From contig CALHDG010000092.1 in the NCBI GenBank assembly GCA_938023075.1, forward strand, positions 1 through 36,133: 36,133 nucleotides of DNA, given 5' to 3'. The stretch is from an uncultured Chitinophagales bacterium (GTDB taxonomy: Bacteria; Bacteroidota; Bacteroidia; Chitinophagales; JAHDHT01). Below are positions 1 through 36,133 of this stretch, one piece after another; position 1 is the stretch's first letter; the number at the start of each line of letters is the position of its first letter. Made by a program: the position numbers and the translations under genes. The notes below the pieces were generated by a model, which had not been told where the DNA came from, searched no databases, and saw nothing but the letters and a program-made list of their open reading frames with translations.

Positions 1-1098
1 GATGATGGTTGCGATCTTACAACAGACAGTTTTGATGCAGCAACTTGTACAGTAACTAATGAGCCGAATTGTGATAGTGGAACTACTTTCAATGCTGGTA
101 CGTGTAATTGCGATACCGATATAATTATGGGTTGTACAGATACTTGTGCTGATAACTATGATCCGACGGCTAATGAAGATGACGGTTCTTGCACGCCTTA
201 TGATGCTACTTGTAATGATGATTGTATTGCCGGTCCATTTGGTGGAACTTGGGATGCTGATTCTTGCTCTTGTATAAACGAAACTACGCCAGTTAATGGT
301 TGTACCGATGCTACTGCCGAAAATTATAATCCAGATGCGAATTGTGAAGATAATACTTGTGTATTTGATACAACAGTTGAAGGTTGTACCGATCCTTGTG
401 CTCCTAATTTTAACTCAGAGGCAAATGTAGATGATGATACTTGCGAAGCATACGATACTACTTGTAATTCAGATTGTACAATGGGAGATATTACCGTTTG
501 GGATGCGGCTACTTGTAGTTGCGAAATTGAGACTATGGTAATATTAGGTTGTACAGATACTGCTGCAATAAACTATGATTCTACTGCAAATTGTAATTCA
601 GGTTGTGAATTTGAATCTTGCGTTCCCCCAACTCCTGGTGTTATTGAAGATTGTGGATTTGGATTATCGCAAGAACGTTTAGATGCTATCGCTACACTTG
701 TCGTTTCAGAAACTGGTGGGAGCTTCCCACATGGCGGAATGAATTTAACTGCTGATCAAACTATAAGAGATATTTTCTCAAGTGATGGTAATGTTGTTGA
801 AGAAGTTAATCCAGGTTTACTTATTACAAAACATACTTATGCTGTAGATGAATCAGGTAATAGAGGAGACTTGTTAGTAACTTTTGCCATGTTTAAACAC
901 GCGCAAGGGTATTGGGCAGATTCGAACGATTGGGAGTATATTATGATACCAGCAGACCCAACAGTAGATTATACCATTAATCCCAATGGAATTTTATCGA
1001 ATGCGGCAGTTTCGGGTAATGTACACGACACGAATCCTGGTTGTGTCGGTTGCCATAACGGTGCTGGCGGTGGAGATCAATTGTTTTCAAATGACTGA
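1..1098 (+). CDS. Cys/Asp-rich repeat protein with C-terminal cytochrome P460-like haem domain (5' truncated)
   Basis: The reading frame is open from base 1, so the gene begins outside the window; 365 residues are visible, ending at TGA 1096-1098. The first half contains four modules starting GCTD (near nt 127, 298, 385 and 547) of the form GCTD..A.NY...A..DDGSC, a repeat common in secreted Bacteroidota proteins, alternating with C..DC....W.A..C.C segments. The last ~150 residues differ: they contain a KHAQGYW..SNDWEY stretch and, near the end, CVGCH (nt 1042-1056) followed by DQLFSND. That layout, with a conserved lysine/tryptophan strand and one C-terminal CxxCH, resembles the cytochrome P460 family, whose members bind one c-type haem and include hydroxylamine/NO-oxidising enzymes. 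No T9SS sorting domain is present. The repeats are related to those in the next gene, 67 bp downstream. The haem call is good; substrate and true function are unknown. Confidence 0.8.
   Translation, partial: DDGCDLTTDSFDAATCTVTNEPNCDSGTTFNAGTCNCDTDIIMGCTDTCADNYDPTANEDDGSCTPYDATCNDDCIAGPFGGTWDADSCSCINETTPVNGCTDATAENYNPDANCEDNTCVFDTTVEGCTDPCAPNFNSEANVDDDTCEAYDTTCNSDCTMGDITVWDAATCSCEIETMVILGCTDTAAINYDSTANCNSGCEFESCVPPTPGVIEDCGFGLSQERLDAIATLVVSETGGSFPHGGMNLTADQTIRDIFSSDGNVVEEVNPGLLITKHTYAVDESGNRGDLLVTFAMFKHAQGYWADSNDWEYIMIPADPTVDYTINPNGILSNAAVSGNVHDTNPGCVGCHNGAGGGDQLFSND
1042..1056 (+). other. c-type haem-binding motif CVGCH
   Basis: The codons tgt-gtc-ggt-tgc-cat encode CVGCH, 14 residues before the protein's C-terminus. 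CxxCH is the covalent attachment signature for haem c, and its place near the C-terminus matches the cytochrome P460 layout. Confidence 0.8.
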
Positions 1099-1165
1099 TA
1101 AAATAATTGTGAATAAATTAAATAAGAAATAAATAATAATATAAATTAAATAGTAAAACATAATT

Positions 1166-4100
1166 ATGAAAAAAATTTGTCTTTTGTTTTTAACCATGCT
1201 ATCTGTTTCCGCGCTGTTGGCACAGCCCGCAAATGATGATCCTTGTAATGCTGAGATGTTAACTATCGGAGCGGACTGTTCTACCACTTTACCCTATACA
1301 AATGTAGGTGCTACATCATTGCCAGGAGAAGGCTTTGCTTGTTATCCTGATGGATCAGCAGACAATACGGTATGGTTTACATTTGTACCTACTACTGGTG
1401 CAGTTAGTATTACTACCGATTTTGGTGCGGTTGCTGACTCCTCTGATACTCAATTAACAGTTTATGAATTATCAGGAACAGATTGTACAATTTTACCCAA
1501 TTATATTCCATTGTATTGTAATGAAGATATTTTACCTGCACCTGTAAATTCATACTTTAATGCCGGTTTACCACCCGTTGCTGTAACTCCTGGAAATACA
1601 TATTATATTCAGGTAGATGCATTTAATAATTTTCCTGATTCCAGTTTAGTGGTTACTAACCCCGGACCATTTTGTATATTAGTTTCAGAGTTTACACCTC
1701 CTTTTAATGATGAATGTGTCAACGCTATTCCCTTTGGTGGTTTTGGAGCAAATACGTGTAAAATAGCCGGTAATTTACCTGCCTTACAAGGTAACCTCAC
1801 TACTATTGGAGCTACTGCAACAATCGGCTTAGATAGCTTATCTTGCGACAGCGACGGGCTTAATGCAACAGTGTATTATTCTTTCCCATTTGGCCAAGAC
1901 CCAACTGCTGAAGTTGAATTTCAATTACTTGCAGGCGAAAACGTAAACGTTGCAGTAGTAGAACCAGGTTGTGATATGAGCCCAGGAGTAGCTTCAAATA
2001 ACTGCGTAAATGGTTTAACAGCGGTTGACGATGGCACTGTAACTTCCGTTAATGCAGCCCTCTTTTCAGGCTTAGATGCAGGAGTAGTTTACAATTTAGT
2101 TGTTTGGACAGATGAAGGTAATGCTACTGATTTTGACTTTTGTATGATTAAAAGACCAGCAGGATATTATGAATGTGGTGATAATGAATGTTATGATCTC
2201 GCAGAAAGTTACTCGAACTGTGAATCAGATTGCCCCTGTGTGAGTAGTATAGATTTAGTAAGTTTAATAACCGGAGCTGTATCTGATGCTCCTACGGGAG
2301 TTTGTGCCGAAATAATTGGCGGAACTACAGATTCAGCCAACCCCGGCATTTATATTCCATTTCAAGTTAATACTTTAGATTCTGATTTATCAGGCTCTTC
2401 AGTTACGGCAACACAAGGCTCAATATTTACTAGTAATTCAGGGCTTAATTTCTTTGGATATGCTACTAACCCGTTAATACCATTACCAAATAACGAATCC
2501 GACGGATTCTTGAATTACTTATTTTTATCGCAAGCAGAAATTGATGCAGGCGGTACTGTTACTATTAACTTCACATCTGATGCTGGAGCCTGTTCAGCAA
2601 GTATAGATTTTAATTTAGCTAACTTGCAAGGTGCAAGTTCAGGCAATTGCGGTAACTGTAATTTAGTAATAACGCCAGATTATACCTCATTACAGTGCCC
2701 TGGATTTAATACTTCTATTGAATTTGAAGGTGCTGTAGGTGATCTTTGGTTATCTCAAAATAATACAACTGTTTTTGATGCAGGAGCTGATGCTGGTATT
2801 GGAAATAATGATATTGCTTTGCCATATACAGGTGGTTATCCTACTGGCGATTTTACGCTAACAGTCTATGACTCTGGACAGCCAAACTGTGCATTTACTT
2901 ACACCCTAACTTTTGGAGACTTCTTTTGTGATGCGGACAATATGGTAAATACCTTTTGCAGATTAGACCCTGCAGTTGATGCAAATAATTCAGCTATATG
3001 CGATGATGCAACTGGTAATATTCTAGTACCTGTAGCTTTTGGAAATAACGTTACAGGAACTTTAACTTCTTCGCCTGATGTTATATCTGGCTCTGGACTG
3101 CAAGGACCTTATTATGCATCAATTGATCCAAACAATTGTGCTGCTATTGATATTACCGTATCTGATGAATCTGATGTAGATGCCTTTAGTGGTACCCCAA
3201 TTTTTAATATTTCTTCTCCTGCTTCAATAGCAGGCGGTATAGCTAATGTGGGCACCAATGGTGCAGATGATTGGGGTGTTAATATTGATTCTATTGGAGT
3301 ATGTGGTTCAAATACTACTGAAGTTACCGGCTCAATTGTGTTAGTAGATGATCTTTCAGAAATGGGAACTATTTTTTGTGACCCAGATGGTGGTACACCT
3401 GCAGCAGAACAATGTACCGGTATAGCAGGTAACATTGCTATGGTTGATAGAGGTTCTTGTACCTTCGTAAATAAAGCATCTAATGCACAGCAATGTGGTG
3501 CTACTGCCGTTATTATCTGTAATAATGATGTAGCTAACCCCGATGACGTAATACCGATGGGTGGGGCTGGAACTCCTGCAATTACCATACCTACTATAAT
3601 GCTATCTTTTAATGATTGTGCTATGATTAAGGCAGAACTAAGTGGTGGTGTGCAAGCATGTATTGGTGCTCCGCAAACCGTACCGGGTTGTGAACGAACC
3701 TTTACTTTAGATGTTTGTGCCGATTACTCAGTTATGGCTTGTGACGATGGAGATTGCAGTACCGAAAATGATGTTGCAACAGTTGGACCAAATGGTGAAG
3801 TTTGTGCTTGTGCAGGTACAGCAATAGTTTGTGCAGACGGTGAAACTTTCAATACAGATTCTTGTATGTGTGAGTCAGATGATGTATCTGGTTGTACAGA
3901 TATGTGCGATTCTAACTTCGATCCAGAAGCTAATATTAGTGATCCAGCTGCTTGTGCTGGTTATGATACTGCTTGTGATGATAGTGATTGCAATACGGAA
4001 GATTCTTATGATACAGTCAATTGTTTATGTGTAAACACCCCAATTGATCCGCCAAATTGTGATGATAGTGATTGTACTACAGAAGACACTTATGATAGTG

Positions 4101-6085
4101 CTACATGTGCTTGTGTGAATACGCCAATTACTCCACCAGATTGTGATGATAGTGATTGTGCTACAGAGGATTCTTATGATACAGCTACGTGTACTTGTGT
4201 AAATACACCAATCGATCCACCAAATTGTGATGATAGTGATTGTACAACAGAAGACTCATACGATAGCGCGACCTGTACTTGTGTGAATACACCGATCGAT
4301 CCACCAGATTGTGATGATATGGATTGTAATACAGAAGATTCTTATGATACAGCAACGTGTACTTGTGTGAATACACCAATTGATCCACCAAGCTGCGATG
4401 ACAGTGATTGTACAACAGAAGACTCTTATGATAGTGCAACGTGTACTTGTGTGAATACACCAATTGATCCGCCAGATTGCGATGATATGGATTGTAATAC
4501 AGAAGATTCATACGATACCACTACTTGTACTTGTGTGAATACGCCAATTGATCCACCAAGTTGTGATGACGGAATTTGTGGAACAGAAGATTCTTACGAT
4601 GCAGCAACTTGTGATTGTGTCAATACACCAATTGATCCTCCAGTTTGTGATGATGGTGTTTGTTCTAACGGTGTTGAAACCTACAATGCTGAAACTTGTG
4701 AGTGTGAAGCTGGTGTTCCTGGTGAAATTCCGACTTGCGATGATGGCGATTGTAATACGGAAGATACTTATGATGAAGCGAATTGTGTTTGTATAAACAC
4801 TCCAATTGATCCACCAAATTGTGATGATAATGATTGTAATACAGAAGACTCATACGATTTAGCAACTTGTACTTGTATTAATGAAACCTTAACACCACCA
4901 GATTGTGATGATAATGATTGTAATACAGAAGATACTTATGACAGCGCAACTTGTACTTGCGTAAATACGCCGATTGATCCGCCAAGCTGTGATGACGGTA
5001 TTTGCGGAACCGAAGATTCTTATGATTCAGCAACTTGTACTTGTGTGAATACACCAATTGACCCACCTGTTTGTGATGATGGTGTTTGTTCCAATGGTGT
5101 TGAAACGTATAATGCAGAAACTTGCGAATGTGAAGATGGTGTTCCTGGCGAAATACCAACTTGTGATGATGGTGATTGTGGCACTGAAGATTCTTACGAC
5201 GCAGACAATTGTATTTGTGTAAATACACCAATTGATCCTCCAACTTGTAATACCGATTGTAGTTTAGGTGATATTGAAGTATATGATGCCGCTACTTGTG
5301 CTTGTGTTACAGACATAGTAACTGTTAGTGGTTGTACAGATGCAGCCGCCACCAATTTTGATGCAGCAGCAAACTGCGATGACGATTCTTGTATCTATGA
5401 AATGTGTACCGATCCTTGTGCACCAAACTTTGAAGCAGCAGAAGCTTGTGAGCCATACAGTACTGATTGCAATACAGATTGTACTGCTGGTGATGTTCAA
5501 GTTTGGGATGAAGCCTCTTGTAGTTGTGTAACAGAAACGGTTACCGTGTCAGGATGCACAGATCCAAACGCTACTAACTATAATGAAGATGCTAATTGCG
5601 ATGATAGCTCTTGTATGTTTATGGTAGATGTAATGGGTTGTACCGATATGGCTGCTTGTAATTACAATGCCTCCGCCAATGCAGATGACGGTTCTTGCGT
5701 TTATGCAGTGGCAGGTAGCATATCAACAACAAGCGCAACCTCTATTTGTGTTGATGATGGAGTAGATGAGCCAATAGAAGTTTCTGTAGATGATGCTGGA
5801 CAAGGTGCAAACGGTGCTTGGGTAATTACTGATGAAAATGCAATGATTTTAGCATTGCCTGCTGAACCACCATTTGTATTAGACGGTGCTGGTGTAGGTA
5901 CTTGTTTAATTTGGTGGGTTAACTTTAGTGATGATACATTTGCACCAGCCGTTGGCGATGATGCTGCCGCTTTAGTAACTGCATCATCTTGTGCGGCTTT
6001 ATCAAATTCTATTGCTATTGCCAGATCAGAGTGCGGTGGCGAATGCACCCCACCATCTGCTGGCGATTTTAATTGTGAAGAATAA
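1166..6085 (+). CDS. Giant secreted Cys-rich repeat protein with PA-like domain
   Basis: 1639 residues. Residues 1-20 form a signal peptide (MKK start, hydrophobic core, LLAQ end). Two beta-sandwich-like regions follow: NDDPCNAE...VWFTF...DTQLTVYE, then NDECVNAI...; both resemble the PPC-like N-terminal domains common in exported Bacteroidota proteins. Around residues 680-835 is a probable protease-associated (PA) domain with GNIAMVDRGSCTFVNKA and later ITIPTIML. Residues 937-1360 are 15 tandem four-Cys repeats. The region after them carries GCTD modules (nt ~5330, ~5551, ~5636) like those of the preceding gene. The protein ends GDFNCEE with no recognisable T9SS sorting domain, odd for its size and class. 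A surface adhesin or matrix role is inference. Its Asp-rich repeats might bind calcium; no enzymatic motif is visible. Confidence 0.85.
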   Translation: MKKICLLFLTMLSVSALLAQPANDDPCNAEMLTIGADCSTTLPYTNVGATSLPGEGFACYPDGSADNTVWFTFVPTTGAVSITTDFGAVADSSDTQLTVYELSGTDCTILPNYIPLYCNEDILPAPVNSYFNAGLPPVAVTPGNTYYIQVDAFNNFPDSSLVVTNPGPFCILVSEFTPPFNDECVNAIPFGGFGANTCKIAGNLPALQGNLTTIGATATIGLDSLSCDSDGLNATVYYSFPFGQDPTAEVEFQLLAGENVNVAVVEPGCDMSPGVASNNCVNGLTAVDDGTVTSVNAALFSGLDAGVVYNLVVWTDEGNATDFDFCMIKRPAGYYECGDNECYDLAESYSNCESDCPCVSSIDLVSLITGAVSDAPTGVCAEIIGGTTDSANPGIYIPFQVNTLDSDLSGSSVTATQGSIFTSNSGLNFFGYATNPLIPLPNNESDGFLNYLFLSQAEIDAGGTVTINFTSDAGACSASIDFNLANLQGASSGNCGNCNLVITPDYTSLQCPGFNTSIEFEGAVGDLWLSQNNTTVFDAGADAGIGNNDIALPYTGGYPTGDFTLTVYDSGQPNCAFTYTLTFGDFFCDADNMVNTFCRLDPAVDANNSAICDDATGNILVPVAFGNNVTGTLTSSPDVISGSGLQGPYYASIDPNNCAAIDITVSDESDVDAFSGTPIFNISSPASIAGGIANVGTNGADDWGVNIDSIGVCGSNTTEVTGSIVLVDDLSEMGTIFCDPDGGTPAAEQCTGIAGNIAMVDRGSCTFVNKASNAQQCGATAVIICNNDVANPDDVIPMGGAGTPAITIPTIMLSFNDCAMIKAELSGGVQACIGAPQTVPGCERTFTLDVCADYSVMACDDGDCSTENDVATVGPNGEVCACAGTAIVCADGETFNTDSCMCESDDVSGCTDMCDSNFDPEANISDPAACAGYDTACDDSDCNTEDSYDTVNCLCVNTPIDPPNCDDSDCTTEDTYDSATCACVNTPITPPDCDDSDCATEDSYDTATCTCVNTPIDPPNCDDSDCTTEDSYDSATCTCVNTPIDPPDCDDMDCNTEDSYDTATCTCVNTPIDPPSCDDSDCTTEDSYDSATCTCVNTPIDPPDCDDMDCNTEDSYDTTTCTCVNTPIDPPSCDDGICGTEDSYDAATCDCVNTPIDPPVCDDGVCSNGVETYNAETCECEAGVPGEIPTCDDGDCNTEDTYDEANCVCINTPIDPPNCDDNDCNTEDSYDLATCTCINETLTPPDCDDNDCNTEDTYDSATCTCVNTPIDPPSCDDGICGTEDSYDSATCTCVNTPIDPPVCDDGVCSNGVETYNAETCECEDGVPGEIPTCDDGDCGTEDSYDADNCICVNTPIDPPTCNTDCSLGDIEVYDAATCACVTDIVTVSGCTDAAATNFDAAANCDDDSCIYEMCTDPCAPNFEAAEACEPYSTDCNTDCTAGDVQVWDEASCSCVTETVTVSGCTDPNATNYNEDANCDDSSCMFMVDVMGCTDMAACNYNASANADDGSCVYAVAGSISTTSATSICVDDGVDEPIEVSVDDAGQGANGAWVITDENAMILALPAEPPFVLDGAGVGTCLIWWVNFSDDTFAPAVGDDAAALVTASSCAALSNSIAIARSECGGECTPPSAGDFNCEE
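3974..5245 (+). repeat. 15-unit coding tandem repeat, 84 bp (28 aa) per unit
   Basis: Fifteen consecutive units of the form CDD.DC.TEDSYD.ATCTCVN then TPIDPP. Thirteen are 28 aa and two (units 9 and 14, with SNGVETYNAETCECE) are 30 aa; 13x84 + 2x90 = 1272 bp, exactly the span. Each unit has four cysteines. Higher-order structure is visible: units 4-5 are repeated as 6-7 (SDC/MDC alternation), and units 8-10 (DGIC, DGVC, DGDC) recur as 13-15. The array resembles the CDDGDPCT..D type repeats of other Bacteroidota surface proteins. Confidence 0.93.
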
Positions 6086-6137
6086 TTAATCATATAATTA
6101 AGATTAATAAATTTAAAAAAGTAAAAATCTAAATTGT

Positions 6138-9100
6138 ATGAACGCAAAAAATAATTTTAAAATGACGAAAAAAGGAATAATCTTTTTATTCGCAAGTCTA
6201 ATATCTGCTCTTAGCTTTAATGTTGAAGCTCAAGACAGATGTTTAAATGTGTGTCCCGAACAAGGGGCACTCATCAATGTGTCGGGTGAAGATCCTTCTG
6301 CCGTTAATGGGGTTATCTGTATTGATAATCTCACTGGTGATAATTTTGTAATTCAGAATGGTGCAGAGTTAGGCAATCTTCCTCAGGCTTTGTATACCTG
6401 CTATACGGTGGCAGTAAGTAATACATCAGGAGCTAATTTTGATATTGCCTCTGCTACTTACACTGTTAATAACGTTCAGGCTGAATTAGATATGGCATTA
6501 ATGGGAACAGACGAATGCGGAAGTGTTAGTTCAACAGCTAAAACTTTTGATATCAATTCTTCTTATTGTAATCCTGGAGTAGGGGCTACTTGTATGTTGA
6601 ACCTATGTCTTTGTAATTCAGAAAGTACTGACTTTATTTTTGAATATATACCTTCTGGAGACACCGGAGTTGAATTGTTTATCGTTGTTGATGACGGTGG
6701 AACGGTGGTATCTTTGTCACCAGTTTCTCCGATAAGTGCGGTTGGTCTTGCTCAGGGAAATTATCAAATATATGCCGTAATTTACGATCCGGCTAAAAGT
6801 GGAAATTTACCGACTTTGCTAACAGTTGGGAGCTCTTTGATCGATATACAAAATGAGTTAAGTGATACGGCATGTGGTTCTATTTCAGCAGGGGTTAATG
6901 CTTCAGTAAATGCTGATGCTTGCGGTTGCGAAAGTATTGGAAACCCCGACGTTTGTGTTACCGAAGTGTGTGAATGTAATGGTGAAGTTAATGAAATTAA
7001 ACTATCTACCGAAGGCTATACAGTTGATGGAAATAATCAACAATGGTATATCGTAGTTTCTGGAGGTACTATTGTAACGTCTCAACAATCGGCAGCCGAC
7101 GGTTCGGTTAGTTTTACAGATTTGCCCGATGGAGCACATCAAATATATGCTGTTAATTATGATCCTGTTGCCAATACTAATGTGGCAACAGCATTAGCTA
7201 ATGGCAACGTGTGGACAGATTTTACAACTGGTGTTTCTAATGGAACTTATTGTGCTTCACATACTGGTGCTAAAGATATATTTATCAACAATGCGTGCGA
7301 TTGCCCTGGCGAAGTAGATATTGAAATATCGGATCCTTGCTCTTGTAGTTCAACAGGTAATATTGATTTAGATGGAGATGGAAATATTGATTTAGTAGAT
7401 GATGTAATAACCATAACGGCACCGCCAAGTGATAGTTGGTGTATTACTAATATTTCTACTCCACCCGTATTAGATAACACAGGTAGCCCTTTAAGCAACG
7501 GAACTTGTGCAACGGAAGTTAATCCTGGTATTTATGAATTGACAGTTTACCATCCTGCTGATGGAACCGGATATGGAGACGTATCATTTGAAAGTGCTAG
7601 TGGATCCGGTTCAGTTTTAATAGCAAATTTGATAGGATGTAATTGTGCGGCTGATTGTGTTGCTAATGAAGGTTCGGTTTCTTCGGACGGAACAGCTTAT
7701 TGTGATGATGAAGATACATCGGTCAATATTACAGTAAGCGGAAATGAAAATGGTAGTGACTATAGCACAATTGTGTTAATCACAACAGACAATCCATTAA
7801 CCAGTGATATTTATGATATAGTTGGTGTTGCCGAAGCAAGCCCTGGTATGTATAATTTGGGTACTGGTAGTACAGCATCTTTTAATGTATTGGGTTTAGA
7901 TCCTGGAGATTATTGTATTCATAGTTACAACTTTTTAACAAGTGATTTTAATCCAACAAACGAATTGCAGATTTTAAATGCAGCAGCAGGTAATATTACT
8001 TCAATCGATGCCTTATTAGCCTTAAGTGGAACTGGAGGTAATTTACCAATATGTGGTTCTGTAACTTCAACTGCTTGCGATGCTTTTACGGTGCATCCCG
8101 AGATAGCTTTCAATGCGAGTATTGTGTGCGATGATGCAGATTTGTTTAATTATAGCATAGTTGTAAACAGCATTGCCGGTGGTAGTGGTGGTGCAACTAC
8201 AATTGAAATTAGTGATGGCACTACGGCTTATAATCAAGGTGATGCAATACCGAATGATACAAATGTAACTATTACAGTTAGTGACGGCACTTGTTCAACT
8301 TCTGCAGAACTAAGCGGAAATTGTGAAGATGTTGATTGCCCTGTTTCAGCAACAGCTGATGCATCTAATCAAGCTGCGTGCGGTGGTAGTACTATAGCAT
8401 TATCTGTTGTAAATGTTATAGGTGAATCGGGCTTGTCTTCTTCCGATTATTCTGTAAGTTGGTCTTCGTCAGATGCATCAATTGATGTAAGCAACGCTAA
8501 TAGTGTTAGTCTTTCTAATACTAGTTGTTTAGCAGAAGAAGTTACTTTTACAGCAACTCTAACGTGCATTAATGGTTCTGGAAACATCACAGCCGATGTT
8601 AATGTAACAGTTTATCCTAATGAAGTGCAAAGTTTCATTACTTCATCCGGTGAAGGTTCTTGCGATCCAAGAGTATCGGTTGAAGACCCATGTGGAGACG
8701 TAATATTTACTGGTACGAGAACTCCATCTAACATTGCACCAGATGAAACTGGCGATGCTGTTTGGAATTATATATACCTCTTTCAAGGTAATAATACACC
8801 GGCTATTGGTGCTTGTGCTTTAAGTGGATCTTTCTTAGTGCCTTACCAATGTGCTCCGGTATGTCCAACAGCCGTTCAATTTGCTATTGGTGATGTAGAA
8901 GTTTGTTCAGGCAGTGTAGTTAGTTTACCTAATTTAGAAGATGCCATTTCCACTTTAAATGTAACAGGAAATTTATATGCTGATTATAGCTGGACTTCTT
9001 CCGATGGTTTTAGCAGTGATAGTGGAGAAGCCCAAGATGTAGCACTAACTAATGAAGATTGTGCTCCAAAAGAAGTAGTATTTACCTACGAAATTACTTG

Positions 9101-12100
9101 TGCTTTAGATGGAAGTGTAGTAAGAACTGGTGACTTCACGGCAACCGTATATCCAACCGATATCAGTAGCTTTGTCGAGGTGGAAGGTGAAGGATCTTGT
9201 ATCGTATCTTTAACGCCAATAGCGTCATGTGGTTTATACATAACCGGAGATAGTTTTGTCGCCCAGGAAGGTGAATCAGGAACTACAACACTTTCGGTAA
9301 CTTATGTATTGGGTGGTTGTGATGCCACTTATTCAGCTGATGTTAGTTATGAGTGTGCTGCTCCTATTACCTGCGATGCAGGAACCATTACAGGAGGAGC
9401 TATAAGTTTTGTATGTGATGGAGAATTTGCCATAGCTTCAACCTCTGGTTCAGATGGCTTTTTAAGTTACGTTTTACACGATGGAAATGATACTGGAATA
9501 GGTACAGTTTATGCAACAAGCTTTACTGGTGTATTCACTAATGATGGTACACTTCCAGTAAACGTTGAATTATGTATTTCGGCTGTAGCCGGTTCTGATC
9601 AGGCTGCAGATGGTACTCCTGACCCTAATGGCGAATGTTATGATATTTCTGAATGTTCACAAGTTGTATTTATTACACCAATGGAGGTTGATTTTACTCA
9701 ATCTTGCGATGAGACAACCGGTATGGTTGAGGTAAGTTATACGATCACTGGTGGTGCACCAGAGTATTTACCAGAAGTTAATTCTTATGATGTTGCTGGT
9801 ACGGGGGGTCATACAAATATGGGTTCTTCTGGAGAAAGTTATGTTTTAGGAACTTTCGAGCCAGGAGCTGCAGTCAGTATTTCTGTAAATGATGACGGAA
9901 AAGGTTGCGGACTCGAGGCAGTTGAAGATATCGTTATCCCTTGTGAAATAGTTGTAACTTGTGATGCCGGTTCGGTAGGTTCAGGTGCAATTAATTTTGT
10001 TTGTGATGGCGAGTTTGCCGTGTTCTCTGCAGTAGGTGCATCTGGCAATATTGCTTATGTGCTACACGATGGAGATAATGCAGCAATAGGCACAGTTTAT
10101 AGTACTAGTACAACAGGTGTTTTTGTTAATGATGGTACTTTACCAACTAATCAAGAACTATGCGTATCATCAGTAGCGGGCTCAGATGTAGATGCTGCAG
10201 GCATTCCTGATCCTGATGGTGCTTGCTACGATATTTCTGAATGTGCTCCAGTTGTTTTCTTAACGCCAGTAACCGTTGAAGTAATTCAAGAATGTGATGT
10301 GACCACTGGTTTAGTGGCAATTAGTTATACCATAACAGGTGGCGCTCCAGAGTACTTGCCAAGTGTACATACTTATGCAATTAGTGGACCTGCAGGATAT
10401 ACTAATGATGGTGCTTCTGGTGAAACTTATGCTTACGGTGATGTTAGTGCTAATCAAGATTTCAGCTTCTCCATTGATGATGATGGCAAAGGCTGTTCCA
10501 GTGGATTTGAATTTACTAGTATAGATTGTAATGAAATTGGACCAGTAGCCAATCCTGCCATTACTATTGATAAGATAGCGGATGCTTCGGGCGTAACTGA
10601 TCCAGCAGTAGCTGGGCAGGTAATCAATTACAGCTTTACAGTTTGTAATACTGGTGATGTAGATTTAACAGACGTAAGTGTTGCTGATGATTTAGTAACC
10701 GTTTCTGGCGGACCAATCAGCTTGGCTGTTGGTGAATGTGATGATGCGACATTTACAGCATCTTATACTATAACCGATGCAGATATAACAGCAGGAGAAG
10801 TTGTCAATTCAGCAACAACTTCAGGTACCTATACTGATGCAAATGGAATGGAAACGGTGGTTAATGATAATGATATCGAAACAGTACCATTAGAGGAAGA
10901 TATTTTTGTAGCTATGCCTGCCATTAGTCTTGATAAAATAGCTGATGCTTCGGGAATAACTGATCCGGCAGTAGCAGGGCAGGTGATCAATTACAGCTTT
11001 ACCGTATGTAATACAGGTAATGTAGATTTAACTGATGTTAGTATTGATGATAATTTAGTAACCGTTTCCGGTGGACCGACCAGCTTGGCTGTTGGTGAAT
11101 GTGATGAAACAACTTTTACTGCGTCTTATACCATTACCGCAGAAGATATTGCTTCTGGTTCAGTTGATAATTCAGCAACGGTATCTGGTACGTATACAGA
11201 TCCAAACGGTATGGAAACCGTAGTAGATGATACAGATGAAGTAACCGTTCCATTAGAGGAAGATACTTTTGTGGCTGCTCCATCTATCAGCTTAGATAAA
11301 ATTGCTGATGCTTCTGGCGTAAGCAGCCCAGCAGTTGCGGGTCAGGTTATAACCTATAACTTTACCGTATGTAATACAGGTAATGTAGATTTAACTGATG
11401 TAAGTATTGATGATAACTTGGTATCTGTTTCTGGTGGACCAATTAGTTTGGCTGTTGGCGAATGTGATGCTACAACTTTCACTGCTTCTTATTCAATTAC
11501 CAATACCGATATTGCATCAGGTTTAGTAGATAATTCAGCAACAGTTTCTGGCACATATACAGCACCAAATGGAACCGAAACCATAGTGTCAGATGCTGAT
11601 ACAGCAACAGTACCTTTAACTGCGCCTGCCGAGTGTAACAATGATGCCGGTGTAATGCCTTCAGCAGCGTTAAATATTTGTAATGGCACATTTGCTAATG
11701 CGCCTACAACAGGTGCCACTATTGATGCCGGTAGTGTGTTAACTTATGTGCTTCACAATGGTGAAGGCAGTTCATTAGGTACAACAATCGATTTTAATAG
11801 TACAGGCTTGTTCCTTAACGATGGTAGTTATCCTACAGGAATACAATTATATATTTGTGCGGTGGTCAGTCCAAGCACTGGCGATTTCCCTAATGTAAAT
11901 GCCGATTGTACGTCAATCTCAAATTGTACACCAGTAACATTCTTGTCGCAAGTAAATGTTGATGTTGAAGTAGATTGTACACAAAGCGGAAATTATACGG
12001 TTGTTTTTGAAATTTCGGGTGGTTTGCCAGCCTCGCAAGTAGGTGGTTTGTACAGCGTAAGTGGAGATTTTACCGGCTTGGTTGCCCCTAATACGCCAAC

Positions 12101-12755
12101 AAGTGCAGGTCCATTTAATGCGGGAACTTTCTACACACTAAATATTTCAGACAACAATGGTTGCGGTGCAAATGTAGTTAGTCAAGAAATTCTTTGTGAG
12201 AAACTTCCAATAGAGCTTATCAGCTTTACTGGTGAAACTCAAGCACAGGGTAATATGTTGAAGTGGGTTACTGCTTCTGAAACCGAAAATGACTTTTTTA
12301 CCTTAGAGCGTTCTACAGATGGAATTAATTTCGAATTAATTAATACCCAGAAAGGTGCAGGTACTACAGGTGATATAAATAGTTATACTTACTTAGATAG
12401 AGAGGCTCCAAATGGAATTAGCTATTATAAATTATGGCAAACCGACTTGGATGGTACTCTTAATTACGTTGATATAGTTGCTTTAACGAGAGGGGAAGCT
12501 AGCTTAGCCATTAATAGTTTATTGCCAATACCGGTATTAGAATTTTTAGAACTGACTTATACTAGCGTTTCTGAAAGTCAGGTAGAATTGCAAATTTATG
12601 ATGCCTTAGGTAAACAACTTGGTAGCAAAAGCGTTGGAGCTAACGTTGGTTTAAATATAGAGAATTTGGATGTATCGGTTTATCCTCCTGGTATGTATTT
12701 CTTAACAATCCATCAGGGTGATGTTACTATAACAGAAAAGTTCATAAAAGAATAA
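6138..12755 (+). CDS. Giant modular secreted protein with T9SS type A sorting domain
   Basis: About 2205 residues. Two in-frame ATGs are possible, at 6138 and 6162; the second (MTKKGIIF...) leaves a more standard signal peptide ending VEAQ. The N-terminal third has several Cys-rich beta modules (CLCNSES..., VCECNGEV...). A 196-aa module beginning TCDAG occurs twice in tandem (nt 9372, 9960) and a third, diverged copy begins at 11634. Between copies two and three lie three 121-aa repeats (AISLDKIADASG..DPAVAGQ, CNTG.VDLTDVS), which resemble DUF11/DUF7507-type stalk domains. Near the C-terminus is the common LPIELISFTGE...LKWVTASETENDFF domain, then a T9SS sorting domain with LQIYDALGKQLGS and PPGMYFLTI...EKFIKE. 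This implies export through the outer membrane and cell-surface attachment. Transcription ends at the hairpin 20 bp downstream. Probably an adhesin; the ligand is unknown. Confidence 0.9.
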   Translation: MNAKNNFKMTKKGIIFLFASLISALSFNVEAQDRCLNVCPEQGALINVSGEDPSAVNGVICIDNLTGDNFVIQNGAELGNLPQALYTCYTVAVSNTSGANFDIASATYTVNNVQAELDMALMGTDECGSVSSTAKTFDINSSYCNPGVGATCMLNLCLCNSESTDFIFEYIPSGDTGVELFIVVDDGGTVVSLSPVSPISAVGLAQGNYQIYAVIYDPAKSGNLPTLLTVGSSLIDIQNELSDTACGSISAGVNASVNADACGCESIGNPDVCVTEVCECNGEVNEIKLSTEGYTVDGNNQQWYIVVSGGTIVTSQQSAADGSVSFTDLPDGAHQIYAVNYDPVANTNVATALANGNVWTDFTTGVSNGTYCASHTGAKDIFINNACDCPGEVDIEISDPCSCSSTGNIDLDGDGNIDLVDDVITITAPPSDSWCITNISTPPVLDNTGSPLSNGTCATEVNPGIYELTVYHPADGTGYGDVSFESASGSGSVLIANLIGCNCAADCVANEGSVSSDGTAYCDDEDTSVNITVSGNENGSDYSTIVLITTDNPLTSDIYDIVGVAEASPGMYNLGTGSTASFNVLGLDPGDYCIHSYNFLTSDFNPTNELQILNAAAGNITSIDALLALSGTGGNLPICGSVTSTACDAFTVHPEIAFNASIVCDDADLFNYSIVVNSIAGGSGGATTIEISDGTTAYNQGDAIPNDTNVTITVSDGTCSTSAELSGNCEDVDCPVSATADASNQAACGGSTIALSVVNVIGESGLSSSDYSVSWSSSDASIDVSNANSVSLSNTSCLAEEVTFTATLTCINGSGNITADVNVTVYPNEVQSFITSSGEGSCDPRVSVEDPCGDVIFTGTRTPSNIAPDETGDAVWNYIYLFQGNNTPAIGACALSGSFLVPYQCAPVCPTAVQFAIGDVEVCSGSVVSLPNLEDAISTLNVTGNLYADYSWTSSDGFSSDSGEAQDVALTNEDCAPKEVVFTYEITCALDGSVVRTGDFTATVYPTDISSFVEVEGEGSCIVSLTPIASCGLYITGDSFVAQEGESGTTTLSVTYVLGGCDATYSADVSYECAAPITCDAGTITGGAISFVCDGEFAIASTSGSDGFLSYVLHDGNDTGIGTVYATSFTGVFTNDGTLPVNVELCISAVAGSDQAADGTPDPNGECYDISECSQVVFITPMEVDFTQSCDETTGMVEVSYTITGGAPEYLPEVNSYDVAGTGGHTNMGSSGESYVLGTFEPGAAVSISVNDDGKGCGLEAVEDIVIPCEIVVTCDAGSVGSGAINFVCDGEFAVFSAVGASGNIAYVLHDGDNAAIGTVYSTSTTGVFVNDGTLPTNQELCVSSVAGSDVDAAGIPDPDGACYDISECAPVVFLTPVTVEVIQECDVTTGLVAISYTITGGAPEYLPSVHTYAISGPAGYTNDGASGETYAYGDVSANQDFSFSIDDDGKGCSSGFEFTSIDCNEIGPVANPAITIDKIADASGVTDPAVAGQVINYSFTVCNTGDVDLTDVSVADDLVTVSGGPISLAVGECDDATFTASYTITDADITAGEVVNSATTSGTYTDANGMETVVNDNDIETVPLEEDIFVAMPAISLDKIADASGITDPAVAGQVINYSFTVCNTGNVDLTDVSIDDNLVTVSGGPTSLAVGECDETTFTASYTITAEDIASGSVDNSATVSGTYTDPNGMETVVDDTDEVTVPLEEDTFVAAPSISLDKIADASGVSSPAVAGQVITYNFTVCNTGNVDLTDVSIDDNLVSVSGGPISLAVGECDATTFTASYSITNTDIASGLVDNSATVSGTYTAPNGTETIVSDADTATVPLTAPAECNNDAGVMPSAALNICNGTFANAPTTGATIDAGSVLTYVLHNGEGSSLGTTIDFNSTGLFLNDGSYPTGIQLYICAVVSPSTGDFPNVNADCTSISNCTPVTFLSQVNVDVEVDCTQSGNYTVVFEISGGLPASQVGGLYSVSGDFTGLVAPNTPTSAGPFNAGTFYTLNISDNNGCGANVVSQEILCEKLPIELISFTGETQAQGNMLKWVTASETENDFFTLERSTDGINFELINTQKGAGTTGDINSYTYLDREAPNGISYYKLWQTDLDGTLNYVDIVALTRGEASLAINSLLPIPVLEFLELTYTSVSESQVELQIYDALGKQLGSKSVGANVGLNIENLDVSVYPPGMYFLTIHQGDVTITEKFIKE
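9372..10547 (+). repeat. Two tandem 196-aa CDAG modules
   Basis: Within the giant protein, copies start at 9372 and 9960 (588 bp apart). Both contain ISFVCDGEFA or INFVCDGEFA, YVLHDG, NDGTLP, CYDISEC, YTITGGAPEYLP and DDGKGC. A third, more diverged copy lies at about 11634-12206 (TYVLHNG, LNDGSYP, ISGGLPAS). Confidence 0.88.
10554..11642 (+). repeat. Three tandem 121-aa DUF11-like stalk repeats
   Basis: Units begin at 10554, 10917 and 11280, exactly 363 bp apart. Each contains DKIADASG, PAVAGQVI, FTVCNTG, VDLTDVS, SLAVGECD, TFTASY and VSGTYT or TSGTYT. The near-identity suggests recent duplication. They sit between the second and third CDAG modules. Confidence 0.92.
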
Positions 12756-12774
12756 TATACTTAATCTAAACAAT

Positions 12775-12813
12775 AAACCCCGATATATTTTATTAATATA
12801 TCGGGGTTTTTTT
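12775..12813 (+). terminator. Strong intrinsic terminator
   Basis: A perfect 15-bp stem (AAACCCCGATATATT at 12775-12789 with its complement at 12795-12809) and a 5-nt loop, then a run of seven T (12807-12813). It lies 20 bp after the stop of the 2205-aa gene and separates that block from the next operon. Confidence 0.93.
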
Positions 12814-12824
12814 ATGGCTTCAAT

Positions 12825-12832
12825 TACCTTTG
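12825..12832 (+). promoter_or_regulatory. Bacteroidota -7 promoter element TACCTTTG
   Basis: Exact match to TANNTTTG, placed right after the terminator and 32 bp before the TTG start at 12864. No clear TTTG -33 box is seen at the expected distance. It probably drives the three-gene unit 12864-15154. Confidence 0.6.
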
Positions 12833-12863
12833 TCATATTAAACTAAGCTGATTTAAAACTATT

Positions 12864-13397
12864 TTGAAAACTGTTCATCAACTCATTATTGGTTTACTCT
12901 TTGTATTTTTGGTAAATGAATTATTTGCACAAGAAAGCAAAGATTATGACTATCGTTTGGGCAAAACCAATATTTTTAAACTGAGTCCAGCTTTATCTAA
13001 AACGAACCTTAAAGGTGGAATTTTAATGTATGAAACCGGCTCTGGTTTAGAACAAGTGTCATTACAATTAACAGCCAAATATTTTTCTGGCGCAGATGAA
13101 GATAGCATTAAAGCAGCTATACCAATGCATTGGCGGTTTGAAATTCAACCTAAATTTTATGGTATCCGGTATATGAGTGGCGTATATTTCGGTCCTTTTT
13201 TTGTTACTTATAGTGATGGTACACCCAGTCTAGGTGCCGCCGCTGGAGTACAGTGGATTGTAAAAAGGGTAGTTGCCATAGATGCTAATTTGCGTATGCA
13301 ACTAAGTAATGATATTGAGAATAAAGATATTCCCTCTCCTATATTTATCAGACCGGTTTTAACCATTGGTATTTTATTTGAAAAAACAGAAAAATGA
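12864..13397 (+). CDS. Small predicted outer-membrane protein (DUF3575-like)
   Basis: 177 residues starting at TTG; an in-frame TGA at 12849 rules out any upstream ATG, and the TTG gives a good signal peptide ending ELFAQ. The mature part has alternating hydrophobic/aromatic strands (FEIQPKFYGIRYMSG, VYFGPFFVTY, GAAAGVQWIVKR), suggesting a small beta-barrel. The pattern is like the DUF3575 group of Bacteroidota outer-membrane proteins; this match is from memory of the pattern and moderate. The TGA stop overlaps the ATG of the next gene (ATGA at 13394-13397), so the two are translationally coupled. Confidence 0.72.
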   Translation: MKTVHQLIIGLLFVFLVNELFAQESKDYDYRLGKTNIFKLSPALSKTNLKGGILMYETGSGLEQVSLQLTAKYFSGADEDSIKAAIPMHWRFEIQPKFYGIRYMSGVYFGPFFVTYSDGTPSLGAAAGVQWIVKRVVAIDANLRMQLSNDIENKDIPSPIFIRPVLTIGILFEKTEK

Positions 13398-13873
13398 ATA
13401 TAACTATAAGAAAAGCTACAAAAGAAGATGCTGCTAAAGCCCATCAGCTCATTATTGATTTAGCAATTTTTGAAAATGAACCAGCAGTTGTTAGCAATAC
13501 TTTAGAGCAATTTATTGAAGACGGTTTTGGGGACCAACCAGCCTATCACCTTATTGTAGCAGATGACGCTTCTACTGGCGTTGTAGGGATGGCACTATAT
13601 GTTTTTTCTTATTCTACATGGAAGGGAAAAATGTTGTATTTGGACGACTTGGTGGTCAATGAAAAATACAGAGGTAAGGGCATTGGTTCGCTGCTGATTG
13701 AACAATTGTTTAAGATTGCCAAAGAAGAAGCGGTAAAAATTATTAAGTGGGAGGTTTTAGACTGGAATGAACCGGCAATTAATTTATACAAAAAACTCGG
13801 TGCTGTTTTTGATGATCAATGGCTGGCTTGTAAGTTTTATGAAGATCAGATTAGTACATTTAAGTTACCATAA
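13394..13873 (+). CDS. GNAT acetyltransferase, SSAT (diamine acetyltransferase)-like
   Basis: 159 residues. The acetyl-CoA-binding motif YRGKGIGS is at residues 92-99, preceded by GKMLYLDDLVV (79-88) and followed by WNEPAINLYKKLGA (124-137). This combination, with the LYL-D strand, YRG.GIG and WNEPAI..Y, is that of the spermidine/spermine or thialysine N-acetyltransferase subgroup of GNAT enzymes, which acetylate a primary amine using acetyl-CoA in the cytoplasm. Length is typical. The start codon overlaps the upstream stop, and aspartate kinase begins 18 bp after the stop. The exact amine substrate cannot be told from the sequence. Confidence 0.88.
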   Translation: MNITIRKATKEDAAKAHQLIIDLAIFENEPAVVSNTLEQFIEDGFGDQPAYHLIVADDASTGVVGMALYVFSYSTWKGKMLYLDDLVVNEKYRGKGIGSLLIEQLFKIAKEEAVKIIKWEVLDWNEPAINLYKKLGAVFDDQWLACKFYEDQISTFKLP

Positions 13874-13891
13874 ACCATAAATTAGAAATTA

Positions 13892-15154
13892 ATGAAAGTA
13901 TTTAAATTTGGTGGAGCTTCTGTTAAAGATGCTGATTCTGTAAAGAATGTTGGCTCAATTATTCAACATTTTAAAAGTGAAGATGTAGTTGTAGTGATTT
14001 CAGCAATGGGCAAAACAACCAATAAATTGGAAGCAATTATTGAAGCATGGTTAAATGAAAAAGAAAATAAAGAGACTTTGCTTCAAATCTTGTTGAATGA
14101 GCATTTAAAAGTTATCGAAAACTTGTTTGGCGAAAAAGAACACCCAGTTAAAAATAAAATTGCTCAATTGTTTGATGCCTGTAAAACTTCCTTAATGGAA
14201 TATAGAAACAGTACTTATAACTTTATTTACGATCAGGTTATTTGCACCGGTGAACTAGCATCTACTATAATTGTGCATGCTTACTTAAATGAAATAGGTG
14301 TTTCTGCAAATTGGTTAGATGCCAAATTGGCTATTAAAACAAATAACACTTATCGTGAAGCAGTAGTTAATTGGGAATCAACTAGCAAAAATATTCAAAC
14401 TATATTAAAAGATAAAAAAGGCATTACGATTACTCAAGGTTTTATTGGGTCTGATAATAACAATTTTACGACTACTTTAGGTAGAGAAGGGAGTGACTAT
14501 TCAGCGGCTATTTTTGCCTATGGGTTACATGTCGATTCGGTGCATATTTGGAAAGATGTAGCTGGTATATTATCCGCGGATCCAAAAATATTTCCAGAGG
14601 CAACTTTTATGCCTGCAATAACTTACAACGATGCGATTGAAATGACTTATTATGGTGCGAAAGTTATTCACCCAAAAACTATTAAACCTTTACAAAATAA
14701 AAACATACCCTTAATGGTGCGCCCTTTTGGAAACTTAGAAAGTACGGGAACGGTCATATCAAATAATCCTTCAGACCAAGAATCGCCACCTGTTATTATA
14801 TTAAAAGAAAATCAGGTGTTACTTAAAATTACTTCCAAAGATTTTTCTTTTATTGCTGAGAAAAACTTGAGCATGATACTCGAAGTTTTTTCAAAGCATT
14901 TGGTAAAAGTTAACTTATTTCAAACTACTGCCATCAAAGTATATGCTTGTGTAAACCAAAATGCACAAAAAATTCCTGGTTTGATTGATGATTTAAAAAA
15001 GCAATATGAAGTATCGCTCAATGAAAATTTAAAAGTATTAACTATTAGAAATTACAATGAAGCATCGATTGCAAAATACGCTGGTACAAAGCATAAAATA
15101 TTAGAACAAAAAGGCACCAATACAGTTCAATATGTTTTGTTAGATACTGAATGA
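13892..15154 (+). CDS. lysC: Aspartate kinase
   Basis: 420 residues. KFGGASV at residues 5-11 is the nucleotide-binding signature of aspartate kinases; TTLGREGSDYSAA and WKDVAGILSADPK mark the amino-acid kinase core. The last ~110 residues form a C-terminal regulatory region that looks like paired ACT domains (LLKITSKDFSF, VNLFQTTAIKVYACV). The enzyme phosphorylates L-aspartate, the first step toward lysine, methionine, threonine and diaminopimelate. It is monofunctional: no homoserine dehydrogenase part follows. The paired ACT domains imply feedback control, but by which amino acid cannot be read. Last gene of its unit; a repeat-filled intergenic region follows. Confidence 0.93.
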   Translation: MKVFKFGGASVKDADSVKNVGSIIQHFKSEDVVVVISAMGKTTNKLEAIIEAWLNEKENKETLLQILLNEHLKVIENLFGEKEHPVKNKIAQLFDACKTSLMEYRNSTYNFIYDQVICTGELASTIIVHAYLNEIGVSANWLDAKLAIKTNNTYREAVVNWESTSKNIQTILKDKKGITITQGFIGSDNNNFTTTLGREGSDYSAAIFAYGLHVDSVHIWKDVAGILSADPKIFPEATFMPAITYNDAIEMTYYGAKVIHPKTIKPLQNKNIPLMVRPFGNLESTGTVISNNPSDQESPPVIILKENQVLLKITSKDFSFIAEKNLSMILEVFSKHLVKVNLFQTTAIKVYACVNQNAQKIPGLIDDLKKQYEVSLNENLKVLTIRNYNEASIAKYAGTKHKILEQKGTNTVQYVLLDTE

Positions 15155-15305
15155 TAAAAATGATGTATTGGTACAAATATTATTAGCTTAAGTTTCGATA
15201 GTAGAACAATGTTCGCAGTTGTGACAAGTTTATCTAAACCATAAGTTAGTTGACAGGCTAATTCATTTTTTAGAAGCGAACCATTTAGCTTTATAATAAC
15301 CTCCC

Positions 15306-15385
15306 TCCCGCTTTCCGCTCAAATGCCATTTGCCAACGCTGCAAAAGCCACTCAAAATGGCATAACCGCTGCAATCGGGGCTAGT
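15306..15385 (-). repeat. Dispersed hairpin element, copy A (inverted)
   Basis: Read on the - strand it runs TAGCCCCGATTGCAGCGG ... GCATTTGAGCGGAAAGCGGGA, nearly identical at both ends to copy C at 29522. The inner stem is ATGCCATTT (15324-15332) with AAATGGCAT (15356-15364). Similarity with copy C runs outward on both sides, to about 190 bp in all. The family recalls a widespread Bacteroidota intergenic element and perhaps the Rfam flavo-1 RNA; that link is from memory and untested. Confidence 0.8.
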
Positions 15386-15422
15386 TTAGTAAATTCGCTC
15401 CTTCGTAAGCTGGCTATTTTTT

Positions 15423-15592
15423 GTGCGTTACAAACGCACTTCTCGAGCATCCTCGTTGCAAACGAGGATGAGCTAGCAGAAGATACTGCGCAAATAATTC
15501 CGTTCCACTGCATTATTTCGCAGCATGACGGTGAAGTACCGAAAGCTGTTATGCTGCGATTCATTGCGTAGCTTTGAGTGCGCAGTATCTTC
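15423..15592. repeat. Cluster of nested palindromes
   Basis: Four perfect inverted repeats in 170 bp: GTGCGTT/AACGCAC (15423-15439, 3-nt loop); CATCCTCGTT/AACGAGGATG (15448-15470, 3-nt loop); an outer pair GAAGATACTGCGCA/TGCGCAGTATCTTC (15479-15492 with 15579-15592); and inside it TCGCAGCAT/ATGCTGCGA (15518-15526 with 15551-15559). The structure suggests a folded RNA or a REP/MITE-type DNA element. No transposase gene is nearby. Confidence 0.8.
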
Positions 15593-15760
15593 CATAGTAT
15601 AAGCTCTGTAAAATTTATTTTGTCCGGTTTTAGATGGGTAGCCATTCAATCTTTTCAAAAATTGAAAACCAGCAACTTAATACAAATAACTACTGCCGAA
15701 GTTTCAAATATTAATCTACAAATATTGAATAAGTTTATGAAGACGAGTGAGCTTGGAAGA

Positions 15761-15843
15761 CTAACCCTGATAGGAGCGGTTATGCTGCCTGAAGGATGGC
15801 TTTTGAAGCAAAGCCGCAGCATTTGAGTGGATAGCAGGGAGCC
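15761..15843 (+). repeat. Dispersed hairpin element, copy B
   Basis: CTAACCCTGATAGGAGCGG ... GCATTTGAGTGGATAGCAGGGA, a diverged copy of the family. The inner stem ATGCTGC (15782-15788) pairs with GCAGCAT (15816-15822). The outer halves differ from copies A and C but keep their pairing positions. Confidence 0.75.
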
Positions 15844-15998
15844 CATTTTTAAATATATTTCATGTTTCGTTTCTAAAAAATATTTTGTTATAATTATATT
15901 TGTATTTGCTTGTAGCCTTATCTAACAAAAAAGTTCCGTGACATAAAAAGTAGATTAATTTTCTCCGCCTTACTAAATCAAAAACTCGTACGTTTACC

Positions 15999-16006
15999 TA
16001 TCTTTG
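15999..16006 (+). promoter_or_regulatory. -7 promoter element TATCTTTG of valS
   Basis: Exact TANNTTTG match ending 6 bp before the ATG at 16013. The predicted transcription start therefore falls at or next to the ATG, implying a leaderless or near-leaderless mRNA. No clear -33 box is seen. Confidence 0.6.
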
Positions 16007-16012
16007 CCAGCT

Positions 16013-18646
16013 ATGGAATTGTCAAAAAATTATAGTCCAGAACAAATAGAAGATAAGTGGTATAGCCATTGGTTAGAACAGGGATATTTTAACTCGACGC
16101 CTAATGAAAAACCGGCTTATACTATTGTGATTCCGCCACCCAATGTAACGGGTATTTTGCATATGGGGCATATGTTAAACAATACCATACAAGATGTGTT
16201 AGCCCGTCGTGCCCGAATGAAGGGCTTTAATGTTTGTTGGGTGCCAGGTACGGATCATGCCTCTATCGCGACAGAGGCTAAAGTGGTTCAACGCTTGCGT
16301 AAGCAGGGCATCAAAAAATCGGATTTGAGTAGAGATGAATTTATGAAACATGCCTGGCAATGGAAAGAAGAACACGGTGGTATTATTTTAGAACAATTGA
16401 AAAAGTTGGGTGCCGGTTGTGATTGGAAACGGACCCGCTTTACAATGGATGACAATTACCATAAACAGGTTATTAAAGTATTTGTTGATCTGTTTAACAA
16501 AGGCTATGTTTTTAGAGGCTTGCGGATGATTAATTGGGATCCGGTAGCGAAAACTGCCTTAAGTAATGAGGAGGTGATCTATCAGGAAGAACAATCGAAA
16601 CTATACCATATTTTATATAGAATTGAAGGACCGGAATATCGTTTTATTACCATAGCAACCACCAGACCAGAAACAATGTTGGGTGATACGGCTGTTGCGG
16701 TTAACCCTAATGACGAACGCTATAAAGACTTAATTGGCAAAACGGCTATTTTACCTTTAATTGGTAGACGAATACCCATTATTGCGGACGACTACGTTGA
16801 AATGGAATTTGGAACCGGTGCGTTGAAAGTTACCCCGGCACACGACCCTAATGATTATGAATTGGGGAAGAAGCATAAGCTGGAAGTAGTTGACGTAATA
16901 AATGATGATGGTACGATGAGCGAGGCTGCCCAACGATACATTGGGGAAGATCGATTATTTGTACGCGAGGAGATTGTAGGAGAGTTGTTTTTTAAAGGAC
17001 ATATTGCGCAAATTGAAACGATTACAAACAAGGTAGGGCACAGCGAACGAACCGATGCTATTGTGGAACCGAAGTTATCGTTACAATGGTTTTTAGATAT
17101 GACGAAACTGGCAACACCGGCTTTAGAAAATGTAATGAACGACACCATTCAATTTTATCCGGCAAAATTTAAAAATACCTATAAGCATTGGATGGAAAAC
17201 ATTAGGGAGTGGTGTTTAAGTCGTCAATTGTGGTGGGGGCAACGCATACCGGCTTATTTTTATGGGGATGGAGAAGATGATTTTGTGGTAGCCGAAACTG
17301 CAGGAGCAGCTTTGCAACTAGCACAACAAAAATCAGGTAATAGCAATTTACAAGCCGGTGATTTAAAGCAAGACGAAGACGTGTTGGATACTTGGGCATC
17401 AAGTTGGATTTGGCCCATAGCCGTTTTTGATGGTTTATTAGAGGAAGCAGATAAAACCGATGTGGATTATTATTACCCAACCAGCGTTTTAGTAACGGCT
17501 CCTGAAATTTTGTTTTTTTGGGTAGCGCGTATGATCATGAGTGGTTATGAATACCGCAATAATTTGCCTTTTAAAGATGTGTATCTAACCGGTATTGTAC
17601 GAGATAAGAAAGGTAGAAAGATGTCGAAATCGTTAGGTAATAGCCCTGATGCTTTAGAGATGATCGGCAAATATGGAGCCGATTCGGTTAGGGTAGGGAT
17701 GTTGCTGGCTTCACCGGCAGGTAACGATTTGTTGTTTGATATGAAATTGGTGGAACAAGGCTGGGGCTTTTGCAATAAAATGTGGAATGCCTTAAAGCTG
17801 ATTAAGATGTGGGAGGTTAAAGAAGGCACCAATGATGAAAATGTAACGGCTATTCACTGGTTTGAAAATAGACTACATCAGGCAATTATTGAGGTTGATA
17901 AATCTTTGGAAACTTACCGGCTTTCAGAAGCCTTAATGACTTGCTACACTTTGGTTTGGGATGACTTTTGTAGTTGGTATCTGGAAATGATTAAACCGGA
18001 ATATCAACAACCTATTGATCAATATACCTACGGAAAAACCATCATGTATTTTGAGGTGATTTGCCGTTTAATCCATCCTTTTGTACCTTTTGTGTCAGAA
18101 GAAATATTTCATATACTTAATGACAATCAAAAAGGCGATGTATGTATTGCCGACTGGCCTCAACCCGAAAAAATTGATGATAAAATAATTGCGCAAGGTG
18201 ATCTAATGAAAGAAGTAGTTACTAAAATACGCGAAATACGAGCTAAAGTAAATTTACCTAAAAAAGATAAAATAACCACTTATTTAAAAGCCGCTAATTT
18301 AGGAACCTATAAAAATTTCAAAACCATTATACAGCAATTAAGTGGTTTAGAAAGTTTGCAAACTATTGATAAAGATTTAGAAGGTGTGGCTTCTTTTGTA
18401 TGTAACAATCAAACCTTTTTTGTAGATACCGGTGTTGAAATAGATGTTGAAGCCGAACGCAAAAAACTGTCTGCCGATATTGAATATACCAAAGGCTTTA
18501 TGGTTAAGGTTCAAAAGAAATTGAGTAATGAACGTTTTGTAAACAATGCCCCTGACCAAGTGGTAAACGCCGAGCGCAAAAAACTGGCAGATGCAGCAGA
18601 AAAAATTGTTTTGTTAGAGGAGCAATTGGCTAAGTTGAACGGATAA
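16013..18646 (+). CDS. valS: Valine--tRNA ligase
   Basis: 877 residues from ATG 16013. A TTG at 16004 is in frame, but it lies inside the -7 promoter box, so the ATG is preferred. Class I synthetase signatures: HMGH at residues 50-53 in PPPNVTGILHMGHML, and KMSKS at 536-540. The editing (CP1) region includes ATTRPETMLGDTA and the GTGALKVTPAHDPNDY motif. The C-terminus is the tRNA-contacting coiled coil (EAERKKLSADIEY ... AERKKLADAAEKI) typical of ValRS. It charges tRNA-Val in the cytoplasm, and the editing domain hydrolyses mischarged Thr-tRNA. Length is normal for the family. A small hypothetical gene follows after 12 bp and may be co-transcribed. Confidence 0.97.
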   Translation: MELSKNYSPEQIEDKWYSHWLEQGYFNSTPNEKPAYTIVIPPPNVTGILHMGHMLNNTIQDVLARRARMKGFNVCWVPGTDHASIATEAKVVQRLRKQGIKKSDLSRDEFMKHAWQWKEEHGGIILEQLKKLGAGCDWKRTRFTMDDNYHKQVIKVFVDLFNKGYVFRGLRMINWDPVAKTALSNEEVIYQEEQSKLYHILYRIEGPEYRFITIATTRPETMLGDTAVAVNPNDERYKDLIGKTAILPLIGRRIPIIADDYVEMEFGTGALKVTPAHDPNDYELGKKHKLEVVDVINDDGTMSEAAQRYIGEDRLFVREEIVGELFFKGHIAQIETITNKVGHSERTDAIVEPKLSLQWFLDMTKLATPALENVMNDTIQFYPAKFKNTYKHWMENIREWCLSRQLWWGQRIPAYFYGDGEDDFVVAETAGAALQLAQQKSGNSNLQAGDLKQDEDVLDTWASSWIWPIAVFDGLLEEADKTDVDYYYPTSVLVTAPEILFFWVARMIMSGYEYRNNLPFKDVYLTGIVRDKKGRKMSKSLGNSPDALEMIGKYGADSVRVGMLLASPAGNDLLFDMKLVEQGWGFCNKMWNALKLIKMWEVKEGTNDENVTAIHWFENRLHQAIIEVDKSLETYRLSEALMTCYTLVWDDFCSWYLEMIKPEYQQPIDQYTYGKTIMYFEVICRLIHPFVPFVSEEIFHILNDNQKGDVCIADWPQPEKIDDKIIAQGDLMKEVVTKIREIRAKVNLPKKDKITTYLKAANLGTYKNFKTIIQQLSGLESLQTIDKDLEGVASFVCNNQTFFVDTGVEIDVEAERKKLSADIEYTKGFMVKVQKKLSNERFVNNAPDQVVNAERKKLADAAEKIVLLEEQLAKLNG

Positions 18647-18658
18647 AATTAAATTTTT

Positions 18659-19207
18659 ATGCCAAGATTAACAGCAGATTTTAAGAATCAAATTAAAGCA
18701 CTTTCTCATAAAGAATTGTTGCAAATTGTAACTAAACTTGCTTCAAAAGAGAAGTTTGCACATGATTTTATTACAGTTAATTATTTAAATGAAACTTTAG
18801 GTGAAGAAACCTTATTTGAGCAGACTAAGGTCAATATCAATTCGCTTATCGCTAATGTATATCTTGGAAGAGTTGAACAAAAACCTCTTGCAAAATTGCT
18901 TCAAAACTGTATCAAACTAATTAATGAATTTACGAAACTTTCAAAAAACAAAGTTTTAGAAGCCGATTTGCTAATGCATGTGCTTGAATTCCCTTTTAAC
19001 AATTACGCCAATTCATTAGGAACTTGCTTTACGGTATATGATTCGAAACTGGCTCAAATTTTAAAACGAACCATTAATTTAATAACCAAAAAGTTACACG
19101 AAGATCATAAATTAGATTATCAAGAAAACATTAACCGATACCTTTCTATTTTACATAGCAAATGTAATCATCTTAATATAGTGTATGATATGCCTAAATC
19201 TATTTAA
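18659..19207 (+). CDS. Hypothetical cytoplasmic helical protein
   Basis: 182 residues, not recognised. No signal peptide or membrane segment; mostly Leu/Lys/Asn-rich amphipathic helices (FKNQIKALSHKELLQIVTKLASKEKFA). It has three cysteines (CIKL, GTCFTV, SKCNHL) but no metal-binding pattern. The ATG is 12 bp after the valS stop, suggesting co-transcription. Its TAA is one base from the stop of the convergent gene, so there is no room for a terminator between them. It could be a regulatory or structural protein; nothing visible settles it. Confidence 0.7.
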   Translation: MPRLTADFKNQIKALSHKELLQIVTKLASKEKFAHDFITVNYLNETLGEETLFEQTKVNINSLIANVYLGRVEQKPLAKLLQNCIKLINEFTKLSKNKVLEADLLMHVLEFPFNNYANSLGTCFTVYDSKLAQILKRTINLITKKLHEDHKLDYQENINRYLSILHSKCNHLNIVYDMPKSI

Positions 19208-19208
19208 A

Positions 19209-20501
19209 CTATTTCACTGAAAACTTACCCGAATAAGTAACCCCATCTCGCTGCAACTTATACAAGTACATGGCTTCACTAAAATGCCCTACTTTAACTT
19301 GTCCATTGTCACCCAATATTTGAGATAATACTTCTTTACCTTCCATATCAAACAATTGAACGCGAATTGGTTTTTTGCCTTTTTCAATGTCAAAAGTAAT
19401 CACATCATCGGTAGGGTTTGGATATACCTTTAAGTCATTAGAAACTAAGGCAAGAGCAGGTTTAGGCGACAATTTGTACAAACTTTGAAAACCTTTTATC
19501 CAAACTTTTCCAGCAGGGTTCCAATAAAACAAGGCACTTTTATTCGCTTGACCTTTTGAGTTGTGTTGATAATATTCTTTTTTATGGGCATCCATCCAAG
19601 TTAAATTGTTTTTATCCCACTTGTAAAAAGTAGATTGGGTTAATTGATCTTCATTTTCATAGGTATTTACCTTTCTCTCATCAGATATCCATTTACCTTT
19701 AGCATCGTTGCTGTTACCTAAGCTCCAAAAGAAATGTGTACTGTTTAACAAGTCATTTTTTTCAGTATATACATATTCGTGTTTCTTAAAATTGATCCAT
19801 CTGCCAATTTTGATGTCCCATTTCTCAATTTGAGTTTTGTTTACATTACCATAAGCATCATATATGTGCTTAGTTTTGAAATGCGTTTGCCAATCTGCTT
19901 TGGTAGCATTCCAACTGTATTGAATAATTTCTTCTACTCTACCATTATAAATAAATTCTTTTTTATTGGCTTTTCTCCAACGGTTTTTGTGGTAAGTATA
20001 ATATTCCGTTTCGGATAATTGATTTCGATTATCATACTTAAACGTCAATTTGCCATCTTCTTTCCAATCCAATTCATTTTTTTGGTATCTATAAGATGTT
20101 ATCTTTTTAAGATGCCCATTTTCATCATACTCCGGATGCTTTTTCAGATGACCTATCCATTGCTGATTACCTTGATGCCACACATGCCAATAGGCTGTAG
20201 ATTTATTGCCTTCTGCATCAAAACCATATTCATATTTTGAATGGTTTACCCAAGTATCGGTGCCGGGTTGATACGATTGTTCAATTAAACTTTCCACTGC
20301 CTCTAAAGCTGTTGTAGCACCTTGCTTTTTATAAGTGATTTCCTTGGTATCAACCAAATGTTGACTAGTAGATTTTTGAGTGCTTAATTCTTGATCTTTG
20401 TAAAAATTGGTGTTAAAATCTTCCACATTTTTAATATGGCTTTGTGCCATTAGACTAAATGTAAGACAGTTAACCATTAATAATAGCATTAATTTATCCA
20501 T
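19209..20501 (-). CDS. Secreted Trp/Tyr-rich repeat protein with T9SS type A sorting domain
   Basis: 430 residues. A signal peptide ends LMAQ at residue 20. Residues ~75-345 contain about eight imperfect ~40-residue repeats of the form W....K..Y.YD..G......Y.W (for example EYDENGHLKKITSYRY, KHIYDAYGNVNKTQIEKWD), reminiscent of RHS/YD-type beta-hairpin repeats. The last ~75 residues form a T9SS sorting domain: LKVYPNPTDDVITFD, VQLFDMEGKEVLSQ, MYLYKLQRDG...GKFSVK. It should therefore be exported by T9SS and anchored or released at the surface. No catalytic motif. Stop TAG lies one base from the stop of the converging gene. A 13-bp dyad is found 37 bp upstream of the start. Confidence 0.87.
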   Translation of the reverse strand: MDKLMLLLMVNCLTFSLMAQSHIKNVEDFNTNFYKDQELSTQKSTSQHLVDTKEITYKKQGATTALEAVESLIEQSYQPGTDTWVNHSKYEYGFDAEGNKSTAYWHVWHQGNQQWIGHLKKHPEYDENGHLKKITSYRYQKNELDWKEDGKLTFKYDNRNQLSETEYYTYHKNRWRKANKKEFIYNGRVEEIIQYSWNATKADWQTHFKTKHIYDAYGNVNKTQIEKWDIKIGRWINFKKHEYVYTEKNDLLNSTHFFWSLGNSNDAKGKWISDERKVNTYENEDQLTQSTFYKWDKNNLTWMDAHKKEYYQHNSKGQANKSALFYWNPAGKVWIKGFQSLYKLSPKPALALVSNDLKVYPNPTDDVITFDIEKGKKPIRVQLFDMEGKEVLSQILGDNGQVKVGHFSEAMYLYKLQRDGVTYSGKFSVK

Positions 20502-20537
20502 AGAAATTATTTTATTAATGAGTCGAAGTAGTAAATT

Positions 20538-20550
20538 AGTCTATTAGACT
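20538..20550. promoter_or_regulatory. Short dyad upstream of the - strand T9SS cargo gene
   Basis: AGTCTA-T-TAGACT, two perfect 6-bp arms around one base. On the - strand it lies between a TTTG (20558 to 20555) and TAATTTAC (20538 to 20531), a weak promoter-like pair with a short 16-bp spacer. It may be an operator; no regulator is identified. Confidence 0.25.
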
Positions 20551-20636
20551 TTCGCAAATTAACAAAATCACAACGAATTTGTCAATTTTTTTTTGCTTGG
20601 TTATTGCGTAAGTTATAATTCAAGATATGTACAATC

Positions 20637-21320
20637 TTAATTCAGTTTTCGAACATATACTTTTTTATTTACTGCTAATGCCAATAGTCCTTTATTTTTA
20701 CTGTAATAGATATCTAACTCTCCCTTTAGGAAAGACTGTTTGTAAACCCAAACATCTGAAAATTCAAGACGCTCATTCAATTTAAGATAATCATGATGTT
20801 TAAACCAATTTGTACTATTTGAATAAGCAACACTATTTAATTCGTCATTATAAAAAGGAACTTTACCATATGAATATCCTATTTTATGAATACCAAAATT
20901 TATTTGAAGAGACTCAAGTTTTCCTGGACCTTGATGTTCTATAAATGGTCGAATAATTAATTGCCCACCCTCGGTTACAAATGAATTTTCTAAATTTTCA
21001 TACTCATAATAGTCAAATACAGTTATGGGATCTTTATCTTGAATGATTTCCCTGCATGAAACATTCGCTGTATAACGTTGTGTTTTCATACAATGTGGCT
21101 CATCTCTTATCCAATTAAAAACTATTTCATCTTCATAGCTTACAAAGGTCATTGCATCTTTATGATTTTCAAAATTGCAGCTTTTGATATTAGTTTTGAA
21201 ATCAATTTTACCCAGCATCTTACCTTTTACTTTGTGACAACTAAATCTGTAAGAACTGCTTTTATAAGCACAAAATATAAGAACGATAATCAACAAAAAT
21301 ATAGAAAACCTGGTTTTCAT
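20637..21320 (-). CDS. Hypothetical protein with N-terminal membrane anchor or signal
   Basis: 227 residues, not recognised. Residues ~4-19 are hydrophobic (FSIFLLIIVLIFCAY), acting as signal or anchor, followed by a polar, aromatic-rich beta-type body. Cysteines in CHKVKG, SCNF, PHCMK and VSCRE could form disulphides, which fits an extracytoplasmic location. No known catalytic motif. It starts 44 bp after the glnS stop on the same strand, so it may be read through from glnS; a separate promoter is not evident. A secreted or periplasmic protein is the safest description. Confidence 0.7.
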   Translation of the reverse strand: MKTRFSIFLLIIVLIFCAYKSSSYRFSCHKVKGKMLGKIDFKTNIKSCNFENHKDAMTFVSYEDEIVFNWIRDEPHCMKTQRYTANVSCREIIQDKDPITVFDYYEYENLENSFVTEGGQLIIRPFIEHQGPGKLESLQINFGIHKIGYSYGKVPFYNDELNSVAYSNSTNWFKHHDYLKLNERLEFSDVWVYKQSFLKGELDIYYSKNKGLLALAVNKKVYVRKLN

Positions 21321-21364
21321 TTCAATGGTATTTTAAATGTAAAAAATATGTGGTGAATTATAAT

Positions 21365-23026
21365 TTACTTCTTTTTCCAACCATCTCGCAAAGTAACCGT
21401 CAAATTAAATACTAAATGCGCTGGTTTAGAATCTTGGTCAACATTAAAATAACCTTTCCGCATAAACTGAAATTGGTCCATTACTTTGGCAGAAGCTAAA
21501 CTGGGTTCAACTTGTGCCTTCATAATTTTTAAAGAATCAGGATTTATATAATCCATAAAAGTTGTCCCGTCTTTATGTCCATCAGGTGTGGGGTCGGTAA
21601 ATAAACGGTCGTACATTCTAACCTCTGCTTTAAAGGCATGCGGTAGGCTTACCCAATGAATTACACCTTTGGCTTTCACCCCGCTGGTATCTTCCCCGCT
21701 TTTGCTGTTTTCAATATAAGAGCATTTTAACTCGGTAACCTCCCCACTATCATCTTTAATTACTTCATCGCATTGTATAATATAGGCACCTTTTAAGCGA
21801 ACCACACCTGCTGGTTTTAGGCGGAAAAACTTTCTGGGCGCATCTTCCATAAAGTCTTCTTTTTCAATCCATATTTGATGACTGAATGGAATTTTACGGC
21901 TGCCACCTTCTGGGTTTTCCGGATTATTAATCACCTCCATTTCCTCCACTTTATCTACCGGATAATTGGTAATCGTTACTTTTAAAGGATTCAACACACC
22001 CATCACACGAGGAGCCGTTTTATTTAAATCTTCTCTTACACAAAACTCTAACAGCGAATATTCAATTACATTATTACGTTTCGCAAGTCCTACTTTTTCA
22101 TTAAAATTACGGATGGAAGCAGGTGTAAAACCGCGCCGTCGCAAAGCACTTAAAGTTGGCATTCGTGGATCATCCCATCCACTCACAACACCTTCTTCTA
22201 CTAATTTTAGCAACTTACGTTTGCTCATAATGGTATAATCTAAATTTAACCGGGCAAACTCATATTGCTTAGAAGGAAAGATTTCCAATTTTTCTAAAAA
22301 CCAATCATATAGTGGACGGTGGTCATCAAATTCTAAAGAACATAAACTGTGGGTTACCCCTTCTATCGAATCGCTGATGCCATGTGTAAAATCATACATC
22401 GGGTAAATACACCAATCGTTTCCGGTACGATGATGTTCGGCTTTTAAAATACGGTACATCACCGGGTCGCGCATATGCATATTAGGAGAGCTCATATCAA
22501 TTTTAGCACGTAACACTTTGCTGCCTTCCTCAAATTCGCCGGCTTTCATGCGCTCAAATAAATCTACGTTTTCCTCAATACTGCGGTTTCTAAAGGGGCT
22601 TTCAGTGCCGGGCTTAGTTGGCACGCCACGCAAGGTTGCCATTTCTTCCTGAGTAGAATCATCAACATATGCTAAGCCTTTATTAATTAGAATTGTCGCA
22701 TAATCATATAATTGTTGAAAATAATCAGAAGCAAAAAACAATCGATCTTCCCAATCGAAACCCAACCATTTAATGTCATTTTTTATGGCATCTACATACT
22801 TGGTATCTTCTTTAATGGGGTTGGTATCATCAAAACGCAGGTTAGTTTTACCCTTATATTTTTGAGCAATCATAAAGTTGGTACACAAAGCCTTTGAATG
22901 CCCAATGTGTAAAAAACCATTCGGCTCCGGTGGAAAGCGGGTGTGTACACGACCCTCATTTTTACCCGCTTTTAAATCTTGTTCAATAATTTGTTCTATA
23001 AAATTGAGCGACTTTTTTTCTTCCAT
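21365..23026 (-). CDS. glnS: Glutamine--tRNA ligase
   Basis: 553 residues. HIGH at residues 40-43 in PPEPNGFLHIGHSKA, the DDTNP signature at 66-70, and the KMSKS-equivalent MSKRK at 267-271 in LDYTIMSKRKL. The YPMYDFTHGISDSIEGVTHSLC stretch is characteristic of the GlxRS catalytic core, and the two C-terminal beta-barrels of GlnRS (anticodon binding) occupy roughly residues 335-553. Size matches bacterial GlnRS and is unlike GltX (~470-500 aa). It charges tRNA-Gln directly, so this organism need not rely on GatCAB for glutamine. A TACCTTTG promoter lies 22 bp upstream of the ATG. Confidence 0.97.
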   Translation of the reverse strand: MEEKKSLNFIEQIIEQDLKAGKNEGRVHTRFPPEPNGFLHIGHSKALCTNFMIAQKYKGKTNLRFDDTNPIKEDTKYVDAIKNDIKWLGFDWEDRLFFASDYFQQLYDYATILINKGLAYVDDSTQEEMATLRGVPTKPGTESPFRNRSIEENVDLFERMKAGEFEEGSKVLRAKIDMSSPNMHMRDPVMYRILKAEHHRTGNDWCIYPMYDFTHGISDSIEGVTHSLCSLEFDDHRPLYDWFLEKLEIFPSKQYEFARLNLDYTIMSKRKLLKLVEEGVVSGWDDPRMPTLSALRRRGFTPASIRNFNEKVGLAKRNNVIEYSLLEFCVREDLNKTAPRVMGVLNPLKVTITNYPVDKVEEMEVINNPENPEGGSRKIPFSHQIWIEKEDFMEDAPRKFFRLKPAGVVRLKGAYIIQCDEVIKDDSGEVTELKCSYIENSKSGEDTSGVKAKGVIHWVSLPHAFKAEVRMYDRLFTDPTPDGHKDGTTFMDYINPDSLKIMKAQVEPSLASAKVMDQFQFMRKGYFNVDQDSKPAHLVFNLTVTLRDGWKKK

Positions 23027-23048
23027 ATGTTGCTGAAAATTAAGTTGC

Positions 23049-23056
23049 CAAAGGTA
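23049..23056 (-). promoter_or_regulatory. -7 promoter element TACCTTTG of glnS
   Basis: CAAAGGTA on the + strand, that is TACCTTTG reading toward glnS, 22 bp before its ATG. This is an exact TANNTTTG match giving a leader of roughly 15 nt. No obvious -33 TTTG. Confidence 0.6.
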
Positions 23057-23176
23057 CTAAATTGGTTGGGAAGTGGTTTAATGTTCTGACTAATGTTAAA
23101 AAAAACATTTTATTTCATTTTTTAATCAGGTAGTATTACTATTAAAGTATTAATAAATAAAATTGTATTATCTAAA

Positions 23177-23717
23177 ATGAAGCAGTCTGTATTTTATCCA
23201 ATATCTATTTTTGCTACTATTTTTTTAATGGCTATGTCTTGCTCTAAAAAACCAGTAGAAATAGAAGAATCCTCCGCTGTAAAGAAATTTTATTCAGGTG
23301 GTATTTAATAATACCTGCGACTTTAATCCTCAATTCAATGTTAACATTGATTCTTTAAAAAAGCATTGCTCAGCTGATATCAGTTTGAGTGATTTACTAA
23401 ATAGTGATAGTTTAAGACAAAGTAATTTCAAGACGTGTATGATTGAATCTTTTACAAATGAAATAAACTGGGATTTCAAAATAACCATTGAATTGGATGG
23501 CTATCAATTAGACTGGCAGAAAACACCGCTATCTATACAGTCGGTTGAAGTGGAAACCGGTTTCCAGGAACGCGGCAAATATCCTTTCTCGCAGTTTTAC
23601 AAAGGCTATGAGGTTCAAATTTCTGATTCACAAACTATCACAGTACTTTTCTTTAATGCTTGGGTGGGTGGTTGTCTGCACGACTTTTATGTTTGGGAGT
23701 TGGTGGAGTTAGAATAA
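23177..23717 (+). pseudogene. Lipoprotein gene with a frameshift near 23283-23305
   Basis: From ATG 23177 a 43-codon frame encodes a lipoprotein signal (hydrophobic stretch, then lipobox AMSC with Cys22), then SKKPVEIEES...VKKF, and stops at 23306-23308. The body continues in the frame shifted by one base from about 23283 to the stop at 23715-23717, with FNNTCDFNPQF, LDGYQLDW and GGCLHDFYVWELVELE. The body frame has no ATG at its head (first candidate GTG 23298) and an in-frame stop at 23280. Dropping one T from the TTTT at 23288-23291 joins both parts into about 179 residues reading VKKFIQVVFNNTC. This is either a real disabling mutation, a sequencing or assembly indel, or less likely programmed frameshifting. 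Function unknown. Confidence 0.75.
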
Positions 23718-23738
23718 TGCTAATTTAAAAACTGAAAA

Positions 23739-24113
23739 ATGAAGATACAAACGTTAGACCTATTTACCCCAAATTTAGCCACACAAACTACCTTTTATTG
23801 CATAGTGTTAGATTTAGAAATTATTGAACAAACCAATAATTCCGTTGCTTTTCAAATTGGGCATTCTACCCTAAAGTTGATTTATAGAGAAGCGCATACG
23901 CCTTATCATTTTGCATTCAACATTCCGACCAACCAAGAAAAGGAGGCTTTACAATGGCTAAAAGAACGCGTTGACATTATCCAATATGAAAACACCGATA
24001 TTCAATATTTTGATTTTTGGGATGCTCACGCGATTTACTTTTATGATGAAGACGGAAAAATTGCCGGGTTGATTGCCCGTAAGACTTTGCCATTTTCCGA
24101 TATACTTCCTTGA
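23739..24113 (+). CDS. VOC-family (glyoxalase/bleomycin-resistance fold) protein
   Basis: 124 residues. It opens with the VOC pattern IQTLDLFTPNLATQTTFYCIVLDLEI (split FYC..VL.LE) and ends with IYFYDEDGKIAGLIAR, the classic second half of the betaalphabetabetabeta module where a metal-ligand acid often sits. HFAFNIPTNQ in the middle fits the domain junction. VOC proteins include metal-dependent lyases, dioxygenases and antibiotic-binding proteins; which applies here cannot be told. Cytoplasmic, no signal. It starts 21 bp after the frameshifted lipoprotein gene and may share its transcript. Confidence 0.83.
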   Translation: MKIQTLDLFTPNLATQTTFYCIVLDLEIIEQTNNSVAFQIGHSTLKLIYREAHTPYHFAFNIPTNQEKEALQWLKERVDIIQYENTDIQYFDFWDAHAIYFYDEDGKIAGLIARKTLPFSDILP

Positions 24114-24265
24114 AAAGCCTAATCTTAGCACCACTAAGTCTGCGTTTTTAAACTCGTCTATCAAAAATTGATTTTATCAGTGTTGATAAATTTATTTTCT
24201 CATCGTTCTTTAAATTCTTTTTTTAAACAAATTTATTGTAACGTAGGTAAATTTTTATAGTCCAA

Positions 24266-24664
24266 ATGTCGATGAAACAAAATATATTTTCAGTTGTGTT
24301 ATGCTTATTAACGCTAATGATTGCATCGTGTTCTACTAATAATGAAGATAAAGTTATTGATGCCGATAAGAAATTGATTAAAGCCGAAGTAAAAGAATAT
24401 TTAAAAAAATCAATTAAAAATCCACGAAGCTATAAATCAATTGATTGGGAAATTATACCTAAAACCGAAGCAGATACCAATATACCCGATAAGTATATAA
24501 TAAAGCATCGCTACAAAGCAAAAGATGGTATTGGTACGGTTAGAAACGAGATGGATTGTTTTTTTTATGCTAAGCAAGAAAAGGTATTGTTAAAGGATGA
24601 CAGCTGCAAAGATTACGACGAAATTTACAAGCGTATTGTTGAGGATATAAAAGAAGCTTTATAA
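24266..24664 (+). CDS. Small hypothetical lipoprotein
   Basis: 132 residues (ATG 24266; ATG 24272 is an equally good start). Hydrophobic signal with lipobox IASC, followed by an Asn/Glu/Lys-rich mature region. The rest (VKEYLKKSIKNPRSYKSIDW...YIIKHRYKAKDGIGTVRNEMDCFF) resembles the short lipoproteins of Bacteroidota in which a K..L..P.SY motif precedes a beta-sheet; no function is known to me. About 150 bp of AT-rich non-coding sequence precede it with only a weak hairpin (24124-24138). Confidence 0.78.
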   Translation: MSMKQNIFSVVLCLLTLMIASCSTNNEDKVIDADKKLIKAEVKEYLKKSIKNPRSYKSIDWEIIPKTEADTNIPDKYIIKHRYKAKDGIGTVRNEMDCFFYAKQEKVLLKDDSCKDYDEIYKRIVEDIKEAL

Positions 24665-24786
24665 ACAATACGCATTACAAAGTTATTATATTACAAATTT
24701 AACCGCTCAATTGCAATTTTATTACAACATTGTTGTTATAGTTAACAGCAAGCACAAGTAGATTTTGAAAGATGAAAAATTGAAGT

Positions 24787-25281
24787 ATGATCAAAAGCCA
24801 ACATGTTAATTTGCAGGTAAGCTTTGCCATTGAAACTAATTGGGAAACCTTTAACATTTTAGAACGACAGTTGCTGCTAAAAGCCAAAAAAGCCGTTCAA
24901 ACTGCTTATGCACCCTACTCTAAGTTTAAAGTGGGTGCTGCTGTTTTATTAGATAATAATGAAATTATTACCGGAAGCAATCAAGAAAATGCAACTTACC
25001 CAAATGGCTTGTGTGCCGAAAGAGTAGCCTTGTTTAATGCTTCGGCAAACTATCCGGAAAATAGTATAGAAGCCATTGCGCTTACGATAGATTTCGTTGG
25101 CAAAAATCTGGACCAACCGGTTTTTCCGTGTGGTGGTTGCCGGCAATCTATTTTAGAATATGAAGAACGTTGGTCGAAAAACATTAAAATTTATGTTATT
25201 GGTCCGAACGAAGAAGTGGTGATTATTGATACCGTTAAAGATATTTTGCCGCTTGCTTTTTCGAGTGATTATTTGAAGTAG
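24787..25281 (+). CDS. cdd: Cytidine deaminase
   Basis: 164 residues. Zinc site: Cys76 in CAE (residues 76-78, Glu78 the proton shuttle) and Cys115/Cys118 in PCGGCRQ. YAPYSKFKVGAA (41-52) is the substrate-binding signature of the tetrameric cytidine deaminases. It hydrolyses cytidine and deoxycytidine to uridine and deoxyuridine in pyrimidine salvage. The ~30 residues before the core exceed the shortest homologues (about 130 aa) but are usual in Bacteroidota. A possible weak promoter, TAGATTTT at 24759-24766, lies 20 bp upstream. Confidence 0.95.
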   Translation: MIKSQHVNLQVSFAIETNWETFNILERQLLLKAKKAVQTAYAPYSKFKVGAAVLLDNNEIITGSNQENATYPNGLCAERVALFNASANYPENSIEAIALTIDFVGKNLDQPVFPCGGCRQSILEYEERWSKNIKIYVIGPNEEVVIIDTVKDILPLAFSSDYLK

Positions 25282-25374
25282 AGTAGTTAGTCTATTGATT
25301 ACATGCCTTCAATATTCAGAACCTACTTGAAAAGTTGCCATTATTTTAGTGCATATACCAAAGAATATTAAAAA

Positions 25375-25860
25375 TTGAAAATAACTTGCGCTAGGAACAT
25401 CACTATCGAAGGTTTTACGCAGACTGACTTTGAAGATTATATAAGTTATGCTATTGATGAATATGCAGAAGCTAATATCAAAAGCGGTCACTTTAATAAA
25501 GAGGAGGCTAAGACAAAGGCGCAGAAGCAATTTGACTATCTACTGAAAGATGGTTTTAAGAGTGAAGGACATGTATTTTGGAAGGTTTGTGGGGATGGAA
25601 AAAAAATTGGGATATTTTGGTTTCATCAAAACCCAAAGAGCCTCAACAATGTATTTGTGTATGATGCCCGGATTGAGCAACAGTATCAAAATCAAGGGAT
25701 TGGAACGCATACTTTTTCTATAATTCGAGAGAAACTAAAAGCTATAGGGGTTCACAAAATTCGTTTACATGTGTTTGCGCATAATACCGGTGCAGTTCGG
25801 TTATACAAGCGTTTAGGATTTGAGGTTGCTGGTTATAATATGCATTACTTGCTTGATTAA
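25375..25860 (+). CDS. GNAT-family N-acetyltransferase with TTG start
   Basis: 161 residues. The acetyl-CoA loop is Q-N-Q-G-I-G-T in EQQYQNQGIGTHTF, followed by IRLHVFAHNTGAVRLYKRLGFEVAGYNMHYLL, the standard GNAT C-terminus. The frame has a TAA at 25369, leaving TTG 25375 as the only reasonable start (no ATG until near the end). The N-terminal part (FEDYISYAIDEYAEANIKSGHF) matches the GNAT subgroup with an acidic first helix. Substrate unknown. It stands alone, 93 bp after cdd. Confidence 0.85.
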   Translation: MKITCARNITIEGFTQTDFEDYISYAIDEYAEANIKSGHFNKEEAKTKAQKQFDYLLKDGFKSEGHVFWKVCGDGKKIGIFWFHQNPKSLNNVFVYDARIEQQYQNQGIGTHTFSIIREKLKAIGVHKIRLHVFAHNTGAVRLYKRLGFEVAGYNMHYLLD

Positions 25861-25955
25861 ACACGCCATTGGGTTTAAGGTGAAACGACCTTAGTTTAAT
25901 ATTCAGTTGCACATCAAAAACGTTTATTCTTACTCAATACCTAATAAAAAAACCC

Positions 25956-25987
25956 TTTGATCGTTCAATTAAAATGTCGTACCTTTG
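25956..25987 (+). promoter_or_regulatory. Complete Bacteroidota promoter of the bamD operon
   Basis: -33 box TTTG at 25956-25959, 20-bp spacer, then -7 box TACCTTTG at 25980-25987. Both boxes and the spacing fit the phylum consensus. The bamD ATG is 8 bp after the -7 box, so the mRNA is probably leaderless or nearly so. Confidence 0.85.
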
Positions 25988-25994
25988 CCAACTT

Positions 25995-26795
25995 ATGAAA
26001 ATAGGTTTATTTTCTATTTATCTAATATGTATCGCATTCATTGTCAGTTCTTGTAATAACTATTCAAAAGTATTGAAAAGTTCTGATTATGATTTTAAAT
26101 ATGAAAAAGCCAAAGAATACTACAATTTAGGGCAGTATAGTAAGGCAACGCCTCTTTTTGAAGAGCTGATTGGGGTATTTAAAGGTACTAAAAGCTTAGA
26201 AAAGATTTATTATTTTTATGCTTACTCCTTGTATGCACAACGCAATCATTTGTTATCTGAATTTTATTTTAAAAATTTCCACGAATTCTATCCGAAAAGC
26301 CCAATGGCGGAAGATGCCTTGTTTATGGTTGCCTATAACAATTATCAGTTGTCTCCAAAAGATAACTTAGATCAAACCTATACCAATAAGGCAATTGAAT
26401 TGTTTCAAGTGTTTATCAATACCTATCCTGAAAGTGATTTGGTAAAAGATGCCAACATTCATATTGATGAGTTGCGCGATAAAATGGAGTTGAAAGAGTT
26501 TAACAATGCTAAGTTGTATTATAACTTACAGCAGTACAAAGCCGCTTCTCTTGCTTTCGAAAACTTATTGCAAAAATTTCCGGATACCCGTTTGCGGGAT
26601 GATGCTTTTCTATTCATCTTAAAATCAAACTATGCTTATGCTAAAAATAGTGTAGAACTCAAAAAGGTAGAACGATTTGAAAATACGATGGAATTGTACA
26701 ATAACTATGTAAACAAAATGTCGGATTTGGCTTTGCTAAAAGAAGCAGAAAAATTATACACCTTATCAGAAAATTATATCAAAAAAAATCAATAA
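25995..26795 (+). CDS. bamD: Outer membrane assembly lipoprotein BamD
   Basis: 266 residues from ATG 25995. The in-frame ATG at 25974 is rejected because it would read through the promoter -7 box. Lipobox VSSC with Cys20. The mature protein is TPR-like helices: YEKAKEYYNLGQYSKATPLFEELI, HEFYPKSPMAEDALFMVAYNNY, NTYPESDLVKDANIHIDELRDK and so on, the YfiO/BamD architecture. BamD is the lipoprotein partner of BamA in inserting beta-barrel proteins into the outer membrane. Here it heads the operon with the omega-like subunit, coaBC and porD, the usual order in Bacteroidota. Confidence 0.93.
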   Translation: MKIGLFSIYLICIAFIVSSCNNYSKVLKSSDYDFKYEKAKEYYNLGQYSKATPLFEELIGVFKGTKSLEKIYYFYAYSLYAQRNHLLSEFYFKNFHEFYPKSPMAEDALFMVAYNNYQLSPKDNLDQTYTNKAIELFQVFINTYPESDLVKDANIHIDELRDKMELKEFNNAKLYYNLQQYKAASLAFENLLQKFPDTRLRDDAFLFILKSNYAYAKNSVELKKVERFENTMELYNNYVNKMSDLALLKEAEKLYTLSENYIKKNQ

Positions 26796-26800
26796 AATAT

Positions 26801-27250
26801 ATGAACGAAGAAGTTATAAACGAACAAGTAGACGAAGTAGGTGGCGAACAAGAAGAAGTGAAAGAAAAGCCGGCGCGTATTTCGCCAACTACCGAAACCC
26901 GTAATTTAATTGAAATTATGGAAAAGACGGGTAACATTTACAGATCGTTAGCCATAGTTTCAAAAAGATCTCGTCAAATTAACACCAAAGTTAAAGAAGA
27001 GTTGATTAGTAAATTGAATGAGTTTGCCTCAACTACAGACAACTTGGAAGAGGTATTTGAAAATAGAGAGCAAATTGAAATTAGCAAATTTTACGAAAAA
27101 ATGCCCAATCCGGTATTGATGGCATTAAACGAATTTATGGAAGATAAAACCTACTACCGGATGAAAGAGCAGGAACAAGAGACCATTAATTTAGATGATG
27201 TTGAGATTGAAGAAACACCTGCCAAGGAAGAAGAAACGAAAAAAGACTAA
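26801..27250 (+). CDS. rpoZ: DNA-directed RNA polymerase subunit omega (Rpb6/RpoZ-like)
   Basis: 149 residues, ATG 5 bp after the bamD stop. Residues ~32-65 (ETRNLIEIMEKTGNIYRSLAIVSKRSRQI) match the Rpb6/omega core, and its place between bamD and coaBC is the known location of this subunit in Bacteroidota. Omega aids assembly and stability of the beta' subunit. It is longer than usual (about 110 aa) because of an acidic N-terminal tail (EEVINEQVDEVGGEQEEVKEK) and an acidic C-terminal tail (EQEQETINLDDVEIEETPAKEEE). The core call rests on motif plus synteny. Confidence 0.88.
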   Translation: MNEEVINEQVDEVGGEQEEVKEKPARISPTTETRNLIEIMEKTGNIYRSLAIVSKRSRQINTKVKEELISKLNEFASTTDNLEEVFENREQIEISKFYEKMPNPVLMALNEFMEDKTYYRMKEQEQETINLDDVEIEETPAKEEETKKD

Positions 27251-27282
27251 CATTTTTCCACCTAATTGTTGATTGTTTTACA

Positions 27283-28485
27283 ATGAAGGTTTTACTCGGT
27301 ATTAGCGGAAGCATCGCAGCATACAAAGCACTATTGCTTACAAGGCTTTTTGTAAAAAATGGGCACGAAGTAAAAGTTGTTATGACTAAAGATGCTGTTT
27401 CATTTGTTCAACCACTTTCTTTTTCTACCCTTTCAAAAAACAAGGTCTATCATTCATTTTATAATGAAACGGGTAACCAATGGAACAATCATGTTGACTT
27501 AGGCTTATGGGCAGATGTGATTTTAATTGCCCCCGCAACTGCCAATACTTTAGCTAAAATGGCTACCGGATTATCCGACAACATTTTAGTAGCTACGTAT
27601 CTTTCTGCGAGATGTCCCGTTTGGGTGGCTCCGGCAATGGATTTAGATATGTGGAAACATCCGTCTACCCAACGAAATATTAGCCAGCTTCAAAGTGATC
27701 AAGTTCAAATAATTGATGTAGACGACGGAGAACTTGCCAGCGGATTGTCAGGAAAAGGCAGAATGGCAGAACCAGATCATATATTCGAGGTCATCACAAA
27801 AACAAAAGTTAACCCATACAATAATAATATACCTTTAAGTGGAAAAACGGTGGTAATAAGTGCAGGACCAACCTACGAAGCCATTGATCCGGTTCGATTT
27901 ATTGGTAATCATTCTTCTGGTAAAATGGGTATTGCTTTGGCTGATGAAGCCTGTAAAATGGGAGCTACTGTTCACTTAGTTTTGGGTCCAAGTAATTTGA
28001 GTCCTCAACAAGCGGGGGTACAGGTTACTAAGGTTGTATCTACTAATGATATGTTTCAAGCCGTAACTTCTTTTGCTCCACAAGCTGATATTATTATTAT
28101 GGCAGCGGCGGTTAGTGATTATACACCCATCCATGTTTCTGATGAAAAGATTAAAAAGAAGGAAGGCGAATTTTCGATCCCCTTAAAGCGAACACCAGAT
28201 ATTTTACGTCATTTGGGTAAACAAAAGCCAGCCAAACAACTCTTAATCGGTTTTGCCTTAGAAAGTTCAAATGGTTTAGAAAACGCCCAAGCTAAACTGC
28301 AAAAGAAGAATTTAGATTTAATTGTGCTGAATTCTTTAAAAGATAAAAATGCCGGTTTTAAACACAACACCAATAAAGTAACCTTTATCGACCGGCATAA
28401 TAAAATTACAAAATTTGAGTTAAAGAGCAAGACAGCCGTAGCTGTTGATATTTTAAATAAAGCAATAGAATTAAACCATGCATAA
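27283..28485 (+). CDS. coaBC: Bifunctional phosphopantothenoylcysteine decarboxylase / phosphopantothenate--cysteine ligase
   Basis: 400 residues. N-terminal flavoprotein decarboxylase (CoaC): GISGSIAAYK (6-15), the catalytic-type His70 in NNHVDLGLWAD, APATANTLAKMA, and APAMDLDMW (116-124). C-terminal ligase (CoaB): SAGPTYEAIDPVRFIGNHSSGKMG, AAAVSDY and PDILRHLG. It makes 4'-phosphopantetheine from phosphopantothenate and cysteine in coenzyme A synthesis. At the position of the decarboxylase cysteine of the E. coli enzyme (ACG.xGxGRM) this protein has Ser153 (LASGLSGKGRM); I recall the same in flavobacterial homologues. The stop overlaps the porD start by 8 bp. Confidence 0.96.
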   Translation: MKVLLGISGSIAAYKALLLTRLFVKNGHEVKVVMTKDAVSFVQPLSFSTLSKNKVYHSFYNETGNQWNNHVDLGLWADVILIAPATANTLAKMATGLSDNILVATYLSARCPVWVAPAMDLDMWKHPSTQRNISQLQSDQVQIIDVDDGELASGLSGKGRMAEPDHIFEVITKTKVNPYNNNIPLSGKTVVISAGPTYEAIDPVRFIGNHSSGKMGIALADEACKMGATVHLVLGPSNLSPQQAGVQVTKVVSTNDMFQAVTSFAPQADIIIMAAAVSDYTPIHVSDEKIKKKEGEFSIPLKRTPDILRHLGKQKPAKQLLIGFALESSNGLENAQAKLQKKNLDLIVLNSLKDKNAGFKHNTNKVTFIDRHNKITKFELKSKTAVAVDILNKAIELNHA

Positions 28486-29392
28486 AAGTATATTTTGTTT
28501 CTTCATTATATTGGCAAGCTTTTTTGCCCAAGCACAAGAATTAAATTGTGAAGTTACGGTAAGAGCCGATGGCTTAACAACTTCTGATCCGGCATTAATA
28601 CAAAGCTTAGAACAAGAAATTAGTAAATTTATGAATGACCGGGTTTGGACAGAAGATGATTATCAGGCAGATGAACGCATTGACTGTCAATTGATTCTTG
28701 CTATTACAGAAGATGCCGGAAATGACTTATTTAAAGCAACGGCTTCTACCAGTTTAAGTCGTCCTGTTTTTAATTCAGATTATCAAACCATACTTTATAA
28801 TGTTAAAGACGAAAGTTGGATATTTTATTTCCGCCAATTTAATGATATGAATTTTAACGAGAACACCTTTACTTCAGAGCTTACTTCCTTGTTAGCGTAT
28901 TATGCTTATGTGTTTATTGGTACATACTACGATTCGTTTTCGCCCTCCGGCGGCACACCCTATTTTATTAAGGCTCAAACCATTGTAAATAATGCCTCCA
29001 ATAGTACTACTAACCAATCAAAATCATGGGATGCTTTTGGTGGCGGAAAAATGACCCGTTATAATTATATAGAGAATATTTTAAACAACCGGTATACAGG
29101 TATGCGGAATGCCTTTTATCAATATCATCGCAATGGCTTAGATAAAATGTACGATGATGATCAAGCCGGCTTACAAGGCATTATTGCTTCATTAGATGAT
29201 TTAGAGGAGGTGTATAAAAATAGCCCTAATACTATGGTGATGCAATCCTTTTTTAGTGCCAAAACCAACGAATTGATAAAAATTCTTCAAAACGCAAGTA
29301 ATACTCAAAAACCAAAATTGTTAAAAAAGCTATCGACTATTCGTCCTTCTGAGGTGAGCACTTTTCAGCAAATTATGCAGCGGGCTCAGTAA
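28478..29392 (+). CDS. porD: Type IX secretion-associated protein PorD (DUF4835)
   Basis: 304 residues with a signal peptide ending FFAQAQ at residue 20. The mature N-terminus, ELNCEVTVRADGLTTSD..., and the segment FMNDRVWTEDDY are hallmarks of the DUF4835 family, named PorD in T9SS annotation. It is a periplasmic/envelope protein whose exact job in T9SS is not well defined. The ATG overlaps coaBC by 8 bp, so it is translationally coupled. In many Bacteroidota recN follows porD; here a mobile element and then an unrelated gene follow. Confidence 0.9.
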   Translation: MHKSIFCFFIILASFFAQAQELNCEVTVRADGLTTSDPALIQSLEQEISKFMNDRVWTEDDYQADERIDCQLILAITEDAGNDLFKATASTSLSRPVFNSDYQTILYNVKDESWIFYFRQFNDMNFNENTFTSELTSLLAYYAYVFIGTYYDSFSPSGGTPYFIKAQTIVNNASNSTTNQSKSWDAFGGGKMTRYNYIENILNNRYTGMRNAFYQYHRNGLDKMYDDDQAGLQGIIASLDDLEEVYKNSPNTMVMQSFFSAKTNELIKILQNASNTQKPKLLKKLSTIRPSEVSTFQQIMQRAQ

Positions 29393-29438
29393 TATTAGAG
29401 AGTCTTAATTATCTGCATAAATAATTTGGAAGAAATAC

Positions 29439-29688
29439 GACAAGTTTATCAAAGTGTTTAATACTTTCATGTTATCGAGTGCCCTTTTTTTATCTTTCTA
29501 CGAAGAACCGAAGTTTGCAAACTAGCCCCGATTGCAGCGGTTATGCTGCCTGAAGCGCAGGATTTTGCAGCGTTGGCGCAGCATTTGAGCGGAAAGCGGG
29601 ACTACCTTATATGAAAAGCCTAATCGGCTCGCTTCAAAAAAAAATTATGCAAAAGTGTAAACTACTTTATGGTTTAGATAAACTTGGT
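29439..29688. mobile_element. 250-bp non-autonomous element (MITE-like) with TIRs and 8-bp TSD
   Basis: Terminal inverted repeats CAAGTTTATC (29441-29450) and GATAAACTTG (29677-29686) are perfect over 10 bp. Directly outside, with two bases between on each side, the 8-bp direct repeat AGAAATAC occurs at 29431-29438 and 29689-29696, as expected for a target-site duplication. There is no transposase inside. The middle (29522-29605) is a copy of the dispersed hairpin element. A family assignment is not possible by eye; 8-bp duplications occur in several IS families. Confidence 0.8.
29522..29605 (+). repeat. Dispersed hairpin element, copy C
   Basis: CTAGCCCCGATTGCAGCGG ... GCATTTGAGCGGAAAGCGGGA. 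The outer arms TAGCCCCG and CGGGACTA pair with one mismatch, and the inner stem ATGCTGC (29543-29549) pairs with GCAGCAT (29578-29584). The ends match copy A almost exactly, while the inner stem sequence differs but still pairs. Confidence 0.82.
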
Positions 29689-29818
29689 AGAAATACTTAA
29701 CAATAATCATAACAATCCTTTTAGTTACGTAGCTATAAATCTACCAATTAATTGCCTTTAAAGATTGGAACAAGGCACTTTAAAATTATTCTGCATACGA
29801 ATTTAGTATAAATTTCAA

Positions 29819-29826
29819 TACCTTTA
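29819..29826 (+). promoter_or_regulatory. Possible -7 element TACCTTTA
   Basis: Seven of eight positions fit TANNTTTG, only 4 bp before the ATG at 29831. No -33 box is clear, so it is weak. Confidence 0.35.
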
Positions 29827-29830
29827 TACT

Positions 29831-32059
29831 ATGAAAGTATCAATACCTGCACTGATCATCTCTATTAGTTTATGCTTAAGCATATACCAAACAAAAGCGC
29901 AAAACTTACCCACCATTTATCCATACTTACAAGCCAAAGTAATAGATAGTACTACAAAGGTTATTCAAAACGCTTTTGCCGGTGGATTCAATACCCCACA
30001 AATTTCACCCATCGATTTAAATAATGATGGCATTAAAGATTTGTTTGTATTTGATAAAAAGAACCAACAAATTACTACTTTTTTAAATGGAGGTACCGCC
30101 AATAAAGTAGATTATCACTACGCCCCAAAATATGCCAACTTCTTTCCTGATTTAAAAGATTGGGCTTTGTTGGTTGACTTTGATGGTGATGGTTTAGAAG
30201 ATATTTTTACCCATGCTTCTGCTTATGTAATTGTTTATAAATCTTATTATGAAAATGACCTCATTCAATTTAACCTAGTAGACACCCTATTTTACGAAAA
30301 CAGAAATGGCTTCAAACTAAATGTACTCGTTTCACCGGCAGATTTACCTGCAATTACAGATGTAAATGGTGATGGTGATATTGACATACTTACTTTTGAT
30401 CAACTAGGCATCCATATTGAATATTTTGAAAATCTACAAGTTGAAAAGAACTTACCGGTAGATTCTCTTTTTTTTGAAAAAATAGATGACTGTTGGGGTA
30501 GTTTTTCTGAAAACACGAACGATGCCGGCATTAACCTGAACACTCCATGCAAAGGCGGTGGTGGAGACATTGAAAATACAGGCGAAAGTAATAAACATCA
30601 AGGTTCTACCATAACAGCTTTTGATTATGATGGAGATCAAGATAAAGATATTCTGCTTGGAGATATTGGAAGTAGATTTCTTTCATTTTTACGTAATGGC
30701 GGTGATACCAACCATGCAGAAATGGTAGAAGTCATCCATAATTTTCCAGCCGAAAACAATCCATTTGAGAGTTTCTTTTTTCCAGCTGCTTTTATGTTGG
30801 ATGTGGACAATGATTGCAGAGCAGACCTAATTGCCACTCATAACACAACTTCTAATGCAGAAGATCATAACCATATTTGGTGGTATAAAAATGATGGAGA
30901 CGAAAATGGAATACAATTTAATTTTAAACAACGCAATTTTTTATTAGATAACATAATTGATGTTGGAACAGTTGCGGCTCCGGCAGTGGCAGATATTAAC
31001 AACGATGGTAAAGATGACTTGCTAATTGGAAACAGATTTTACTTTAATAAATCCGACACTTCAGTAAAGGCTAGGTTAGCTGCCTATATTAATATATCTA
31101 ATGAAGATGAAATTTTGTTTCAACAGGTTTCAAAAGATTTTGCAAACCTTAGCCAGTACAATATGGTTGGTCTCTATCCTGCTTTTGGTGATGTAGATTT
31201 AGATGGCGATACTGATATGATTTGCTCTGACGATGAGGGGTATTTTCATTTTTTTAGAAACGAAGCCGCAGAAGGAGAATGGATGAATTTGCAAGCCGCT
31301 CAGCTTTATATTGACAGTTTTAAGTTAGACAATAGAGCCATCCCTTTTTTATATGACTATGATGAAGATGGCTTGTTAGATATTATTACCGGAACTAAAA
31401 GTGGTACCTTAAACTATATTAAAAACATAGGCAACGAAAATGAAATTCACGTAGAGCTTGGTCAATCTTTTCTAGGTTTGGTAAAAGAAACCGACTTAGG
31501 CAGCCCTATCGGTTATAGTGCACCATATATTCACGTTATTGACGAAAGTGACAAAGCCTATTTGTTGGTGCATTCCCGCTCAGGCAATATTGCCATTTTT
31601 GATGATTTACAAGCTGCCGAATTTACAAAAATAGAAGCAAACTATGGTGCAATAAAAACCGGTGGTGGAGGCGGCATTGCAGTTAGTGATTTCAATAAAG
31701 ATGGTTTATATGAAATTATTATCGGTACAGAGTCCGGTGGTGTTCAACTGTTTAGTCAAAAGCAAACGGAGCCGGTTTCAATAACTTTTAATACTCAACA
31801 TTGTGCTAAAGATACCATTAATGCTATTGAACTTAATGAAGTTGCCCCTATACAAATCTATCCAACTATAGCTAACGATCAATTGTTTGTTGAAACTACA
31901 CGAAACCAAAAATTATCATACAAAATATTTAATGTAAAAGGGCAGCTTGTTTTGGCAGGTAATTTGCAGGCTAAGGCTATAGAACTGAACAACTTACCGA
32001 AAGGTTTGTTCTTTTTAAGTATAACCAACAACTCCATGCTACGCTTTTTCAAAAAGTAA
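29831..32059 (+). CDS. FG-GAP/VCBS repeat protein with T9SS type A sorting domain
   Basis: 742 residues; a signal peptide ends TKAQ near residue 24. At least nine acidic calcium-loop motifs of the DxNxDGxxD kind are visible, including DLNNDGIKDLFVFD, DFDGDGLEDIF, DVNGDGDIDIL, DYDGDQDKDILLGD, DINNDGKDDLLIGN, DVDLDGDTDMI, DYDEDGLLDII and DFNKDGLYEIIIG. These are integrin-like FG-GAP/VCBS blades that form a beta-propeller. A T9SS sorting domain follows: IQIYPTIANDQLFVE, YKIFNVKGQLVLAG, LPKGLFFLSI...RFFKK. Expected at the cell surface, calcium-stabilised, possibly adhesive; no catalytic domain seen. It is the first gene after the MITE-like element. Confidence 0.92.
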   Translation: MKVSIPALIISISLCLSIYQTKAQNLPTIYPYLQAKVIDSTTKVIQNAFAGGFNTPQISPIDLNNDGIKDLFVFDKKNQQITTFLNGGTANKVDYHYAPKYANFFPDLKDWALLVDFDGDGLEDIFTHASAYVIVYKSYYENDLIQFNLVDTLFYENRNGFKLNVLVSPADLPAITDVNGDGDIDILTFDQLGIHIEYFENLQVEKNLPVDSLFFEKIDDCWGSFSENTNDAGINLNTPCKGGGGDIENTGESNKHQGSTITAFDYDGDQDKDILLGDIGSRFLSFLRNGGDTNHAEMVEVIHNFPAENNPFESFFFPAAFMLDVDNDCRADLIATHNTTSNAEDHNHIWWYKNDGDENGIQFNFKQRNFLLDNIIDVGTVAAPAVADINNDGKDDLLIGNRFYFNKSDTSVKARLAAYINISNEDEILFQQVSKDFANLSQYNMVGLYPAFGDVDLDGDTDMICSDDEGYFHFFRNEAAEGEWMNLQAAQLYIDSFKLDNRAIPFLYDYDEDGLLDIITGTKSGTLNYIKNIGNENEIHVELGQSFLGLVKETDLGSPIGYSAPYIHVIDESDKAYLLVHSRSGNIAIFDDLQAAEFTKIEANYGAIKTGGGGGIAVSDFNKDGLYEIIIGTESGGVQLFSQKQTEPVSITFNTQHCAKDTINAIELNEVAPIQIYPTIANDQLFVETTRNQKLSYKIFNVKGQLVLAGNLQAKAIELNNLPKGLFFLSITNNSMLRFFKK

Positions 32060-32062
32060 TGA

Positions 32063-32103
32063 AAAAAAGTAAATCACTTTTTAAATAAAAAAATTACTTT
32101 TTT
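32063..32103 (+). terminator. AT-only hairpin, possible terminator
   Basis: AAAAAAGTAA (32063-32072) pairs perfectly with TTACTTTTTT (32094-32103); an alternative shorter hairpin is AAAAAGT/ACTTTTT (32064-32070 with 32076-32082, 5-nt loop). It lies right after the FG-GAP gene. The lack of G-C pairs makes it weak. Confidence 0.4.
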
Positions 32104-32214
32104 ATGTGCTAGGCAACAACTTTTAATAAATTTAAGCCTATAAAATGAACCCTTAATTTTTAGTACATCTAATTTAAACGATTTAAAAAGTTAAGTAGTA
32201 ATCAACACATATTA

Positions 32215-33270
32215 ATGAACTACAATAGATACAAATTAAAATCTATTTCAGGCTCTGAATTAGACAGTTACTTGCAACGAGGTTGGTACAGGATGGGTTT
32301 GTCTATTTTTACCACCCATTTTTTAATATTTGACGAACAATTATACAATTCTGTTTGGCTGCGTCTACCACTTTCCAATTATCAAGCACGAAAGAGTTTA
32401 AGAAAAATAAAACGAAAAGTTGACAATCGCTTTACCGTAAAAATTAATAAAGCCATTTTTAATACGGAAAAAGAGATCTTATTCGAAAAATACAAATTGA
32501 ACTTTAAAGGTGATCTATATTCTTCATTGCGGATGTATATGTTGGATAACGAATACTACAACATTTATAATACGTTAGAATGCTGTGTGTATGACGAAAA
32601 TGAACTGATTGCATTCAGCTATTTTGATGTAGGGGAAACAAGTATGGCTAGTATATTGGCTGCCTTTAATCATAATTACAGTTCATATAGCCTTGGCATG
32701 TATACCATGATCGAAGAAATTAACTATGCCTGCGAATTAGGCTTAAAACATTATTATCCAGGGTATTTTGTTCCTGATTATGGTCGTTTTGACTACAAAT
32801 GTCGTATAGGAGAAACTGAATACTATGATTACTTCTCCAAAAAATGGCTACCAACTCAAACATTTAACGAAAGTAAAAATATTGCGATTCAGCTTAAAAA
32901 TAAAATCTATGATATTTATAACATCGTATCAGAAAAAGGTTTAAACGCCTTTATCATATTTTACCGTAATTGGGAGTTGGGCGATTTTAGCCCAAGCGAA
33001 GGTACTATATACAACCAACCACTATTTTTATTATGCGAGTACAACGATCTTTATTTTATTATTGAATATGATTTGATTAGAAAATACTATCGCTTATCAC
33101 TGTTGAAAAAGCCTGAATTTTTTAGATTTAATCGAAATGATACCACTTTCGAAAATACCACTATTCTTAATATTTACAATTTGTTAGAATGTGATTTATT
33201 AATGCTAATTTCTGAAAACTTCGGAGATATTTTAAGCTATCTCTTAAGTGATAAAAACACTGAACTATAA
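32215..33270 (+). CDS. Arginyl/leucyl-tRNA--protein transferase-like protein lacking the N-terminal Cys cluster
   Basis: 351 residues. Residues ~130-200 read like the C-terminal domain of Ate1/Bpt aminoacyl-tRNA-protein transferases: LIAFSYFDVGETSMAS, SSYSLGMYTMIEEINYACELGLKHYYPGYF and YGRFDYKCRIG, matching the family pattern DV...S......SLG.Y...EI..A..LG..Y.YLGY......M.YK. Residues 17-70 also follow the N-terminal domain (YLQRGWYRMG ... WLRLPLSNYQARKSLRK), but the family's paired cysteines are absent. The ~145 residues after 205 (acidic, Tyr/Leu/Ile-rich) exceed normal Bpt length (about 235-250). Such enzymes add Leu or Arg to protein N-termini for degradation. Whether this one does, or is a repurposed GNAT-fold transferase, is open. 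Confidence 0.75.
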   Translation: MNYNRYKLKSISGSELDSYLQRGWYRMGLSIFTTHFLIFDEQLYNSVWLRLPLSNYQARKSLRKIKRKVDNRFTVKINKAIFNTEKEILFEKYKLNFKGDLYSSLRMYMLDNEYYNIYNTLECCVYDENELIAFSYFDVGETSMASILAAFNHNYSSYSLGMYTMIEEINYACELGLKHYYPGYFVPDYGRFDYKCRIGETEYYDYFSKKWLPTQTFNESKNIAIQLKNKIYDIYNIVSEKGLNAFIIFYRNWELGDFSPSEGTIYNQPLFLLCEYNDLYFIIEYDLIRKYYRLSLLKKPEFFRFNRNDTTFENTTILNIYNLLECDLLMLISENFGDILSYLLSDKNTEL

Positions 33271-33493
33271 TATTTTTATTGATAGATACTTTATACGAAA
33301 AGAAGCACAATTTCAAGAACCGCTAGATATATCTACGTTTTTTGCTTTGATCTAACCAAATTAATTCCAAAATTGTTGTGTCGCTTTTTACAGTAAAATT
33401 AGTTTTAATTTTTATCGCTTCTTGAGCCGGGTGCTTGAAATTTGAAACTTACTTTTATAATTTCAATTCTCCACATTTCTACAATGTGATAGT

Positions 33494-34006
33494 TTATTTA
33501 TCCGTAACCAAAAAAGTATTACCAATTCTCCAACTATTTTTTATTTTACTCATTCCTTTAGCTATAATGGAAATCTTTTCACCCTCACTTTTAATAGTAA
33601 ATCGCGCATTTTTGCCAAGGCTTTCACCATCATTTTCCCATTTTAAATCTGTAATTGATGCGTTTTTCCAATTGATGTTACTACCAGCAGTCTTTTGATT
33701 TAAACGGTTAAAACTACTTTTGGTTTGGCTTATATGAAATTTATACAAATCAGCCACACTGCCACCTAATTTATCGGCATCTATTTTTTCTGTAGTTAAG
33801 CTTTGCAGATAATCCAGGTACTCATTTTCTTTAACCATTAAAGGTTGCAGTTTCGAAAAATCATTATCTCTTAAAGCAACTATAAAATCATTAAAAATAG
33901 ATTCTTTGCTGCTTGTATCTTCTGTCGTTTTTATTTCTGATACCGAAATTTTACTATTCGTGCAAGCACCAGTAAATAACAATAGTATTAAAAGATATTT
34001 TGTCAT
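33494..34006 (-). CDS. Hypothetical lipoprotein
   Basis: 170 residues from ATG 34006 with lipobox TGAC (Cys15). A TTG 48 bp further upstream (34054) is in frame but would put 16 charged residues before the signal, so it is rejected. The mature part has one helix-rich region (FNDFIVALRDNDFSKLQPLMVKENEYLDYLQSL) and a C-terminal beta region (ARFTIKSEGEKISIIAKGMSKIKNSWRIG). This helix-plus-sheet layout with a terminal WRI strand is like NTF2/DUF4878-type lipoproteins, but the match is only general. It is divergent from the next gene, with 104 bp between. Confidence 0.75.
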   Translation of the reverse strand: MTKYLLILLLFTGACTNSKISVSEIKTTEDTSSKESIFNDFIVALRDNDFSKLQPLMVKENEYLDYLQSLTTEKIDADKLGGSVADLYKFHISQTKSSFNRLNQKTAGSNINWKNASITDLKWENDGESLGKNARFTIKSEGEKISIIAKGMSKIKNSWRIGNTFLVTDK

Positions 34007-34110
34007 ATTTATAAGGCTTTTTCTTTTCTTTGTAAAAAAATTTTTACGCTGCAAAGGAAAGCATACCTTTACGATAATTATAATTATTTGATGTTAAATA
34101 CCATAAATGT
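34007..34110. promoter_or_regulatory. Divergent intergenic region
   Basis: 104 bp between the starts of the lipoprotein (-) and the GNAT-like gene (+). Toward the right, TACCTTTA (34064-34071) is a near match to the -7 box with a ~33-nt leader to the ATG at 34111. Toward the left, TTCCTTTG ending at 34052 on the - strand is a weaker match. Confidence 0.35.
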
Positions 34111-35121
34111 ATGGCTTTAGTACTTTCTGATATTGAAAGTGATACTTTTGATTGTAAAGTAGGTAGGGCAGAAACCAGTTTATTAAACACAGTTAATTTT
34201 GAACAAAGCCTCATTGAACAGTCCATTGATTTTTGCAGATTAAAAGTGAATAGTGCAGATTTAAACAACTATTCAGCACTGGCTAAATTAAACATGCCCT
34301 ATCAATTTTGTGGTTCTATTTTAAAATATAAGATGGATTTCTTCAACTTACCTAAGCCATCTTATAAAAATAAAAATTTAACTTTTGAGGTGTATAAGCC
34401 ATCAACCCAACAAAATATTTTAGCTAATTTAGTTAATGAAACTTTTATAAATGACCCAATCGGATACTATAAAAACCACTTACTTTCAAAAATTTTAACC
34501 AAGCAGCAAGAAGTAAAATGTATGGCGCAATGGTACGCAAAGCATTGTGATGAAAACATCAACATAATGGTTTTAATGAAAGCCGGCGATCAGTATATTG
34601 GCTACATCAGCATTTTTAAAAAAGAACCAAACTTGGTTGACACCCCTATTGCCGGCGTATTGCCAAAATTTCAGGGGCAAAAAATGTTTGACGATTTGCG
34701 AACTTACCGCCATTTATATTGCCTCGAAAATAACATACAATACGGCACGGCCGGCGCACGCATTGAAAATAATTACAGTCAACAAACTTTTATTAACGAT
34801 GGGATGCAGCAAATAGCTAATCAATCTATATATATAGTTACGCCATTTTTAAGTAAAGCTGATAGTGCCAAACATACAAAAGCCAATAAATTACAAGCCG
34901 ACAAAACCATTTTTGAGCAACTGCATCAACAACAAGGTATTCATTTTTTTATGGAAGGTGATAAGCAAGCCTATCAAAAAAGAAGCCTTTATATAAAACT
35001 TTCTGCAATTGCAAGTTACACCCTCTCCGTTCCGGTTAATTTAAATGATAAAAAATTAGTATTGGTTAAATATTTTGACAAGGCAGGCGCATTGTGCCTA
35101 ATTAATTGGTTCGAGCATTGA
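34111..35121 (+). CDS. Tandem GNAT-like acyltransferase of unknown substrate
   Basis: 336 residues, no signal. The N-terminal ~75 residues (VGRAETSLLN, then FCRLKVNSADLNNYSALAKLNMPYQFCGSILKYKMDF) resemble the first lobe of WecD-type nucleotide-sugar N-acetyltransferases. Residues ~95-245 contain GDQYIGYISIF and VLPKFQGQKMFDDLRTYRHLYCLENNIQYG, then ARIENNYSQQTFINDGM, which fit a GNAT second lobe (strand, P..QG..M loop, N.....F...GM). The QGQ in place of R/QxxGxG/A makes the acetyl-CoA loop atypical. The final ~80 residues are a separate segment I do not recognise. It may act on a sugar or surface glycan, by analogy only. Confidence 0.65.
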   Translation: MALVLSDIESDTFDCKVGRAETSLLNTVNFEQSLIEQSIDFCRLKVNSADLNNYSALAKLNMPYQFCGSILKYKMDFFNLPKPSYKNKNLTFEVYKPSTQQNILANLVNETFINDPIGYYKNHLLSKILTKQQEVKCMAQWYAKHCDENINIMVLMKAGDQYIGYISIFKKEPNLVDTPIAGVLPKFQGQKMFDDLRTYRHLYCLENNIQYGTAGARIENNYSQQTFINDGMQQIANQSIYIVTPFLSKADSAKHTKANKLQADKTIFEQLHQQQGIHFFMEGDKQAYQKRSLYIKLSAIASYTLSVPVNLNDKKLVLVKYFDKAGALCLINWFEH

Positions 35122-35147
35122 TATGCCTTTTTAGAATCAGAACAATA

Positions 35148-36133
35148 CTATAACTGCTCATAATATTTAACTTTCCCGGTATTTCCTTTACTTAAATAAT
35201 ACTGCATCACCATTTCCCTTAAACTTTCAAGCTCAGGATTTATTTTTAGTGCCTGCTCAAAACTTTTAGTTGCCATCAAAGTATCACTTTTAAACAAGTA
35301 GTAAGTGCCTTCAGTTATAAATGTTTTGTAATCATATGCATAGTTTTGCAAAAGTTCATCTACCACTTTTTTGCCGCTTTCCATATCGCCGCTATTGCAA
35401 TAAGCCGTCATTAATTTCGATTTTATTTCTACGCTCTTTTCTTCATACTTATTGGCAGCTTCATAAAATTTTAAAGCATTGGCAGCTTCTCCTTTTTTAT
35501 CAAAACAAATACCTAAATTATACAAAACGTGTGGGTTGGTAGGTTCTTCCTGTAAAGCTTCGTACAACAATTGTCCACCGAGCCGAATTGAATCTAACTC
35601 CGCACAAAAAATATAGCCAAGATGTTTTTTAGCATCTACACTTTTGTCATTAAACTTTAGAGCAATGTCCGCATGTTGTATGCTCTTTTTAATCAATTCA
35701 TTTTTGTCGTATGTCGAATTTCCTTTTTTAATTTCACTTTCTAAAAACCCTAAGTATATAATTTGTGACAGATAAGATTCAGAAAGTTGATCAATATCAC
35801 ATTCCCCTAAAGTTACGGTGTTTTCCCAACAATCTACCCGCTTATATGCTTGGGCTGACATATACAAACAAGCTCCAAAAATGAAAATCAAACCTGTATA
35901 TTTTACCAATTGATTATAGTTACTCTTCTTATAAAAGATATTTAAAAGAAATACTACAAACATAGCCGCCGCGCCAATTGCAATAAACATCAAGCGGTCA
36001 CCAATTACTCCGGGCATTATTTGTACTAAGTTCATATACAAGCCAATAGAAAAGAAATAATAAAAAATTATTAAACAATATTTTTTGCGTTTGAAAAATC
36101 CTTTTGCCATTAATACAAGTAATGTTAAATGAA
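35148..36133 (-). CDS. TPR membrane protein, TMTC/glycosyltransferase-like C-terminal part (truncated by window edge)
   Basis: The first ATG inside the window is at 36110 (320 residues), but the frame stays open upstream to base 36133, so the start is probably outside. Residues ~10-90 hold about three membrane segments (YCLIIFYYFFSIGLYMNLV, GDRLMFIAIGAAAMFVVFLLNIFY, YTGLIFIFGACLYMSA), with the ~GDRLMFI loop recalling the AERFLYLPS loop of TPR-containing O-mannosyl/glycosyltransferase-like membrane proteins. Residues ~130-320 are TPR units (VDAKKHLGYIF, PTNPHVLYNLGICFDKKGEAANALKFYEAANKY, ATKSFEQALKINPELESLREMVMQYYLSKG). It converges with the GNAT-like gene, 26 bp apart. Confidence 0.72.
   Translation of the reverse strand, partial: HLTLLVLMAKGFFKRKKYCLIIFYYFFSIGLYMNLVQIMPGVIGDRLMFIAIGAAAMFVVFLLNIFYKKSNYNQLVKYTGLIFIFGACLYMSAQAYKRVDCWENTVTLGECDIDQLSESYLSQIIYLGFLESEIKKGNSTYDKNELIKKSIQHADIALKFNDKSVDAKKHLGYIFCAELDSIRLGGQLLYEALQEEPTNPHVLYNLGICFDKKGEAANALKFYEAANKYEEKSVEIKSKLMTAYCNSGDMESGKKVVDELLQNYAYDYKTFITEGTYYLFKSDTLMATKSFEQALKINPELESLREMVMQYYLSKGNTGKVKYYEQL

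Follow-up and report, generated by a model that had tools for sequence, protein, structure and literature searches.

The window, which is the whole stretch of DNA that was analysed (36,133 nucleotides), contains an ATG-started ORF of 351 codons at 32215–33270 on the plus strand. The gene upstream, on the same strand and separated by a gap of 155 bases, encodes a T9SS-type FG-GAP protein, and the gene downstream is on the opposite strand; this gene context is uninformative on function. A Por secretion C-terminal sorting domain is found on three proteins of the window (29831–32059, plus strand; 6138–12755, plus strand; 19209–20501, minus strand), one with FG-GAP repeats and one with DUF7507 repeats. 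The window also encodes two class I aminoacyl-tRNA synthetases, one of the tRNA-synt_1 type (I/L/M/V group, valyl-type arm) at 16004–18646 on the plus strand and one of the E/Q type at 21365–23026 on the minus strand. A 336-aa ORF a short way downstream of the gene studied here (34111–35121, plus strand) exceeds the cut-off of no Pfam or NCBIfam model. Of 198 related genomes, 52 carry a homologue, which rules out chance or a frame artefact at 32215–33270, and dozens of homologues repeat the reading frame, the C-terminal extension, and the segment without cysteines. The features of the ORF are as follows.

32215–33270, plus strand: whole ORF, a putative cysteine-less Ate1/Bpt-type transferase of 351 aa (ATE_C match, PDB sequence matches, predicted fold)
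32215–32370, plus strand: residues 1–52, N-terminal strands that overlay the substrate-binding sheet of Ate1 and start past the Ate1 CxxC position (predicted model, structure alignment)
32305–32364, plus strand: residues 31–50, IFTTHFLIFDEQLYNSVWLR, in place of YRPxCxxCxxC of Bpt, with D40-E41 (32332–32337) at the Ate1 Cys-Cys (profile alignment, Bpt comparison)
32389–32424, plus strand: residues 59–70, basic helix RKSLRKIKRKVD, the counterpart of the Ate1 tRNA acceptor-stem helix (conservation and model; function by homology, PMC10115844)
32428–32853, plus strand: residues 72–213, predicted GNAT catalytic core, with ATE_C at 86–203 (Pfam, predicted model, structure matches)
32755–32766, plus strand: residues 181–184, family signature YPGY, which is YLGY in Bpt and yeast Ate1 (alignments)
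32788–32799, plus strand: residues 192–195, FDYK, which corresponds to the KMxYK motif conserved in Ate1/Bpt (alignments)
32854–33267, plus strand: residues 214–351, C-terminal alpha/beta domain that ends the ATE-like proteins (predicted model; Pfam negative)

Enzymes of the Ate1/Bpt type transfer an amino acid from tRNA onto other proteins; the defining reaction of the family moves Arg or Leu to N-terminal Asp/Glu. The preliminary description had related the protein to Ate1 and Bpt, and both the sequence matches (ATE_C, PDB) and the predicted fold bear this out. The Pfam model ATE_C (PF04377) matches residues 86–203 with 57.8 bits, over its cut-off of 25, which all three paralogues of the genome exceed. 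The model ATE_N (PF04376), which holds the N-terminal cysteine, gave no match to the window protein even at E ≤ 10. Bpt from S. meliloti covers positions 2–72 of the ATE_N profile. In a sample of 296 genomes of the phylum, ATE_C was found in 18, and the ATE_N cut-off was passed in 4, with the listed matches beginning at profile position 15 or later. The NCBI arginyltransferase equivalog test was made with the PRK01305 models and their curated cut-offs. All seven models match the window protein, each far below its own cut-off (best, 81.9 vs 170 bits), and S. meliloti Bpt is over its cut-off (416.5 vs 267 bits). A PDB sequence search with the window protein alone placed yeast ATE1 structures on top (residues 122–219, E = 1.3e-8), Ate1 structures were also retrieved with the family profile (E = 3.8e-13), and hhalign against S. 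meliloti Bpt gave E = 5e-9 over 205 columns. As judged by these comparisons, the window protein is neither a standard Ate1 nor a standard Bpt: it is recognised by ATE_C, is not recognised by ATE_N, lacks the cysteines, and falls below the NCBI equivalog cut-offs.

Activity of yeast ATE1 has been linked to its cysteine cluster (PMC9884297). It is disputed whether the Ate1 cluster carries zinc or iron–sulfur and whether its part is in catalysis, stability, or oxygen sensing (PMC10115844 vs PMC9884297). In the window protein, residues 31–45 are IFTTHFLIFDEQLYN. When 25 family members were aligned as a profile with K. lactis Ate1, the Cys-Cys ligand pair fell at D40-E41, but the stretch itself scores weakly (1.7 bits), so this placement is a guide and no proof. 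For an independent comparison, we used four proteobacterial Bpts (S. meliloti, Azospirillum, Aeromonas, and Acinetobacter), all of which have the C-x-Y-L element and the RPxCxxCxxC segment. The window family starts past the C-x-Y-L element and has IFTTHFL..., without cysteine, where the Bpts have RPxCxxCxxC. Across 128 aligned homologues, CxxC or CC is absent from the cysteine-cluster part of the domain, and columns 40–41 mostly hold G, D, E, or N. Two of the 128 have an N-terminal CxxC or CC, both ahead of the domain, and their starts are probably misplaced or over-extended. A substitute cysteine site at residues 34 and 38, seen as TCHFLC in some members, is not general, as both cysteines are found in 21 of 128 homologues and neither in the window protein. 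The loss of the cysteines, which had been read from this one sequence, is supported by the K. lactis alignment, the 128 homologues, and the four Bpts. What had been described as a feature of the gene is real, but it is a property of a phylum-wide family beyond the window gene alone, and a single aberrant gene is ruled out. Together with the ATE_N results in the phylum sample, this makes the cysteine-less state a feature of the branch rather than a recent loss in the window gene. That the protein would be cofactor-free, as had been proposed, is reasonably taken as a consequence of the missing ligands in the sequence. A search of the open-licence literature gave no paper that describes Ate1/Bpt without the cysteines in Bacteroidota.

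An AlphaFold2 model was obtained from 58 family members, with pLDDT 89.8 and pTM 0.88. In a Foldseek search with this model, the 32 best matches are all Ate1. VIA-align of the model gave Z = 19.2 with human ATE1 (219 residues, rmsd 3.1), Z = 17.1–17.5 with K. lactis Ate1, and about 14.8 with MprF and FemX; the next structural matches after Ate1 are the streptothricin enzymes Sbb17/Sba18, FemX, and MprF, at Z = 13–15. Residue 56 of K. lactis Ate1 aligns to residue 1 of the model, which fits the missing N-terminal CxxC part. In ATE1, the helix that matches residues ~59–70 enters the major groove of the tRNA acceptor stem (PMC10115844). The preliminary description had allowed that the best structural match might prove to be an unrelated GNAT family or that the tRNA-binding surface might be lost. 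The best match is Ate1, and the basic docking helix is retained, with a mean of 5.2 K/R in the 11 columns 59–69 over the 128 homologues. Among the same homologues, R50, D138, G183, Y194, and K195 are nearly invariant, and the P of YPGY is kept in 126. Since the change from YLGY to YPGY is in the active-site region, the donor or the acceptor may differ. By its predicted fold and its core residues, the window protein is Ate1/Bpt-like, with the Ate1/Bpt core spanning residues ~1–226.

Comparison with known systems locates these differences. The proteobacterial Bpts (S. meliloti, L184; Aeromonas, L186; Acinetobacter, L188) share the GNAT core, the basic helix, the SLG and YK motifs, and the size of the core, but they have C-x-Y-L, YRPxCxxCxxC, YLGY, and no C-terminal domain, whereas the window family lacks those cysteines, reads YPGY, and is usually extended by ~138 residues. 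The predicted fold is matched best, over residues 1–226, by eukaryotic ATE1 (human 8tzv; K. lactis 7wfx/7wg1; yeast 7tif/8e3s), which shares the D, SLG, GY, and YK motifs. In contrast to ATE1, the window protein lacks the first ~55 residues with their CxxC, has D-E for CC, and is ~160 residues shorter, and its C-terminal domain has no recognised counterpart. FemX, MprF and the other aminoacyl-PG synthases, and Sbb17/Sba18 have the GNAT-type aminoacyl-tRNA transferase fold, but their structural similarity is lower, there is no significant sequence similarity, and their known acceptors are not protein N-termini.

A first contig scan with the single protein as query found no relatives; a scan of named genomes with an alignment as query found 338. 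The best 80 of these come mainly from Saprospiraceae and Bacteroidota related to them, with Phaeodactylibacter, Lewinella, and Flavilitoribacter among the genera. Most homologues are 340–375 aa long with the same C-terminal region, and a group of 229–251 aa is without it. The genome of the window has three divergent paralogues, on contigs 92, 102, and 48, which are in separate parts of the tree and so are not recent duplicates. Two divergent ATE-like ORFs, mostly adjacent, are present in 12 of 76 loci; in the paired loci L104, L108, L112, L116, L122, L124, L127, L133, L144, L145, L146, and L179, the GWYRMGQ type is preceded by a GWRC/GWRP type. A constant partner gene of the long form was not found in the loci examined; the context differs by clade. 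The clade-varying neighbours, named by reading sequences and not by family searches, are UbiD-like, cytochrome-c-like, and OmpH/MurI-like.

The paralogue on contig 48 is located directly downstream of clpS and aat, all on one strand, with a gap of about 48 bases from aat to its TTG start.

Contig 48 of the same genome (L032), 7701–9892, minus strand: clpS, aat, and the ATE-like paralogue, consecutive, a compact N-degron gene set (gene order)

The gene order in this genome puts Aat, the leucyl/phenylalanyl-tRNA-protein transferase (PF03588), in the same pathway, but Aat is a separate Pfam family and occurs in addition to the ATE-like genes. The gene aat is directly before bpt in Aeromonas and Acinetobacter too, an order matched by this one paralogue of the window genome. 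A clpS-aat neighbourhood was seen for 1 of 62 ATE-like genes, namely the divergent paralogue on contig 48 and not the window gene, and neither clpS nor aat was found near an ATE-like gene in 80 further loci. A rough hand estimate of the chance of this placement among 62 loci is about 1 in 100. Aat is present in 50 of 55 genomes with an ATE-like gene and in 97 of 143 without one (Fisher p = 5.6e-4, descent ignored). In one complete genome (G086), an ATE-like gene is present with neither ClpS nor Aat. As to another acceptor, which the preliminary description had also raised, the clpS-aat-ATE order argues that at least the contig 48 paralogue still serves the N-degron pathway. We consider an N-degron role likely for this paralogue but no more than plausible for the window gene, because the window gene does not share that order, the association ignores descent, and G086 lacks both partners.

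We think it probable that the window protein belongs to the Ate1/Bpt branch and works, independently of metal, as an aminoacyl-tRNA-protein transferase, and that the family most likely feeds the ClpS N-degron pathway. In the proposed mechanism, the basic helix (residues 59–70) would dock in the major groove of the tRNA acceptor stem, while the GNAT core (residues 72–213) would hold the aminoacylated 3′ end. An amino group of the acceptor protein, probably N-terminal as in Ate1 and Bpt, would then attack the ester and receive the amino acid. The tagged product would be read by ClpS, either directly or after further addition by Aat, and then degraded. The cleft, which the metal cluster shapes in Ate1/Bpt, would be shaped here by protein contacts, perhaps aided by the C-terminal domain. 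In this phylum, the family lacks the metal-binding cysteines of its yeast and proteobacterial relatives and thus offers a natural test of cysteine function. A natural branch with the fold and the core residues but no such cysteines would allow catalysis to be told apart from metal-dependent regulation. If this proposal is true, Ate1-type tRNA-dependent N-degron tagging would be extended to Bacteroidota, including the organism of the window with its clpS-aat-ATE run.

A broader form of the proposal is tentative and less likely than not: metal-free Ate1/Bpt activity could be branch-wide, with the C-terminal domain, found in no other architecture, taking over part of the cleft, and the several divergent paralogues of a genome, some adjacent and one in the clpS-aat-ATE operon, could split donor or acceptor specificity. 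It is rather unlikely that the window protein uses aminoacyl-tRNA with an acceptor beyond protein N-termini, such as a peptide natural product, the cell wall, a lipid, or protein side chains. FemX, MprF, and Sbb17/Sba18 each have an acceptor of their own, the YPGY change sits in the conserved core, proteolysis genes were not found around the window gene and most homologues, and a division of roles is suggested by the presence of three divergent paralogues in the genome. However, Ate1 is clearly closest by both sequence and fold, one paralogue adjoins clpS and aat, and a conserved biosynthetic neighbourhood was not found in the loci examined. Could the protein be a pseudo-enzyme, one that gave up catalysis together with its cysteines, acts as a regulator or as a tRNA-binding partner, and perhaps pairs with an adjacent divergent ATE-like protein, as found in some Saprospiraceae? 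The link between the cluster and activity in yeast (PMC9884297) and the loci with two ORFs would suit such a role, but the core residues common to Ate1 and Bpt are almost invariant in 128 sequences, which is unexpected for a dead enzyme and makes this reading improbable. An ordinary acetyl-CoA-dependent GNAT acetyltransferase that is Ate1-like in fold only is very improbable, since the acetyl-CoA loop (R/Q)xxGx(G/A) is missing in all 128 homologues, Ate1 ranks above every acetyltransferase in the fold comparison, and the weak Acetyltransf_6 match of the window protein just below cut-off (21.9 vs 22 bits) is non-discriminating, as S. meliloti Bpt also matches that model, above its cut-off.

What is the function of the C-terminal domain in the proposed transferase? 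About 145 added residues had been noted, which is close to the ~138 aa (residues ~214–351) measured here. Modelled alone, the domain is a confident alpha/beta fold (pLDDT 84.6), and it has no Pfam family in 58 members. Structure searches gave no clear relative: the best Foldseek match has E = 1.1, at the level of unrelated models, and VIA gave Z = 6.6 for a function-unknown protein and 4–5 for frataxin- and chaperone-like folds, also in the range of unrelated models. In 198 genomes, no free-standing copy was found, as matches with E < 1e-4 are all at the end of ATE-like frames except one, a fragment at the end of a contig (G040:C8), perhaps the remainder of a split gene. The domain is less conserved than the core, with a mean frequency of the commonest residue of 0.41 vs 0.66. 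Our guess is that it might help to bind substrate or to stabilise the cleft. On a Bernardetia plasmid (L187, 4956–6014), an ATE-like core is followed by DUF952 in place of the usual C-terminal domain, in a protein annotated only as a DUF952 protein, and this fusion suggests that the C-terminal module can be exchanged.
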